DNA of 64,000 nucleotides from NCBI RefSeq assembly GCF_003429665.1, contig NZ_QUWK01000006.1:124001-188000 (forward strand), in the 5' to 3' direction. Source of the DNA: Sphaerochaeta halotolerans. GTDB lineage: Bacteria; Spirochaetota; Spirochaetia; Sphaerochaetales; Sphaerochaetaceae. Positions 1 through 64,000 of this stretch are shown piece after piece (the first letter of the stretch is position 1; each line of letters opens with the position of its first letter). The notes beneath the pieces are model-generated. The model did not search any database. It was not told where the DNA came from and saw nothing but the letters and a program-made list of their open reading frames with translations. The position numbers were made by a program, and so were the translations under genes.

Positions 1-1394
1 GGCCCAACGAGCGTTTGTACGTTTCCGCTCTGATCAAGAAGCTTGATTGCTGAATTGCCTTCTTCCAGTGCAAGGAAGATGAGCAGTGAGCCATCTGCAT
101 TCAAGGAAGGTTCAAGCAGGCTTGAGCCCTCCTCCTGATACAAAGGCACTACAGATTGCTGCTCCAAGTAAATTTCCATCAGCTCATAATTGGTGCCGGA
201 AATGCGAGAAGCAACCGCCCGCTTCCCGTCTCTACTGAGAGCGGGATGTACCAGCCGTTGGTGCTCGGTCAGTCGGGTAACTTCTCGACTCTCCAAGTCC
301 AGAAGATAGAGGTCACTGTAGCTGACTTGGACCATGGAAAGATTTGAGGGGTTAGTGGGATCGATGGATTCAACAGAGAGCAGGGCTTGTTCATCGGAGA
401 GTGTTACTGATGATCGACCGGAAATTGGAAGGGGGAACATGCTCTCCGGTTCTTTTTCCCCTGCATACCGGTACAACGCTGAGCCATCATAGGGGCTCTC
501 TCTAAAACCCACCATCCCAATCTTTGTCTCGGTAGGTAGATAGGAGTTTCCTTGACCCCTCTTGCTGAGGATATCTCCTGCAACAGGAGCAAGTGACTGC
601 TTCCGTTCATCCAAGGCAAAGGTGAACATTTCTTTTGCTGAATGACCTGTTACCTTACGAAATGCAGGAGAAAGCCCAAAGAACGGGAAGGCGGCAAACT
701 TTCTGTTGATCGTGTTGAATGCATCAACGCCATAGGTGTTGATCAAATAATCCACCATCAGGTATCCAGTGACATAGATACGACCAGAAGGGGTGAAAGG
801 ACCGTTGTATGCACCCTGGGCAAGGCTCCACATCGAGTCTTCCTGCAAAGGTACTTGGTAGGAGAGTGCAAAGGGAAGCGAGTCTCCCCTTCCCCCTTCC
901 GCGAATGTTGTCTCGGTATGGGTGGTTATTCCTTCAATCCACCAGCCCGGCATAAAGACAGTGCTGAAGGCATTCACACCAGGACCCAGAAATCCCAGGA
1001 CCTTGGCCAATCCTACATTTGCATTCAGATGCAGGTAGTGCGTCAGCTCATGGGTGTAGAGGCTCTTTAACCAGCTTGCCGTCCGGCTCCCAATGAATCG
1101 GTCATCTGGGCTGGTGATGTATAAGTAAATGGAGGCTGGAAAGGGAGCATAATACCCATTGGCCCAGGCGGTCTTTCCGGTCATGACAACTGGTACTTTC
1201 CCATCGCTCTCATAATCCAGGTATGAGGCAAGGTTTTCATAGACCTCATCAGCAAAGGAGGCAACTTCCCTTGCAAACATCTGGTCCTGTTCCTCAAATA
1301 TGATGATGGTATGCTGTGTCTCTATTTGTTGGTAGGCATACACAGAAGAAGCAAAAAAAGAAACAAAAAGGACAAGCAGTACAAACTTTCGCAT
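1..1394 (-). CDS. Exported metallopeptidase-like protein with beta-propeller repeats (3' end beyond window)
   Basis: The frame opens at an ATG at 1394, 10 nt after GGAGG, and stays open to position 1, so about 464 residues are visible and the stop lies outside the window. Residues 1-20 form a signal peptide (MRKFVLLVLFVSFFASSVYA). Near residue 112 a THELTHYLHL segment gives the HExxH zinc motif of gluzincin peptidases, and a downstream WWIEGITTHTE segment resembles the glutamate helix of peptidase-MA-like proteins. The later part has repeated hydrophobic strands and phrases such as 'HPALSRDGKRAVASR', typical of TolB-like propeller blades. This is probably a periplasmic or surface protein; the substrate is unknown. 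An ATG three codons upstream is in frame but too close to the ribosome site. The motifs are seen; the peptidase function is inferred. Confidence 0.75.
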   Translation of the reverse strand, partial: MRKFVLLVLFVSFFASSVYAYQQIETQHTIIIFEEQDQMFAREVASFADEVYENLASYLDYESDGKVPVVMTGKTAWANGYYAPFPASIYLYITSPDDRFIGSRTASWLKSLYTHELTHYLHLNANVGLAKVLGFLGPGVNAFSTVFMPGWWIEGITTHTETTFAEGGRGDSLPFALSYQVPLQEDSMWSLAQGAYNGPFTPSGRIYVTGYLMVDYLINTYGVDAFNTINRKFAAFPFFGLSPAFRKVTGHSAKEMFTFALDERKQSLAPVAGDILSKRGQGNSYLPTETKIGMVGFRESPYDGSALYRYAGEKEPESMFPLPISGRSSVTLSDEQALLSVESIDPTNPSNLSMVQVSYSDLYLLDLESREVTRLTEHQRLVHPALSRDGKRAVASRISGTNYELMEIYLEQQSVVPLYQEEGSSLLEPSLNADGSLLIFLALEEGNSAIKLLDQSGNVQTLVG

Positions 1395-1705
1395 GGTAGG
1401 CATACCTCCAAAGATACTGGTACTACTGTACACTACCCTGTTTATGAGGTAAACAGACTAGGAATAGGGCTCTTCGCATTTCTACATTAGCCATGAGAGA
1501 TATTGCCAATATAGGGTGAAATCTCATGCGTAATCTGCAGTATGGTGGTTGTGTACTGAGGGAAGACGTACAACTTGAGTTCTATTGTGCTCAAAGGGAG
1601 GCTTTCTATTCAACACTGCTAGCGACTGGAGTTCTGTATCAACCGCAAAGACAAAGCCCTCACGATACATGTGAGGACTTTGATCTAAAATGGTATGCAT
1701 ATCAA
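1395..1705. other. Intergenic region between ilvE and the peptidase-like gene
   Basis: These 311 bases hold the likely ilvE terminator (1654-1680) and the upstream region of the peptidase-like gene. An open frame read on the plus strand from 1526 runs antisense into ilvE and has no family resemblance, so no gene is called here. Confidence 0.5.
1654..1680 (-). terminator. Terminator downstream of ilvE
   Basis: The arms AAGCCCTCAC and GTGAGGACTT pair at 9 of 10 positions around a 7-nt loop. Read on the minus strand the hairpin is followed by TTTGTCTTT, as expected for an intrinsic terminator 26 nt after the ilvE stop. Confidence 0.6.
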
Positions 1706-2731
1706 TCAGGCGATGGTATGAATCCAGCCTTTTGGAGCTTCAATTCTACCCATCTGGATACCGGTGAGGGTATCATAGAGTTTTTGGGTGATTGGGCCCA
1801 TTTTCTCCATTCCGCTCGGCATGGTAATAACACCATTTTCTGTGGTGATGGAACCAATGGGAGAGAGGACAGCAGCTGTACCACACAAGCCACCTTCCAC
1901 GAATTCAGAGAGTTCGCTTACCGGTACTTCACGCTCTTCAGTCTCCAGATGCAAATACTCTTTTGCTACATACATGAGCGATCTTCTGGTGATTGAGGGG
2001 AGGATGGTATTGCTCTTGGGAGTAACCACCTTGTTGTCCTTGGTAACGAAGATGAAGTTTGCCCCACCTGTCTCTTCTACAAAGGTACGGGTGGAAGCAT
2101 CAAGATACATATTCTCATCAAACCCTTTTTGTTTCGCGTCATATCCTGGATACAGGCTCATGGCATAGTTCAACCCTGCCTTGATATGTCCGGTTCCCCT
2201 TGGTGCTGCACGATCGTAGCTGCTTATCTGCAACTTCAAAGGTCTCACACCGCCCTTGAAATAAGGACCCACCGGAGTACTGAACATCCTGAAGGTATAC
2301 TCAGGAGCCGGAGCTACCCCGATAACCGGTCCACTGCCAAACAGGAAGGGCCTGATATAGAGAGTTGCACCAGTACCATAGGGAGGCACATAGGCAAGAT
2401 TAGCCTGTACCAACTGGTCAAGTGCATCAATGAACCGCTCGATAGGAAAAGGAGGCATAAGAAGGCGCTCGGCAGTCTCATACATACGCTGGGCATTTAA
2501 GTCTGGACGGAAGGTGACTACACGACCATCCACTGTGGTATATGCCTTCAATCCTTCGAAGCATGTTTGCGAGTACTGCAAGACACCAGCAGACTCATTG
2601 ATGCTTACATTGGCATCATCAACCATTGCTCCATCGTCCCACGTTCCATCCTTACAATAGGAAACATACCGTTTGTCTGTCTCGATATACTTGAATCCGA
2701 GATTGGCCCAATCAATGTTCTTCTTTTCCAT
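1706..2731 (-). CDS. ilvE: Branched-chain amino acid aminotransferase
   Basis: A 341-residue fold-type IV PLP aminotransferase that interconverts branched-chain amino acids and their 2-oxo acids in the cytoplasm. Seen: SQTCFEGLKAY near residue 55, YIRPFLFGSGPVIGV, GPYFKGG, KAGLNYA around the PLP lysine region, VEETGGANFIFV, and TILPSITRRSL, in the order and length usual for bacterial BCATs of about 340 residues. The ATG at 2731 is preferred because AAGGAAG lies 6 nt before it; an in-frame ATG at 2746 adds five residues without a ribosome site. It is monocistronic with its own terminator. A related D-amino acid transaminase is possible, but the TGGANFIF pattern and length favour BCAT. Confidence 0.92.
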   Translation of the reverse strand: MEKKNIDWANLGFKYIETDKRYVSYCKDGTWDDGAMVDDANVSINESAGVLQYSQTCFEGLKAYTTVDGRVVTFRPDLNAQRMYETAERLLMPPFPIERFIDALDQLVQANLAYVPPYGTGATLYIRPFLFGSGPVIGVAPAPEYTFRMFSTPVGPYFKGGVRPLKLQISSYDRAAPRGTGHIKAGLNYAMSLYPGYDAKQKGFDENMYLDASTRTFVEETGGANFIFVTKDNKVVTPKSNTILPSITRRSLMYVAKEYLHLETEEREVPVSELSEFVEGGLCGTAAVLSPIGSITTENGVITMPSGMEKMGPITQKLYDTLTGIQMGRIEAPKGWIHTIA

Positions 2732-2841
2732 ATTTGCTTCCTTCAATCAAAGAGGGCTCAGAAGAGTCCGATTTTGGGACATTGTACTACTTCATATACA
2801 TTTCGTCTATTTATATGCAGAAAATCTGCATAATAATCAGA

Positions 2842-3834
2842 TTATTCTGTTTTCAATGCTGCATCGAAGGCAACAGAAGAGGCATTGAAGTTGATCTTCT
2901 TTACGTAAGAACAACTCTCCGTAGCACCAAAGACCCGGTCCATCCCTGAATCTTCCCACTCCACAGAAAGAGGACCTGAATACCCCGCATTGTTCAGTTC
3001 ACGGATAATTCCATCAAAATCAACGTCCCCATGGCCGACCGAGACAAAATCCCAACTTCGGCGGGTGTCGCCGAAGGGCAGGAAGGAACCAAGTATACCT
3101 CCGCGTGGGTTCCTACGATTAATCTTCACATCCTTCATATGTACATGGTAGATACGTTTCGCAAAATCCCGAACGAACCCTACTTCATCCACTCCCTGCC
3201 AAAGCAAGTGACTGGGATCGAAATTCAATCCCAAGGTCTCTCTCCAACCAAAGAGTTCAAAAAAGCGCTCGGTGGTATACCAGTCAAAGGCAATTTCTGT
3301 TGGATGTACTTCCAAGGCAAAGCGAACACCACATTCATCAAATACATCAAAGATAGGAGTCCAAAGATCATAGACCAACTGATACCCTTCCTCGATCATC
3401 TCTCTGCTGGTCTGGGGATAGGAGTACCATCGTGCCCAGATGGGGGAACCGGTGAATCCGTTTACCACCGGAACGCCGAAAGCCTTTGCTGCTCGTGCAG
3501 TATCCTTCATCTCTTCGATTGCCCAGGAACGAATCCCCTCGGGATTGCCTGCAAGAGAGGAAGGTGCAAAACCATCAAGACGCTCATCCCATGTATCGCA
3601 GACGCACTGTCCGGTTAGATGTGCACTGATTGCTTGGCACTGCAGGCCATAGTGATTCAGTGTGTTTCTGACTTCCTGTATATATCCAGGTTCGTGGAGC
3701 GCCATCTGCACATCAAAGTGTGCATGAGTGGCTAGTTCCACCCCTTCATAGCCCATCTCCTTCGCAAGCGCACAAAGTGCATCGAGCGACATATCGCCAA
3801 ACTGGCCTGAAGCCAAGGTTACCAATCGTTTCAT
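2842..3834 (-). CDS. Sugar phosphate isomerase/epimerase (AP endonuclease 2-like TIM barrel)
   Basis: A 330-residue xylose isomerase-like TIM barrel (PF01261 type). Seen: MGYEGVELATHAHFD in the first barrel strands, FALEVHPTEIAFD with the metal-binding Glu, LGLNFDPSHLLWQG with Asp/His, IYHVHMKDVK, and LSVEWEDSGMDR with the final metal-binding Glu. This layout matches cytoplasmic epimerases/isomerases that work with Gfo/Idh/MocA dehydrogenases in inositol, polyol or glycoside catabolism. The start at 3834 has AGGAGG 6 nt upstream; a longer in-frame start would overlap the upstream gene. The upstream oxidoreductase ends 15 nt before this start, so the two form an operon. The substrate cannot be told from sequence. 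Confidence 0.87.
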   Translation of the reverse strand: MKRLVTLASGQFGDMSLDALCALAKEMGYEGVELATHAHFDVQMALHEPGYIQEVRNTLNHYGLQCQAISAHLTGQCVCDTWDERLDGFAPSSLAGNPEGIRSWAIEEMKDTARAAKAFGVPVVNGFTGSPIWARWYSYPQTSREMIEEGYQLVYDLWTPIFDVFDECGVRFALEVHPTEIAFDWYTTERFFELFGWRETLGLNFDPSHLLWQGVDEVGFVRDFAKRIYHVHMKDVKINRRNPRGGILGSFLPFGDTRRSWDFVSVGHGDVDFDGIIRELNNAGYSGPLSVEWEDSGMDRVFGATESCSYVKKINFNASSVAFDAALKTE

Positions 3835-3848
3835 GTTCTTCCTCCTGA

Positions 3849-4922
3849 CTATAGCATTACACATGTACCGGTTTCACTGCTTTTGTAGATTGCATCAGTG
3901 ATGCGCATCAGAATGAGAGCTTCCTCAGGGGTGTTCGCCGGTTTTTCCCCCTCCATGAGGCATTTCACGAAATTCATTGCATTGGCAATGCGGCCCATGG
4001 TCTCATCTTTCTCAGTGATGATGGTTCTGTTCACCTGTCTGCCATACTCCTCCGTATAGAGGACTGCAGAATCGACACTGGTTTCATCCACCCCGTCAAT
4101 ACCGAAAAGGCGCTCAACCTTTCCTCCTGCTTTCGTTCCCTGGAATGTGGTACTTACCACCTCACGCTCATTCATTTCTGCCCAGGAGTTACGAATGGTC
4201 AAACACTGCCCACTCTTGAACGTCACCATCGCGTGACAAGCTGTTTCCACATCCATCTTTCCGGTCCCGTCAGCAATACCCCATGGTCCCTTGAAGGATG
4301 CATTACCCATGAAATCATGAAACGTAGAAGCCAATACACAATTTGGTTCAGGATATCCCATAAAATAGAGTGCAAGATCAATCATGTGCAGAAGGTCTAT
4401 GACAGGTCCTCCCCCTGCGAGTTCCTTGTCGGTAAACCAACCACCAAACCCAGGAATCCCTGCTCTTCGTATCCATGTTGCCTGGGCGGAGTTGATCCTC
4501 CCTACCTCGCCCTGCTCAATATAGGTAGCTATTGCTCTGCTTTCTGGCCGCATACGATTGTTGAATCCAAACATAAGCAGTTTCCCTGCTCGCTTCGACT
4601 CGTCATACATTGCCTGCATCTCACTAGCATTCCGTGCAGGGGGTTTTTCACAATACACGTGCAATCCCATCTGCAGTGCCTCGATGGTCAAGGAAGCATG
4701 GAATTTATTAGGAGTGACTATGGAAACTGCATCAAGGTTTGGATGTTGTGTTTTCATTTCTTTTAGTGTCCGATAGGTTGCAGGAATGGCGTGCGTTGCT
4801 GCAAAAGCTTCTGAGCGCGGCTTATTGGGATCTGCTATACCTACAACCTCTGCCCCAGCAAGGGTAAACCCCTTTGCATGGTAGGCGGCCATACCTCCCG
4901 CGCCGATAATTCCGATTTGCAT
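3849..4922 (-). CDS. Gfo/Idh/MocA family oxidoreductase
   Basis: A 357-residue NAD(P)-dependent dehydrogenase. The N-terminal Rossmann motif is GIIGAGGMAAYHAKGF (residues 3-18), and the family EKP motif (HVYCEKPPA) sits near residue 95 with the catalytic Lys. The C-terminal half has the GGGPVIDLLHMIDLALYFMG helix with the conserved Asp/His pair. Such enzymes oxidise inositols, sugars or glycosides, often as a pair with a TIM-barrel isomerase as here. The ATG at 4922 follows GGAGGAG closely. It is the first gene of a two-gene minus-strand operon. TTACGTAA, an 8-bp palindrome about 70 nt upstream, could be a regulator site. Confidence 0.9.
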   Translation of the reverse strand: MQIGIIGAGGMAAYHAKGFTLAGAEVVGIADPNKPRSEAFAATHAIPATYRTLKEMKTQHPNLDAVSIVTPNKFHASLTIEALQMGLHVYCEKPPARNASEMQAMYDESKRAGKLLMFGFNNRMRPESRAIATYIEQGEVGRINSAQATWIRRAGIPGFGGWFTDKELAGGGPVIDLLHMIDLALYFMGYPEPNCVLASTFHDFMGNASFKGPWGIADGTGKMDVETACHAMVTFKSGQCLTIRNSWAEMNEREVVSTTFQGTKAGGKVERLFGIDGVDETSVDSAVLYTEEYGRQVNRTIITEKDETMGRIANAMNFVKCLMEGEKPANTPEEALILMRITDAIYKSSETGTCVML

Positions 4923-5052
4923 AGCTCCTCCTATGAGATTATATTCATTAATTTCAGTATATATATTTCTGTAAATTTGTCAATATTTTACGTAATTTTT
5001 AGTATTTATAAAAAAAACTCATATTCCAGTAGCTCAGCAAAGAAATTGATGA

Positions 5053-5290
5053 TATGGACGTTGATGTAATGATACTACTCATCCAAGATTACCTTTTTGT
5101 AGTAAAGGACAAAAAACAAGTCAAACTTGGAGAAGTACAGCTATCTATCCTACCGTAGAGACATGAGATATTTCAGGTTCAACAGGATTTTGGATTCAAA
5201 TTTAACTACACTTCCCATCTCAACCTATATCAGGCACCCGAAGATGAAGCTGAGTTAAAGAACAGAGCTATTTATGAATTTTATCAGTCT
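5053..5290 (+). pseudogene. Unrecognised gene remnant with an internal stop
   Basis: A plus-strand frame reads for about 80 codons with one in-frame stop (near 5157). After the stop it reads RHEIFQVQQDFGFKFNYTSH and then LYQAPEDEAELKNRAIYEFY, which has protein-like composition. There is no ribosome site or recognisable family. It may be debris left when the island to the right was acquired, or chance. Confidence 0.2.
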
Positions 5291-5335
5291 AGCGTGACAT
5301 CAATATTAATATATTTTGCTACAATCCTTGTAATA

Positions 5336-5381
5336 TTTTACATATTCAATTAAGGATTTACTTGATTCATGAAAATATGTG
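5336..5381 (+). repeat. Partial copy of the lacI upstream region (left edge of AT-rich island)
   Basis: The bases ATTTTACATATT, then GATTTACTTGATTCATGAAAA, closely match 12523-12571, where GATTTACTTGTTTCTTGAAAA leads into the lacI start. Both copies lie in the same orientation at the two ends of the AT-rich island. The match is short, in AT-rich DNA, and the middle is gapped. Confidence 0.4.
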
Positions 5382-5532
5382 AACTTTAAAGAGAAGACAA
5401 GGACCTGCTGCCTATGCGTTGCCGGTAGCCAAGATGACGTACCGGCCATAGAAGAAGGTAGTTTGACCAACAAGAGTCAAAAGAAAGGCGAAAACTAACT
5501 TGTCAAATACCGATAAACTATCATTTGTGATT

Positions 5533-6372
5533 CTAATTTAAATTTTTTTCAATTGATTTTAGATTTTCTAATGAAGTTCTAGCTATTACATCAGGATGCA
5601 TACTTCTGGATGTAAAACCATTTTCCATAGTAATATAGCCATCATAATGTATATCTTTTAAAGCTTGCATAATACCTTGGAAATCACATCCATTAGTACC
5701 GGGACTTTTCCTGTCGTAATCAGCTATATGAATATGCTTTAAGTCTTTACCCATGGTATAAATATAATCAACTGGTACTTCATTTCTATAAAGAACATGT
5801 GTTGTATCAAACATTAATCTAACATTATCCATTTTAGTATCATTCATAATATCTAGTGCATCGTCACAAGATTCAACTAAATTACTGTCTGTAGCAGTTG
5901 GCTCTAAAACTAAAGTAACACCATTTTGTTTTGCATATTCAGCCACTGTTGATATTCCTTCTACTGACCATTTCCAAGCATCTCTCTTTCTGGTTCCAAA
6001 TATATACCATCCACATACACAAACTAGTGTTTTACAATTATCAATTTCCAATCCAAGATCTATACAATCTTTCCAATATTGAACTGTCCAATTTCGTTCA
6101 GCTTTACAAGCTGATGCAATGTTTCCACCAGGACCACCACCCGGAGCAGGTAAAATTGAAGAAATTCTGATATTATTCTCACCCAGACATCTTTTCATTT
6201 CATTTCTTCTTTCTTTATCAATGAAATAGGGCCAAGCTTGTGGTTGTGCACAACCTAATTCTATTCCATCATAGCCAATATTTGATAAACGTTTTACAGT
6301 TTCTTCAAATGAGTACGAAGGCACCCAACAAGGAAAATCACTATAAGCCCAAGTATTAAAAGCATATTTCAT
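5533..6372 (-). CDS. Sugar phosphate isomerase/epimerase (tagatose/psicose 3-epimerase-like)
   Basis: A 279-residue TIM-barrel protein of the PF01261 family. Seen: NIGYDGIELG near the N-terminus, VTLVLEPTATD with the first metal-binding Glu, VRLMFDTTHVLYR with Asp and His, LKHIHIADYDR, and GYITMENGFTSRS with the last metal-binding Glu. This is the metal-site pattern of ketose 3-epimerases and related isomerases. The start at 6372 follows GGAGGAG; an earlier in-frame start lacks one. Codon use is strongly AT-rich like the transporter genes upstream, so it was probably the last gene of that operon before the IS110 relic landed between them. Likely role: isomerising the imported sugar. Confidence 0.82.
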   Translation of the reverse strand: MKYAFNTWAYSDFPCWVPSYSFEETVKRLSNIGYDGIELGCAQPQAWPYFIDKERRNEMKRCLGENNIRISSILPAPGGGPGGNIASACKAERNWTVQYWKDCIDLGLEIDNCKTLVCVCGWYIFGTRKRDAWKWSVEGISTVAEYAKQNGVTLVLEPTATDSNLVESCDDALDIMNDTKMDNVRLMFDTTHVLYRNEVPVDYIYTMGKDLKHIHIADYDRKSPGTNGCDFQGIMQALKDIHYDGYITMENGFTSRSMHPDVIARTSLENLKSIEKNLN

Positions 6373-6439
6373 TATATATCTCCTCCAAAAAGTCAACAGT
6401 TAAGTTTGAAAACTGCCAACCTTTGTTTGTTTTCTTATA

Positions 6440-7300
6440 GGAGCCGTCATGATCAAGCCCCTATAACCTCCTCGACGATGAGCAGATATTTGTCCCGCCT
6501 CATCAAGATTGGATTAAATGGTTCTTCCCTGTTCTGGAGCATGGCGAAGAAGATCCTTGCCAATTCCCTCTGGTCGTCGCAATGATTGACTTGCCGGAAC
6601 CCTTGCTTGTCTTCATTGCCCGGTAATCGGTCATCAGCAGTTCCACATCCTCGTCGTCCCTGGTCATCTCCCGAGAGCGCTTCTCCAGAACATTGGTTTA
6701 CTCGTACGCACCTTCTACAATGCTAAGCATTACCCCTGTCGTTCTTCTTGGTGCTCTGGCTGATCACCTTGGACTTGTTGGTGTTCACCACCACCACGGG
6801 GAACCCTTCGCCTTCCATCCAGTTCTTGAAGAACCTCGCATTGCCCGTCGTCTCCACGGCCAGGGCCACCGAGCATCCCAGCTCCTCTTCCCATCCATGC
6901 ATCCTCTGCACGAACGAGCAGTACCCCTGGTCCGTGGTCCGGTACATCTCTTCCTGCAACAGCTCCCCATCCTCCCGCATCACACAGACGGTGAAATTGC
7001 TCTTGTGCAGGTCGACCCCTACGCTCAGCTGTTCAATCTTCTCTTCTCGCTGTTTGTTGCCCATCTCAAGGCCTCCTTGTGCTTTGGTCGGCAAGACAGC
7101 TTCCGTTCGGTGATTCCGTCCAATCTCCTATCCGGCCTATCCGCCATCACTGGCGGTGACCATTGAATGATTCGGTACAAACTCTTCATTCTCCTTTCCG
7201 GCATCTTACGACCATGAACTATGTCGAACTTGTGCCTACTCTGTCTTCCAACCTTGTATCTATAATGAAACACCCTTCAGACAGAGCCTTAGTAATCACC
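6440..7300 (-). mobile_element. IS110-family insertion sequence remnant
   Basis: A GC-richer block inside the AT-rich island, between the transporter permease and the isomerase. On the minus strand it carries an IS110-type transposase in at least three frames, preceded by a non-coding leader (7065-7300) with short inverted repeats such as GATGGCGG near the AT boundary. Exact ends are not clear because IS110 elements generally lack terminal inverted repeats. Confidence 0.6.
6453..7064 (-). pseudogene. IS110-family transposase, broken
   Basis: The start at 7064 follows AGGAGG by 7 nt. Residues 1-114 read intact to 6723, including SVGVDLHKSNFTVCV with the first catalytic Asp of the RuvC-like DEDD fold and ALAVETTGNARFFKNWMEG with the next acidic residue. 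The frame then stops. A second frame shows LEKRSREMTRDDEDVELLM, like the mid-region coiled segment, and a third ends RELARIFFAMLQNREE with a stop at 6453-6455. The whole spans about 600 bases, against roughly 1.2 kb for a complete gene, so there is an internal deletion plus frameshifts. It cannot be active on its own. Confidence 0.75.
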
Positions 7301-7328
7301 TACTGACTTTTTATCATTCCTCCTTTTT

Positions 7329-8276
7329 TTATTTTTTTCTACTAAATGTACTAAATGCAACAGCAATGATAATTATAAACCCTCTTACTATTTGCTGTTG
7401 GCTTGTATCTAACCCACCAATAATTAAGCCATTGTTTATTACCCCTAATAATAGAGACCCTATAACAGCACCAATTATATTACCTTTACCGCCAGACATT
7501 GCTGTTCCCCCAAGAACAACCGCTGCAATAACATTCATTTCATCTCCTTGTCCATAGGTATATCTTGCAGTTTGCATTCTAGCAGCATAAATAATTCCAG
7601 CAAATGCTGATAACAATCCCATCTCACTAAAAATTAAAATTTTTATTTTTGTAATATTTATACCAGAATAACGTGCTGCTATTTGATTCCCTCCAATTGC
7701 AAGCACTTTTTTACCATAGGACAATTTTGTTAATTGAATATAACCTATTATCAAAACTAACACCGTCCAAATAAAAACTATCGGCATAAATTTTATTTTC
7801 CCCATTCCAAACATAAAGTTAAAAGTTTCATTTCTAATTGAAATTGCTTTTGTTGCAGTAAACCACATGGCAAAACCTCTTATAATACTAGAAGTTCCTA
7901 ATGTTGCTAAAAATGAAGGAATATTTAAAAGGGTAACTAACAATCCATTAATTGCTCCAATTAATATTCCTAGAACTAAAGCACCCATTAATGCAAACAT
8001 AATATTGTTTGTTTTTTCTAAAATCCATGCTGCTGTTAAAGCTGATAATGCAACTACTGCTCCAACTGATAAATCTATTTCACCACTAGCTATTACAAAA
8101 CACATTGCTACTGCCATTATTGATACCATAGCTGTTTGTCTTGTAACATTAAGTAAGTTTGAAGCAGAAAAGAAATTACCGCCTAGCCATAGAGCAAATA
8201 ATAACAATACTATTGCGAATACAATATAAACTATATAGTCATAAATGTTAATTTGATTTTTCTTTTTGTATTGCAT
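7329..8276 (-). CDS. Sugar ABC transporter permease, RbsC type
   Basis: A 315-residue inner membrane permease of the branched-chain/ribose type (PF02653). Hydrophobic segments cover most of the length; the characteristic VVALSALTAAWILE, IPSFLATLGTSSIIRGFA, and GDEMNVIAAVVLGGTAMSGG blocks are present, the last being the cytoplasmic coupling motif. It should pair as a dimer with the ATPase encoded just upstream. The start at 8276 follows GAGGAGGT and overlaps the ATPase 3' end by 29 nt. Codon use is very AT-rich. The downstream neighbour is the IS110 relic, so transcription to the isomerase gene is probably disturbed. Confidence 0.88.
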   Translation of the reverse strand: MQYKKKNQINIYDYIVYIVFAIVLLLFALWLGGNFFSASNLLNVTRQTAMVSIMAVAMCFVIASGEIDLSVGAVVALSALTAAWILEKTNNIMFALMGALVLGILIGAINGLLVTLLNIPSFLATLGTSSIIRGFAMWFTATKAISIRNETFNFMFGMGKIKFMPIVFIWTVLVLIIGYIQLTKLSYGKKVLAIGGNQIAARYSGINITKIKILIFSEMGLLSAFAGIIYAARMQTARYTYGQGDEMNVIAAVVLGGTAMSGGKGNIIGAVIGSLLLGVINNGLIIGGLDTSQQQIVRGFIIIIAVAFSTFSRKK

Positions 8277-9756
8277 AATGCAATACCTCCTCATTTTTTA
8301 TATCTTTATGCGTTAATTCTCCTGTTGCTTCTCCATCTTTTAAAACAATAATTCTATCGCATATTGCTATCATTTCTGATAATTCAGATGAAACGAATAA
8401 TACACTATTTCCTTCATCAGCATAATTTCTTAATATCTCTAAAATTTCAGTTTTAGCATGAATGTCAACACCAGAGGTTGGTTCATCAAGAATTATTAGT
8501 TTTGGAGAAGTAGCCAACCATTTAGAAATAACAACTTTTTGTTGATTTCCGCCTGAGAGGAGGGAAGTTTTAATTTTAATTCCATCACTCTTAATATTTA
8601 AATTATCAATTGCTTCATTACTAATTTTTTTAACTTTTTTATTTTTAATAAAACCATATTTTCTTACTTTATCAAGATTAGTAATAATTATATTATCACA
8701 TAACGAATGCATTAATACCAATCCTGATCTTCTTCTATCTTCTGGTATCAAAGCAATTTTATTATTAATGGCTTGTTTTACATTATTAATTTCTTTATTT
8801 TCCATTAATATTGTTCCAGATTTCTTTTTCCTTAAACCAAAAATAGTTTCTAAGATTTCAGTCCTTCCACTGCCCATTAATCCTGCTAATCCAACAATTT
8901 CTGATTGTTTTACGACAAAAGAAACATTTTTGATAATATCATCTATATATAGGTTTTTGACTTCTAAAACATTATGTATTCCAATTTGAGTTTTCCTTTC
9001 TTTCCATTTCATTGACTCCTCATTTTTTTTCCCACCCAACATACTTTCTATAAGCGAATTTAAAGTAAATTCTTGAGTAGGTTTTGAAGCAACTACTTTA
9101 CCACTATAAAGAACAGAAATTTCATCAGCTATTTGAAATATTTCATTCATTCTATGGGATATATATACAATAGAAATTCCTCGTGCTTTTAATTGTTTAA
9201 TTATTTTAAATAATATGGCAATTTCTTTATCAGAAAGTGAAGCTGTAGGTTCATCCATAACTATTACAGAAGTATCATCAGATAAAGCTTTAGCTATTTC
9301 TACTAATTGGCAAGATCCAACTCCTAAATTTTTAATTTTTTCATTTACATCCAGTTCAATTTCTAATTTTTTCATTAATTGAATTGCTCTTTGATTCATC
9401 GTTTTATAATCCAATAGCCCTCCTTTCTTAATTTCTTTATTAAGAAAAATATTGTCAGTTACATCAAGTGTTGGAATTAAACTCAATTCTTGGAAAATCA
9501 GACTAATACCTTCTCTTCGTGCTTCATTATAATTATGAATCACTACCTCTTTACCATTTACTTTACAAGTTCCTGAATCTTTTACATAAACTCCAGTAAG
9601 AATCTTCATCAATGTTGATTTACCAGCACCATTCCCTCCTACTAAAGCGTGGATGGAACCTTTTCTTAACTTGAAGTCTACATCTTTTAATACAGGTACT
9701 CTGCCAAATGATTTGTTAATTGATAATAATTCTATTGCATAATCATTCACTGCCAT
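8248..9756 (-). CDS. Sugar ABC transporter ATP-binding protein, RbsA/XylG type
   Basis: A 502-residue protein with two fused ATPase domains. Domain 1: Walker A GGNGAGKST near residue 40, VGSCQLVEIAKAL as signature, Walker B VIVMDEPTAS. Domain 2: degenerate Walker A GLMGSGRTE, signature LSGGNQQKV, Walker B LIILDEPTSGVD. The normal second-domain Walker A departure and the length fit the carbohydrate CUT2 class. The start at 9756 is chosen because GGAAG precedes it and the product then begins where the family begins; an upstream in-frame ATG at 9822 adds 22 unlike residues. It energises the permease encoded next to it. Confidence 0.9.
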   Translation of the reverse strand: MAVNDYAIELLSINKSFGRVPVLKDVDFKLRKGSIHALVGGNGAGKSTLMKILTGVYVKDSGTCKVNGKEVVIHNYNEARREGISLIFQELSLIPTLDVTDNIFLNKEIKKGGLLDYKTMNQRAIQLMKKLEIELDVNEKIKNLGVGSCQLVEIAKALSDDTSVIVMDEPTASLSDKEIAILFKIIKQLKARGISIVYISHRMNEIFQIADEISVLYSGKVVASKPTQEFTLNSLIESMLGGKKNEESMKWKERKTQIGIHNVLEVKNLYIDDIIKNVSFVVKQSEIVGLAGLMGSGRTEILETIFGLRKKKSGTILMENKEINNVKQAINNKIALIPEDRRRSGLVLMHSLCDNIIITNLDKVRKYGFIKNKKVKKISNEAIDNLNIKSDGIKIKTSLLSGGNQQKVVISKWLATSPKLIILDEPTSGVDIHAKTEILEILRNYADEGNSVLFVSSELSEMIAICDRIIVLKDGEATGELTHKDIKNEEVLHYAIQKEKSN

Positions 9757-10144
9757 ACTTCCTTTTTTTATTAAAAACCTATGATGAATTGTTTTTATAA
9801 TGAACAGCAAATCAGAGTTCAAAATTCAAATTCAATCACTAATATGATGCAAAATGCAGTAGTCTAAATACCATATTTATTAAATTATTCTTCTTTCAGT
9901 AGTTACTTATCATGCTGTGGATTATGATGAAGCAATATCAAATCTCTCCCAAATATCTTCATCATAGACTTCGTTATTATTTTTTATGCAGTAGCCCTCT
10001 ACTAAAGGACAGAAGGCGGAGGGGGACTATCATATCTTAACCATCCAGCCATCTGCCTCTCTGAAAATCACTCCATTAATATATGACCGAGGCTGGCCAT
10101 TTTTTTCAAATGTTATTTTATCAACGCAATACAGATATGATTTT
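9757..10144. other. Gap in the transporter operon with gene debris
   Basis: 388 bases separate the binding-protein gene from the ATPase gene, unusual for such an operon. The part next to the binding-protein gene holds a decayed coding fragment (10037-10142). A second short frame reading EGYCIKNNNEVYDEDIWERF lies near 9935-10010. The rest is AT-rich leader of the ATPase gene. Confidence 0.35.
10037..10142 (-). pseudogene. C-terminal fragment of an unidentified protein
   Basis: Immediately after the binding-protein stop, a minus-strand frame reads SYLYCVDKITFEKNGQPR followed by SYINGVIFREADGWMVKI and a stop. It has no start codon or ribosome site and looks like the tail of an enzyme, perhaps a glycoside hydrolase, but the match is impressionistic. 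It suggests that a gene once stood here and was deleted. Confidence 0.25.
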
Positions 10145-11326
10145 TTAATTTAAAATATCTTGTAACCATTGAGGAGCCTCAATCCCATAGCTTATTTTAT
10201 AAGCTTCCAATAAATTTGATTTAACAACAGGTAAAGCTGGTGGAGTTACATATGTTGATGGTAAATCTTTTCCTAACAATCCATAGGCCGCTAATAAAGC
10301 TTCAGCTTGGCCTTGTTCTGGAGATCTCGGTGCCCCTGAACCACGAATCATACCGTCTTCAGCAATACTTTTTGCAGCGGTATCACCTAAATCGCAGCAA
10401 GTAATAATTAAGTCTTCTTTTCCAAGAGAATTTGCTGCAGCAATTGCTCCTTCAGCAGGAATATCCCAAGTTGCATAAATTCCATCAATATTAGGGAATC
10501 GTGCTAAAATAGCATCAGCAACAGTACCTGTATCATTTGGATTAGTAAAACCCGCTTTAAATACAATTTCAATTTCAGGATAATTATTTTCTATTGTTTC
10601 AATGAAACCGCGGTCTCTTTCATTTGTAACAGGATACACCATGTCATAGAACATCATAGCCACTTCGCCCTTATAACCAATTTCTTTAGCTAAAATATCA
10701 GCACAAGCCTTACCATTGCCATAACTATCTGAACTAGCACATCCTATGTAATCTACACCAGCAGTAAATCCAGCTGCTGTATTTTCCATGAATACAATTT
10801 GGGTATTGGTTCCTACTACTGAAGCTTTTAACGCCGAAGCACAAGCATCTGCATCATATGGCATTACGAATAATATATCTGGATTTAAAGCCATTGTACT
10901 TTCTATTTGAGCGGTTTGTGTTGCAGCATCAAAACTAGCATCTGTAACTGACACTACTTCAATTCCCCAACTATTTAACAATGCCGTCGCAGAAGCAAGT
11001 TTTGTTTGGTTACATGTATCACTTAATGTATGATAACAAAATGCAGCAGTATAATTGCCGTCTTTCAATTTTTGAATATCTTTATCGGACAAAACTAATT
11101 GAGATGGAGAAACAGCCTTAATTCCATCTTCGTTAACACTCAAAGCTTCTTGCGGATTCAAATCCAATTCAGGATAAAATATTGGAGTAGCAACCTCTTT
11201 TGTTGTTTCAGTGGTAGTCCCCACCGAACTCGATTCACTTTTTTTATTATTGTCTTTTGAACAACCCATAAATACTGCTAGAACCAAAATCAAACAAATA
11301 ATTACACCTAATTTCACTTCTTTCAT
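10145..11326 (-). CDS. Sugar ABC transporter substrate-binding lipoprotein
   Basis: A 393-residue periplasmic binding protein of the ribose/galactose class (Peripla_BP_4). A lipoprotein signal peptide ends in the lipobox VFMGC near residue 22, followed by a Lys/Ser-rich linker. The body has DKDIQKLKDGNYTAAFCYHT at the first strand, PDILFVMPYDADACASALKA, and DGIYATWDIPAEGAIAAANSLG, typical of the class. It captures a sugar for the RbsA/RbsC-type pair encoded downstream. Codon use is as AT-rich as the rest of the island. The specific sugar is unknown; the alcohol dehydrogenase and isomerase neighbours point to a polyol or pentose. Confidence 0.87.
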   Translation of the reverse strand: MKEVKLGVIICLILVLAVFMGCSKDNNKKSESSSVGTTTETTKEVATPIFYPELDLNPQEALSVNEDGIKAVSPSQLVLSDKDIQKLKDGNYTAAFCYHTLSDTCNQTKLASATALLNSWGIEVVSVTDASFDAATQTAQIESTMALNPDILFVMPYDADACASALKASVVGTNTQIVFMENTAAGFTAGVDYIGCASSDSYGNGKACADILAKEIGYKGEVAMMFYDMVYPVTNERDRGFIETIENNYPEIEIVFKAGFTNPNDTGTVADAILARFPNIDGIYATWDIPAEGAIAAANSLGKEDLIITCCDLGDTAAKSIAEDGMIRGSGAPRSPEQGQAEALLAAYGLLGKDLPSTYVTPPALPVVKSNLLEAYKISYGIEAPQWLQDILN

Positions 11327-11347
11327 TTTTTCCCTCTTTTTATTTTT

Positions 11348-12376
11348 TTAATCCCAAGTGAATACTACTTTTTGTGTTTTCCCTGAATCAAATAAGGGGA
11401 AAGCCTTTTCTGCTTCAGATATTGAAAAAGTATCACTTGAAATTTTATTTAGTTGAATGTTGTGATTAACTATGAAATTCGCTATTTCTTCCCAATCACT
11501 TCTATTGAAATACCAACAACCCATGAGAGTGTTTAAAGTTCTTATAAATTGATTGCTAGGATCTATTTGTGCCTTATTTGATTCTGCTATTAAGGCAACA
11601 GAACCTCTTTTCTTGATAGCATTGAGTGCTATATTTAAAGGTGTACTCCCACCAGCAGTAACTATTGCTCCATCGCAACCCGTGTTATGGGTAATTCCTT
11701 TTATTTTAACAAGTACATCTTCCTCTTTTGGATTGATTAAATAATCTGCCCCTAATTCTTTAGCTAATTCCAACCTTTTATTATCTAAGTCAATAGCAAT
11801 TACTTTCGCTCCAAAACCTTTTGCCATTAAAATACCACCACTTCCCATAGGGCCACAACCGATGATAACTGCTGTTTGTGTTCCATTTAAATTTAATCTT
11901 TTACATGCAGTATATAATGTACCGCCAACATCTGTAGATAAAGCTCCAGTGATAAAATCCATTTTCTCTGGTAGAAGAAGACAATTCTCTTCTGGAATTG
12001 TCATATAATCGGCATGTGCTCCATTTTTTTGAAATCCAATACATTGAAAATCTTTACAAAGCATTACATCACCTCTAAGACAATCCGGACAAATTCCACA
12101 GCCTAATCCTAAATAAATAGCAACACGGTCTCCTTTTTTAACTTTTGTAACGCCTTCACCCAATTTTTCAACAACCCCACAAGGTTCGTGTCCTGGTGTA
12201 ATATTCGCTTCTTCTTCAGTCTCATCGAAAAGTACCTTGCCATGATATCGGTGTAAATCACTTCTACAAAGGGCAGAAGCTTTCATTTTTATTAAAACTT
12301 CTCCTTTAGCAGGAATCGGAATTGGTTCTTCAACTACTTTTATGGTTTCTTTACTAGGTAATTTAACAGCTAGCAT
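11348..12376 (-). CDS. Zinc-dependent alcohol/polyol dehydrogenase
   Basis: A 342-residue medium-chain dehydrogenase. Seen: ALCRSDLHRYHG with the catalytic-zinc Cys, ITPGHEPCGVVEKLG with zinc His/Glu, the structural-zinc loop CGICPDCLRGDVMLC with four Cys, and the cofactor motif IIGCGPMGSGG followed by VIAIDLD, whose acidic residue favours NAD. The start at 12376 follows AAGGAG by 6 nt; an upstream in-frame ATG adds 39 residues that do not fit the family. It is the first gene of the AT-rich operon and lies divergent from lacI. Likely role: oxidising the imported polyol or sugar. Confidence 0.9.
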   Translation of the reverse strand: MLAVKLPSKETIKVVEEPIPIPAKGEVLIKMKASALCRSDLHRYHGKVLFDETEEEANITPGHEPCGVVEKLGEGVTKVKKGDRVAIYLGLGCGICPDCLRGDVMLCKDFQCIGFQKNGAHADYMTIPEENCLLLPEKMDFITGALSTDVGGTLYTACKRLNLNGTQTAVIIGCGPMGSGGILMAKGFGAKVIAIDLDNKRLELAKELGADYLINPKEEDVLVKIKGITHNTGCDGAIVTAGGSTPLNIALNAIKKRGSVALIAESNKAQIDPSNQFIRTLNTLMGCWYFNRSDWEEIANFIVNHNIQLNKISSDTFSISEAEKAFPLFDSGKTQKVVFTWD

Positions 12377-12517
12377 AATTTTCTCCTTTGCGATTATATT
12401 GGTTTCTTTAAGTATAAATCTTTCAGAAAATAAGTCAACTTTTTTTTGTAATATTTGGCATTTATAAGAATTTAATTGATTTTGAGGTGTCATTGCTGTA
12501 TTTTTGATACAATTATC

Positions 12518-12529
12518 GTAAAATTTTAC
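12518..12529. promoter_or_regulatory. Candidate LacI-family operator
   Basis: GTAAAATTTTAC is a perfect 12-bp palindrome between the divergent alcohol dehydrogenase and lacI genes. The position suits control of both directions by the LacI-type protein. No second half-site pattern confirms it. Confidence 0.35.
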
Positions 12530-12571
12530 ATATTTACATATTTATTCAAAGATTTACTTGTTTCTTGAAAA
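12523..12571 (+). repeat. lacI upstream region shared with 5336-5381
   Basis: This is the right-hand copy of the short direct repeat described at 5336-5381. It contains ATTTTACATATT and GATTTACTTGTTTCTTGAAAA and lies next to the GC shift from the AT-rich island to lacI. Confidence 0.4.
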
Positions 12572-12605
12572 AAGGAGTCCTATAGTATCTATGGAGGATC
12601 TACAA

Positions 12606-13625
12606 ATGGCAGGTTCACAGAAAAAAATTACCTACTCAGCAATCGCAGAACGCTCTGGCATTTCCATTGCCACCATCAGCCGTGTCATAAATAACAGCTC
12701 AAATGTAAAAGATGATACGCGAAAGAAAGTTATCGAAGCAATGAAATCACTTGGCTATGATACTTCCACACTGGAAGCCAACACATCAAAGACCAACGAT
12801 TTGATTATTTTCAATATTCCAAGCCTAGACAATCCATTTTACAGCTTAATCATACAAGGGGCGAAGGCTGCAGCACAGCGAAACGGATACAACATGCTGA
12901 TCAATGAGGACCCCATCGACGACCGGTCATTCGATTCCTTCACTGCACTACTGAAAAAAACGAATGCTGCTGGTTTGATCACCACAAACTGCATTGCGCG
13001 CTCTACACTGCTTCGCCTTAACGCCATTCTCCCACTTGTTCAATGTTGTGAGTGTATTGACGGGCTCAACATCCCCTTTGTCACGATTGATGATGTCTCT
13101 GCTGCAAGAAATGCTGTGGAATATCTCATCTCATTGGGGAAAAAGCGGATTGCCTTCATCAATGGTCCTATTGAGTACAAATACTCACAAGACCGCCTCA
13201 AGGGATATCTGCAGGCGTTGGAGCAGGCAAAACTGGAGAAGGATCCCGACATCATCATCCAGTTGCAGGAAATTGATTATGACATGGCTGTCTCTGCAGC
13301 GACACAACTACTGAACAGTGCACAGCGTCCGGATGCTTTTTTCGCCTCCAGTGACGTCTATGCAGCTGCCGCCATCAAGGCTTCCAGGCGGGCGTCCCTG
13401 CGTGTACCAGAGGACATTGCCATCGTGGGGTTCGACAATATCGGGCTTTCTTCTCTGTGCACACCGTCCATTACCACGGTCAACCAGCCCAAATTTCAGT
13501 TGGGTCTCCTCAGCTGTGAAATGTTGATCAAGCGCATCAATGCTGAACAGATTCCTATTCAGAGCATGTATATGGATACCGAACTCATTGTTCGTGAGAC
13601 CACACAGAAATCACTTAGGTCCTGA
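12606..13625 (+). CDS. LacI-family transcriptional regulator
   Basis: A 339-residue repressor-type protein. The N-terminal helix-turn-helix reads ITYSAIAERSGISIATISRV followed by INNSSNVKDDTRKKV, with the LacI hinge after it. The periplasmic-binding-like effector domain follows (NDLIIFNIPSLDNPFYSLII, GKKRIAFINGPIEY, DAFFASSDVYAAAAIKA, IVGFDNIGLSSLCTPSITTV). The ATG at 12606 is preferred because GGAGG lies 8 nt before it; two upstream in-frame ATGs are less well placed. It is divergent from the AT-rich sugar operon, its probable target, but has near-average GC, unlike that operon. The last 60 bases of the gene are duplicated at 19541. Confidence 0.9.
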   Translation: MAGSQKKITYSAIAERSGISIATISRVINNSSNVKDDTRKKVIEAMKSLGYDTSTLEANTSKTNDLIIFNIPSLDNPFYSLIIQGAKAAAQRNGYNMLINEDPIDDRSFDSFTALLKKTNAAGLITTNCIARSTLLRLNAILPLVQCCECIDGLNIPFVTIDDVSAARNAVEYLISLGKKRIAFINGPIEYKYSQDRLKGYLQALEQAKLEKDPDIIIQLQEIDYDMAVSAATQLLNSAQRPDAFFASSDVYAAAAIKASRRASLRVPEDIAIVGFDNIGLSSLCTPSITTVNQPKFQLGLLSCEMLIKRINAEQIPIQSMYMDTELIVRETTQKSLRS

Positions 13626-13747
13626 TCAACTGCACAGGGAGTACGCCTGTACAGGAAATTTCTCCCTTCAAGAGTCTTGCAAGGGCTTTGAGCACCTCAC
13701 GGCTGTAGGCATACACAGCAATGCTCCTAATGCTTGTATCCAGTTGA
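13566..13747 (+). repeat. 182-bp direct repeat, copy A1 (lacI end plus GH3 gene remnant)
   Basis: Matches 19541-19722 at 175 of 182 positions, all seven differences being transitions. The first 60 bases are the true lacI 3' end. The remainder, read on the minus strand, encodes the last ~40 residues of the GH3 enzyme (STGVLPVQL-type tail ending LIRT and stop) whose full gene ends in the other copy. It marks the left edge of the 13.7-19.5 kb insertion. Confidence 0.85.
13626..13747 (-). pseudogene. 3' remnant of the GH3 glycosidase gene
   Basis: About 40 codons on the minus strand read LDTSIRSIAVYAYSREVLKA, then ALARLLKGEISCTGVLPVQL and IRT, ending in a stop. They differ from the intact GH3 gene (19590-21137) at only a few residues. 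No 5' part is present. The remnant shows that lacI and the GH3 gene were once directly convergent. Confidence 0.8.
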
Positions 13748-13807
13748 AAAGATCGGTTTTCCCAAAATCGATTGTTCTGTCATAGAGGGAATGAAATATC
13801 TTTTTAT

Positions 13808-14002
13808 TAATCGGGGGGCAATCGTAGTAAAATACACGATACAATTGACGGGTGAGAATCCCATCTCGAGTGTTGATATGTGCACGGCAATAGGCTCTTA
13901 ATTCATAGGCTCGATCTATTGGGGCTTAGGCCTCCAAAGCAGTTCTGCCCGTTTTCGACACAATCCACCATCAACCAATATTGCCGTCTTAGCCATCCAT
14001 CC
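13808..14002 (+). repeat. Direct repeat, copy B1
   Basis: Matches 19306-19486 with a handful of substitutions, plus a 15-bp tandem duplication (TTAATTCATAGGCTC) found only here. The order A1-B1 here and B2-A2 at the other end, all in one orientation, frames the transporter insertion. I do not recognise the family; it may be the end of an insertion sequence. Confidence 0.8.
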
Positions 14003-14271
14003 TCAGATAATAAGTCCAAAGAAAAGCTCCCAGTCTTGGAACTTCCCTTATCATGGGAGACTTACTACTGGGAGCAGGTCAATCAATATCCTACACTTAA
14101 TATTATGTGATCTCATTGCTTTGTCAACCTTACATTGTAGGCTTTGCAAGAAAGATCTCATTGGGAAGTGATAATGTCTTGAGGTAACGGAAGGGATTTT
14201 GTCACATGGGCACAGGAAGGGGATTTCTTGCCTGTCTTTGTGGTATAGTCCAGGCTACAAGAAAACAAGAG

Positions 14272-14313
14272 GGATTGGTTCTTCTGTTTTAGACGACTAG
14301 TGAACCAATCCCC
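14272..14313. repeat. Inverted repeat before the transposase remnant
   Basis: GGGATTGGTTC and GAACCAATCCCC flank about 20 bases. It sits just upstream of the ISNCY-type transposase fragment and could be an element end or a terminator-like hairpin. Confidence 0.45.
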
Positions 14314-14336
14314 ACCCAATTACAGGTGGTTACAGT

Positions 14337-14660
14337 ATGGTATGGGATGCTGATGCAAGGCAAGTGGTACAGGAAGCGGTAGAAGGCAAGATCAACAGGT
14401 TCAGGGCCTCGGTGAGACTCAATGTGTCGCTCAGGACCGTGCAGAGGAAAATGAAGGAATACCGTGAACGGGGCGAGGAATGCTTCGAGCATGGCAACAA
14501 GGGGAAGGCCCCGTCCAACAAGGTCGACCTAGATGCGATCATCGCGTTCATAGAGGAGCACGACCTCTCAGGATACAACTTCACTGAACTGGCCAGGCTC
14601 CTGGATGAATACCAGGGCATTTCCATATCCTCTTCCTGCCTGAGCAAGATACAGGCAATC
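14337..14660 (+). pseudogene. N-terminal fragment of an ISNCY/IS1202-type transposase
   Basis: About 108 residues of a transposase N-terminal domain: a helix-turn-helix RASVRLNVSLRTVQRKMKEY, then a HGNKGKAPSNK linker and a second winged segment ending in ISSSCLSKI. This is the pattern of ISNCY-family transposases, which are normally over 400 residues with a DDE catalytic core. Here the core is missing; the frame runs on for 30 unrelated residues into the tail of the ABC ATPase gene and stops at 14753. It is a truncated relic at the left end of the inserted transporter operon. Confidence 0.6.
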
Positions 14661-14717
14661 GGAAAGTACTCCACATATATGGAGGCCTTTCATACAATCA
14701 TGAAGATACTCCCATGG

Positions 14718-15788
14718 TTATGTCAGAATCTTGGTATGGAAATCGTCTCCTGAATCCTTGAAAACCATAAATTCATCGATACGGAGGTTAAAGGTTTCGC
14801 CCTCCTTGCACGTATCGAAGCTTTTCGGTTCAGCAATAACTCTAATCAATTCGCCACCGATATCTATTCTACAATCATTTACATCGCCGAGATAGAACTT
14901 ACTGACCAAGGTACCGGTCAGATCTCCCTTCATGGAAACAAATCGAATATTTTCCGGTCGTATCCCCACCACCACATCGCCGATTAGGTCTCCGCCATAT
15001 GGTATCTGTTGATTGGAATGCTTGAACGTTAGTTTCTGATTCTTGCTTTCAGCTGGCAGAAAATTGATTTTTCCAACGAAATCAGCGACAAATTGGTTTT
15101 CCGGGTGCCGGTAGATATCCGTTGGGGTCCCCACCTGCTGGATGCAACCCTTGTTGATGACGATGACTTGGTCGCTCATGGTCATGGCTTCCAATTGGTC
15201 ATGGGTGACGTATACCACAGTAATGCCCAACTGCTTTTGGATTTCCTTGATCTCAAACCGCATGGAATCCCTGAGTTTTGCATCAAGATTCGACAGTGGT
15301 TCGTCAAGCAAGAGCAACTTTGGTTTGGCAACCAAGGCACGCGCAAGTGCTACCCGTTGCTGCTGGCCTCCAGAAAGTTGGCTGGGGACCCGCTGGGTGT
15401 ACTGGGAAAGGTGGACTATTTCCAAGATTTCATCGACCAGCTTCTTTATTTCTTGTTTCCCCATTTTTTTCATCTTCAAAGGGTACGCAACATTCTCAAA
15501 GACGGTCATATGGGGCCATACCGCATATGATTGAAAAACCATACCAATATCGCGTCGCTCCGGGGGAACAAAATTTTTTTCAGAGCTTACTTCTTGGTCG
15601 CCGATGTAGATTTCACCCATTGTCGGTTTCTCAAATCCTGCAAGCATTCTCAGCATCGTGGTCTTCCCACAACCGGATGGACCAAGGAGCGTGATGAAAC
15701 TTCCGTCAACAAATTCTGCATCAAAGTGAGAGAGTACTACCACATCTCCAAACGCTTTCGTTACATCCTTAATTAAGATTCTAGACAT
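14718..15788 (-). CDS. ABC transporter ATP-binding protein, Fe3+/spermidine class
   Basis: A 356-residue ATPase of the FbpC/PotA/CysA class. Walker A LLGPSGCGKTT near residue 35, Q-loop MVFQSYAVWPHM, signature LSGGQQQRVALARAL, Walker B LLLLDEPLSNLDA, and switch His VYVTHDQLEAM are all present. The last 110 residues form a TOBE-like regulatory domain (VGIRPENIRFV). It is the last gene of a three-gene operon, 12 nt after the fused permease gene. The cargo could be ferric iron, thiamine, a phosphonate or a polyamine; sequence alone does not decide. Confidence 0.9.
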   Translation of the reverse strand: MSRILIKDVTKAFGDVVVLSHFDAEFVDGSFITLLGPSGCGKTTMLRMLAGFEKPTMGEIYIGDQEVSSEKNFVPPERRDIGMVFQSYAVWPHMTVFENVAYPLKMKKMGKQEIKKLVDEILEIVHLSQYTQRVPSQLSGGQQQRVALARALVAKPKLLLLDEPLSNLDAKLRDSMRFEIKEIQKQLGITVVYVTHDQLEAMTMSDQVIVINKGCIQQVGTPTDIYRHPENQFVADFVGKINFLPAESKNQKLTFKHSNQQIPYGGDLIGDVVVGIRPENIRFVSMKGDLTGTLVSKFYLGDVNDCRIDIGGELIRVIAEPKSFDTCKEGETFNLRIDEFMVFKDSGDDFHTKILT

Positions 15789-15800
15789 TCTGTACCTCTC

Positions 15801-17516
15801 TTATATGGAGAATTCACCGCCGGTGAGTTTATTCAAAAGCCAGTTGATTCCAAACACAATGAACAAAATTGCCGTTGCCAAAGCGGACGCAGTTTGCTGG
15901 TTGTGATAGGTCTGGTAGGTATATAGCTCATAACCGAGAGTTTTCGTGTTGGTCGAATAGAGTAGCGTCGACATAGTCAATTCATAGAAGCAAGGCATAA
16001 AAATCAGGAACCATCCAGCGACCAATGCTGGAGCAATCAAGGGGAGGGTGACGTTTTTCATGCTTTTCAACCAAGATGCCCCTGATATCTGGGATGCTTC
16101 CTCCAGGGAAGGGCTTATCTGAGACAAGGCACTGACCACGGTACGCATTCCCATCATCATATATTTGATCATATAGGCGATGATCATGATGGTAAGGGTA
16201 TTGTAGATGTTTATACCGAATTTGCCGGACATCGACATGATCAAGGCGAGAGCGATGACCACGCTTGGAGTCCCGCTTCCGACAGTGATCATGAAATCAG
16301 GAATCTTTTTCCCTTTCACATCGGTCCGAACCAACAGGTATGCCATCATGGAAGACACCAACAACCCGAGCGTGGCAGCCGTCACTGCGCTGACTAAACT
16401 GTTTCTTGCTGAACTGAGGATGGATTTTCGGGTAAATATCCGTTCCCAGTAGCGGAAGGTGATGTTTTCCAGTGAGAAAATGGAATTCCCAAGATTCACG
16501 GTAATACTGGAAAGCGCTACAGTGACAAATGGGATGATGACTACTACCAATGCGAAGAGGGTGACGGCCACCGTCAAAGGAAGTCTCCATCGGCCAAGAT
16601 CAACGATGTTCGGTCTGGTGGATTTCCCGGAGACGGTAATATACTGTCGTTTGCCGAGGGTAAACGTGGAGAGATAGAGGACAATATTGGCTACCAACAT
16701 CAAGAAGACAGCAAGGGTGGTGGCATCCGTGAGCCCCTCCTGGCTGCCAATATAGACGAAGTCAATGATGCGTGTGGTAACGGTATGGATTTGTCCTGGT
16801 ACCCCGATGATGGAGGGAATGCCATACGCGGATCCTGCAGCTATGAACACCAACAACGCAGCGGCGACAATGGACGGTAGCATCATAGGAAGGGTTATGG
16901 TCCGCAATGTTGTCCAAGAGTTGGCACCGGAAATGCGGGAAGCCTCCTCCAAGGATGGATCCATCTTTTCCATAGCCCTGCTGATGGTGATGAACGCATA
17001 CGGATAATAGAAAGTGGTCAGGACCCAGATCAAACCTCCCATCGAATAAATATTGAAGGGAGCCTGGCTGAGATGAAACAGTTTCTGAAGCGCCATATTC
17101 ATGGGCCCTACGGTAGGATTGAGCAATCTCATCCAAGCCATAGCTCCAACATAGGGTGGCACCATGTAGGTGACAACAAACAAGGTCCTGAAAAATTTTT
17201 TCCCATACAGATTGGTACGACCAACCAGCCATGCAAGGGGAAAGGCAATCAAGACTCCGAATATCATGGAGAATGTCGCCGAAACAATCGTATTCACCAA
17301 AGCCGACCAGTTGAGTGGATAGGTGTAGACTCGCTTGAATGCCTGGAGGGAAAATTTTCCTTCAGAGAAGAATGCACGGTAGACCAGATAAATAAGAGGA
17401 AGAACCTGAAAAATGAGCAGGAATCCTACAATGACAATGATGATGAGCCATTTTGGGTCAAAATACCATTTCTGGCCTTCTCTTAGAAGAGGTGGCCGTA
17501 GTTTGAGTACTTGCAT
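15801..17516 (-). CDS. Fused ABC transporter permease, FbpB/ThiP-like
   Basis: A 571-residue inner membrane protein made of two binding-protein-dependent permease domains. Each has an EAA loop that contacts the ATPase: EEASRISGANSWTTLRTITLP near residue 200 (first half) and EEASQISGASWLKSMKNVTLP near 475 (second half). Twelve or so hydrophobic segments are visible. The fused two-domain form is usual for ferric iron, thiamine and related importers. The start at 17516 follows AAAGGAG by 8 nt. A strong hairpin precedes the gene, after the binding-protein gene. Confidence 0.9.
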   Translation of the reverse strand: MQVLKLRPPLLREGQKWYFDPKWLIIIVIVGFLLIFQVLPLIYLVYRAFFSEGKFSLQAFKRVYTYPLNWSALVNTIVSATFSMIFGVLIAFPLAWLVGRTNLYGKKFFRTLFVVTYMVPPYVGAMAWMRLLNPTVGPMNMALQKLFHLSQAPFNIYSMGGLIWVLTTFYYPYAFITISRAMEKMDPSLEEASRISGANSWTTLRTITLPMMLPSIVAAALLVFIAAGSAYGIPSIIGVPGQIHTVTTRIIDFVYIGSQEGLTDATTLAVFLMLVANIVLYLSTFTLGKRQYITVSGKSTRPNIVDLGRWRLPLTVAVTLFALVVVIIPFVTVALSSITVNLGNSIFSLENITFRYWERIFTRKSILSSARNSLVSAVTAATLGLLVSSMMAYLLVRTDVKGKKIPDFMITVGSGTPSVVIALALIMSMSGKFGINIYNTLTIMIIAYMIKYMMMGMRTVVSALSQISPSLEEASQISGASWLKSMKNVTLPLIAPALVAGWFLIFMPCFYELTMSTLLYSTNTKTLGYELYTYQTYHNQQTASALATAILFIVFGINWLLNKLTGGEFSI

Positions 17517-17538
17517 TATAAACACTCCTTTGAATTAG

Positions 17539-17566
17539 GATACGGGAGTCAAAAGACTCCCGTATC
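17539..17566 (-). terminator. Intercistronic hairpin between binding-protein and permease genes
   Basis: GATACGGGAGTC, loop AAAA, GACTCCCGTATC form a perfect 12-bp stem. On the minus strand it lies 17 nt after the binding-protein stop and is not followed by a T-run. It probably protects the upstream mRNA or attenuates transcription, giving more binding protein than permease. Confidence 0.7.
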
Positions 17567-17583
17567 TGAACACGCGAGAGGCA

Positions 17584-18623
17584 TTACTTCTTTGCAACAG
17601 CTTCTTCGAATCGGGTGCGAAGTTCGTTGCGCAAGGAAAGTGTACTCTGCCAATCCACAGGAATGGTATTCTTCAGGATTTCCTGGGTGGGAATTGCATC
17701 GTAGGGAGGAGTTGGGTACTTAGAGGAAACCGAGTGCATCCAAGCTTTCACAATGTTCTTCTGCCCTTCCTCTGACAGGAACCATTCAGTGACAGCCTTT
17801 GCTGCTGCTGAATTCTTGTTTGGACTCCACTGGTCGTTGATGGACATGATTGGGGATGGTATTACGATTGTTCCATCGGTGGGATAGATGACCTCAATTT
17901 TTGATTTGTCCATTTCACGTTTCTGCAGGACCGATTCCTCAAGAATCATGATGACCTTGCATTCGCCGGTTTCCAGTTTGGTAAGAGCTACCGAGCCGCT
18001 CTCAATCTTCACTTTCTGTTTTCCAAGGGCAGTAAAATATTCATACCCGTATTTATCCTTCAAGGCACTGATGGTGTCCAATGCTGTACCGCTGGTCAAT
18101 GGGTTTGACATACTGATCAAGCCAGCAACCCTTGGATCATATGCGAAATCATAGAATGAATTGGGAATGTCAGCCTTGTTTACCTTTTCCGGATTGTAGG
18201 CGAGTACCATATTGCTTATGCGTACTGGGTACCAATAGCCTTCCTTGTCGTAATCGAAAGCGAGATCAGACGCATTGCTGATCATAATGGGCTGCAATAC
18301 ACCCATCTCCTTCAGTTCAAATGCATACGAAGGATCGGCCACCATCAACATGTCACATCCGAGCTTTCCTGCTGTGAATTCCGCGGCAATCTTCGCTTGC
18401 AGCGTACCGGTTCCGCCATAGAAGAATTCAATATCGACAGTTGGGAATACTTCTTCCAAGGTCTCGTCGATTGCTTCAATGACATCATCATACATCGAGG
18501 TGTAGATCATCAATTTTCCGGAAAGGCCCTGATCCGTGGCATCCTGCTTTTCTGCAGAACCAGTTGCGAAGGCAAATGAACCAAGCACAAGTAGAACCGA
18601 GAGAACCAAACTCAGTTTTTCAT
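17584..18623 (-). pseudogene. ABC transporter substrate-binding protein with a frameshift at its start codon
   Basis: The body (about 346 residues) is an extracellular solute-binding protein of the FbpA/AfuA class: GKLMIYTSMYDDVIEAIDET, FFYGGTGTLQAKIAAEF, GCDMLMVADPSYAFELKE, SNPLTSGTALDTISALKDKYG and KAVTEWFLSEEGQKN are recognisable. An export signal (KLSLVLSVLLVLGSFAFA) precedes it. The only start with a ribosome site (GGAG 9 nt before the ATG at 18623) reads ATG AAA AAC TGA and stops at once; one more A in that run would give MKKLSLVLS and open the full gene. Without it, translation needs a far-upstream ATG lacking a ribosome site. It could be a real lesion, a phase-variable tract or a sequencing error. 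Confidence 0.8.
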
Positions 18624-18773
18624 AATAACAATCTCCTTTTTGTATGAGCCAGTATACCATGCTTTTTTGGGGGGCTGTGACTAAAATATCCCTTAATCTC
18701 CAAATATTTTCGCCATATTTGTGTTGTAATGTTATAAAACAGTTGCTAAATACTGTATAGAAGAATGACTCAT

Positions 18774-19230
18774 GAACAGAGGTGCTATCCGCAGAGGCAT
18801 GGTTGATGCCTTGAGCATCAACTTCTATTGGAGGCACAAGATTCTCTCAGCACTCAATGATGGTACGTCCAATGCTGTGTTGAAGGAACTGCGCAAGCCT
18901 AGGAAACCTTCATATATCTGAAATGCCAAAGGTGACAAGAACGCTGGCAACACTTGCCTACTCACAACCGCCCCACCGACAGGGCCCCTGATTACAAGAG
19001 TGCTAGGAAATCCAGACAAGGGGGGGCATGCAGCAGTACAAAAGGACTAAACCAAGTTCTGGTATCAGCGACAGGAGGATCGAAATTTGCCGGGAAAAAC
19101 CCTCAAACATGGGCACCTCCTCAAATAACCTCTCGGTGAGACTGTATTCTTTGCCTCCACAACTACCGGAAACTATGCACAGAACAAGGAAATTCCTCTC
19201 ATCCAGCTGAAGAACAAAAAGACATAAGAG
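18774..19230 (+). pseudogene. Decayed transposase, possibly IS1595/ISXO2-like
   Basis: A plus-strand frame opens MNRGAIRRGMVDALSINFYW, continuing RHKILSAL. The FxWRHKIL helix resembles the segment before the catalytic domain of IS1595-family transposases. The frame breaks at about 18920 and protein-like text continues in other frames with further stops (for example ETVFFASTTTGNYAQNKEI around 19140-19190). Family assignment rests on one short motif. It belongs to the debris at the right end of the inserted transporter segment. Confidence 0.4.
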
Positions 19231-19305
19231 GGACAGGAGCTCAATAAAAATGACACATTGAAACATGAGGTTTCAACATACCTTGTCAAATGGAGCCTCT
19301 TCTCG

Positions 19306-19486
19306 TAATCGGGGGGCAATCGTAGTAAAATACACGATACAATTGACGGGTGAGAATCCCATCTCGAGTGTTGATATGTGCACGGCAATAGGCTCGATCT
19401 ATTGGGGCTTAGGTCCCCAAAGCAGTTTTGCCCGTTTTCGACACAATCCACCATCAACCAATATTGCCACCTTAACCATCCATCCT
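19306..19486 (+). repeat. Direct repeat, copy B2
   Basis: The right-hand copy of repeat B (see 13808-14002), same orientation, lacking the 15-bp tandem duplication. It lies 54 bp before repeat A2. Confidence 0.8.
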
Positions 19487-19540
19487 TGAGGCAGGGCAAT
19501 GGCGGAATTGTGAGCTGCACACATCTGGGTCCAGTTATGT

Positions 19541-19722
19541 ATGTATATGGATACCGAACTCATTGTTCGTGAGACCACACAGAAATCACTTAGGTTCTGA
19601 CCAACTGCACAGGGAGTACGCCTGTACAGGAAATTTCTCCTTTCAAGAATCTTGCAAGAGCTTTGAGCACCTCACGGTTGTAGGCATACACAGCAATGCT
19701 CCTAATGCTTGTATCCAGCTGA
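19541..19722 (+). repeat. 182-bp direct repeat, copy A2 (lacI remnant plus GH3 gene end)
   Basis: The right-hand partner of 13566-13747. Its first 60 bases encode on the plus strand the last residues of the LacI protein (MDTELIVRETTQKSLR, then F and a stop) with no gene body before them. The rest is the true 3' end of the GH3 gene. It marks the right edge of the insertion. Confidence 0.85.
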
Positions 19723-21137
19723 GCGAGGTCATAGGGATTGCGGAGGGCAACGGTGAGGACCTGATGTTCCTTCGCCAGCGCATTGGCCAGAGCAATCTGC
19801 CCTGGGTACTGATGACCGTTGTAGGTTCCCACCACCACGGATGAACATCCCTTTGCTTTGGAAAGCGCTGTATGTATTTCATTTTCATCTGGATTTTCAC
19901 TAACAACAAGCGAGGTTCCTCCCACCAAGCGAGCCATATCTGGGGCAAATATCACCTCATGTTCCTCACTGGAAACCTCTGTTGCCTGAAAACAGGGGAC
20001 TCCTACGAACAAAGGCTTATCGCCTAGTACAAATGGAGCATCCTGTACCAGTGTAAGACTTCGGTCATACAGCCTCTGATTCTCCTGAGTATGCATCGCA
20101 CTGCCAACCACAGAAAATGGCTTTCGCTCTGCTTCAAGGAGCATCTGCTTTGCAAGAAGTATTTTTTCTGTCGATGCATCAAACAACTCAGGAGAAAGAC
20201 TGCCATCTTCCAGTGCTTCACCGATAGCCTTGGCTGCAGCAACACCGAGGTCAATGGTATGGCTGATCAAGACAACATCCACCCCCGCCTTTATTGCAGC
20301 TACGGTGCCTGCAACCGTACCAAAATGCTTTGCTATTGCAAACATTTCCATGCAATCACTGAAGACCAAGCCTTTGAAACCCAAGGTATTCTTGAGCAAT
20401 TCAGTCATGAAGAAGGAACTCATGGTAGCCGGAATTTTTTCTTTCTCGATATCAGGAAACAGGATATGGCTACTCATGATTCCCTGGATCCCTCCCCGCA
20501 CTGCCTCGCTGAAGGGCAGGATGTGGTTCTGGAGATCTGAGAGGTCCCCTTCTACAGAAGGAAGCACCAAATGAGAGTCTTGGTGTGTATCTCCATGCCC
20601 AGGGAAGTGCTTCCCAACAGCCATCACCCCTTGGCTCTGGAGTCCCTCAACCATGGAGCGGGCAAAGCGGGAGACCACATCAGGGTCATCACCATAACTA
20701 CGTACACCGATGACAGGGTTCAGAGGATTGCTGTTCATATCCAGCGAGGGAGCAAAATCCACGTTGACCCCCAAGGCAGAGAGCTCCCTACCGGTGAGGA
20801 TACCTGCCCGTAGGGCACAACGCTCATCACCGGTTGCACCAAGAGCCATTGCAGAGGGCACAATCGTACAATCACTGGAGAGACGACTGACCATCCCTCC
20901 CTCCTGATCAATACCGATAAGGGCTGGGACTCCACATGCTGCTTGTACCAACTCCTGTATGTCGGCACAGAGTGTTCGTAATTGCTCCTTGTCCCTGATA
21001 TTCCTGGAGAACAGGATGACATTGGAAATCTTGTATGTCCTGACTGCTTCCCTGAACGCATCATCCAGGGTATAACCAGGCAAACCGCACATGAGGTGTT
21101 GCCCAATCCTGCATGCCAATGGGAGTTCCCAGTCCAT
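19590..21137 (-). CDS. GH3 family glycosidase, beta-N-acetylhexosaminidase (NagZ-like)
   Basis: A 515-residue glycoside hydrolase of family 3. Seen: ALIGIDQEGGMVSRL near residue 75, NVDFAPSLDMN, KHFPGHGDTHQDSH near 170 (the NagZ-type loop with the His/Asp acid-base pair), and LVFSDCMEMFAI near 250 with the nucleophile Asp. An extra C-terminal domain of about 180 residues makes it longer than proteobacterial NagZ (about 340) and like the two-domain Gram-positive and spirochaetal forms. It should release GlcNAc from muropeptides or chitooligosaccharides. The start at 21137 has AAGGAG 8 nt upstream. No signal peptide is visible, so cytoplasmic. Its 3' end is duplicated at 13626. Confidence 0.9.
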   Translation of the reverse strand: MDWELPLACRIGQHLMCGLPGYTLDDAFREAVRTYKISNVILFSRNIRDKEQLRTLCADIQELVQAACGVPALIGIDQEGGMVSRLSSDCTIVPSAMALGATGDERCALRAGILTGRELSALGVNVDFAPSLDMNSNPLNPVIGVRSYGDDPDVVSRFARSMVEGLQSQGVMAVGKHFPGHGDTHQDSHLVLPSVEGDLSDLQNHILPFSEAVRGGIQGIMSSHILFPDIEKEKIPATMSSFFMTELLKNTLGFKGLVFSDCMEMFAIAKHFGTVAGTVAAIKAGVDVVLISHTIDLGVAAAKAIGEALEDGSLSPELFDASTEKILLAKQMLLEAERKPFSVVGSAMHTQENQRLYDRSLTLVQDAPFVLGDKPLFVGVPCFQATEVSSEEHEVIFAPDMARLVGGTSLVVSENPDENEIHTALSKAKGCSSVVVGTYNGHQYPGQIALANALAKEHQVLTVALRNPYDLAQLDTSIRSIAVYAYNREVLKALARFLKGEISCTGVLPVQLVRT

Positions 21138-21256
21138 ATGATTTGCTCCTTCAGTGCATTCAGCATATCACAAAGAGGCATGTAATACCAAGAAAAGACG
21201 TTGTCCACACAACGGAGGACAACGCCAGCAAAGGGTAATACTGTTATTTTGGAGAT

Positions 21257-21802
21257 TTACAAAAGTTTCTCGATGGAAGCGGCCACTTCACCAAGATCAT
21301 GAGTTGGCTCAAAGCGGGCAACCACTTCCCCACTCCTATCGACAAGGAACTTGGTAAAGTTCCACTTAATCGATGGATCCTTCTCATACTCGGGGTCAAC
21401 CTCACGCAATTTACCATCAAGAATGGGAGCAATCCTGTGGCTCATATCGAATCCTGCGAATCCCTTCTTGCTCGTCAGGTACTTGTACAAGGGAAGAGCA
21501 TCTTCACCATTGACTTCTACCTTTCCAAACTGGGGAAACTTGGTTCCATACTTGAGCTTGCAGATTTCGTGGATCTCCTCGATAGCCTCGGGAGCTTGTC
21601 CATCGAACTGGTTGCAGGGAAAGTCCAGGATCTCAAAACCCTTTCCCTGATAGGTTTCATAGAGCTTTTCCAGCTCAGTATACTGAGGGGTAAAACCACA
21701 TTGAGTGGCTGTGTTCACAATCAGGAGTACTTTGCCTTTATACTCGGAGAGGTTCACCTGCTCACCCTTCCGGTCTTGTACTGAGTAATCGAATACGTTC
21801 AT
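21257..21802 (-). CDS. Glutathione peroxidase family thiol peroxidase
   Basis: A 181-residue peroxidase reducing hydroperoxides with thiols. The three family signatures are present: NTATQCGFTPQY with the peroxidatic Cys (residue about 35), LDFPCNQFDGQAPE, and IKWNFTKFLVDRSGEVV with the catalytic Trp/Asn. Cys replaces selenocysteine. Since the second signature has a Cys (PCNQF), electrons more likely come from thioredoxin than glutathione. The start at 21802 has AAGGAGG 5 nt upstream. It appears monocistronic, before a TnpB relic. Confidence 0.93.
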   Translation of the reverse strand: MNVFDYSVQDRKGEQVNLSEYKGKVLLIVNTATQCGFTPQYTELEKLYETYQGKGFEILDFPCNQFDGQAPEAIEEIHEICKLKYGTKFPQFGKVEVNGEDALPLYKYLTSKKGFAGFDMSHRIAPILDGKLREVDPEYEKDPSIKWNFTKFLVDRSGEVVARFEPTHDLGEVAASIEKLL

Positions 21803-21909
21803 TGAAGCCTCCTTTTTATATCGCTTGCTATTTAATTTTTCAAAACTTATATCTAGATAGTACTAACCCATCACTTATTTGTCAAGTGTTTTGGTGACAA
21901 CTCTCCCGC

Positions 21910-22380
21910 CTACAGGCAGGGAGCTTCTTGAAAAGCATTCCCAAGAACTATTTCTGCTTCTACGATGTCGGGCTTCTTAGGCTCAGAGAGTGGTCGTCCA
22001 CCATGTTCATCTCCACAGACGTTACGTTCCCGCAGCCCACGGGTACATGCCCAATCCCTCAGGTTCATGCTGGCGTTCCTGTCACGTTCGACCAGCTTCC
22101 CGCAGGTTGGGCAAATCCACTCCCTGACAGATAGGGGTAAATTCCTACATGTTGTTTTACACGTATTGGAAGTCTTCGAGGACGCGTAGAAGCGAGGTGC
22201 CAGCATGAAGCGCTTCCTTTCTTTGGAAGAAGTTCTTGTAAGCGTTGTCCATACTCCTCGATGCCATCTGCAGGGCCTGGGAGTCGACCTCGCCAAGCCA
22301 GGGGTGGACTTTCTTGAGAATACTTTTGATTCCCCAACGGAGCGAGAGGAAAGGAATCAGCATGATGGTTCCTCTCACAA
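21910..22380 (-). pseudogene. TnpB RNA-guided nuclease, internally deleted and frameshifted
   Basis: Two pieces of TnpB in different frames. The N-terminal piece (22157-22378) reads MLIPFLSLRWGIKSILKKVH, then VDSQALQMASRSMDNAYKNF, the standard helical region of TnpB. The C-terminal piece (about 22230-21910) reads FMLAPRFYASSKTSNTCKT, a frame break, then REWICPTCGKLVERDRNASM with the second CxxC of the zinc finger and the last RuvC Asp, and about 60 tail residues. The RuvC-I and -II regions are missing. Non-functional. Confidence 0.75.
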
Positions 22381-22450
22381 GCGAGTGCCGGGAAAAGAGG
22401 CAACGCCTCCTGAGTCCAGGGCTTGCCCTGAGGTATTGATACCTTTCATT
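22328..22450 (-). repeat. IS605-type left end, copy 1 (attached to TnpB)
   Basis: Shares AATGAAAGGTATCAATACC, the AGGCGTTGCCT hairpin and CTTTCCTCTCGCTCCG with 43031-43190 and 47230-47387. It lacks about 30 internal bases present in those copies. Here it continues into TnpB, which identifies the repeat as an element left end. Confidence 0.8.
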
Positions 22451-22540
22451 GCCAATCAGAAAAACGTATGAGCACTAGCATCTCCCGCCCAAAGTCGGGA
22501 GTCTTCTCGTGCTCTTTCTTATAAGGATTTGTATAAAACT

Positions 22541-22568
22541 CCCCAGACACTCTCCTGCATGTCCGGGG
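22541..22568 (-). terminator. Terminator of the beta-galactosidase gene
   Basis: On the minus strand CCCCGGACA and TGTCTGGGG pair over 9 bp (one G-T) and are followed by AGTTTTATAC. It lies 10 nt past the beta-galactosidase stop. Confidence 0.75.
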
Positions 22569-22577
22569 AATTACCGT

Positions 22578-26128
<3,551 letters not shown>

Positions 26129-26224
26129 GCTCCGTCGATTTGTACATTCCAGTATACACACTTCGGTTGAGACTCTGGAGTCTTGCCGTGTTGCAACCAG
26201 TCTATGCCCAGGTAATAGTCAATG

Positions 26225-26560
26225 TGACAATGCTCTCACCTACAGACAGGGAGCTTCTTGGAAAGCATTTCCAAGAACTATTTCCGCTTCTACAATATCG
26301 GGCTTCTTAGGCTCAGAGAGGGGTAAATTCCTCTATGTTGTTTTACACGTATTGCAAGTCTTCGAGGACGCGTAGAAGCGAGGTGCAAGCACGAATCTCT
26401 TTCCTCTCTCCCTGCACTTCTGTTCCATCCTCATCCGGAAGAATCCAAACGAGGCATCACATAGGGATTTGGCCAGCTTAAGGTGGAGTTCTTGCCACGC
26501 TCTCCCTACTGGCATGGCTTGCTCACTGCAACGGTCACCGTGGCCTATGCATTCCAAACG
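26225..26560 (-). pseudogene. Second TnpB remnant (3' part with right end)
   Basis: Minus-strand coding text reads WQELHLKLAKSLCDASFGFF, then RMRMEQKCRERGKRFVLAPR and FYASSKTCNTCKT, the RuvC-II-to-zinc-finger region of TnpB, then breaks. The right end (26225-26260) has the same CTCCCTG...GGTGAGAG hairpin ending in TTGTCAC as the relic at 21897. The two relics share long near-identical stretches but have lost different parts, so at least two insertions of this family occurred nearby. Bases 26560-26723 hold nothing I recognise. Confidence 0.65.
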
Positions 26561-26723
26561 TAAGCAATGCATAGTAGGTTCAAGAGGGGGGGGCCCTTTG
26601 CCACAATAACTTGACCAATTCTTTGCTCGATAGTACGATACACGCAAGCGTATTGAGAAAAATCCTACCGTTTCCTGCTTGCTTCACTGTATGCTTGGCT
26701 TTTCGCTGTTAGTGGAGGAACCG

Positions 26724-27071
26724 ATGAATATAACGCATATTTACTCAGATGCTGATGGACAATCGCATTATGAAAATCTGGAAATGAAATGTTCTGATCA
26801 AGGCCCTCTTGGATCCATGTCCGAACCGATACCAGTGACATCCTTTATCTTTAGGGAAAATCCACCTGGCTACGAGTATGGTTGGCATAACGCACCACGA
26901 GAACAATACATCGTTATGCTTGAGGGAATGGTTGAAATTACTGTAAGTGACGGTGAAGTAAGAACTTTTGTACCAGGGGATATCGTATTGGTGAGTGATA
27001 CAACAGGAAAAGGACACGCTTCGCGTAGCCCGGATGGAAAAGCGAGAAAATCCTTGTTCTTGCCAATCTAG
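26724..27071 (+). CDS. Cupin-domain protein
   Basis: A 115-residue single-domain cupin. The beta-barrel signature is seen as YGWHNAPREQYIVMLEGMVE (cupin motif 1, with His and Glu but a modified second His) and FVPGDIVLVSDTTGKGHAS (motif 2, GD...H). The start at 26724 has GGAGG 5 nt upstream. Family members of this size bind metal or small molecules and serve as isomerases, dioxygenases or sensors; here the role is unknown. It is alone on the plus strand, convergent with the nucleobase permease and separated from it by a shared hairpin terminator. Confidence 0.75.
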   Translation: MNITHIYSDADGQSHYENLEMKCSDQGPLGSMSEPIPVTSFIFRENPPGYEYGWHNAPREQYIVMLEGMVEITVSDGEVRTFVPGDIVLVSDTTGKGHASRSPDGKARKSLFLPI

Positions 27072-27077
27072 AGAACA

Positions 27078-27113
27078 GACTGGTTCTGGTTCATAACCCC
27101 ATCAGAACCAGTC
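27078..27113. terminator. Bidirectional terminator between cupin and permease genes
   Basis: GACTGGTTCTG and CAGAACCAGTC form a perfect 11-bp stem with a 14-nt loop, located between two converging stops (27071 and 27131). Confidence 0.75.
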
Positions 27114-27130
27114 ATTCACTCGTTCTACAC

Positions 27131-28384
27131 TCAACCTTCCTCTTTGGTTATGTCTTTCGGGCGCAGGATTAGATTCAATACCACACCGAAAATGGCTGCG
27201 AGGCCTAATCCGGAAAGGTTTACCTTTCCTAATTGGAAGGTAGCACCACCAAGGCCCAATACCAACATTGAAGCACTGATGATCAATAACTTTGGATTGG
27301 AAAGGTTGACCTTTGCATCAACCATGTTCTTGATTCCTATGGAACTGATCATTCCGAAGAGCAAGATTGAGATGCCTCCAATGACTGGTCCCGGAATGGT
27401 TCCAATGAGTGCAGTAAATTTTGGAACCAGCGAAAGCAAGATTGCAAAAAGTGCGGCAATCCGCATCACGATTGGATTGAATGCACCTGTGAGCGCAACA
27501 GCACCGGTATTTTCTGAATAGGTGGTATTTGCAGGTCCACCAATAAGGGCGGATAAGCTGGTAGCCAACCCATCTCCAATCAAGGTACGATGAATGCCGG
27601 GGTCCTTGATGAAATCTTTCCCTACAACATTCCCGATTGCCAAAACATCACCAAAGTGCTCCACCATGGTAACAATTGCTATTGGTACCATGATTGTAAT
27701 TGCACTTACCGAGAATTTCGGAAATGTGAATTTAGGGAAACCTATCCACGCCGCATCACTTACTGCAGAGAAATCCACGATACCTATAATAACAGAAACC
27801 AAATAACCCAAGATCAATGAAATCAATACCGGTAGGTTGGATACAAATTTCCACCCAAATTTTGGGAATCCTATCTTCACAAAAATGCCGATTGCAAATG
27901 TAATCAAGGCAATAAGCCAGCACCCATTCGTACCGATTGCTTCAGCAATAGCGGGTGAATTCGTTCCATTGGCATTTTGAATAGCAACCGGAGCTAGGAT
28001 AAGCCCTATCATAATAATCATGGGCCCGGTGACATGTGGTGGGAGAATCTTATGCAAGTTCTCATATTTAACAAACTTGAATATGATGGCCACCACTATA
28101 TAGAGCAACCCAGCTACGAAAATACCACCGAGTGCATAGGGCAAGCCTTCGCTTGCGCCCACAGCAACCAGTCCAGGTATAAAAGCAAAGGAGCTCCCCA
28201 AGAATACTGGAACTTTGAATTTGGTGACAACATGGAACAGCAGGGTTCCGATTCCTGCTGCGAACAAGGTCACTCCAATGTCCAATCCAGTGAGAATCGG
28301 GACCAATACAGTAGCACCGAACATGACAAATGTGTGTTGTAATCCCAATATGATGGTTTTTCCATCTACATTTTTACTTGCCAC
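27131..28384 (-). CDS. Nucleobase permease, NCS2 (uracil/xanthine) family
   Basis: A 417-residue inner membrane protein with about 14 hydrophobic segments. The NCS2 hallmarks are present: QHTFVMFGATVLVPILTG near residue 16, VFLGSSFAFIPGL (transmembrane 3), MVEHFGDVLAIGNVVGKDF (transmembrane 8 with the substrate Glu), GPANTTYSENTGAVALTG (transmembrane 10 motif) and GPVIGGISILLFGMI. The sequence is closer to UraA-type uracil carriers than to xanthine carriers by eye. The start codon is GTG, 7 nt after GGAGG. It is the last gene of the 27-40 kb operon, so it probably imports the heterocycle degraded by the other products. Confidence 0.9.
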   Translation of the reverse strand: MASKNVDGKTIILGLQHTFVMFGATVLVPILTGLDIGVTLFAAGIGTLLFHVVTKFKVPVFLGSSFAFIPGLVAVGASEGLPYALGGIFVAGLLYIVVAIIFKFVKYENLHKILPPHVTGPMIIMIGLILAPVAIQNANGTNSPAIAEAIGTNGCWLIALITFAIGIFVKIGFPKFGWKFVSNLPVLISLILGYLVSVIIGIVDFSAVSDAAWIGFPKFTFPKFSVSAITIMVPIAIVTMVEHFGDVLAIGNVVGKDFIKDPGIHRTLIGDGLATSLSALIGGPANTTYSENTGAVALTGAFNPIVMRIAALFAILLSLVPKFTALIGTIPGPVIGGISILLFGMISSIGIKNMVDAKVNLSNPKLLIISASMLVLGLGGATFQLGKVNLSGLGLAAIFGVVLNLILRPKDITKEEG

Positions 28385-28497
28385 AATATAACCTCCTCTT
28401 TTGTTTCATGAACAGCATGAATCTGGGTTACCTCCTCAATCGATGGCTCCCAAAATTCTGCAAAGCAAACCAAAATTCCTTATTCTCTTATCCTCCT

Positions 28498-30954
28498 TTA
28501 TGGTGAAATAGCCGCATCCGGTGTATGTCGCCGGGCTGCAGGGTCTGATCGACAGGAGCCGGTAGGCGTCTTGGTGATCCAATTGTCAATTGGATGATGA
28601 TTGTGCATCGCCCTCCATACATCCTCGGCTCGGATGGGCATATGCAGTAAATCAGCATCGACCGCAGATTGAATCGCATTTCCAAGCGCAGGTGCAACTG
28701 AAATCATGGGATGCTCGGCAACTCCCCTGGCTCCATAAGGCCCATCGATCTGGGAGCTCTCGACTGCGATGGTCTCTATTTCCATCGGCAGATCCCTAGA
28801 CGTAGGAATCTTGTTGTCAGTAAAGGAAGGATTGAGTAAGTGGCCAGCTTCATCATAAATGTACCCTTCACATACCGCTGTTCCCAATCCCTGCAACATT
28901 CCTCCGACAATCTGGCCACGCAACAACGAAGGATTGACAACTTTTCCTACATCGAAGGCTGAGGCTATCTTACGCACTGCATACTCACCGGTTACAGGAT
29001 CGACCTCACAGATGATACCATGGGCACCAAAAGTCCAATCAAGGGCGGGTTTTCCTTGCCCTGTCTGCTTGTCCAGATTGGAAAGCCCCTGGGCGATATA
29101 GCTACCGACACCAATCAAGGGACCTCCTATGCTTTCCCCATCGGGATACGCGTAACCGACTGCAATCTTTTGCCAGGAAATTGAATTTTCCTCATCATGC
29201 TTGACGTAGATACGTTCACCGTCATGTGCCAGATCCTCCACACCTGCCTTCAGAATGTGGGAAGCTACTGCGTATCCCTTCCGCAGCATATCCTCACAGG
29301 CAAGGATACAGGCATTCCCTGACATAAGAAGACCCTTTGATGCAACGGTTTGCCAGTCATAGGGATCGCTTTCGGTATCCTTTTCCAACTTGACGTACAC
29401 CTTATCGAGGTCGAACCCAAGTCGCTCTGCCACAATTTGTGCCAAAGCGGTTGTAGAGCCTTGTCCTATCTCCGTCAACCCTATATTTACAGTCACCGAA
29501 GCATCGCTGTTCATTTTGATGACCGCTGCGGTTGCCGTATTCGAGGGCATCGCGGGTGCCTTCTGCAACAATGCAATTCCTTTTCCGATTTTCTTTCCGG
29601 TTTCAGCTTCACGGCGCTTTTCTGCTGCAGTCAGTTTCCCATATTTAATTGATTTAGCAACTGCATCCATACAGGCAATGACGTTCCCCGTATGCGCTGT
29701 GATTTTTTCTCCGGTGAGTGTAATTGAGCCTGGTCTCAATGCATTCTTCTTCCTGAACTCCAGGGGGTCGATCCCGATGATTTTTGCAATCAGGTCCATA
29801 TGCCGTTCCACCCCCCAATGAAATTCGACATGCCCGAACCCCCGGTATGCAGTTCCATAGGGTTTGTTTGTATATACGGTATAGGCATCCACCCATGCAT
29901 TGGGAATCTCGTATGGCCCTGATGCACTGTACCCGGATGCTCGGGTGACATTGACCGCATAATCAGCATATGCGCCGGCATCCCAGAACATTTCCATTTT
30001 CTGCGCAAGAATCTTTCCCTCTAGAGAAACACCGGTCTTGATGCGATAGGTCAAGGCACTCCTGCATGGAAGCAGGCTGAATTCCTCTTCCCTTGTTGCT
30101 TGGAATTTCACAGGAAGTCCTCCGGCTTTTCTGGAGAGACAGGCAACCAACGGTTCCAGGTGGATACCTGCTTTTCCCCCGAACCCTCCCCCTACTGCGG
30201 GAACGATAACCCGGACCTTCCCAAGAGGCAGGGAGAAGGTATGACAAAACAGATTGCGAACGGTAAAAGGAGATTGGGCACTTGTCCAAATGGTGACGGT
30301 ATCCCTGGGCCCCCATTGCACAATTGCAACATGCGTTTCCATGGGTACATGCTGGACACTTGGGTTATCGTACTCACGTTCCACGATATATGCTGACTCC
30401 TTGAACCCTTTCTCAACATCCCCTTTTCTCAATTTTGTCCAATTGGCAATATTGGTATTGGGCACGGGAGTAAATGAAGACTCCAAATATTCATAGGAAC
30501 CCAAATCTGGGTGGACAAGCACAGCATCCTCTTTCATGGCATCCATATGGTTCAATACTGGTTGCATGACTTCATATTCCACCTCAATGAGGTCTACTGC
30601 CTTTCGTGCGATTTCCAAGGAAGTAGCGGCAACTGCTGCAACAGCTTCCCCGTAATGGCGTACTTCTCCTTTGGCCAAGATATTCTTGTCAACGATGTAC
30701 AAGCCAATTCGATACGAAAGGTCATCCCCGGTAAGCACAGCCCTCACCCCAGGGAGTGCTTCTGCCTTTGCGGTGTCAATGTGCACTATCCTTGCGCGTG
30801 CATGCGGGCTTTTTTTCACTTGCGCATACAACATGCCTGGCAGTTTCATATCACTTACATACATAGCCTTGCCGGTCAGCTTATCGCCCACATCCTTTCT
30901 CAAAGCACTCTTTCCAACATAGGTAAGCGTCTTTGGATCATTGTTCTCGTACAT
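28498..30954 (-). CDS. Xanthine dehydrogenase-type molybdenum hydroxylase, large subunit
   Basis: An 818-residue molybdopterin-binding subunit. Seen: TGKAMYVSDMKLPGMLYAQV (N-terminal a/b hammerhead domain), VPAVGGGFGGKAGIHLEP near 260 (molybdopterin glycine loop), GTAYRGFGHVEFHWGVERHM near 360, TEIGQGSTTALAQIVAERLG near 480, and GARGVAEHPMI near 750 carrying the catalytic Glu. These enzymes hydroxylate N-heterocycles such as hypoxanthine, xanthine, nicotinate or related rings. The start at 30954 follows AAGGAGGAG; it overlaps the Fe-S subunit gene by 17 nt. The C-terminus has a short basic tail rich in Pro/Arg not usual in the family. Substrate unknown. Confidence 0.9.
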   Translation of the reverse strand: MYENNDPKTLTYVGKSALRKDVGDKLTGKAMYVSDMKLPGMLYAQVKKSPHARARIVHIDTAKAEALPGVRAVLTGDDLSYRIGLYIVDKNILAKGEVRHYGEAVAAVAATSLEIARKAVDLIEVEYEVMQPVLNHMDAMKEDAVLVHPDLGSYEYLESSFTPVPNTNIANWTKLRKGDVEKGFKESAYIVEREYDNPSVQHVPMETHVAIVQWGPRDTVTIWTSAQSPFTVRNLFCHTFSLPLGKVRVIVPAVGGGFGGKAGIHLEPLVACLSRKAGGLPVKFQATREEEFSLLPCRSALTYRIKTGVSLEGKILAQKMEMFWDAGAYADYAVNVTRASGYSASGPYEIPNAWVDAYTVYTNKPYGTAYRGFGHVEFHWGVERHMDLIAKIIGIDPLEFRKKNALRPGSITLTGEKITAHTGNVIACMDAVAKSIKYGKLTAAEKRREAETGKKIGKGIALLQKAPAMPSNTATAAVIKMNSDASVTVNIGLTEIGQGSTTALAQIVAERLGFDLDKVYVKLEKDTESDPYDWQTVASKGLLMSGNACILACEDMLRKGYAVASHILKAGVEDLAHDGERIYVKHDEENSISWQKIAVGYAYPDGESIGGPLIGVGSYIAQGLSNLDKQTGQGKPALDWTFGAHGIICEVDPVTGEYAVRKIASAFDVGKVVNPSLLRGQIVGGMLQGLGTAVCEGYIYDEAGHLLNPSFTDNKIPTSRDLPMEIETIAVESSQIDGPYGARGVAEHPMISVAPALGNAIQSAVDADLLHMPIRAEDVWRAMHNHHPIDNWITKTPTGSCRSDPAARRHTPDAAISP

Positions 30955-31432
30955 AGACCAACTCCTCCTTCTCGCGATACCCACCAGTGGCATCAAGTAT
31001 GGCTTCAATAATCTGCTCATATCCCGTACACCTACAGAAATTTCCTTCCAGTCCATCCTGTATCTCTTTAACGGTAGGATGCGGTGTATGGTGGATCAGT
31101 TCACGTGCACTCATGATCATACCTGCCGTGCAAAACCCACATTGGACTGCATGGTGACGGTCAAAAGCATCCTGCAATCGACTTAAGACACCATCCTGTG
31201 CTTCCCCTTCAATGGTTTCAATGGTCCCCCCATTGGCTTCAACAGCCAGCACCATGCAGGAATTGACGGTCTTTCCGTTGAAATAGACGGTGCATGCTCC
31301 ACACTCTCCAGCGCCACATCCCTCCTTGGTACCCGTCAATCCCAAGTCATCGCGTAAGAAATGCAACAATGTCCTATGTTCCGCTACGTCCTTTTCGTAT
31401 GCGATACCATTGACTGTTACTTGGATTTTCAT
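30938..31432 (-). CDS. Molybdenum hydroxylase iron-sulfur subunit
   Basis: A 164-residue protein with both [2Fe-2S] domains of XdhC/CoxS-type subunits. The ferredoxin-like domain has EGCGAGECGACTVYFNG plus a later SCMV Cys; the all-helical domain has VQCGFCTAGMIMSA and GNFCRCTGYEQI. It passes electrons from the molybdenum centre to the FAD subunit. The start at 31432 has AGGAGGT 6 nt upstream and overlaps the FAD-subunit stop by 4 nt, so translation is coupled. Confidence 0.93.
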   Translation of the reverse strand: MKIQVTVNGIAYEKDVAEHRTLLHFLRDDLGLTGTKEGCGAGECGACTVYFNGKTVNSCMVLAVEANGGTIETIEGEAQDGVLSRLQDAFDRHHAVQCGFCTAGMIMSARELIHHTPHPTVKEIQDGLEGNFCRCTGYEQIIEAILDATGGYREKEELVYVREQ

Positions 31433-32247
31433 GCCCGCACCTCCTGGATAAGCCGCTTGGTAAATTCCGAAACCATGAATCGTCTGTACTCCTTGGTACA
31501 TCTGATATCACTGATTGGATTGATGATACGCTCAACCGCGTACAATGCATCCGGTGCCGACACATCGAGCGGCAGGTCATCCGTAATCACCGGTGTCGGT
31601 GCTGCAGAACTCACAGCAATCCGCAGGCGTCCTTCAACCATTGCTACGGCCACACCTACGATCCCGAGATCGTGTCCTTGAATCCGTTTCAATTTCCGGT
31701 AGACTCCCTTGGAATCCTTGGTATGACTAGGAATGGTGATCCCAACCACCATCTCACGTGGTTGCAAGACCGTTTGTTTCACACCAGTAAAGAATTTTTG
31801 GATAGGAATCGTTTTCCGTGTGGTGGCGGTAGCTACCAGGATACTTGCATCAAGACACAACAATGCCGGTGCCATATCCGAGCAGGGTGAAGCATTGACG
31901 ATATTTCCCACAACGGTTGCCCTATTTCTCACTTGATAAGAGGCCAGATCGCATGCACATGCCTGCAACAGGGGATAGTGCTTGGCAATCTCGGTAGATG
32001 ATATAATGTCGTTGATTGTAGTGGCCCAACCCAACTGCAGCCCTTTTTCAACATCATACGTAATTGCCCCCGCTCCAGCGATTCGCTTCACATCAATCAC
32101 CAGATCGGGTTTTAGCAAACCGTTACGGATGTTCACTAACAGATCTGTACCACCAGCAAGAAGCTTGAAGCCTCCTTTGGTTGTGTCCAACAGTGCAAGC
32201 AAATCGTCTAGCTCTGTTGGAGCCATGTAAGAGAATTGATGAATCAT
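31429..32247 (-). CDS. Molybdenum hydroxylase FAD subunit
   Basis: A 272-residue FAD-binding subunit of the XdhB/CoxM family. The FAD loop reads KLLAGGTDLLVNIRNGLLKP near residue 30 and the second is ATVVGNIVNASPCSDMAPAL near 112. The C-terminal CO-dehydrogenase flavoprotein domain follows. A variable middle loop of some xanthine dehydrogenases with an extra 4Fe-4S cluster is absent. The start at 32247 follows AGGAGGT; it overlaps the upstream DUF2877 gene end by 4 nt. It completes the three-subunit hydroxylase. Confidence 0.92.
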   Translation of the reverse strand: MIHQFSYMAPTELDDLLALLDTTKGGFKLLAGGTDLLVNIRNGLLKPDLVIDVKRIAGAGAITYDVEKGLQLGWATTINDIISSTEIAKHYPLLQACACDLASYQVRNRATVVGNIVNASPCSDMAPALLCLDASILVATATTRKTIPIQKFFTGVKQTVLQPREMVVGITIPSHTKDSKGVYRKLKRIQGHDLGIVGVAVAMVEGRLRIAVSSAAPTPVITDDLPLDVSAPDALYAVERIINPISDIRCTKEYRRFMVSEFTKRLIQEVRA

Positions 32248-33197
32248 GACACCTCCTTTCTCGCAACACAGAGAGTTGTCTGGACCAATCCATAGACCAT
32301 CCCATATGCTGCATCCAACCCTGAACTATGGCCAACTTCGGAAAGCACCGTGAGGGCCTCCCTATACTGTCTGTTATCTGCTTCCCGCGAATCCCAAGAC
32401 CGTGCCAATACAAGCAGGCTGCTGGAAAACAGCCCATCGCATGCAAGCAACAAGAACATTCTTGAAATATCGGTAGTGATGTGTTTATGGTCTTTGAGCA
32501 ACATGCTCAGGAGCGTGACTAGTTCCATTGTGAACCGGTGATAGGGAGATTCCTTGTCAGGATACATGCACCAGGAGAGCAACAAACCACAGAGGAAATC
32601 ATCCCCGGAGGGAGTGCTTCCCGGTCCAAACCCTACTAACGATTGTATGGATTCTATTGACTGGGAGATATCTTGCTTTCTGATATGGTGTGAGAGGTCT
32701 TCTATGGTTGCATAAAATCGAGGGGCAAACAAAGGTTCAATTTCTGTTGATCGGGTAGTATGTATATACTGAAGTGATGTGTTTTTCTTCTTTTGAAAAG
32801 AATCCAGTATTAGTTCTCTTCTCAGGAGGATGGCCTGAGGAAGGGCTGAGACGTTTGGAGCACTCTCGTCGGATGGAGGAACCCGTTTTGCTCCCAAAAA
32901 TGAGACCCATAGGCCGCAATCAAAGAAAAGGCCATCCTCATGCACACAAGCCATCGATCCAACACAAATCTCTCGTGCCTTGAGGAGAAAACCCCCCTCT
33001 GGAGCGTTGAGTAGGAGTGAAGCAGGATGGAATGCATTTTCCTTCGTTACAATTGAGTGGAGCCTACCATACGAATCCCGTAGGTTTATTGTTGATGCAT
33101 ATGTAGAGTGCACTACCAGCATAACTTGAGGCTGAGGGAACTGAGAACCGATTTTTTCTACTATCCCCAAACAGGAGCTATGCCATTTGGTGTGCAT
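32244..33197 (-). CDS. DUF2877 protein, AllH-like carbamoyltransferase subunit
   Basis: A 317-residue protein of the DUF2877 family. The diagnostic segment LVGFGPGSTPSGDDFLCGLL is seen near residue 195. E. coli AllH (YlbF), reported as one of three subunits (AllF/AllG/AllH) of oxamate carbamoyltransferase, belongs to this family; it has about 270 residues, so this protein is somewhat longer. The other two subunits are encoded as a single fused gene at the head of the same operon. The start at 33197 has AAGGAGG 9 nt upstream and overlaps the GntR gene end by 20 nt. Function is inferred from family and context; the carbamoyl acceptor or donor may not be oxamate here. Confidence 0.75.
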   Translation of the reverse strand: MHTKWHSSCLGIVEKIGSQFPQPQVMLVVHSTYASTINLRDSYGRLHSIVTKENAFHPASLLLNAPEGGFLLKAREICVGSMACVHEDGLFFDCGLWVSFLGAKRVPPSDESAPNVSALPQAILLRRELILDSFQKKKNTSLQYIHTTRSTEIEPLFAPRFYATIEDLSHHIRKQDISQSIESIQSLVGFGPGSTPSGDDFLCGLLLSWCMYPDKESPYHRFTMELVTLLSMLLKDHKHITTDISRMFLLLACDGLFSSSLLVLARSWDSREADNRQYREALTVLSEVGHSSGLDAAYGMVYGLVQTTLCVARKEVS

Positions 33198-33846
33198 GAA
33201 ACAATGCCTCCTTGATGGCAGAGTCAACTTTTTCCTTTCCCCATAGAATATTGCGAGTAAGGATAGCAGAAGCCCTTTCGTAATCATTCTGGTGCAATGC
33301 TTCCAGCAACGCAAGATGGTCGGTACATGTTTGTTTCAACCGTGCTTGGTCAGTGATATCACTGAGTCGGACAAAGTGGATTCTCAGATCGATTTCATGA
33401 AGGAATTGTTTGATCACCTGATTCCCGGCTGCATCCGCCAAGGCTGCATGGAAATGCTCATCTGCTTGCACCGACTGTTCTGCCCCTGCTCGCAAATCAG
33501 AGAGTAACACCTCCCATTCGTTCTTTAATGTATGATATATGGTCTCATCCAAACCTTTTTCGCAAATGTCCTTGACCACGGCGAGCTCCAATACCACCCG
33601 AGTATCATATAGTTCATTGATTTCCTGGATATCAATTCTCCGTACCGAATATCCCTTGTGTTGTTCCTTTAGTACAAGTTTCTCAGAGACCAAGGCGTTT
33701 AACGCCTCGCGCACCGGAGATCTGCTTACATTGAATTCAGAGCAGATCATCTCTTCTGTCAGTCTGTAGCCAGGAGGATACGACCAGTTTATAATTCGCG
33801 TAGAAATGGTGTTGTAGATAATAGAACTGCGAGCATCGCTACTCAT
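33178..33846 (-). CDS. GntR-family regulator (FCD subgroup)
   Basis: A 222-residue regulator. The N-terminal winged helix has YRLTEEMICSEFNVSRSPVR followed by EALNALVSEKLV, the GntR signature. The all-helical C-terminal FCD ligand domain has the metal-ligand pattern DEHFHAALADAAGN and HLALLEAL with conserved Asp/His residues. Such proteins sense small carboxylates. The start at 33846 has GGAGG 6 nt upstream. It lies inside the catabolic operon, so it probably controls the operon and itself, perhaps through the palindrome at 40245-40260, which contains TTGTATAC as FCD operators often do. Confidence 0.9.
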   Translation of the reverse strand: MSSDARSSIIYNTISTRIINWSYPPGYRLTEEMICSEFNVSRSPVREALNALVSEKLVLKEQHKGYSVRRIDIQEINELYDTRVVLELAVVKDICEKGLDETIYHTLKNEWEVLLSDLRAGAEQSVQADEHFHAALADAAGNQVIKQFLHEIDLRIHFVRLSDITDQARLKQTCTDHLALLEALHQNDYERASAILTRNILWGKEKVDSAIKEALFHAHQMA

Positions 33847-33866
33847 TCGCATCCTCCCCCATTCGA

Positions 33867-34256
33867 TTACTCAGCCTCTTTAAACACAAAGACGTTCACC
33901 GGTTTCCCCGGTCTCTCATCCGATGAAACTACTGTGGCAACCAGAGGCATTCCCGTTACCGGGTTGTCTGTCTCCAGACGCCCCGATGCACGCAGCCCGT
34001 TGTCGAACTGAACGATGCCAAACAGTAAATATTTTTTGTTGTATCCCTCCGGTAAGTTCCACAACCGGGTCCAGGTCAACAATGTGCAGGGACCTTTCAA
34101 GGCAAAGGTTTCCCAATGCGCGTCACTCACGGGATCTCTCCTGGAATGACATTTCCCACAAATCATCGGCGCTGGATAATACAGCGTACCACATTTCTCA
34201 CATTTATAGGCCATGATTTCCGGTTCCTTGAAATCGTACATGCTGAAATCAATCAT
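33867..34256 (-). CDS. DUF35 OB-fold protein with zinc ribbon
   Basis: A 129-residue DUF35 protein. The N-terminal zinc ribbon is MAYKCEKCGTLYYPAPMICG followed by KCHSR, two CxxC knuckles; the C-terminal OB fold has the family's GIVQFDNGLRASGRL and VVSSDERPGKPVNVFVFK. DUF35 proteins form complexes with thiolase-fold enzymes: archaeal acetoacetyl-CoA thiolase/HMG-CoA synthase, and steroid side-chain aldolases such as Ltp2-ChsH2. The thiolase-fold gene lies 13 nt upstream in the same operon, so the pair should act together. The start at 34256 is chosen over a TTG one codon earlier. Confidence 0.85.
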   Translation of the reverse strand: MIDFSMYDFKEPEIMAYKCEKCGTLYYPAPMICGKCHSRRDPVSDAHWETFALKGPCTLLTWTRLWNLPEGYNKKYLLFGIVQFDNGLRASGRLETDNPVTGMPLVATVVSSDERPGKPVNVFVFKEAE

Positions 34257-34268
34257 CAAGTCACCTCC

Positions 34269-35465
34269 CTACTCTTTCGCAAATATCATTGCCACGACAT
34301 TATTGCCAAACCCACCGAAGTTGACCGCCATACCATACTTTGGGTCACGAACCTGTCTGCCTTCTTCCGCTTCTCCTCGTAGTTGCCGAACCAATTCAAC
34401 TGCCTGGGAGACTCCTGTCGCCCCAACCGGATGACCTTTCGATTTCAGCCCACCGGACGTATTGATCGGCAATCGTCCATCAATTTCGGTTTCCCCCTTG
34501 CGAACGGCAAGAAAACTCTTTCCCCGCTCAAAGAAACCTACTTCCTCACTGATAGCCAATTCGAGGATGGAGAACGCATCGTGCAATTCAGCAAATGAGA
34601 TGTCCTTAGGAGTGAGCCCTGCCATTGCATAGGCCTTTTCCCCGGCAATACGTACAGCATCGAGCTTAAGTGGATCTTTTCGGTTGTGGACGCAATGGGT
34701 GTCGGTCGCGCTTGCAATACCTGCTATCCGAATTGGTTTCTTGGAAAAGAGTTTTGCCTTGGGAGAATCCATATTCACCAACAGGAGCGCAGCTGCACCA
34801 TCACTTACCGGACAGGTGGAATACATACGCAACGGTTCGGCAACATACGTATTCACCACATTGGCTTCCGGCCCATCTGCAATAGCCTCGATGGTACACT
34901 CTGCCTGGATATGTGCATACTTGTTCTTTGCCCCGTTGGCATGGTTCTTCACTGCCAGCAGTGCAAGGTCTCTCTCTGTCAAACCGTATTTTTCCATATA
35001 CATACGGGTGAACATCCCCCCAAATCCAGGGAGCGTGAGGCCCATGTCATACTCGGCTTGAGGATGAAGCATGGTCGCAACATACTCGGTACCTGTCCAG
35101 CCGGTTACCTTGCGCATGACCTCTCCTGCAATGACCAGTACAATATCTGCCATTCCTGAGGCTACAGCCATGTATCCAATCTTTATTGCACTTGCCCCGG
35201 AAGCAGGGCCATTTTCCACCAATTCGGCAGGAACAGGCTCCATATCCATCTTGCTGATTACCGATGATGCCACTGCACTTTGGTGGCAGAACAACCCGGA
35301 AGCCATATTCCCGACAATCACCTGGTCGATTTCCTTCCGCTTCTCGAGAAATCCGGCATCTTCCAAAGCATCTGTGGCGGCATACGCCATGATGTCGCCA
35401 AGATCAAATTCTGAAAGATTTCCAAATTTCGTGTGACCAATACCTACAACACCTACTTTGGCCAT
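34269..35465 (-). CDS. Thiolase-fold protein lacking the catalytic cysteines (SCP-x/aldolase-like)
   Basis: A 398-residue thiolase-fold protein of the SCP-x/lipid-transfer group. Retained: DIVLVIAGEVM, the HDAF motif near residue 290 and SGGLKSKGHPVGATGVSQ near 340. The usual nucleophile position (A-C-A-S-G) reads NGPASGAS, with Pro87 in place of Cys, and HDCF, which carries the second Cys in SCP-x thiolases, reads HDAF. Standard thiolysis is therefore unlikely. Together with the adjacent DUF35 gene this resembles steroid retro-aldolase complexes (Ltp2 type), in which a thiolase fold splits a beta-hydroxyacyl-CoA. The enzyme may perform aldol cleavage of a CoA ester from the heterocycle. The residues are seen; the reaction is inference. 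Confidence 0.8.
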   Translation of the reverse strand: MAKVGVVGIGHTKFGNLSEFDLGDIMAYAATDALEDAGFLEKRKEIDQVIVGNMASGLFCHQSAVASSVISKMDMEPVPAELVENGPASGASAIKIGYMAVASGMADIVLVIAGEVMRKVTGWTGTEYVATMLHPQAEYDMGLTLPGFGGMFTRMYMEKYGLTERDLALLAVKNHANGAKNKYAHIQAECTIEAIADGPEANVVNTYVAEPLRMYSTCPVSDGAAALLLVNMDSPKAKLFSKKPIRIAGIASATDTHCVHNRKDPLKLDAVRIAGEKAYAMAGLTPKDISFAELHDAFSILELAISEEVGFFERGKSFLAVRKGETEIDGRLPINTSGGLKSKGHPVGATGVSQAVELVRQLRGEAEEGRQVRDPKYGMAVNFGGFGNNVVAMIFAKE

Positions 35466-35468
35466 GGT

Positions 35469-36155
35469 TTACCTCTTGAATCCCGGAATCTGCGGATACT
35501 CGCTTGGCATAATGAGTTTTGCTGATGTTTTGAGATCCGCATCTAGAACCGGTCTGGTTCCCGTGCATTTCACATCACGTACTGCTTCCCATAAAGGGCG
35601 TGTAAGGACATAAGTGGGGACTCCACCCAGCTCATGCCTTACTTCTGGGAATTGGGATGATCTGTCTTCCAGTTCATATTCGATCATCCAACGCTTGAAT
35701 CCATTGGGACTCTCCGCAACAATATACACCTCCTCCTCCCCAAGGATGTCAAGGTGATGTTCCATTTTTGCTGCGAACAATTGAGCTCCAACCCTAAGCC
35801 CGCGTTTGATGGTCATCGTATGCAAGCTCATGCCTAATTTGGGCGTGACATGCCTACTGGTTACAATTCCTGCAATCACCCCATTGATTGTACCCACGAG
35901 TACAAACTCATTTGCCACCCGGTATCGAAACCAACCCAGAATCTCTGAATACATACGCGCTGCAACAATGTCATAGAAGTCTGCAGGAACGCCCAAAAGA
36001 GGATAAATCGTGCCAAGCAGGGCTCCTGCTTCCTCACGTTTTGCTTCGCGCACCACCATTTTTTCGCCAGAGGCCAATGTAATCACTTTGGGTGGATACG
36101 GCTTCAAGGGAATCTCAGGGGGCCTGAGTTTTTGTTCCATAGCATCCATAGCCAT
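35469..36155 (-). CDS. GNAT-like acyltransferase of unknown role
   Basis: A 228-residue protein not firmly recognised. An N-terminal Pro-rich stretch (RPPEIPLKPYPPKV) leads to a GNAT-like fold: VVREAKREEAGALLGTIYPL (beta1-alpha1), EFVLVGTINGVIAGIVTS (beta2-beta3), MSLHTMTIKRGLRVGAQLFA (beta4 and the CoA-pyrophosphate region, without a clean Q/RxxGxG/A), and VYIVAESPNGFKRWMIEYEL. The tail has no known domain. The start at 36155 follows AAGGAG by 7 nt. It lies 3 nt before the thiolase-fold gene, so it may supply or modify an acyl-CoA in the same pathway, or be a non-catalytic partner. Confidence 0.55.
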   Translation of the reverse strand: MAMDAMEQKLRPPEIPLKPYPPKVITLASGEKMVVREAKREEAGALLGTIYPLLGVPADFYDIVAARMYSEILGWFRYRVANEFVLVGTINGVIAGIVTSRHVTPKLGMSLHTMTIKRGLRVGAQLFAAKMEHHLDILGEEEVYIVAESPNGFKRWMIEYELEDRSSQFPEVRHELGGVPTYVLTRPLWEAVRDVKCTGTRPVLDADLKTSAKLIMPSEYPQIPGFKR

Positions 36156-36187
36156 ATTTTGCTCCTTCAAATACCCTGTTGGTATTC

Positions 36188-37057
36188 CTACCTACGGGCT
36201 TCCTCGTGTAACCATGCATTTCTTGCACCGGCTATATCACCAAACCTGGTCAACTCGGCTTTCGCTTTTTTCGCCATGAGTTGCTCATACCTGTCGTCAT
36301 CCACATGGGCCACAATCCTGGCAATGGAGGACTCTCCATCGACAAATCTCCAAGGATAACAGCCGATGACCGCCCTTTGGTTCAACAAGAGGTCAATATC
36401 ACCTCCAACACATTCGGCATGGATGATACCATGGTCAAACATCTCGATATGCATCAGTTGATATTTGTCGTCTGAGAAAACCTCTTCCAGTTTCTTCCCA
36501 TATTTCTTTTGGAAGTGGGCATCACATTCCTTGGCTTGCCTCGGCATCCAATCACGAATCTTTGTATTCATAGGATGGTCTGCACTGCCACAATCGACAC
36601 CAATCCAACGAAGCTTCTTCTTTTTTGCCCATTCTGCGAACTCCCTGTCCGGTCCAGGGTGTTGAATCATATATTTGACTTCATTGCCGGTCGGCTGGTC
36701 CCAGCCATAATGATGGAAACCGGTATGGATGAGCAAAATATCTCCCTCTCGAACTTCAACACGATCCTCCACCATCTTGGAGGTATAGATGTCGTAGTCC
36801 GAGCAAACATCTGACAAATCAACGATAGCACCCTCGTGCACAAGGAAATCCATATCCAGTTGAGCAATATCTTTTCCTGGGGTATAGAAGTGAATTTCAC
36901 CATCCAGATGTGTACCGACATGGTTCGAGTGTGTCACTACCTGTCCATTGGCACCGTTGGGTGCAAGACGTTTGAAATATTGCACCTGCAATGGGATGTA
37001 GGTGGGCCATGGTGGTGTTCCAATTCCCAAAGGAATAGTCAAATCAATTACTTTCAT
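36188..37057 (-). CDS. Cyclase/kynurenine formamidase-like metal hydrolase (PF04199)
   Basis: A 289-residue member of the PF04199 'cyclase' family, which includes kynurenine formamidase and isatin hydrolase. The metal motif HSNHVGTHLDGEIHF (HxGTHxD...H) is near residue 45, with LLIHTGFHHYGWD and IGVDCGSADHP further on. Compared with the classic HxGTHxDxPxH the Pro is replaced. These enzymes hydrolyse amide or lactam bonds, so a ring-opening step after hydroxylation fits. It lies 54 nt after the FdrA fusion gene in the catabolic operon. The start at 37057 has GGAGG 5 nt upstream. Confidence 0.85.
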   Translation of the reverse strand: MKVIDLTIPLGIGTPPWPTYIPLQVQYFKRLAPNGANGQVVTHSNHVGTHLDGEIHFYTPGKDIAQLDMDFLVHEGAIVDLSDVCSDYDIYTSKMVEDRVEVREGDILLIHTGFHHYGWDQPTGNEVKYMIQHPGPDREFAEWAKKKKLRWIGVDCGSADHPMNTKIRDWMPRQAKECDAHFQKKYGKKLEEVFSDDKYQLMHIEMFDHGIIHAECVGGDIDLLLNQRAVIGCYPWRFVDGESSIARIVAHVDDDRYEQLMAKKAKAELTRFGDIAGARNAWLHEEARR

Positions 37058-37111
37058 TTGTTTCCTCCTATGTAATTTCCATGGAAAGACAATCCACGGG
37101 CAGTAAGAACA

Positions 37112-40100
37112 TCATGAAAATGCTTCAGCACAGGCCAATAACGCATCGCGGAAACAGTTCTCCGGGGGTTTTACCAAACCTGCACCAACCATACCAACGC
37201 CAGGTTTCTTGTGGGCAATGCCAGTATTGATGACAGGAAGCACCCCACTCTCAACAACCAGGCGGACATCAATACCGGTGGGGGTTCCTCTGAAGTCCAA
37301 AGCAGGAATCTTGTAATGGCTGTGTTCAGCCAGTGTTATTCCGTACATCCGCTTTGTGAAGGCTATCGCATCAGCTGGGGTTCCTCCGACGAATTTAACT
37401 ATTGCAGGAGCAGCAGCCATGGCAAATCCACCGATTCCAGAGGTCTCTGTTATGACCGAATCGCCAATATCGGGAGCACTGTCCTCAGCGGAAAATCCGG
37501 GAAGATACAACCCATCCACCATCCCCGCAGGACCGGTAAACCAACGGCCTGGCAATCCAGAGATTTGGATACCAAATTCAGTACCATTGCGAGCCATGGC
37601 AGTTATCATCGTACTTCCAGGAATACCCACAGCTGGATCAAGTGCACTTTTTGCAGCGGGCATCGACAAGTTTAGGAAGAAATGGTCATTGCCATGCATA
37701 AAAGTGAGTATTCTTGCTATGGCTTCAGGATCTTCATCCAGTAGCACGAGATCAGAGGCAAGTTCTCGAATCATCAGTGATGTCCCAGCCCTGTTCCTAT
37801 TATGGCATTCATCCCCCATCTGTAATGCTTGTACAATGATTCCACGCAAATCAATTGCCCCATGTCTCTGTATTGCTTTGTGCAAAATAGGGGCCAACTC
37901 ACTTGCCATCCAATGCAAACGACTAAGGACCTCCTCGGAAAATGCCCCATAGCGCAACACTTTTCCCAGTCCTTCATTCAGGGTAGCAAATGCGTAGTTT
38001 CCAAATATTTCATTCTTGATGATCCAGACCGGCATACTTGCAGTCATGATACCAGCCATGGGCCCAACACAGGCATGATGGTGGCATGGCTCAAATTGTA
38101 TCTTCCCGGAAGCTGCAAGCTGTTCTGCCTCCTCTGGATTGTGAGCCTTGCCCTCATACATAAGTGCACCGATGACAGCTCCACGCATAGGACCACACAT
38201 ACGGCTCCAGCTAACAGGAGGCCCCGCATGCAACACCAGATTATCATGCATGCCGGGAACTACATCCCGAGCAATACCAATCCCCTCAAGCATGGGTTTC
38301 CCCTGCATGAGACGTTCCACAGCCTTTCGATTTGCTTCTTCAACATCGATTGTGGTCATTCCAGAGAGCATTTCCAGTGCTCTGATGGCTTGTACATCCC
38401 CACCAGCAGGTGGTCTCCAATCGAGATGGACTGAGTTCTCCAAATTCTGGGAGAACGCCTCCAGTCCAAGATTTACAGCAATCGGACCGTCTTCAAACAA
38501 TGCAAGGATCTTCTCGGTATCAGGGATGGTGGGTGAAGACAAGGGGTGAGTATTCGATGGTATAGGTTGCACATCCCTGGGGTTCAATTTCTGACTCTCC
38601 GGCAGTTCAAAACCCTGTTTCTTTGCAAGCATGCGAAGCGCCAACATGGCAGCCTGATAGTTTGAAGGCATGACAATGATGCCCGCCTCCTCGAGAATGG
38701 CTCTTTGCCTCTCGTAGTGCTGCGGGTCTTTTTCTGTTCCGGTAACCGAAGCAATGACAGAGAGATACCCACCCCGTTTCTTGGCTTCTTCCTTGGCACG
38801 AACCAGCGAGGAGACCATTGCTCCAGCCGGATTGTCATGTGAACCATAGCCAAGGACACAATCCACCAATACAACTGCGATACTCCCATCGGAAATTTCA
38901 GCTTCTATACGTTCTGTTCTAGTACTTGGATCAATCATGGGATGAGGGCGACCAACGGTAAAAACATCATCCCCCAGATCAATGATTGTGTGTTGTACCG
39001 AGATATGGGGGTCAGGTGGGATGAAGTTCGGATCCGTCTGGTTGTTCGACCAGATACCTCCCATCGGCCCATGCAAAGCTAACCAGGTTTCATCTGCCAG
39101 AGTACCTCCTGTGTAGTATCCTCTGAGAAACTGCTGATCAGGACGCATCCCCTTCAATTCCCGTTCCACGATTGCATCGATACTTTTATGATCCAAATCA
39201 AAAGGCCAGGCATCATGATACTCCTTTGGTGCTACAGGACTTCCAGCCAATGTACTTGCCAGCCTTGCAGTCTCCTCCAGATTGTGTGCCCACCTGATAC
39301 GCTCAGGAAGCATGAATTCTGCCTCGTCAGATCCTATGAAATGAACCACTGCTGGTTTCCCACTCTCATGCAATGCCATGATTACATCATCGATGACTTC
39401 CTTTGCTGGGGGCTTTGAAATGACCACAATTACGCTTGTTTCCTTGTCTTTCCCCAGAGCAGCTATCCCCATTCGCATGGTCAGGCCAGCGACGGATGGG
39501 TTTTTCAAATCACGTCCCCCTGTACCAATGGCGTGGCTTACCCCTGACCCGTACCGATCGAGCAAGCTCGAGACTTCCTGCAATCCTGTACCTGATGCGG
39601 CAACAATGCCAACAGGTCCCTGCGCAACCACATTGGCAAAACAGAGCGGTTTGCCGGCAATTATCGCGGTACCGCAATCCGGTCCCATAAGGAGGAGCCC
39701 TTTTTCCCATGCCATTTTCTTAAGGGCAATTTCATCTTCTAGTGAAACGTTGTCGGAGAACAACATGACATGGAGGTTGTTTTTCAGTGCTTTTCTCGCT
39801 TCATATGCCGCATATTGGCCAGGCAGTGAAATGATGGCAATATTACGGTCGGGATACTGCTGGCATGCCGCTTGTATGGTTTTGGGTTGTTCAACGGTTT
39901 TGTCTGCTGCATCCGGAGCTGCTTTCCTTTCCAGAAGTGAAAAAGCATAAGACTCCATTGCATCAAGATCATCCTCATCTGTGCAATCCAAAGCTATCAG
40001 GAGGTCCATCGGCGTTGCACTGGAGAGTTCCTTTTCTGAAAACCCCTGATCGATGAGGAGCTCTACATTCACGGCAGTACCCATGGCAACTGTCGCTGTT

Positions 40101-40192
40101 TCTATTTCGGGTCTTTCCTGTAATTCTTTGCTCATGAGCATGAGGAATACAGAGTCGACATACACATCTTTTCGTATAACCACCCTTTTCAT
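37112..40192 (-). CDS. FdrA (AllF)-AllG fusion, acyl-CoA synthetase-like/DUF1116
   Basis: A 1026-residue protein. Residues 1 to about 550 match FdrA: an N-terminal ACT-like strand region, a CoA-binding segment (NIAIISLPGQYAAYEARKAL), GLLLMGPDCGTAIIAGKPL, VGIVAASGTGLQEVSSLLDR, and a ligase-like part (AVVLVDCVLGYGSHDNPAGA). Residues from about 560 to the end are the DUF1116 family of AllG/YlbE (MCGPMRGAVIGALMYEG, PCHHHACVGPMAGIMTASMP, GMPVGIPGSTMITAMARNGT-like text, SGIGGFAMAAAPAIVKFVGG). In E. coli these are separate genes for oxamate carbamoyltransferase subunits of 555 and 419 residues. First gene of the 11-gene operon; start at 40192 with GGAGG upstream. Fusion is seen; carbamoyl transfer is inferred from family. 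Confidence 0.85.
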   Translation of the reverse strand: MKRVVIRKDVYVDSVFLMLMSKELQERPEIETATVAMGTAVNVELLIDQGFSEKELSSATPMDLLIALDCTDEDDLDAMESYAFSLLERKAAPDAADKTVEQPKTIQAACQQYPDRNIAIISLPGQYAAYEARKALKNNLHVMLFSDNVSLEDEIALKKMAWEKGLLLMGPDCGTAIIAGKPLCFANVVAQGPVGIVAASGTGLQEVSSLLDRYGSGVSHAIGTGGRDLKNPSVAGLTMRMGIAALGKDKETSVIVVISKPPAKEVIDDVIMALHESGKPAVVHFIGSDEAEFMLPERIRWAHNLEETARLASTLAGSPVAPKEYHDAWPFDLDHKSIDAIVERELKGMRPDQQFLRGYYTGGTLADETWLALHGPMGGIWSNNQTDPNFIPPDPHISVQHTIIDLGDDVFTVGRPHPMIDPSTRTERIEAEISDGSIAVVLVDCVLGYGSHDNPAGAMVSSLVRAKEEAKKRGGYLSVIASVTGTEKDPQHYERQRAILEEAGIIVMPSNYQAAMLALRMLAKKQGFELPESQKLNPRDVQPIPSNTHPLSSPTIPDTEKILALFEDGPIAVNLGLEAFSQNLENSVHLDWRPPAGGDVQAIRALEMLSGMTTIDVEEANRKAVERLMQGKPMLEGIGIARDVVPGMHDNLVLHAGPPVSWSRMCGPMRGAVIGALMYEGKAHNPEEAEQLAASGKIQFEPCHHHACVGPMAGIMTASMPVWIIKNEIFGNYAFATLNEGLGKVLRYGAFSEEVLSRLHWMASELAPILHKAIQRHGAIDLRGIIVQALQMGDECHNRNRAGTSLMIRELASDLVLLDEDPEAIARILTFMHGNDHFFLNLSMPAAKSALDPAVGIPGSTMITAMARNGTEFGIQISGLPGRWFTGPAGMVDGLYLPGFSAEDSAPDIGDSVITETSGIGGFAMAAAPAIVKFVGGTPADAIAFTKRMYGITLAEHSHYKIPALDFRGTPTGIDVRLVVESGVLPVINTGIAHKKPGVGMVGAGLVKPPENCFRDALLACAEAFS

Positions 40193-40240
40193 ATTGGATT
40201 GCCTCCGAATGAATGTTCTGTCCTTTTTTCTACAGTCATA

Positions 40241-40268
40241 ATTATATACAACATTGTATACATGTCAA
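40241..40268 (-). promoter_or_regulatory. Promoter of the 27-40 kb operon
   Basis: On the minus strand TTGACA (40268-40263), a 16-nt spacer, and TATAAT (40246-40241) match the sigma-70 consensus at every base. The first start codon follows about 49 nt downstream of the -10 box. Confidence 0.75.
40245..40260. promoter_or_regulatory. GntR-type operator in the promoter spacer
   Basis: TATACAA-CA-TTGTATA is an inverted repeat lying between the -35 and -10 boxes and overlapping the -10. It contains TTGTATAC, typical of FCD-type GntR sites. Binding there would block RNA polymerase; the operon's own GntR protein is the likely binder. Confidence 0.55.
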
Positions 40269-40362
40269 TGAATATATGTATCCACAATGAATTATTTTTA
40301 TACTTACCTGACTTTTTCTCTCTAGGATACCTTTGCTTTCCTGAAGGATCTTAGCCATTCTT

Positions 40363-40388
40363 CTTGGAGGAAAAAACAGGCCTCCAAG
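40363..40388. terminator. Hairpin in the divergent region
   Basis: CTTGGAGG and CCTCCAAG pair over 8 bp around a 10-nt loop. There is no clear T-run, so it may be an RNA structure or an old terminator. Confidence 0.35.
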
Positions 40389-40474
40389 GAAGTTTCCATC
40401 GATACAACTTGCTTTAAATTTCGTACCTAACGGAGGATTAATGCACCATATTTATATATGTTTTTGTCGTTTAC

Positions 40475-40503
40475 TTGCAGTAATGTTAAAACCATGTTAT
40501 AAT
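40475..40503 (+). promoter_or_regulatory. Promoter of ablAB
   Basis: TTGCAG (40475-40480), a 17-nt spacer and TATAAT (40498-40503) precede the ablA start by 130 nt, leaving a leader of about 120 nt. Confidence 0.6.
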
Positions 40504-40632
40504 ATGTTTATTCAGAAAAAAGAATAATTGCCTATTGATTGAAGCAATCATTCGACCACAGACCTTCTGTGTGCCAAGGGGATTCTTTGCCTTTGGAGAT
40601 ACCACCGGAAGAAAACCGTACAGGAAAAACCC

Positions 40633-41973
40633 ATGCAATTTACAGATTCAGAACAGCAGATAGTAGACCGTTTCGATACAGATGTCAGCAGAGAACGCTG
40701 GCGCGACTGGAAGTGGCAGCTGAAGCATTGCATCAAGGACGTTGCAACGTTTGAGAAACTGCTTGACTACACGTTCCCTGAAGCGAAACGGAAGGACATT
40801 GAGGCAACCATTGCCAAATTCCCAATGGCCATCACACCCTACTACCTCTCACTCATTGACACTGATAATGTAGAAAATGATCCCATTTTCAAGCAGTCGT
40901 TCCCAGATGTACGGGAATTGAATATTGCTGAGTACGATATGGAAGATCCCTTGCATGAGGATGCAGACAGCCCTGTAACTGGCATCACCCACCGCTATCC
41001 GGACCGTGTGCTCTTCTTGATCAGCAACACGTGTGCAATGTATTGCCGTCACTGTACCAGGAAGCGCAAGGTCGGGGATGTGGACAATATTCCTAACCGT
41101 GAACAGATCAAGGCAGGCCTTGATTATATCAGGGACACCCCGCAGGTTCGCGATGTCCTGCTCAGTGGTGGAGATCCCTTCATGCTCCCAGACGCATATC
41201 TCGAATGGATTCTCTCAGAGCTGAGGGCAATACCCCATGTGGAAATCATTAGGATCGGAACAAGAATTCCTGTGGTACTCCCCTACCGGGTGGACGAGAA
41301 ACTGGTGAATATGCTGAAGAAGTATCATCCACTGTGGATCAACACCCAGTTCAACCACCCTCGCGAGCTTACCAAATCCTCGCGCAAGGCAGTGGAAATG
41401 CTCGCTGACGCAGGAATCCCCATGGGCAACCAATCCGTCCTGCTCAATGATGTGAATGACTGTCCCCGTATCATGAAGAAACTTGTTCAGAAACTGACCT
41501 ATAGCAGAGTACGTCCCTACTACCTCTACCAGTGTGACCTCTCCGAAGGGCTCACCCACTTCAGGACCTCAGTTGGCAAGGGTATAGAGATCATGGAAAG
41601 CCTTAGAGGCCATACCAGTGGCTTCTGTGTTCCCACCTATGTGATAGATGCCCCAGGCGGCGGTGGAAAGATTCCCATCATGCCCAACTATATTCTCTCC
41701 TGGTCCACAAACAAGGTGATTCTCCGCAACTTCGAGGGTGTTATCACCACCTACAGGGAACCGGACAGCTACACATCCGTGATGTGCGATCGTAATTGTG
41801 AGAAATGCACACTTGAGTTGAAACTGAATGACTCTGATGAGTTCAAGGCTCATGGTATTGAGAAACTTTTGGCTGACTATGACGATAGCTACTCCTTGAC
41901 GCCAGAGGGTCATGTAAATATAAGCGAGGCGTATGCCGAGGCAAATGCAGCCAGGAGCGCTAAGCATGGTTGA
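40633..41973 (+). CDS. ablA: Lysine 2,3-aminomutase
   Basis: A 446-residue radical SAM/PLP enzyme that converts L-alpha-lysine to L-beta-lysine. The radical SAM cluster motif [12 protein letters not shown] is near residue 135, the SAM glycine motif [12 protein letters not shown] near 180, the PLP lysine in [14 protein letters not shown] near 345, and the C-terminal zinc Cys cluster as [13 protein letters not shown] near 385. Length matches KamA/AblA (about 415-475). The start at 40633 has AGGA 7 nt upstream. It overlaps ablB by 8 nt; together they make N-epsilon-acetyl-beta-lysine, a compatible solute in methanogens and some bacteria. Lysine fermentation is the alternative role, but no other genes for it are here. 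Confidence 0.95.
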
Positions 41974-42805
41974 TACAAACGATACAATGGTGCGCTTGGA
42001 TGGAGCGATTGTCCAGCATGGCAGAAGCAATGACCGGGTTTACTTGATGGACATTGGTTCTGCTGATGCTTCTCTTCTCGTTCCCAAATTGTTGGATTTG
42101 GCGAACGAGAGAGGCTATGGGAAGATCTTTACCAAGATTCCCCGTTCAGTTTCCGCTCCCTTTCTGGAAGCTGGGTTCCTGGTTGAGGCAACTGCAGGCA
42201 AGCTGTTCCATGGGCAGGAGGAAGGTCTCTTCTTGGGAAAGTTTCTCGATGAGAAACGCCAGGATGAGGTTCTAGCCTCTGAGTATGAAAGAGTTCAGAG
42301 GTTGGCTTTTTCGACAAACCATGCAATGGCAAGACAGGAAGACACTGTTCGTTTGTGTTCGAAGCAAGATGCTGCATCAATGGCAAAACTCTATGCCAAG
42401 GTGTTTGACTCCTACCCCTTCCCCATCGACGACCCTTCATTCATCATGAAGACCATGGACGAAGGCACGGTCTATGCGGGAATCGAAGAGGATGGTGCGT
42501 TGGTTGCGCTGGCTTCAGGTGAGTGCAGTTTCAAGGAAGATACACGCTATTCTGAAATGACGGATTTTGCGACCTTGCCCGAGAAAAGAGGGAATGGATA
42601 TGCTCTCCTACTCCTTGCCTTTCTGGAAGAGGAGCTCAAAAAAAGAGGCATCCTCACCGCCTATACCATAGCGAGGGCAATCTCACCTGGGATGAACATC
42701 ACCTTTGCCAAGGCTGGCTACGCCTATGGTGGCAGATTACACAACAATACCAACATTGCAGGTAATATCGAGAGTATGAATGTGTGGTATAAAAGCTTGG
42801 TTTGA
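41966..42805 (+). CDS. ablB: Beta-lysine N6-acetyltransferase
   Basis: A 279-residue GNAT enzyme that acetylates beta-lysine. The C-terminal half has the acetyl-CoA fold: [20 protein letters not shown], the [20 protein letters not shown] signature with the RGNGYA pyrophosphate loop near residue 205, then [20 protein letters not shown] ending in the aromatic-rich [11 protein letters not shown]. The N-terminal half ([30 protein letters not shown]) is typical of AblB and unlike ordinary GNATs. The ATG at 41966 lies within the end of ablA and has CAGGAG 8 nt before it. Transcription ends at the hairpin at 42995. Confidence 0.92.
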
Positions 42806-42994
42806 TTATGTTCAGCATGGGTGCCGCCTACTTGCCAAACAATATTTTCTAGCATCAATGCCGGGGGAGAACAACAGTATTCCCGGGTTGCTGGTGAGCC
42901 TGGTGATTTTCAGCAAAGCATTTCCTCCAAAGAGTGAGTCATTCGACCTGCTTTATGAAGAGGATTGACGAACTAGTACAAGCGAGTTATGGAA

Positions 42995-43020
42995 GAAGCC
43001 GTCGTGAATACGACGGCTTC
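42995..43020 (+). terminator. Terminator of ablAB
   Basis: GAAGCCGTCGT, loop GAAT, ACGACGGCTTC: a perfect 11-bp stem followed by TCTTA. It may also stop transcription from the opposite side. Confidence 0.8.
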
Positions 43021-43030
43021 TCTTACTGGT

Positions 43031-43190
43031 AATGAAAGGTATCAATACCCCAGGGCAAGCCCTGGACTCAGGAGGCGTTGCCTCCTTTTCCGCCCCAAGG
43101 GACGGGGTATCTCACCTTGCTTTCCCGGCACTCGCTCCAGAGAGGAACCTTCCTGCTGATTCCTTTCCTCTCGCTCCGCTGGGGAATCAA
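43031..43190 (+). repeat. Solo IS605-type left end, copy 2
   Basis: About 160 bp starting AATGAAAGGTATCAATACC, with hairpins CAGGGCAAGCCCTGG and AGGCGTTGCCT, and ending CGCTCCGCTGGGGAATCAA, where TnpB would continue. No transposase or right end follows; it abuts the dpaL 3' end. The sequence is more than 90 percent like the copy at 47230 by eye. Confidence 0.8.
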
Positions 43191-43198
43191 TTGTATTT

Positions 43199-44443
43199 CT
43201 ACAGATTATGCCAGTACTCCTTGGGAACTGGATTGGCACCCTCCCAGATAATCTGGCGGAAGTGAATGGGATCGGTATTCCCTTCTGTGTTAATGAAGAG
43301 CACCTGGCTCTCCTTATCCAAGCCCAGTGCTTCCTTCAACTCCTTGAGACCAGGATACTGCATGATGGAGGCAAATGCCCCAAGAGTTACTGCCCCACTC
43401 TCCCCACTGATGATGAGGGGGTCGCCATTGAGCGGGGTTGCATACATTCTCATACCCTTTGCAGCAATATAGTCGGGCACCTTGATGAAGGCATCAGCAT
43501 CCTCGTTGAGGATTTCCCATGCGAGGGGGCTCGGGTCTCCGCAAGCAAGGCCGGCCATGATGGTATCGAGGGATCCTCCAACAGAGTGAGGCTTCCCATC
43601 TCCAGCCAAGGCACTCTCATAGATACAGGAAGCCTTATCCGGCTCGACAACGATGCATTTCGGGGCATCCTGGCCAAAGAGCGCATGATAGAACCCGATC
43701 ACTGAGGCTGCCAAGGCACCAACACCAGCCTGGATGAAAAGATGGGTCGGCTTCACAATGCCAACCCCGGAGAACTGCTCCTGGGTTTCTGCCAGCAAAG
43801 TAAGGTATCCTTGCATAATCCATGTGGGAATCTCGGTGTAGTTGTCCCAGCTGGTGTCACTGATGATGATCCAACCATGCTTCTCTGCATCAGCAGCAAC
43901 CTGACGAACAGCGTCATCGTAGTTTCCATCCACGATTACTACCTTTGCTCCATTGCTCTTGATTGCATCGATACGACGAACACTGGTTTCAGAGTGAACA
44001 TAGATGACACATTTGAAGCCCAGGCGTTTTGCCGCCCAAGCGATACCTCTTCCATGATTACCGTCAGTGGCACTGGCGAAGGTAAGATCACCAACCTTGT
44101 CCTTGACTTCCTGACTGGCAAGGTACTCAAAGGAGGTGTCAGAACCGGAAAGACCAAGCAGTTTCTGGAGATATCGGTACAGGGCAAATGAACCACCCAA
44201 TACTTTGAAGCTGTTCAACTGCAAACGGCTGGACTCATCCTTGGTCCAGATTCCGCCTACACCGAACATCGCCGCCAGATTGGGCAAGCCTTGAAGGGGG
44301 CTCATCCTATAGCCAGGGATCTGCCTGTGGAATCGTCGGGAGCACTGGGCTTGTTTCATGGAAAAGAGTTCCTCAGCAAGCTTTGTATTCTTCTGGTGGG
44401 GCTCACGAACTATGTACGATATTTCCTGATGTGTACCGGTCAT
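43199..44443 (-). CDS. dpaL: Diaminopropionate ammonia-lyase
   Basis: A 414-residue fold-type II PLP enzyme that splits 2,3-diaminopropionate to pyruvate and ammonia. Seen: GYRMSPLQGLPNLAAMFGVG near residue 45, WTKDESSRLQLNSFKVLGGS with the PLP lysine near 80, SATDGNHGRGIAWAAKRLG near 130, IIISDTSWDNYTEIPTWIMQ and FIQAGVGALAASVIGFYHAL (phosphate-binding glycine region), and GLACGDPSPLAWEIL. These match E. coli YgeX/DpaL of about 398 residues. The start at 44443 follows GGAGG by 5 nt; an upstream ATG four codons away lacks spacing. Convergent with ablB; no clear operon partner. Confidence 0.93.
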   Translation of the reverse strand: MTGTHQEISYIVREPHQKNTKLAEELFSMKQAQCSRRFHRQIPGYRMSPLQGLPNLAAMFGVGGIWTKDESSRLQLNSFKVLGGSFALYRYLQKLLGLSGSDTSFEYLASQEVKDKVGDLTFASATDGNHGRGIAWAAKRLGFKCVIYVHSETSVRRIDAIKSNGAKVVIVDGNYDDAVRQVAADAEKHGWIIISDTSWDNYTEIPTWIMQGYLTLLAETQEQFSGVGIVKPTHLFIQAGVGALAASVIGFYHALFGQDAPKCIVVEPDKASCIYESALAGDGKPHSVGGSLDTIMAGLACGDPSPLAWEILNEDADAFIKVPDYIAAKGMRMYATPLNGDPLIISGESGAVTLGAFASIMQYPGLKELKEALGLDKESQVLFINTEGNTDPIHFRQIIWEGANPVPKEYWHNL

Positions 44444-44702
44444 ATCATCCTCCAATATGGTAATTACTTATATACTTCAATTATTCTAATTAAACTACTA
44501 ATATCAGCAATTATTCAAGTACTCATTGCTTATATGACCAATTAATCCTAAATAGATTAAGTTCATGATTGTTTCATCATTGCATCCGTGACAAACCATC
44601 CTTACAGGTACTTTCCTCTGGAAGGTTTTGGTCGCATGGTATGCTGAATACATCATACGGACATTGTAGGGACAGCTTAGCTGGTTCCACAAGGGTTAGA
44701 CC

Positions 44703-45743
44703 CTACTCTTTTATGTGATACGTCTCATCTGTAAGCGAGTACACAAGGTTTCCTTCAGTTGCTTTTTCACTGAGTATCACTTCCTTGTCATTCGTAAAGA
44801 ACACAGCACTGACTCCCTCAAGACTGTTGATCAAATCCAAACCTTTCTCATACCCCAACGCATACACGCTGGTGGAAAGGGCATCTGCAAGGAATGAACT
44901 TTGGGTGATGATACTTACGCTGGTAAAATCACTCTCCACTGGGAATCCGGTTTTGGTGTCCAGGATGTGGTGGTAGGTCTTCCCATCAAGTTCCAGGAAT
45001 CGTTCATAGGGCCCACTGGTGACCAAAGAAGTATCATCCAGCTCCACAATCATCACGTAGGCACCTCTTCCTTCATCTGGATCCTGAATCCCGATTTTCC
45101 AGAGGGATCCATCAGGCTTCCTTCCCAGCGTCAGGACATTTCCCCCAAGATTAACAATGGCTTGTTCAACCCCATGGTCCAGGAGTATCTGCTTCACCTC
45201 GTCAGCAGCATATCCTTTGGCAATACCGCCTAGGTCCAAGGCCATGCCCTTTATGGGTAGATAGACCTCCCGCTTCTCTCGATTAAGGTGGACCTTGGTG
45301 TAGTCAACCAAGGGGAGCAAGGAGGCAATCTCTTCATCAGGTGGGCGTCTTGCATTCTCTCCTCCAATATCCCAGGCTTGCACCAGTGGGGCGATGGTGG
45401 GGTCGAAGGCTCCCCCACTCAGGCGTGCTATTTCCAAAGCTTTTTCAATTACTGCAAAGGTATCGGGGGAGACTTTCACTGATTCCTTTCCTGCATTGGC
45501 GTTCACCAAAGCAATCTCACTGGAGTTTGTATGGAGGCTCATATGGTCCTCTATCTCCCTGATCCGTGCAAAGGCAGTAGAGAATGCTTCCTCGCTTGGG
45601 TGATCATATATGGTGATTTTACATACGGTTCCAAGCATGAGGAAACTCTGTGACTCTGGTTCGGATGCAGTTCTGTCGCAAGAGACAAGCAGCAATACGA
45701 TCCCTATAAGCACTATTGAGAGCAACGGTGTTCGGTGTTTCAT
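44703..45743 (-). CDS. apbE: FAD:protein FMN transferase (ApbE lipoprotein)
   Basis: A 346-residue periplasmic lipoprotein that attaches FMN to Ser/Thr residues of proteins such as Rnf/Nqr subunits. The lipobox LLLVSC ends the signal peptide at Cys22. Family motifs: [34 protein letters not shown] near 105, [17 protein letters not shown] near 165, [20 protein letters not shown], and [18 protein letters not shown] near 260, with the metal-binding Asp/Thr. The start at 45743 has no obvious ribosome site but places the signal peptide correctly. Its target protein is not encoded in the window. Confidence 0.92.
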
Positions 45744-45859
45744 ATACAGCTAGGCATTATGGTAAAAACAACAGGAAGTTTCAACGCCTAAACACAACAA
45801 CCAACAGATCGTTGTATGCAGACCAGACGACCTGTTGATTTCATGGTCTATTGCAAGAT

Positions 45860-46249
45860 TCAGTTCTGGAGAGCACTCTCATCCACCTGGGCATCCACTG
45901 CTGCCCTACTGATGGACTCAATTCCGTTCAGACAACCTGCTTTTGTTGCATATCCGTCTTCAGCCATAGCAATGTTCAAGCCGTTTGAGGCCAAAAGCCG
46001 ATATCGATATTTTCCCGCACTGTCAAAGTACACCTCATATTTGGGATACTTGAGTGATGGACCTGGCTTCTGCAACGTCTGGTCCTCAATTGGAGAAAGT
46101 GCATTCTTCTTGATTGTCTCCACACCCTCCCGGCAGGTAACAAGGCTTGAGTAGTTCTTGCTGGTAAGTACCGTCTGGTAGTTTGCAGCCTGTAGGCTGA
46201 ACCGATAGAAACCTTTGGGGGTTTTGGTAATGATGAATCTTCCTGGCAT
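45860..46249 (-). CDS. DUF1508 (YegP-like) tandem-repeat protein
   Basis: A 129-residue protein of two DUF1508 repeats: residues 1-50 (FIITKTPKGFYRFSLQAANY ending in SLVTCREGVETIKKNA) and about 66-118 (YEVYFDSAGKYRYRLLASNG ending in TKAGCLNGIESISRAA). Family members are small cytoplasmic beta-rich proteins of unknown biochemical role. The second repeat reads NIAMAEDGYATKAG where the first reads QTVLTSKNYSSLVT. The start at 46249 follows AAGGAG by 6 nt. Monocistronic. Confidence 0.85.
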   Translation of the reverse strand: MPGRFIITKTPKGFYRFSLQAANYQTVLTSKNYSSLVTCREGVETIKKNALSPIEDQTLQKPGPSLKYPKYEVYFDSAGKYRYRLLASNGLNIAMAEDGYATKAGCLNGIESISRAAVDAQVDESALQN

Positions 46250-46375
46250 AGGCCGCTCCTTCTTTAGTGGTGCTTTCAGTATAGGAAGGTAACAGAGTAA
46301 AAAGCAAGAAGTGGATACTATCTACCAGCAATGAAAATGATTATGTCTTGTTTTTATGGTGCAATCAGGGACATG

Positions 46376-46750
46376 TTACTGTGTGCAAACAGCACAATCG
46401 ATACTCAGCAAGGTCTGCAGTGCATACAGAGGGCGATCTCTAAGATAGGCCTTTTTGGATGCACCATTTGAAGAGGATAGGATGTAAGGGAACGAATAGG
46501 AACCTTGGTCCAGGAAGGCAAGCAAGTTCTCATTTGACTGGTCATTGACGTGACCTGCAAAGATGATTTCCAGTCTATTACCATACATCCGCTTATACTG
46601 GTTGTATTGCTCTTTCAGTTCTTCTGCATACTCTACACAATACGGACACCAATCGGCCGCATAGTAGATCAGAAGATACTCCGAGTCCACGGCAACAGGA
46701 TTGCCCTGCCGGTCATGGGCACTTTGTACGATCTTTCCATAGGAGTTCAT
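46376..46750 (-). CDS. Thioredoxin-like protein with CPYC motif
   Basis: A 124-residue thioredoxin-fold protein. The active site reads YLLIYYAADWCPYCVEYAEE near residue 33 with CPYC, followed by the beta strand RLEIIFAGHVNDQS and a SYSFPYILSS segment with the cis-Pro region. It resembles nucleoredoxin/TlpA-like reductases. The C-terminus carries two more Cys (DCAVCTQ). No signal peptide or ribosome site is visible at this start, though upstream codons are hydrophobic without a start; the true N-terminus is uncertain. A G-rich half site like the CsoR palindromes lies upstream (46843-46856), hinting at a link to the copper genes. Confidence 0.65.
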   Translation of the reverse strand: MNSYGKIVQSAHDRQGNPVAVDSEYLLIYYAADWCPYCVEYAEELKEQYNQYKRMYGNRLEIIFAGHVNDQSNENLLAFLDQGSYSFPYILSSSNGASKKAYLRDRPLYALQTLLSIDCAVCTQ

Positions 46751-46919
46751 AGGTTCGGTAGGTAACGTCAGACTAACAAGAGACCAAGGATGAAAGAAAA
46801 CTCAAGTCAACAATGAACACAAGCCTAATCATCATACTAGGTGGGGGTATACATCAGAAAGAATCAATGAAATGTTCTTCTGAGACTTTAACGGCGATGT
46901 ATTTCCTACCTCTACCTAC

Positions 46920-46949
46920 TTGACATTATACCCTACTGGGGTATATAAG
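46920..46949 (+). promoter_or_regulatory. csoR promoter, likely giving a leaderless mRNA
   Basis: TTGACA (46920-46925), an 18-nt spacer and TATAAG (46944-46949). The csoR ATG at 46956 lies 7 nt after the -10 box, at the expected transcription start, and has no ribosome site. Confidence 0.55.
46927..46945. promoter_or_regulatory. CsoR-like operator at csoR
   Basis: TATACCC-TACTG-GGGTATA is an inverted repeat inside the promoter spacer, the GC-tract palindrome type bound by CsoR/RcnR-family metal sensors. Autorepression is the likely result. Confidence 0.6.
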
Positions 46950-46955
46950 ATAGAT

Positions 46956-47234
46956 ATGATACAGGAAATCAAGACAAAGCTCGACCCGCGGCTTGCGAGA
47001 ATCGAGGGGCAGGTAAAAGGGATCAGGAACATGGTACAGGAAGAGCGGTACTGTGTTGATATTCTGCTACAGCTTTCAGCGGTAATCTCGGCCTTGAAAA
47101 AGGTTGAGGACATGGTGATGGAGAACCACCTGAACACCTGTGTAGCTGATGCAATGAGAAGCAATGAAGAGGCTGAGCAAAAGCAAAAGATCAATGAGTT
47201 GATGGATGTAATTGCAAAGTTTCGCAGGCAATGA
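46956..47234 (+). CDS. csoR: CsoR-family copper-sensing repressor
   Basis: A 92-residue all-helical metal sensor (PF02583). Seen: RLARIEGQVKGIRNMVQEER near residue 12, the first Cys in ERYCVDILLQLSAV, and the His and second Cys of MENHLNTCVADAM, giving the Cys-x-His-Cys copper site of CsoR. Length matches (85-120). The stop codon TGA lies at the first bases of a mobile-element left end at 47230, so the last residues may have been altered by the insertion. It should repress copZ-copA, 357 bases downstream, until Cu(I) binds. A nickel or formaldehyde sensor is less likely given the Cu genes next to it. Confidence 0.88.
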   Translation: MIQEIKTKLDPRLARIEGQVKGIRNMVQEERYCVDILLQLSAVISALKKVEDMVMENHLNTCVADAMRSNEEAEQKQKINELMDVIAKFRRQ

Positions 47235-47387
47235 AAGGTATCAATACCTCAGGGCAAGCCCTGGACTCAAGAGGCGTTGCCTCCTTTTCCGCCCCAAGGG
47301 ACGGGGTATCTCACCTTGCTTTCCCGGCACTCGCTCGGAAGAGGAACCATCATGCTGATTCCTTTCCTCTCGCTCCGTTGGGGAATG
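47230..47387 (+). repeat. Solo IS605-type left end, copy 3
   Basis: About 158 bp matching 43031-43190 and 22328-22450, in plus orientation, ending CGCTCCGTTGGGGAATGAAA. It separates csoR from tRNA-Val and copZ. No TnpB or right end follows. Confidence 0.8.
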
Positions 47388-47420
47388 AAAAAGCAAGCAA
47401 TCGATATGACTGCTTGCCTA

Positions 47421-47492
47421 TGGGCGATGCCAGGATTGAACTGGCGACTTCCACGATGTCAACGTGGCACTCTCCCGCTGAGTTAACCGCCC
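47421..47492 (-). tRNA. tRNA-Val (anticodon GAC)
   Basis: A 72-nt cloverleaf: acceptor arms GGGCGGT and ATCGCCC pair over 7 bp (one G-T); the anticodon arm is CCACG, loop TTGACAT, CGTGG; the T-arm is GCCAG TTCAATC CTGGC. Anticodon GAC reads valine codons GUC/GUU. CCA is not encoded. It lies between the mobile-element left end and copZ on the opposite strand. Confidence 0.9.
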
Positions 47493-47555
47493 GTGTAAGT
47501 ACAAAAGGGATAGTAGCGGAAAAACCGTGGTCTGTCTAGTGGTAATGAGAAAATT

Positions 47556-47573
47556 TCCCCCTCCAATAGGGGA
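47556..47573. promoter_or_regulatory. CsoR-like site upstream of copZ
   Basis: CCCCC-TCCAATA-GGGG lies 19 nt before the copZ start, resembling the G-tract palindromes at csoR and at 56197, with a longer centre. Weaker than the other two. Confidence 0.4.
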
Positions 47574-47591
47574 TGATAGGAGTATACAATT

Positions 47592-47798
47592 ATGAAAACA
47601 ATTATCCTGACCAAGGGAATGCACTGTAATGGATGTGAAACCAGAATGGTGAACGCATTGCAACAGATAGAAGATGTTACATCTGCCAAGGCTGACGCAA
47701 AGAGCGGAAAGGTTGTGATTAAGCATAAGCGTGATGAGACCATCAGCGAAGCCAAAAGCTTAATTGGTGAGATAGGATTCGAGGTGGTAGAAGCATGA
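47592..47798 (+). CDS. copZ: Copper chaperone, CopZ type
   Basis: A 68-residue heavy-metal-associated domain. The copper motif is [18 protein letters not shown] with MHCNGC near residue 10; the ferredoxin-like fold continues [20 protein letters not shown] to [10 protein letters not shown]. It delivers Cu(I) to the P-type ATPase or to CsoR in the cytoplasm. The start has AGGAG 9 nt upstream. The stop overlaps the copA start by 4 nt, so the two are translationally coupled. Confidence 0.92.
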
Positions 47799-49996
47799 AA
47801 AAAGAGATACAGGTAGGAATCGGTGGGATGACATGTGCTTCCTGCTCCTCCGCTGTTGAGCGCACGCTCAACAAGCTGGATGGTGTGGAGAGGGCCCAGG
47901 TCAATCTTGCCACCGAGACCGCTACCATTTCCTTTGACGAGGATGCACTTGGACTCGAGGGGATCAAGAAGGCAGTCTCCAGGATTGGGTATTCTGTTGT
48001 CGACAAGCTCGATGCAAAACAGAAGGATGTGGAGAAGCAGAAGGAACTGAAAGCACTGGGAAAACGCCTTACAATCTCGGCTGTACTCAGCGTCTTCCTG
48101 CTGGCCATCGCCATGGGACCGATGCTCGGCCTCAGACTTCCCTTCTCCGTACTGACCAATGCATTGCTCCAGATGGTACTGGCCCTCGGCACCATGGTGG
48201 CTGGATCGGCGTTCTTTACCAAGGGGTTCTCAACATTGGTAAAGCGGGAACCCAATATGGATAGCCTGGTAGCTCTTGGCACCTCGGCGAGTTTCCTCTA
48301 CAGCCTTTGGGGAGTCTCTCAGATATTCATGGGAAACCAGATGGCCGCCTACAATCATCTCTACTTTGAGGGAGTTGGTATCATCATCACGCTTGTGATG
48401 CTGGGTCGCTACCTTGAGCATCGTAGCAAGGGAAAGACGGGGGAAGCCATCAGAAAGTTGATGGAGCTTGCTCCGTCCACTGCTACGGTCTTGAGAGATG
48501 GCAATCAGGTTGTCATCAGTGCTGATGAGGTACAGATCGATGACATCATTCTGGTAAAACCGGGAGAGAAGCTTCCTGTGGATGGTGTAGTTCTTTCCGG
48601 CAGTTCATCCATCGATGAATCTCTCTTGACTGGTGAAAGCCTTCCCGTGGAAAAAATCCTAGGGAGTGAGGTGTATGCAGCTACGTTGAATACAACCGGC
48701 ACACTCCAGTACAGGGCAACAAAGGTCGGCGCTGACACTGCATTGGCTGCTATCATCACCTTGGTACAGGATGCCCAAGGTTCAAAGGCCCCTATCGCTC
48801 GTGTTGCTGACAAGATCTCTGGCATTTTCGTTCCAATCGTCATGGGCATCTCTGTCGTGACTTTCATCGCATGGATGCTCTCTGGCACTCCATTCGACAT
48901 TGCCATCATGCGGGCGGTAAGTGTGTTGGTCATTGCCTGTCCTTGTAGTTTGGGTCTTGCTACCCCAATTGCCATCATGGTCTCTACAGGAAAGGGAGCA
49001 AAGCTCGGAATTCTGTTCCGCCATGCTGCAGCTATTGAACAGCTGAAGGATGTAGGGACGGTAATCTTCGACAAGACTGGTACGTTAACCGAAGGCAAAC
49101 CCAAGGTAACTGATGTTCTTGGAGAAGACCCTGCTCTACTGATGCAACTGGCGGCCAGTGTGGAGAGCAGCAGTGAACATCCCCTCTCCCATGCTGTGGT
49201 GGAAGCAGCAAAGGAGAGAAAGACCACACTCCTGGAAACCCAGGACTTCAAGGCCTTGGTTGGCAGTGGGATCCAGGGAACCATTGATGGAGCAATGGTT
49301 CGTATCGGGAATGTGGCGCTCATGAAGGAAAATGGGATTACCATCACAGACAAAACAGAGGCACAACTTACGCAACTGAGCGACCAAGGGAAGACTCCCC
49401 TGCTAGTGGCTAAGGAGAAAACCTTGATGGGTATCATTGCTGTTGCCGATACCCTGCGTCCGGAGACTGTGCAAGCAGTAAAGACCTTGCGTGAAGCTGG
49501 ACTGAAGACCATTATGCTGACTGGAGACAATGAGCGCACTGCTAAGGCGATTGCAAAGCTTACGGGAGTGGATTCCTATAAGGCTGAGCAACTTCCGGGG
49601 CAGAAAGAGGCGGCAATTACTGAGCTTGCAAACCAAGGTAAGGTAGCCATGGTCGGGGATGGCATCAACGACGCCCCTGCCCTTGCCAAGGCTGATGTTG
49701 GTATTGCAGTTGGTAGTGCCACCGATGTTGCCAGGGAGACTGCAGATGTGGTTCTCGTCAGGAATAACCTGAAGGATGTCACCAAGTCGTTCCAGCTTTC
49801 AAGGGCAACGATGAGGAATATCCACCAGAACCTGTTCTGGGCGTTCTTCTACAACACCCTGGGCATTCCACTTGCAGCTGGTGTTCTTACCATCTTCGGA
49901 GGTCCTGGGCTCAGTCCGATGTTTGCAGCATTTGCCATGTCGATGTCCAGTGTCAGTGTGGTGTTGAATGCATTGAGGTTGAATAGGTTTAAGTAG
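47795..49996 (+). CDS. copA: Copper-exporting P1B-type ATPase
   Basis: A 733-residue Cu(I) exporter. One N-terminal metal domain ([16 protein letters not shown]), eight transmembrane helices with the ion motif [13 protein letters not shown] near residue 380, TGES at 275, DKTGTLTEG at 425 with the phosphorylated Asp, [10 protein letters not shown] with the P1B His-Pro, and [16 protein letters not shown]. The last helices contain [12 protein letters not shown] and [15 protein letters not shown], the YN and MxxSS residues of Cu(I) pumps rather than Zn/Cd pumps. It sits in the inner membrane. A hairpin terminator follows at 50010. Confidence 0.95.
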
Positions 49997-50009
49997 AAAC
50001 ATAGAGATA

Positions 50010-50037
50010 CAGGAACCTTCAGTGTAGAGGGTTCCTG
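50010..50037 (+). terminator. Terminator of copZA
   Basis: CAGGAACC and GGTTCCTG form an 8-bp stem with a 12-nt loop, followed by TGCTTTCTT. Confidence 0.75.
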
Positions 50038-50066
50038 TGCTTTCTTCTACGAAATTTATTCCACCC

Positions 50067-50888
50067 TTAAAGCAACTCCTCCAACTTCGCTCTTTCTTGC
50101 TTCCTGTTACCACCTAGAGATCTCTCTATTTTCTGCTTCCATGTCTTTTCAACAGCAGAAAGGAAAAATGTGTACAGTGGTTCAAGGTCTTCCTGCCTGT
50201 CATAGGAGCGTAATCCATCGAAGTACAGTGAACGATCCTCTTCGTAAACGATAAGTGGAGGATGGTCATTACTCATGAGAAAGTAGTTAAGCAGTGTTCG
50301 GCCTACTCGTCCGTTCCCATCTGCAAAAGGATGGATATACTCAAAACGTGCATGAAAGTAGGTTGCGGCTTTGAGAAGTATTTCTGGTTGTATCGCTTTT
50401 CTTTCTGATAGATCTTGCATCTCTGTCAGCAGGAGAGCAATATCATGAGGCACATCTTCTGGTGATGAACCAACCTCAAGCAACCCTGTAACGTAATCAT
50501 GTTTCTTGAACTCTCCAGGACGTTCCTCCTTTTCAAGATAACGTCTCTCATCATACGTCCCGGCAGTAAGAATTGCATGAATTTCCTTAACCAGAGCCAT
50601 AGTAATAGGCTCTTTCCCACATATCTTTGGTAAAAGAAATTCATAACAGGTCTTTTGGTTCTGTTGCTCAAACAGAGTGCGAGGATCACCAGTAAATGAG
50701 CTTACCTTGTTATTATGAAATATCTCATGGGTATCATTGTAGGAGATTGCATCATTCTCAATCTTTGCAGAGTGATATGCAAACAAGATCCTAAAGTTAT
50801 CAAGGTGCTGGTTCAAAGATGCTGGGGTTTGTATTGCAAAGCTTTTCCAGAGAAGAACTGCTTTATCATAGATACGTTCTGATTGCAT
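50067..50888 (-). CDS. Fic family protein (AMPylase-like)
   Basis: A 273-residue Fic-domain protein. The catalytic motif EYIHPFADGNGRVGRTLLNY (HPFxxGNGRxxR) is near residue 185. An N-terminal helical segment contains FRILFAYHSAKIENDAISYN, in which the S-A-K-I-E-N stretch resembles the (S/T)xxxE(G/N) inhibitory helix, suggesting a self-inhibited class II enzyme. Such proteins transfer AMP to target proteins. The start at 50888 has AAGGAG 8 nt upstream. No antitoxin gene of a Fic/Doc pair is adjacent. The substrate is unknown. Confidence 0.9.
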   Translation of the reverse strand: MQSERIYDKAVLLWKSFAIQTPASLNQHLDNFRILFAYHSAKIENDAISYNDTHEIFHNNKVSSFTGDPRTLFEQQNQKTCYEFLLPKICGKEPITMALVKEIHAILTAGTYDERRYLEKEERPGEFKKHDYVTGLLEVGSSPEDVPHDIALLLTEMQDLSERKAIQPEILLKAATYFHARFEYIHPFADGNGRVGRTLLNYFLMSNDHPPLIVYEEDRSLYFDGLRSYDRQEDLEPLYTFFLSAVEKTWKQKIERSLGGNRKQERAKLEELL

Positions 50889-50938
50889 ACGATAAACTCC
50901 TTGTGTTGTGCCCAGTATACCATATGCAGATAGCAACA

Positions 50939-51196
50939 CAGTTGGGAAAAGCAATTCCTGGAGACAACTCTAGCACTTATGAAATGTGTTACCTTGACGA
51001 AGAGAATTATGAGGTAGCAAACAACGTTCTGACTGGCCAATATACCTACAACGGCGATGTTACGGAGATATTCTATGATATAGTCATCACCTTTGATTAC
51101 AATGCTAGCACAGATCAAGTATCATTCTCTTGTGAAGGCGAAGGGATTCTAGACGGCAAATCCTTCAGCTTCTATCCTAATCCTGATTTCAACTAA
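50939..51196 (+). pseudogene. C-terminal remnant of a secreted protein, same family as 54820-55624
   Basis: A plus-strand frame gives NSSTYEMCYLDEENYEVANN and continues YTYNGDVTEIFYDIVITFDY, then STDQVSFSCEGEGILDGKSF to a stop at 51196. The SFSCEGEGILDGKSF segment parallels VTVSCTGEGPLADKTF at about 55195-55235. No signal peptide or ribosome site is seen, and the upstream part overlaps the Fic gene promoter, so this is likely a 5'-truncated gene. A terminator follows at 51271. Confidence 0.5.
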
Positions 51197-51535
51197 ATCT
51201 ATTGAAAAATGTAATGAGCAGATGCTAGAAGATGGACCTCAACTCATTAGCAAGTTTTTCAATTTATGGAAAATCTTCAAGAATTCTTTAACAGTTCTTG
51301 AAGATTTTTTGTTCTCTTTGAATGCCATGTAGCAATACAAATATATTTTGAAATATCTGGTAAGATTCTTTGAACTTTCTGTTTAAGGAATGTGAAGAAT
51401 CTCATCTTTGTGTGACAATAATTTGAATTTGTAAAGATATTTGAAGATGACTCAAACTTGACGATTTCTGGTTTTGTTTTTATTCCTCCCATTAGAATTA
51501 GATCATTCACCAAATAATGCGGAGGAATATGTATC
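51197..51535. other. Intergenic region before the NEW3-domain gene
   Basis: AT-rich, with one terminator (51271-51310) near its left end and the leader of the NEW3-domain gene at the right. No gene is supported between. Confidence 0.5.
51271..51310 (+). terminator. Intrinsic terminator
   Basis: AAATCTTCAAGAA and TTCTTGAAGATTT form a 13-bp stem with an 11-nt loop, followed by more T residues. It ends transcription from the remnant gene on the left. Confidence 0.8.
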
Positions 51536-52696
51536 ATGAAACGGAACAATCGGATGTTTGGTTTGCTTCTTATCTTCATGGTTGTAGTCATGCCACTCTT
51601 TGCTGACTACGAAGGACTTTCAATATCTACCAACTATCCTTCCCTGAATGTCAGCTCCACTGACATGATTACCTTTGACCTTAAAGTGAAGAACTACAAC
51701 CTTGCTCCCCAGCGAGTCAATCTCTCATTGACAGGGTTACCTTCAGGATGGGAATACCAATTCGTCGGTGGTGGAGGTCTGGTCAATGCTGTCTTTGCTG
51801 AACCTGAGTCAACATCAAATGTTCAGCTTTGGGTTATTCCAGAGGCAACGGGTAAAGAAGCCACCTATAACTTCTCTGTACATGCAAAGGGAGAAGAAGA
51901 TGCATCCTTCACCCTGCCACTTACCATCACCATGGGAAGAAAGCTCCCGCAAAGACTTGCATTGGATACAGAACTTCCAATCATAAAGGGAGATCCCTCT
52001 TCTGATTTCACGTTCAATGTTACGTTGAGAAACAACAGTGCAGCCGAAACACTCATTGACCTCTATGCTGATGTTCCCCAAGGTTTCTCTGCATCCTTCA
52101 AGGAACAGTATGGGTCGAAGACACTGAATACCCTCTCCCTGAATGCAGGCTCGTCGAAAACCATCCAGGTTACAGTCTCCCCTTCTTCTGGTATCGCAGA
52201 GGGTAACTATCCAATAACCATCACTGCTCGATCCTCTGGAGCAGAGGCTTCTGTACCCGTCACCCTAGAGGTACAAGGACAGGCAAAACTTAGCCTCACC
52301 GGACAGGGAGGACTGCTCAGCGCAAGCGCTGTTGCAGGGAAGGAAAAAGTCCTGGATCTGGAGCTGGAAAATAGTGGCAGTGCAGAGGCTACCCACATTG
52401 AACTCTCCTCCTACACACCCTCCAACTGGACCGTTTCTTATGAGCCATCTGTAGTGGAATCTCTCCCAGCTGGAGAAAAAGTTACTGTGAAAGCCACAGT
52501 AAAACCATCGAGTGAAGCACTTACTGGAGACTATAGCCTCACTCTACGGGCAAACAGCAAAAATGCAGGCAATATATCAGAGAAATTCAGGATTACCGTT
52601 CGAACTTCTTCCCTGTGGGGCATTGTCTCAGTAGGTATCATAGCAGCAGCAGCCGTACTGTTGGTATTTGCAGTGAAGAAATTCGGACGACGGTAA
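51536..52696 (+). CDS. Exported NEW3-domain protein with C-terminal membrane anchor
   Basis: A 386-residue protein. A signal peptide (about residues 1-23, MFGLLLIFMVVVMPLFA core) is followed by repeated immunoglobulin-like strands of the NEW3 type, e.g. VNLSLTGLPSGWEYQFVGGG, TLIDLYADVPQGFSASFKEQ and THIELSSYTPSNWTVSYEP, each with the Gly-Trp or similar turn; at least three repeats. A final hydrophobic helix (WGIVSVGIIAAAAVLLVFAV) and KKFGRR tail anchor it in the inner membrane with the domains outside. It heads an operon with an ABC ATPase and permease, the usual context for such proteins; role unknown, perhaps envelope maintenance. GGAGG is 10 nt upstream. Confidence 0.85.
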   Translation: MKRNNRMFGLLLIFMVVVMPLFADYEGLSISTNYPSLNVSSTDMITFDLKVKNYNLAPQRVNLSLTGLPSGWEYQFVGGGGLVNAVFAEPESTSNVQLWVIPEATGKEATYNFSVHAKGEEDASFTLPLTITMGRKLPQRLALDTELPIIKGDPSSDFTFNVTLRNNSAAETLIDLYADVPQGFSASFKEQYGSKTLNTLSLNAGSSKTIQVTVSPSSGIAEGNYPITITARSSGAEASVPVTLEVQGQAKLSLTGQGGLLSASAVAGKEKVLDLELENSGSAEATHIELSSYTPSNWTVSYEPSVVESLPAGEKVTVKATVKPSSEALTGDYSLTLRANSKNAGNISEKFRITVRTSSLWGIVSVGIIAAAAVLLVFAVKKFGRR

Positions 52697-52710
52697 CAGG
52701 AGGTTAAACC

Positions 52711-53658
52711 ATGGGCAACGAAATCGTATTGAGCGTTTCCCATCTGTCAAAGCAGTACCGCAAGGGGGTGAAGGCAGTGGATGACTTATCCTTTTCCCTC
52801 AAGGAAGGAGAGATCTTTGGTCTCCTTGGGCCTAATGGTTCAGGAAAGACCACCACCATCCTTATGCTGCTGGGACTCCTGGAAAGCACGGAAGGTACAG
52901 TGGAAGTACTAGGCCACAACCCATTCCGTACACCGTTGGTGGTAAAGAGACAGGTGGGCTATATGCCGGACGCAATAGGGTTCTATGAATACATGACAGC
53001 CTATGAGAACCTTGATTATACTGCCAGGTTCCTTGGTCTGGATGCGAACGAAAGGGAAAAACGTATCAAAGCATCAATTGCCAAGATGCGATTGACTGAT
53101 CGCATGCATGACAAGGTTAAGACGTACTCCCATGGCATGAAACGAAGACTGGGACTAGCTGAATTGCTGGTAAAGGAACCCAGGATTGCCATTCTGGATG
53201 AACCTACCCAAGGGCTCGATCCCCAGTCCATTCGCGAATTCCTCTCCCTGATCACTTCCCTCCGAGACAGCGAAGGGATGACATTCCTACTCTCCAGCCA
53301 TCAGCTGGATGAGGTCCAGTCTGTCTGTGACAGGGTTGGGCTCTTCTCACGAGGGAAGTTGATCAGTTTTGGTTCAGTGGATGCACTGGGAGAGGAACAC
53401 TTCGGCAAAGAGGTTCTTATAGACCTGCAGGCAGAGGGCAAGGATGACTTGGAACTTCTTCTGAAAAAGCAAAAGGGAGTAATCGGTGTAGACAGACAAG
53501 GAGATAACCATTACCTGGTCACAGCTAGTGAAGACATCCGTCCGATCCTTGCCCAGCAGGTATTCAGTGCAGGATGCAATCTTACGTCTCTTGAGATGAA
53601 GAAGCACTCACTGAATGAAATCTATCAGTTGGCGTACAAGGAGGCGAGCAATGAATAA
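52711..53658 (+). CDS. ABC transporter ATP-binding protein (exporter type)
   Basis: A 315-residue ATPase of the CcmA/NosF/DrrA class. Walker A LLGPNGSGKTTTILMLLG near residue 38, Q-loop GYMPDAIGFYEYMTAYENL, signature YSHGMKRRLGLAELLV, Walker B IAILDEPTQGLDPQS, and LLSSHQLDEVQSVCDRVG with the switch His. A C-terminal domain of about 90 residues follows. The start at 52711 has GGAGG 7 nt upstream. Middle gene of a three-gene operon with the NEW3 protein and the permease. Confidence 0.92.
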   Translation: MGNEIVLSVSHLSKQYRKGVKAVDDLSFSLKEGEIFGLLGPNGSGKTTTILMLLGLLESTEGTVEVLGHNPFRTPLVVKRQVGYMPDAIGFYEYMTAYENLDYTARFLGLDANEREKRIKASIAKMRLTDRMHDKVKTYSHGMKRRLGLAELLVKEPRIAILDEPTQGLDPQSIREFLSLITSLRDSEGMTFLLSSHQLDEVQSVCDRVGLFSRGKLISFGSVDALGEEHFGKEVLIDLQAEGKDDLELLLKKQKGVIGVDRQGDNHYLVTASEDIRPILAQQVFSAGCNLTSLEMKKHSLNEIYQLAYKEASNE

Positions 53659-54589
53659 ACGTGAGGGTTCTGCATTGACTGGCTTGAAAGTAATTTGGCT
53701 GAAAGAGATGCAGGATTATGCAGGAAATATCAGGATGATCATCCTGATGCTCCTAATCATCCTCACAGCCGGAGCAAGCATGTATGTTGCAGCCCAGACA
53801 CTTCGCTCATTTGTCGGGGAGGACTCGTTCATGCTGCTCAATCTCTTCACGATCAGCCAAGACCCCATTCCATCCTTTCTCTCTTTTATCTCCTTCCTGG
53901 TTCCATTGACCGGCATCGCCCTCGGGTTCGATGCAATCAATTCAGAGTTCCAGAATAGGACACTGGGAAGAGTGCTTTCACAACCGATTTACCGGGATGT
54001 CTTGCTCTTTGGAAAAGCCTTGGGCGCAGTAAGTGCCATGGCGATCATACTGTTGGCACTCTGGCTGCTGGTTATCGGGTGCGCAATGTTGTTCCTCGGA
54101 GTACCACCATCTGGTGAACAGATTGCAAGAGCCTTTGCATTCTACGTGGTCACTCTGCTCTACGCACTCCTGTGGTACTTAGTGGGTATGATGTTCTCCA
54201 TCATATTCCGCCAGAGTGCTGTATCAGCATTGGTAGCTATTGCCTTGTGGCTCTTCTTCATGATTTTCTGGCCTATGATCTCCCAGCTTCTAGCCTATGC
54301 CTTCGGAGGTGGAGACAGCTTCCAGACTGCAAAACTGGAGGTGGTACTGGGAAGAATTTCTCCCTACAGGCTCTACACAGAGTCGGCCTTGGCAATTTTG
54401 AATCCCTCAACCAGGTCCTTGGGAGTAGTCCTTTTCAGCCAGTTGCAGGGAGCCATTATGGGAAGTGCCCTACCCTTTGGTCAGAGCATGTTGCTTATAT
54501 GGCCGCATTTCACTGCTTTCCTGGCAACAATCATTCTGTTGTTTGCTATTGCCTATGTGCTGTTCCAGCGTAAAGAGATTAGGATGTAA
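53651..54589 (+). CDS. ABC transporter permease (NosY/ABC-2 type)
   Basis: A 312-residue inner membrane protein with six hydrophobic segments. It begins with a cytoplasmic stretch (LKVIWLKEMQDYAGN), first helix IRMIILMLLIILTAGASMY, then LTGIALGFDAINSEFQNRTL followed by GRVLSQPIYRDVLLFGKALG, the typical amphipathic 'GTxxxxLSQPxxR' region of NosY-like permeases. The start at 53651 overlaps the ATPase stop by 8 nt and has AAGGAGG upstream. It should form an exporter with the ATPase and the NEW3 protein; the cargo is unknown. Confidence 0.88.
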   Translation: MNKREGSALTGLKVIWLKEMQDYAGNIRMIILMLLIILTAGASMYVAAQTLRSFVGEDSFMLLNLFTISQDPIPSFLSFISFLVPLTGIALGFDAINSEFQNRTLGRVLSQPIYRDVLLFGKALGAVSAMAIILLALWLLVIGCAMLFLGVPPSGEQIARAFAFYVVTLLYALLWYLVGMMFSIIFRQSAVSALVAIALWLFFMIFWPMISQLLAYAFGGGDSFQTAKLEVVLGRISPYRLYTESALAILNPSTRSLGVVLFSQLQGAIMGSALPFGQSMLLIWPHFTAFLATIILLFAIAYVLFQRKEIRM

Positions 54590-54819
54590 ATGTATCTGGA
54601 GTCGTTATATCAGAAATGGATAACGACTCCACATCAATTCCTATTGGCCATGTTTATTTCAATCGAAAATTGGCATTTGTAACATGGTATCTTTCAATGC
54701 TATTTCATTTTATCTATTTCCTTCCCTTGATAAATCACTATTTGCCACTGCACTAATTAAGTATGAAAATTTCGCAACATATGTTCCCAGCCCTTAGGAA
54801 GAAGTACGACTCGTAGGAA
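54590..54819. other. Intergenic region
   Basis: AT-rich, holding GAGTCGTTAT and ATAACGACTC (54600-54627), an inverted repeat just after the permease stop that is probably its terminator. Nothing else recognised. Confidence 0.45.
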
Positions 54820-55624
54820 TCTTTTACCATTTGTTCTATTCCATCACCGGTATTTATCTTTATCGGATGTGAAGAAGTAAACCATTCAGGAGCAGGAAGG
54901 TCATCTGGAACCATGGAAGCACTGGATCAAGCTCATGGGTCGGGGGAGTTTGATAAGGGCACATCTGTTGTGCTGGCAGTAGATCCTTATGGAGAGGCCA
55001 AAACCAGAGATTTTTACGTAGACATGGAGAGAGAATCGACCATCTATCATATTGAGGGATCAGGAACCTTGGAGGGAGTACGATTACTGGGACCTATACC
55101 TATACAACTACAGAGAAGAATGAGGGCAGCCTAAGAGAAACAAGCACCGAATCATTGACTCCATTACCCTGGAACAAGAAGGTAATGATGTAACAGTTTC
55201 CTGTACTGGAGAAGGACCTCTTGCTGATAAAACATTCCAAGGGGCTCAGAACCTACATACACATCTGCGGACCTTTATGGAGACTGGTTGTTCCTTGATG
55301 AGTCATGATGATGATTCTGCAAACAACAGCACAATGGACATCCACAACTACACAACAGGCTATAATGAGTACTCATTCAAAGGAAGCGGGGCACTTGATG
55401 GTTTTTCTATCACAGGGGTATATCATTATTCTCGTATCAGCACAGCTCCTGAGACAGTAGAGTCAAGTTGGTTTGAATATGAAGATGAAAAATCAGAATC
55501 CCATCATCCGATTGCAATGAATATTTCGTTTACCGGAAGTCAGATGACCATCACTTGCAAGACATCAGAAGGTCCCATGACTGGCCTCACGTTTAGTGGA
55601 GGAATCAAGCAACCAACACCGTAA
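54820..55624 (+). pseudogene. Decayed secreted lipoprotein-like gene with repeated domains
   Basis: Coding text runs through three frames. It begins near FIFIGCEEVNHSGAGRSSGT, with a possible lipobox Cys, continues as MEALDQAHGSGEFDKGTSVV to STIYHIEGSGTLEG, shifts frame at YWDLYLYNYREE with a stop, and resumes NDVTVSCTGEGPLADKTFQG. The last 115 residues (55277-55624) are open from an ATG and contain YNEYSFKGSGALDGFSITGV and QMTITCKTSEGPMTGLTFSG. The phrase G-x-G-x-L-x-G recurs three times, so the original protein had tandem beta-rich domains. The family is not recognised; a related fragment lies at 50939. Confidence 0.55.
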
Positions 55625-55657
55625 GTTCAATGCTTGGGATTATCCCCTATAGATACA

Positions 55658-55686
55658 CCAACTGCACCGTTTTCCGGTGCAGTTGG
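55658..55686. terminator. Bidirectional terminator
   Basis: CCAACTGCACCG, loop TTTTC, CGGTGCAGTTGG: a perfect 12-bp stem between the decayed lipoprotein gene and the convergent SHOCT gene, followed by CTTTAT. Confidence 0.8.
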
Positions 55687-55732
55687 CTTTATGAGTAGTA
55701 CTTCAACGATTCAGAGAGTTCATGAGAAGGCT

Positions 55733-55999
55733 TTATCGCAGGTCCTTCTTCATGACATCATACTCTTCCTTTGTCAGCTCACCCTTTGCATATCGCTCTT
55801 CAACAATACGGAGTGCTTCCCCAGAAGCATTTCTCTTCTTTGAGGTTCTGACAATTGCAATGATGGAGAGCGTCAAGGCAGCAATTACTGCAAGAACAAC
55901 AAGTCCCATAATCCACATGCCACCATCGTACATACCATAGCCATAGCCTAGGCTATGATGACCGAATCTTCCTGCGTCCCAAAATAACGAATTATACAT
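55733..55999 (-). CDS. Small membrane protein with SHOCT domain (first)
   Basis: An 88-residue protein. One transmembrane helix (MWIMGLVVLAVIAALTLSII) follows a Gly/Tyr/His-rich N-terminus (FGHHSLGYGYGMYDGG); the last 35 residues are a SHOCT helix pair (IVEERYAKGELTKEEYDVMK). SHOCT domains occur at the ends of small membrane proteins of unknown function, often near copper or other metal genes. The start at 55999 follows AGGAGG. It is the second gene after 56011-56187 (gap 11 nt). The His/Tyr-rich head might bind metal; this is inference. Confidence 0.8.
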   Translation of the reverse strand: MYNSLFWDAGRFGHHSLGYGYGMYDGGMWIMGLVVLAVIAALTLSIIAIVRTSKKRNASGEALRIVEERYAKGELTKEEYDVMKKDLR

Positions 56000-56010
56000 A
56001 CACATTCCTC

Positions 56011-56187
56011 CTAATACCCAAGATCTTTACGTAATTCCAAATAGGTGTCCCTATCAATTTCGCCCTTTGCGTATCGGCGATTAACTACATCCAATGCTGA
56101 TGGTTCCTGGGGTTTGAACCCAGATTTATCAGACTTAACCATGAAGTAAATAAATACTCCTACCAAAATCAGTAATACTAACATCAT
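56011..56187 (-). CDS. Small membrane protein with SHOCT domain (second)
   Basis: A 58-residue protein: one transmembrane helix (MLVLLILVGVFIYFMV) and a SHOCT helix pair (DVVNRRYAKGEIDRDTYLEL). The start at 56187 has AGGAG 6 nt upstream; a longer in-frame start would place the operator-like palindrome inside the gene. The palindrome TATACCCCCTGAGGGTATA lies 10 nt before the start, like the sites at csoR and copZ, so the pair may respond to copper. Confidence 0.75.
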   Translation of the reverse strand: MMLVLLILVGVFIYFMVKSDKSGFKPQEPSALDVVNRRYAKGEIDRDTYLELRKDLGY

Positions 56188-56196
56188 ATCAACTCC

Positions 56197-56215
56197 TATA
56201 CCCCCTGAGGGTATA
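56197..56215. promoter_or_regulatory. CsoR-like operator upstream of the SHOCT pair
   Basis: TATACCC-CCTGA-GGGTATA matches the csoR palindrome (TATACCC-TACTG-GGGTATA) in arms and spacing. It lies just downstream of a probable promoter on the minus strand (-35 TTGACG at 56249-56244, 17-nt spacer, -10 GATACT at 56226-56221). Confidence 0.55.
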
Positions 56216-56341
56216 TAAGAAGTATCATCATATAGCATCTATCCGTCAAGGTTACTGCCTATCAATTCACTAGGAGTTCACATAACTTCATGGTTCTTCA
56301 CATTCATCTTGGCGTATAGTGATACATCTTTTGTCTACTCA

Positions 56342-56585
56342 CTATCTGAATCTGCGATGCCTACTTTTCCTATACTGATACTGTAGAATTCCAAGCTCTT
56401 TCTCTTTCTTCCTTCTCTGCCCCATCACTTCTTCCCAACTCATCACTTCACGCTTCAGTAATAAGTAGTGTTCATACCTGTCATGTTCCAACTCCCCTGA
56501 TTGCAGTGCGCTCTTTACTGCACACCCTATTTCTCCGGTATGACTACAGTCATGGAACCGACAATAAGCGACCAGAGCTGCGATA
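56342..56585 (-). pseudogene. Displaced 3' end of rsgA
   Basis: About 80 codons without a start read SDIAALVAYCRFHDCSHTGE, then IGCAVKSALQSGELEHDRY and EHYLLLKREVMSWEEVMGQR, ending RHRRFR and a stop at 56342. This is the zinc-binding C-terminal domain of the GTPase RsgA (CxxxxxH...C pattern) and is open, unlike the matching frameshifted copy at 58192-58440. It begins exactly at the stop codon of the AbiEii gene, sharing TTCTGAT. Confidence 0.75.
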
Positions 56586-57431
56586 TCAGAATTTTAAAGC
56601 TTGCATGATATTCAATATCTTAGCGCAGGTATCCTCAAAGCTAATATTTTTCGCATAATCAAAATTTATCTGATAGTTTGTCCAAAAAGTATGCATCCGG
56701 GGGTTATCTCTTACATTGATTACAATAGCTTGATAATCGGTCAGAAGAGGTAGACTACCCCTTTTGGTAGCTGTCCTTTCCAAGGCAGATCTCAGAAGAG
56801 AGAGATCACAGTCTCCCCAACGTAAGGAATACAGAATATAAATATCATAGAAATCTCTTGGCCTGGTGTTGGCAATATTCCTAGACAGTATCGTTTCCAA
56901 CTTCTCAGCCAGAATAGTCTCCAGATTGTATGTCATCATCGAAATGGCGCGATCTTCAAAAAGCAACGGAAATGTATACTCGATTTCTCGCGGTGTAATC
57001 CTGTCGTCAGTCGTCACATCAACTGATAGAGGAACTCGTAAAGGAGGATAACTGGCAATCAGGCTGACACGGATGCCTGGGTAATCATCGGTTTCTCGGA
57101 TATCAGTAACTCGATTGAATGAAAATTTTACATTATCATCTACCCTTATGGCACAGACTTGTTCAAATACGGTCTTGATGGATTCATGATTCAGCGTGAA
57201 GCCTTTGATGGTTACATCAAGATCCATGGTGGATCGAGATCCAAGTCCGACCATGACAGCAATCAGAAACCCTCCCTTGATGATAAAATTCTCTCTGTAG
57301 CTGGAAAGGGACAACCGCTCCAATAACCGTTCCATCAGATAATTCTGCATGACTATTTGGGCTGGGAGATGCTTTTCGGCTGCCAGATTCTTAATCCGCG
57401 CCTTCAACTGCATCGGGTTGCTCGTGATCAT
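56586..57431 (-). CDS. abiEii: AbiEii-type nucleotidyltransferase toxin
   Basis: A 281-residue protein of the AbiEii/type IV toxin family. The nucleotidyltransferase signature IIKGGFLIAVMVGLGSRSTM followed by DLDVTIKG is near residue 50 (KGG...R.T.D.D), followed by DVTTDDRITPREIEYTFPLL and ETILAEKLETILSRN then RPRDFYDIYIL, the conserved EKLxA...RxKDFYD region. It transfers nucleotides to tRNA or another target and arrests growth; systems of this kind can act against phage. The start at 57431 overlaps the antitoxin stop by 4 nt. GC is near average. It forms a bicistronic pair inserted at the 3' end of rsgA. Confidence 0.9.
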   Translation of the reverse strand: MITSNPMQLKARIKNLAAEKHLPAQIVMQNYLMERLLERLSLSSYRENFIIKGGFLIAVMVGLGSRSTMDLDVTIKGFTLNHESIKTVFEQVCAIRVDDNVKFSFNRVTDIRETDDYPGIRVSLIASYPPLRVPLSVDVTTDDRITPREIEYTFPLLFEDRAISMMTYNLETILAEKLETILSRNIANTRPRDFYDIYILYSLRWGDCDLSLLRSALERTATKRGSLPLLTDYQAIVINVRDNPRMHTFWTNYQINFDYAKNISFEDTCAKILNIMQALKF

Positions 57432-58048
57432 AATAGAATCTCCATGTAGGTCTGAATTTTTGTCTTGACCTGAAGCTTTTGTGCATAATCCATGAGGCGG
57501 GCAATATCCTTCTCCCGTGAACTGGCATATATCCTCATTGCCTGGCTCACCACCTGTATATCTGCTTTGTGGCGGGTTTGAACCATATCACAGAGAGTAC
57601 GCTCGATGTTATAGGCTTTGATGGAGTTACCACTTGGAGAAGATAGCGTCATGATTCCCAACTGATATGTTTCCTTGCTGGCCACTTTAGCTACAAGACC
57701 TCGCTTGAGGACATTTCCCACATTGTATCCGAAGGGAAATGTCATGGTATACCGTGAAGGAGTCCGGTCGGTCAGTGCATGAAGATACAAAGCGGTCTCA
57801 TGGGAAAAGATTCCCCTTGAGAATCGCCATTGGAGAATAAAAAACTCATCTTCCCAAGTTTCCGGGAGTGTATACACACCTCGCTCAACTCGAACAAGCA
57901 ATCCGCTGTGTACCATGGAGGTGAGGCATCGCCTTGGAATGCCTGCCTTGGTCACTTGGGTGCTCGTGATGATCCCCTGCTGTGCTTTTGCCATATGAAG
58001 AATCTTTGCATTATCAAGGTTACTTACTAAACCTCTCTGTACTTTCAT
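57428..58048 (-). CDS. abiEi: AbiEi-type antitoxin
   Basis: A 206-residue protein of the AbiEi family. An N-terminal winged helix is seen as QQGIITSTQVTKAGIPRRCL followed by MVHSGLLVRVERGVYTLP, the usual antitoxin pattern; the C-terminal domain has FSHETALYLHALTDRTPSRY and NIERTLCDMVQTRHKADIQV. It binds DNA to repress its operon and neutralises the toxin. The start at 58048 lies about 8 nt after a TATAAT box, without a ribosome site, so a leaderless mRNA is possible; the alternative ATG is at 57994. The toxin gene overlaps its end by 4 nt. Confidence 0.88.
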   Translation of the reverse strand: MKVQRGLVSNLDNAKILHMAKAQQGIITSTQVTKAGIPRRCLTSMVHSGLLVRVERGVYTLPETWEDEFFILQWRFSRGIFSHETALYLHALTDRTPSRYTMTFPFGYNVGNVLKRGLVAKVASKETYQLGIMTLSSPSGNSIKAYNIERTLCDMVQTRHKADIQVVSQAMRIYASSREKDIARLMDYAQKLQVKTKIQTYMEILL

Positions 58049-58154
58049 GCTATTTATATTATACCTTTTTAGCATGTTTGTACATTTATTTCTATAAGAA
58101 CTTCCTAAATTTGCCCTGATGATTTGAATTAAGAGAATTTATACTGTATAAAGT

Positions 58155-58182
58155 CTTCCTTGAAATCAAAGCATCAAGGAAG
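58155..58182 (-). terminator. Terminator after the rsgA pseudogene
   Basis: CTTCCTTGA and TCAAGGAAG form a 9-bp stem, followed on the minus strand by ACTTTAT. It lies 10 nt past the rsgA stop. Confidence 0.6.
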
Positions 58183-58191
58183 GTCAAACAT

Positions 58192-59290
58192 CTATACTTG
58201 TTTTCCCTCTCTCCTTCTGTATTGATAGAGCACCTTCCCCAACGTTTTATCCTTCTTCCTTCTCTGCCCCATCACCTCTTCCCAACTTATCGCTTCACGC
58301 TTCAGTAATAGATAATGTTTATACCTGTCCTGTTTCAACTCCCCTGATTGCAGTGCCTCTTTACTGCACACCCTATTTCTCCGGTATGACTACCGTCATG
58401 GACCCGACAATGTGACGCAAGAACTGCACTATCAGAGAAACTCTCAGCAATCGCAGAAGCACTGCTGTTCATCCCCACCCCCCTTATACCTGGGGTATCG
58501 AGCAGGATAGCTCCAGAGGGTAGCTGATGGAGAGACCTGGAGGTAGTGGTATGCCTTCCCTTTCCATCACCCACGCGTACTTCTTGTGTTTTGGAAATTT
58601 CCTTCCCATAGAGCCGATTTACCAATGTCGATTTCCCGGCGCCGCTAAAACCTAAGAGCATATAAGTCTTCCTTGCCCTCAGAGAAAGGAGAAGGTCCTC
58701 TATGCCGTTCCCTGAGAGAGAATCGACTTTTTAAGGTATACCCTCAAGGAGGGAAAACGCTCAGAGGCAATGTTCAGCATTCTCAAAGGATCTTCAACCA
58801 GGTCAATCTTGGTGAGTACCAACAGGGAGTGATATGATCAGCAGAGAGAATGAAAAGATATCGTTCTATCTTTCGAATAGTAAAGTCGGAGTGACTGTCG
58901 ATCACCAAAAAATGTGACATCCGCATTACTGGCAACCACCTCTTGACCTCCAGCATGATATCCATCTTCATGTACAAGTGGTTTATGGAATTCGGTAATG
59001 CATGAAAGTACTGCTTCAAGCAGGCCCTTCTCAGACTTACAGGAGTTCACAGCACACAAATCCCCTACTACAGGTGCTTGCTGTATCCCAAGGTCAAGAA
59101 GATTGTTAAATGCTCCAGATCTTTGAAGCAGGTATGAATGTATTCCATCACTGTCCCAGTAGTAACCTCTGCTTTCTTTGATGATACGTAGAGGTATATA
59201 CCCAAGCGTACTGAAAGGCACAAAGTTTTGTGCCAATTGTTCGTTCCACCCAAGGAAGCTGGGTTGAGTTGTACTATGTTGTATTTGCAT
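58192..59290 (-). pseudogene. rsgA: Ribosome small subunit GTPase RsgA, frameshifted
   Basis: All domains of RsgA (YjeQ, a 30S maturation GTPase) can be followed but in several frames. N-terminal OB fold: FLGWNEQLAQNFVPFSTLGY to SRGYYWDSDG. GTPase: DADVTFFG-like break, DSDFTIRKIERYLFILSADH, then in another frame MLLGFSGAGKSTLVNRLYGK (P-loop), KGRHTTTSRSLHQLPSGAIL and LDTPGIRGVGM. Zinc domain: ASHCRVHDGSHTGEIGCAVK, then a 1-base loss (AAGAG-GCACTG against AAGAGCGCACTG in the other copy) and the tail LLLKREAISWEEVMGQR-like to the stop. At least four lesions, so non-functional; another copy probably exists elsewhere. Confidence 0.85.
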
Positions 59291-59502
59291 GAGAACCATC
59301 CAGGTTTCTAATGATACAAGAAACAGCCTACCGCTGTTTTGGTAGGATTCGCCGGTATGTGTTTATCTTTACTGTTCTCTGGTTTTCAAGATCAACACCG
59401 TTACCAGGGTTGCCTTACAATCTCCAGATGGATGGTCTTTATCCTAACTCCATTGTGAAATAATGATATCACTACAATACATCTGCACTTTGATCCTGTT
59501 GT
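59291..59502. other. Intergenic region
   Basis: Between the rsgA pseudogene start and the DUF1801 gene end. No gene or clear motif is seen. Confidence 0.4.
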
Positions 59503-59937
59503 TTACAAAGAACCTTTAATGTTTTTATATGCTTCTATGTATGTTTCTACGGTATAGGATCGAAGAATCTCTGCAACAAGGTCGAGGGGAATTTCTTCCA
59601 GGGTTTTGAACCTAATACAAGATTTTCCGAGCATGAGCTTCTTACTCTGCTTCTGGAGCTTCACCATTTTCTTGTCATCCATGTAGAGCGGCATGAGGTA
59701 GAGGGAGAAGCCATGCTTCTGTACTGAAAGGGCTGCATACCCAATAGGTTGCTTGTTATAGGTATCAGGGAAGGAACGCAGGGGTATTTCATAGCTGATC
59801 ATTCCCCAGTTCATACTTTCCTGGATTCCCTCTGGAAGATTCTCAAGGATCAATTTCCTGAGTGGTTCAATAACGGAGCGTTGCTCGCTGGTAAGCTCTG
59901 AGAGATATGCTTCTACGGTTGTTGCTTCTGATCGCAT
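59503..59937 (-). CDS. DUF1801 (YdhG-like) protein
   Basis: A 144-residue protein. Seen: TTVEAYLSELTSEQRSVIEP followed by LRKLILENLPEGIQESMNWG, then MISYEIPL and a central KQPIGYAALSVQKHGFSLYL segment, the fold typical of DUF1801 proteins (iron chaperone Fra-like/YdhG superfamily). Family role uncertain; small cytoplasmic proteins, some linked to iron or stress. The start at 59937 has AAGGAG 6 nt upstream; a much longer in-frame start overlaps the outer membrane protein gene and is not used. Confidence 0.8.
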   Translation of the reverse strand: MRSEATTVEAYLSELTSEQRSVIEPLRKLILENLPEGIQESMNWGMISYEIPLRSFPDTYNKQPIGYAALSVQKHGFSLYLMPLYMDDKKMVKLQKQSKKLMLGKSCIRFKTLEEIPLDLVAEILRSYTVETYIEAYKNIKGSL

Positions 59938-59981
59938 GGCAGGCTCCTTACATTCTATTGAGATATTGGGCAGATAAAGGA

Positions 59982-60010
59982 AAAGTGACCCATCATCGAT
60001 GGGCCACTTT
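59982..60010 (-). terminator. Terminator of the outer membrane protein gene
   Basis: On the minus strand AAAGTGGCCCATC and GATGGGTCACTTTT pair over 13 bp (one mismatch) with a 3-nt loop, followed by CCTTTAT. It lies 28 nt past the stop at 60038. Confidence 0.8.
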
Positions 60011-60037
60011 GTAATTAACTTTTCTAGACTCTTTCGA

Positions 60038-61021
60038 TTAGAAGGAGATAGAAACGCTTGGGCTGAGGGTGAAGGTACCATCGATGACATATGCTGCATC
60101 GAGAGCATAATTAACACCACCCATTGCATATCCGGCACCAGCTTCGATGGTGTAGGTGGAAGTGTTTGCGATATCAGCGAGGTCAGCCATTTCTGCCTTA
60201 AAGCTAGCTGAAAGGCCAAAATCCTGAACTGTTGTGCTGTAGGAAGCCTTAGCAGCAAGCTTGTTCACCTCAGCAGCAGTCATCTGATAAGCAACCCACA
60301 GGCCAACACCAGAAACTTCAGCGTTGACGTCAGCGTTCAGCTCGTTGGTCTCAGCATCCAACAGATAAATGTCTTCTACACTAGCTGAAAGAGCGATGTC
60401 TTCAAGGCCAACAAGAGAAGCAATATCAGCAGCTGCAGAAACGATAACACCATTAGCATCGTTAGTGAAACCAACAGCAGCATCAACACCATCAATAGGC
60501 ATGAATTTTGCACTGATAACCATCGGAAGAGCCTTCAGGGAAGGATCAACGGAAGCATATACTTCAACCAAGTCAGAATACTTCACAGTAAGACCAAAGT
60601 TGTCTGTTACGGTTGCCATGCTCATTCCACCTGCCCAATCATTGGGGTCTGCAAGAACAGTCGTTGCACTTCCAGAAACATCATCACCAACATGCAATGT
60701 AACAGCAAGGTCACCCATGTCGACACCCTGCTCTGCAAGAGCCTTGTCCAGGTAAATCTCTGCGGTAGCTGCTACGGGAATGAACGCATCTTCTAAAAGA
60801 ACTGCAGTACCATTTGCCAAGCTAACTTTCCAGAAATCACCAGTGAAATCAAGGACAGTTACCAATTCGGCAGTACCCCCAGTTGCACCAGCAGTAGGTG
60901 CGGTAAACTCAAAATCATAACCAGCTGAGAACGAACCGCTAACTTCAATAGGGGTAGCAGCAACTAATGTTCCTGCAACCACGAGAACCAGCGCCAGAGT
61001 CAATACAAACTTTTTCTTCAT
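60038..61021 (-). CDS. Outer membrane beta-barrel protein
   Basis: A 327-residue exported protein. Signal peptide MKKKFVLTLALVLVVAGTLVAA, then alternating hydrophobic strands (IEVSGSFSAGYDFEF, LGLWVAYQM-like, DFGLSASFKAEMA, YTIEAGAGYAMGGVNYALDA) and a terminal strand TLSPSVSISF ending in Phe, the outer membrane insertion signal of diderms. Composition is rich in Ala, Asp and Val with few Cys. It resembles porin-like proteins of spirochaetes but no family is certain. The start at 61021 has GGAG 9 nt upstream. Probably highly expressed: strong terminator and long AT-rich upstream region. Confidence 0.7.
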   Translation of the reverse strand: MKKKFVLTLALVLVVAGTLVAATPIEVSGSFSAGYDFEFTAPTAGATGGTAELVTVLDFTGDFWKVSLANGTAVLLEDAFIPVAATAEIYLDKALAEQGVDMGDLAVTLHVGDDVSGSATTVLADPNDWAGGMSMATVTDNFGLTVKYSDLVEVYASVDPSLKALPMVISAKFMPIDGVDAAVGFTNDANGVIVSAAADIASLVGLEDIALSASVEDIYLLDAETNELNADVNAEVSGVGLWVAYQMTAAEVNKLAAKASYSTTVQDFGLSASFKAEMADLADIANTSTYTIEAGAGYAMGGVNYALDAAYVIDGTFTLSPSVSISF

Positions 61022-61293
61022 GACGTAAATCTCCATTTTTTTGCGTGAGAGTTTATTTGTAACATCAGTATGCTGATGCACTTTGTGAGTACAATGGACA
61101 TATATTGTGCAAATGGTATATTAATGTGAGGAACAAGTGATGTTGTTTGAGTAAACGTGAAGACATTTGGTGTTTGTGTGTGGTTTGTGTGCACAAAACC
61201 CCTTTGTGTGAAATTCAAGAAGGTTACACAGACACTATCATTTCTTTTGTCAACATTATTGCCGTACATAATCGATTTCATTACCATATAAGT

Positions 61294-61836
61294 ATGATAT
61301 ACCTTTTTGCCTCCGACATCCATGGAAGTGCATATGCAATGCATTCACTCCTGAACATCTTTCAAACAACCAAAGCCTCCAAGCTTATTCTTCTTGGGGA
61401 CCTTCTCTATCATGGCCCTCGGAATGCCTTTCCCTATAAGTATAACCCAAAAGAAGCATACAGGCTACAAAATAGTGTGAAAGAATCGTTAATTTCTGTG
61501 CGTGGCAACTGTGATTCCGAAGTAGATCAGATGGTATTGGAGTTCCCAATGCTCTCAGACAGTGCTCTTATGCACCTGGATCAAGTGGGTGACCACATAA
61601 TCTATCTCCATCATGGGCACAAGGAGCTTCCGCCATTGTCCCCTGGAACCATCGTCATCAGCGGCCATACACATATTCCAGTTGCAGAGAAACGGGAGGA
61701 ACTGATATTCATCAACCCTGGCTCAGTTGCCCTGCCTAAGGGAGGGTTTCCTGCAAGCTACTGCTTACTGGAAGACAATACCTTTACCATCTATGAGCTG
61801 GAGAGCGGCAAGGAGATGATGAGTCTCACCATCTGA
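61294..61836 (+). CDS. YfcE-type phosphodiesterase
   Basis: A 180-residue calcineurin-like metallophosphoesterase. Metal motifs in order: FASDIHGSAY (DxH), LILLGDLLYHGPRN (GD), VRGNCDSEVDQM (GNCD), HHGHKELPP (H), and VISGHTHIPVAEKR (GHTH). The length and the NPGSVALPKGGFPASYCLLE tail match E. coli YfcE (183-184 residues), a phosphodiesterase of unknown physiological substrate. The start at 61294 lacks a clear ribosome site; a longer in-frame start gives an N-terminus unlike the family. Its last 11 bases overlap the convergent histidine kinase gene. Confidence 0.9.
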   Translation: MIYLFASDIHGSAYAMHSLLNIFQTTKASKLILLGDLLYHGPRNAFPYKYNPKEAYRLQNSVKESLISVRGNCDSEVDQMVLEFPMLSDSALMHLDQVGDHIIYLHHGHKELPPLSPGTIVISGHTHIPVAEKREELIFINPGSVALPKGGFPASYCLLEDNTFTIYELESGKEMMSLTI

Positions 61837-63322
61837 GATTTACCACTACCTCCCCTTCTCTTTGGCTGATAGTAGCATCGCCGTTATGAAGATACATGAT
61901 CTGGGCAGTAATGGGAAGTCCCAAACCACTACCCGAGGTACCGCGGCTGGCATCTCCCTTACTCCAGGGTTCAAAGAAATCCACACCTTCTGGAAGTGTC
62001 CCCGTATTGGTGAACATCATGGTATTCTTCCCGATGGACCAGCCAACCGTACCTTCACCTGCCTGCAAGGCATTGGAGAGCATGGCACGAGCTGCATAGC
62101 TTAGTAGGTCCTTGTCACCCAGAAGCGAAGCCTCCCCGGCATCGAGATAGATACGATCTCTCTCTTCTTTTGTTAATGAAGAGAACACTTGTTGGATGAA
62201 GGAAGGAATATCAATCTCCTCTTTATTCACCTTCATGTCTGGGCTTTGGAGATTGCTATACAGCACTACCTGGGCAATACGAGCTGAAAGTGCATCATTC
62301 TCTCTCTTGATTGCCATCAACGTCTTCTCATCGGAGGGGAATACCCCGTCAGCTATCCCATCGAGTAGGAGCTTCATGCTTGCAACCGGGGTATTGAGGT
62401 CGTGGGAGATGCTCCTCAGCCAAGCCTGCCGGCTTCGCTTATGCTGGTCAAGATGCTCATCAAGCATCTTGATCGAGTCATTGATCACACGCTGTTCATC
62501 AATTGAGGTTTTGGGAAGGTCCACCCCGTTCTCTCCGCTACTCAATTGTTCCAAAGCCCTCTGAATCCCCTGTGTATAGCGCTCACTTCGCTTGGAAATG
62601 GAAGCTGCCATCATAAGGGCAATGACAAAGGCAATCGGCATAGCCCAGAAAATCGGGAACAGCAAACCTCTGAACAGGTATCCGGTATTCTTATAGGTAA
62701 AGGGAGTAAATGTGAGCACATCCACCAGTGCCAGCACCTCACCGTTGTAGGAGATGACCAAGCTTCCAGCTATATCGGTAGCCTTCACCTGAGGAGGCAG
62801 GAGAATCGTATGTTTCTGTGATTCAGCTTGTTGGTTCACTGAAAGCGAGGCAGTATCAGCATCCTTCTCTATATGTACCTCATAGACAGCACTGTGCATC
62901 TCGTTTGCTGAGAATCCTTGTTCTGAGATCTGTCGGTGGGTTCGTTGCATTGAGGGCGAACTCATCATCGGCCCCATGCCTTCATACTCATCAGAGTGGG
63001 GAACCGGTAGGGATGCCCCACCGCTGGTCATGCCGTAGGCTATGGCTACCGTCCCATCCGGGTTGCGGATGTACAGCCCACTGACCCGGTCATCGGCTGA
63101 ACGCAACAAGAGCTCCTCTAAGCTCATCAAGGAATAGCTACGCCCATCCAACCCTGCTGAAAGGTTCTCACTCAGAGCGGCAAGATAATCCTGGAAGACA
63201 GACTCAGTCCAATTGAGCCGCTGGCGGTGGATACTCACCATGAATACCGTAGCTTGGATTCCCACTACTACGGCAACCACCAATACGAACCCTAGGAAAA
63301 GCCTGACAAATTGCCTTCTCAT
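61826..63322 (-). CDS. Sensor histidine kinase
   Basis: A 498-residue membrane kinase. First transmembrane helix VRLFLGFVLVVAVVVGIQAT (residues 6-25), a periplasmic sensor of about 200 residues rich in Met/His (YEGMGPMMSSPSMQRTHRQI), second helix FPIFWAMPIAFVIALMM near 230, HAMP-like linker, H-box LRSISHDLNTPVASMKLLLD near 310, N-box AARAMLSNALQAGEG near 415, and G-box ASRGTSGSGLGLPITAQIM near 465. The Met/His-rich sensor loop suggests a metal or redox signal (inference). The start overlaps the response regulator end by 4 nt, so the pair is coupled. Confidence 0.92.
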   Translation of the reverse strand: MRRQFVRLFLGFVLVVAVVVGIQATVFMVSIHRQRLNWTESVFQDYLAALSENLSAGLDGRSYSLMSLEELLLRSADDRVSGLYIRNPDGTVAIAYGMTSGGASLPVPHSDEYEGMGPMMSSPSMQRTHRQISEQGFSANEMHSAVYEVHIEKDADTASLSVNQQAESQKHTILLPPQVKATDIAGSLVISYNGEVLALVDVLTFTPFTYKNTGYLFRGLLFPIFWAMPIAFVIALMMAASISKRSERYTQGIQRALEQLSSGENGVDLPKTSIDEQRVINDSIKMLDEHLDQHKRSRQAWLRSISHDLNTPVASMKLLLDGIADGVFPSDEKTLMAIKRENDALSARIAQVVLYSNLQSPDMKVNKEEIDIPSFIQQVFSSLTKEERDRIYLDAGEASLLGDKDLLSYAARAMLSNALQAGEGTVGWSIGKNTMMFTNTGTLPEGVDFFEPWSKGDASRGTSGSGLGLPITAQIMYLHNGDATISQREGEVVVNLRW

Positions 63323-64000
63323 ACTTCTGCGCCATCCTTCTCATGCCCAATGAAACGGTACCCATACCCACGGACCGTCTCGATCCATGGACCGTCTCCA
63401 AGTTTGGAGCGGATATTCTTGATATGGGTATCGACCACCCGTTCATAGGAATCGACCGCATAGTCGAAACACTCCTCGAGAATTTGGGAACGGGAAACAA
63501 GGTGATGTGAGTTTTCGATTAAGTACGCAAGGATTCTCCACTCGGCTGCGGTCAGAATGACCTCCTGACCATCAACCAAGAGTTGATGATCGGTCTCATC
63601 AAAACGCATCGAATGGTCGTTGACGTATAAAAAGCCGTCACTCGGACTGAAGCTATTGTTCCGGTACCGCCTGAGTACGGCCTGAACCCTGAGCACCAGC
63701 TCCTTGGGACTGAAGGGTTTCGAGATATAATCATCAGCCCCGAGTTCAAACCCAAGGATCCTGTCACTCTCCTCACTACGGGCAGTCATGAAGATGACAG
63801 GGCAGTCACACTTCTCCTTGAGTTGCTTCACAAAAGCAAAACCATCACCATCGGGGAGCATGACATCCTGGATAAGCAGAGACGGAACCTGGCTGGCTAC
63901 AGCCTCCCGAACTGCCCTGAGGGTGGGAAACCCCTTAACTTGATAGCCAGAGAGTTCTAGGTATTGCCGAACGCCCTCACGAATCACCTCATGATCCTCT
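63319..64000 (-). CDS. OmpR-type response regulator (5' end beyond window)
   Basis: At least 227 residues are visible; the frame is open to the window edge (upstream codons read EDHEVIREGVRQYL, the usual receiver start), so a few N-terminal residues lie outside. Receiver domain: phosphorylated Asp in SLLIQDVMLPDGDGFAFVKQ, VIFMTARSEESDRILGFELG, and YISKPFSPKELVLRV with the conserved Lys. Winged-helix output: VILTAAEWRILAYLIENS, RSQILEECFD, VVDTHIKNIRSKLG and VRGYGYRFIG. Partner of the kinase at 61826-63322; the target genes are not evident. Confidence 0.93.
   Translation of the reverse strand, partial: EDHEVIREGVRQYLELSGYQVKGFPTLRAVREAVASQVPSLLIQDVMLPDGDGFAFVKQLKEKCDCPVIFMTARSEESDRILGFELGADDYISKPFSPKELVLRVQAVLRRYRNNSFSPSDGFLYVNDHSMRFDETDHQLLVDGQEVILTAAEWRILAYLIENSHHLVSRSQILEECFDYAVDSYERVVDTHIKNIRSKLGDGPWIETVRGYGYRFIGHEKDGAEV

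Follow-up and report, generated by a model that had tools for sequence, protein, structure and literature searches.

Among the solved thiolases, the archaeal acetoacetyl-CoA thiolase of the thiolase/DUF35/HMG-CoA synthase complex (PDB 6et9 and 6esq) and the Pyrococcus thiolase 7yvy keep the nucleophilic cysteine. The steroid aldolases Ltp2-ChsH2 (6ok1) and Sal-Shy combine a cysteine-free thiolase fold with a DUF35 protein, and PMC12329534 gives their catalytic residues as Tyr294 (in a YDHF motif) and Tyr344 in TcLtp2 and as the pair Tyr302 and Cys304 in CtSal. The same paper describes TbSLP, a thiolase-like protein with a weak and very slow malonyl-CoA decarboxylation. In ketosynthase domains inside polyketide synthases, the KSS variants (Cys to Ser) keep decarboxylation and the KSQ variants (Cys to Gln) do nothing else (PMC12843615). 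Two further cysteine-free proteins, ST0096 of Sulfolobus tokodaii (4yzo) and a homologue encoded on a Halorussus vallis plasmid, have serine at the nucleophile position. No paper devoted to ST0096 was found among the open-licence PMC literature. On the side of nucleobase catabolism, E. coli oxamic transcarbamylase consists of FdrA, AllG and AllH (AllFGH), links oxalurate and phosphate to oxamate and carbamoyl phosphate, and is encoded in the same operon as a carbamate kinase, AllK (PMC11326118).

The window analysed here is a 64,000-nucleotide stretch of Sphaerochaeta halotolerans DNA, in which the genes of Table 1 follow one another on the minus strand in the order listed, from the FdrA-AllG fusion to the permease. 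The thiolase-fold protein shares its fold, the HDxF histidine and the GHxxGATG loop with 6et9, 6esq and 7yvy, but has lost their nucleophilic cysteine. As in the 6et9 complex, one partner is a DUF35 protein; the other partner there is HMG-CoA synthase, whereas here it is a GNAT-fold protein. Like Ltp2 and Sal, the window protein is cysteine-free and paired with DUF35, but the catalytic Tyr pair (or Tyr/Cys) of these aldolases is absent from it. It is also cysteine-free like ST0096 and the Halorussus homologue, with which the family has a GN(N/S) C-terminal motif in common, although these two have Ser and not Pro at the nucleophile position; the Halorussus protein likewise has DUF35 next door, but no listed GNAT. 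The replaced cysteine recalls KSQ, KSS and TbSLP, in all of which decarboxylation is retained, and the catalytic His pair is kept in KSQ and KSS just as His295 and His345 are kept beside Pro87. This is an analogy and not membership: the window protein is free-standing and belongs to the thiolase family, and TbSLP differs in its very slow reaction and in its other motifs. Finally, FdrA, AllG and AllH subunits with a carbamate kinase in the operon or genome are found both in E. coli and here, but here they are joined to a cyclase, a molybdenum hydroxylase and a GNAT-thiolase-DUF35 triad rather than to allantoin genes, and the substrate proposed below is ureidomalonate.

Table 1. Genes of the minus-strand operon, with positions in the window
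Feature	Position	Strand	Remarks
FdrA-AllG fusion, subunits of oxamate-carbamoyltransferase-like enzyme	37112..40192	-	profile matches
PF04199 cyclase-family (kynurenine formamidase-like) metal hydrolase	36188..37057	-	HxGTHxD motif; proposed ring or amide hydrolase
GNAT-fold protein, 228 aa, third triad member	35469..36155	-	no Pfam/NCBIfam match; fold by model
Thiolase-fold protein without catalytic Cys, 398 aa	34269..35465	-	Pro87 (nucleophile position), His295 (HDAF), His345 (GHPVGATG)
DUF35/ChsH2-type zinc ribbon	33867..34256	-	ATG start; TTG one codon earlier also possible
GntR/FCD-family regulator	33178..33852	-	domain match
AllH-like subunit	32244..33314	-	true start uncertain, open frame overlaps regulator
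FAD subunit, xanthine-dehydrogenase-family molybdenum hydroxylase	31429..32247	-	domain matches
2Fe-2S subunit of molybdenum hydroxylase	30938..31501	-	true start probably internal
Mo-binding subunit of molybdenum hydroxylase	28498..31056	-	domain matches and PDB comparison
NCS2 nucleobase permease	27131..28384	-	closest to uracil permease models

A conserved Cys-to-Pro family with a thiolase-type site

The translation of 34269-35465 contains AELVENGPASGASAIK, FAELHDAFSI and NTSGGLKSKGHPVGATG, and its motifs read ENGPASGAS, ELHDAFSI and GHPVGATG, so that the nucleophilic Cys of thiolases corresponds to Pro87. The protein matches Thiolase_N and Thiolase_C_1 (PF00108, PF22691) and is the single match to the cysteine-free thiolase in the window's genome (2.93 Mb, 99.99% complete). 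A contig scan of genomes gave 43 loci, 31 of which (L031-L061, 54-95% identity) form one Pro family with host labels from spirochaetes, Verrucomicrobia, Lentisphaerae, Riflebacteria, Hyphomicrobiales, UBP18 and others. NGPASG is present in all 31 and absent from the remaining 12. The proline is also kept in family loci beyond these (L007, L012, L017, L020 and L024 were left out of the Pro count), and L011 reads HDPF where other members have HDAF. Pro87 is neither chance nor a sequencing error. The initial annotation, which had described a thiolase-fold protein with Pro87 in place of the catalytic cysteine, HDAF at the second Cys site and a retained GHPxGATG, was thus accurate on each of these residues. 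HDAF alone is not diagnostic, however, because 7yvy keeps its Cys and yet reads HDAF, and because 5 of the 19 outgroup rows have Ala at the same position.

In 33 aligned family sequences, P87, H295, D296, F298, N335, H345 and P346 occur without exception, and the Cys-to-Pro change together with both His was found in 18/18 aligned family rows. Alignment with the outgroup (19 rows, including the two Ser rows from L023 and L027) further identified E81, H257, H260, N388 and N389 as family-specific invariants. The protein therefore has the fold and the His residues of a thiolase, with an invariant Pro87 where the nucleophilic Cys is absent. A decaying pseudo-enzyme was considered and rejected, the site being intact in the 31 named loci. 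Separately, L089 (G194:C1:658001-678000), from a spirochaete with a complete genome, holds the whole operon as a broken copy, in which pieces of FdrA-AllG, the cyclase, the thiolase (117 residues), the carbamate kinase and the molybdenum subunits remain.

The initial annotation had proposed a steroid-type aldolase and had staked this on the aldolase tyrosines. Because no Ltp2 scored above the cut-off in the control genomes, 6ok1 was brought in by way of Ltp2-like genes on plasmids; its sequence comes from aligning it by phmmer with one plasmid homologue, and a close Ltp2 homologue served as the alignment bridge. Tyr294 and Tyr344 of TcLtp2 then align with His295 and His345 of the query, and Tyr302 and Cys304 of CtSal (YDCY motif) with His295 and Ala297. 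At the HDAF-motif position, 18/18 family rows have His295, whereas the 6ok1, pIBU and R. pyridinivorans rows have Tyr. Since the equivalents of both tyrosines are thiolase-type histidines, the active site is a thiolase site minus its nucleophile and not an aldolase site.

The tree points in the same direction. It holds 45 rows, including the 18 sampled Pro rows and three Ltp2-like rows, with Sal itself not among them. The Pro rows form one clade (support 100/100), which adjoins the two Ser-bearing cysteine-free proteins from Halorussus and ST0096 (support of the joint branch 100/99; the tree program warned that pairing Halorussus with ST0096 unites long branches), and the three Ltp2-like rows lie apart with a support of 100/98. 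By this alignment-based tree, the clade closest to the query is archaeal and thiolase-like, not Ltp2-like, and an Ltp2/Sal-type aldolase was rejected on the tyrosine positions and the separate Ltp2 branch. The Cys-to-Pro family is clean and conserved, and its nucleophile was lost separately from that of the Ltp2 steroid aldolases. The AlphaFold model (single chain, pLDDT 89.1) has the archaeal thiolase 6et9 as its best match, with a TM of 0.93, and matches 6ok1 more weakly, with a TM of 0.82. A second thiolase group with Ser at the nucleophile position was seen in L023 and L027 (G176, G152), where it branches with Pyrococcus 7yvy. These genes were set aside as relatives of the operon, as their branch is separate and the stretches around them (L140, L141) are without any other operon gene.

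The GNAT-thiolase-DUF35 triad and its replacement

On either side of the thiolase gene, the same two neighbours recur. The open reading frame at 33867-34259 matches PF12172 (35 bits), a ChsH2/DUF35-type zinc ribbon; its start is likely the ATG at 34256, as in relatives, which leaves a gap of 12 bp to the thiolase gene. A DUF35 homologue lies downstream of the thiolase in 30/31 loci, the exception (L059) ending at a contig edge; the DUF35 partner of the earlier description is confirmed as a conserved neighbour. Upstream, a homologue of the 35469-36155 product was found in 31/31 loci. This product has no Pfam or NCBIfam match and no credible PDB relative by sequence; its model (again a single chain, pLDDT 90.9) gave 110 PDB matches at E <= 0.001, the best 50 of which mostly carry acetyltransferase or GNAT names (TMq 0.38-0.51), and its predicted fold is GNAT. 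GNAT, thiolase and DUF35 are thus a conserved triad, and the three may form a complex.

The surrounding genes point to nucleobase catabolism. FdrA, AllG and AllH are encoded together (PRK06091 544.6 bits, cut-off 433; PF06545 328.4 bits; PF11392 89.3 bits). A carbamate kinase lies within 5 of the 31 triad operons (L036, L037, L040, L049, where it sits between thiolase and DUF35, and L054), and in the window's genome one above the cut-off is encoded elsewhere. The earlier reading stands in its missing cysteine, its DUF35 partner and its heterocycle-catabolic setting and falls in its aldolase; it had also overlooked the constant GNAT-fold partner and the operon of FdrA/AllG/AllH, cyclase and molybdenum hydroxylase.

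In a sample of 392 genomes drawn from the phylum, AllG was found in 32 and the Pro-type thiolase in 14 (in G194 only as decayed remains), and all 14 Pro-family genomes have AllG (Fisher p 2.6e-17, relatedness ignored). Where the triad locus itself is without AllG, AllG was found elsewhere in 10/10 genomes. In five Verrucomicrobia-type genomes (L101, L104-L107), the second site holds FdrA, AllG and the cyclase together, the cyclase being cut by a contig edge in two of them.

AllG without the triad occurs in 18 genomes, 14 loci of which were inspected (L113-L126; not G051, G061, G088 and G334). In 8 of the 14 (L113, L114, L117, L118, L119, L121, L122 and L125), a CaiB-type CoA-transferase and an amidase stand downstream of the cyclase in place of the triad. 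L115 has only an amidase of 34%, L120 has neither gene, L123 and L124 have no cyclase match, and in L116 and L126 the contig ends before the expected place of the triad or CaiB. Conversely, CaiB has no match in the 31 triad loci, and neither the CaiB nor the amidase of the sister operons was found anywhere in the window's genome (G000) or in its relatives G357, G386 and G327. Judging by this replacement, the triad probably takes over the CoA-transferase step and, in genomes of the Sphaerochaeta type, perhaps the amidase step as well. It does not substitute fully for an amidase in every case, because amidase matches occur in L087 and L088 (49%) and a nitrilase-family gene is divergent from the triad in 5 Verrucomicrobia-type loci; L051 also has an amidase match (33%), and the window's genome has only a remote nitrilase-family gene. 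The thiolases of the CaiB-type genomes (35% identical) were considered as the missing step and dropped, since the five aligned all keep Cys.

The base and the proposed route

Several neighbours bear on the base. The window permease scores 356.9 bits with the uracil permease model (cut-off 477) versus 235.2 with that of xanthine permease. In L059, genes resembling uridine phosphorylase (277.8 bits, cut-off 280.3) and cytosine deaminase lie around the cyclase, and in L115, FdrA-AllG-cyclase stands beside a reductive pyrimidine cluster with dihydropyrimidinase (503 bits, cut-off 393), hydantoinase/carbamoylase, MMSDH, an aminotransferase and an NCS1 permease. The Mo-binding subunit has 4-hydroxybenzoyl-CoA reductase as its nearest PDB relative, which does not identify a uracil enzyme, and barbiturase (PF09663) had no match in 30 genomes and none in the controls either, which makes its absence uninformative. 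Based on this gene content, the substrate of the operon is most likely a pyrimidine, with uracil itself not proven. Among the open-licence PMC titles listed, at most 20 at a time, none was found that joins FdrA/AllG with barbiturate, ureidomalonate or malonamate, and nothing on point for Sphaerochaeta and pyrimidines.

Two clusters have related content. L059:1309-7173 groups the cyclase and formyl-THF deformylase genes with others that resemble aldehyde:ferredoxin oxidoreductase, cytosine deaminase and uridine phosphorylase; its tungsten-type enzyme may take the place of the molybdenum hydroxylase. L137 (NZ_CP100002.1:15000-50000), on the Halorussus vallis plasmid, carries the Ser-type cysteine-free thiolase with DUF35, a molybdenum hydroxylase, a cyclase (46% identical), two NCS2-type permeases, CaiB and a dihydropyrimidinase-like gene, with no FdrA/AllG match in the cluster; this could be the pathway in an aerobic form.

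The oxidative pyrimidine route leads from uracil via barbiturate and ureidomalonate. The observed conservation, clade, synteny, co-occurrence and replacement by CoA-transferase and amidase make a strong context, from which we infer the substrate, the chemical steps and the complex as follows. The UraA-like permease would import the base, the molybdenum enzyme would hydroxylate it (uracil to barbiturate), and the cyclase-family hydrolase would open the ring to ureidomalonate. By analogy with E. coli AllFGH, FdrA/AllG/AllH would cleave this acylurea with phosphate into carbamoyl phosphate, convertible to ATP by carbamate kinase, and malonamate. If the acylurea is ureidomalonate and the product malonamate, the amidase and CaiB together would produce malonyl-CoA, and the expected product of the triad is then malonyl-CoA as well, or acetyl-CoA if the thiolase acts as a decarboxylase. 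In the latter case, malonamate (or, in the presence of an amidase, malonate) would be converted to a CoA thioester and on to acetyl-CoA and CO2. The GNAT-fold protein may handle acyl transfer to CoA and DUF35 may complete the CoA site, while the thiolase, which has lost its nucleophile but kept Asn335 and both His, would stabilise the enolate of the thioester and set CO2 free in the manner of a KSQ ketosynthase; E81, H257, H260, N388 and N389 may shape the new site. By analogy, the Ser and Pro branches resemble the KSS/KSQ pair, although Pro is without the side-chain hydrogen bond that Gln can give, which counts against a KSQ-like role. That the cysteine-free subunit belongs to a three-protein unit of an anaerobic nucleobase-catabolic operon, and that this triad turns a C3 remnant into acetyl-CoA with the thiolase as a KSQ-like decarboxylase, is the reading that we tentatively favour, at somewhat less than even confidence. 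The wider proposal is possible but more doubtful: spirochaetes and members of other phyla would ferment pyrimidines anaerobically by the oxidative route, gaining ATP from carbamoyl phosphate through acylurea phosphorolysis, and the triad would convert malonamate directly to acetyl-CoA, CO2 and ammonia, conserving the energy of decarboxylation as a thioester.

Some GNAT-fold enzymes are malonyl-CoA decarboxylases, and the thiolase subunit could be a non-catalytic, CoA-binding scaffold beside a GNAT-fold protein that does the chemistry alone. The loss of both the nucleophile and the second Cys and the constancy and strong conservation of the GNAT-fold protein speak for this, but the invariant His pair, Asn335 and GHP loop and the further family-specific residues argue for a working active site, and we regard a mere scaffold as unlikely. 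In another version, the acylurea would be oxalurate derived from another heterocycle, FdrA/AllG/AllH would form oxamate, the step for which they are named (PMC11326118), and the triad, or amidase and CaiB, would handle oxamate/oxalate as oxalyl-CoA. This rival has to be taken seriously, since CoA:oxalate CoA-transferase is the best match of the CaiB replacement (400 bits, cut-off 522), and this match and the formyl-THF deformylase of L059 could count against the malonate route and point to oxamate/oxalyl chemistry instead. The UraA-like permease, the uridine phosphorylase-like and cytosine-deaminase-like genes of L059 and the reductive pyrimidine cluster beside one FdrA-AllG-cyclase set favour a pyrimidine, however, and oxalyl-CoA offers no alpha carbon for an enolate, so that a thiolase-fold catalyst would make little sense; we regard the oxalurate version as unlikely. 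Thiolase-like C-C cleavage of a base-derived beta-ketoacyl-CoA, with CoA attacking directly and without an acyl-enzyme, is improbable: the solved structures nearest to the protein, in sequence as in fold, belong to acetoacetyl-CoA thiolases and thiolase-like proteins, but the operon has nothing that forms a beta-ketoacyl-CoA, and replacement by CoA-transferase and amidase does not fit a thiolysis step. Most improbable is an Ltp2/Sal-like retro-aldolase with a hydroxyacyl-CoA from the heterocycle as its substrate; this reading has the cysteine-free fold, the DUF35 partner and the 6ok1 fold match on its side but, besides the His/His and His/Ala replacements, the separate Ltp2-like branch and the better fit of 6et9, would find no hydratase or dehydrogenase in the operon to make its beta-hydroxyacyl-CoA.

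Should the decarboxylase reading be true, the triad would represent a new type of malonate-level decarboxylase, and yet another chemistry would have arisen independently from a Cys-less thiolase; if the route is right, anaerobes would gain ATP and acetyl-CoA from pyrimidine rings, and FdrA/AllG/AllH would serve a second purpose apart from allantoin degradation. Both the fold and the type of partner were already known, whereas the combination, the Pro family and the pathway were not found in print among open-licence PMC papers; a Pro-thiolase family with a constant GNAT-fold partner is hereby tied to a testable pathway.

Some minor observations concern neighbouring genes. At L123:6723-12120, a gene resembling biuret amidohydrolase (272.8 bits, cut-off 370) comes before a more distant set of AllH, FdrA, AllG and carbamate kinase, which suggests that the carbamoyltransferase family may also serve biuret or allophanate. 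In the window, a lysine-2,3-aminomutase-like gene overlaps a GNAT gene at 40633-42805 (plus strand), a pair which we take to resemble that for the osmolyte N-acetyl-beta-lysine, and near the nucleobase operon, at 43199-44455 (minus strand), lies a PLP-dependent lyase, presumably a diaminopropionate ammonia-lyase.
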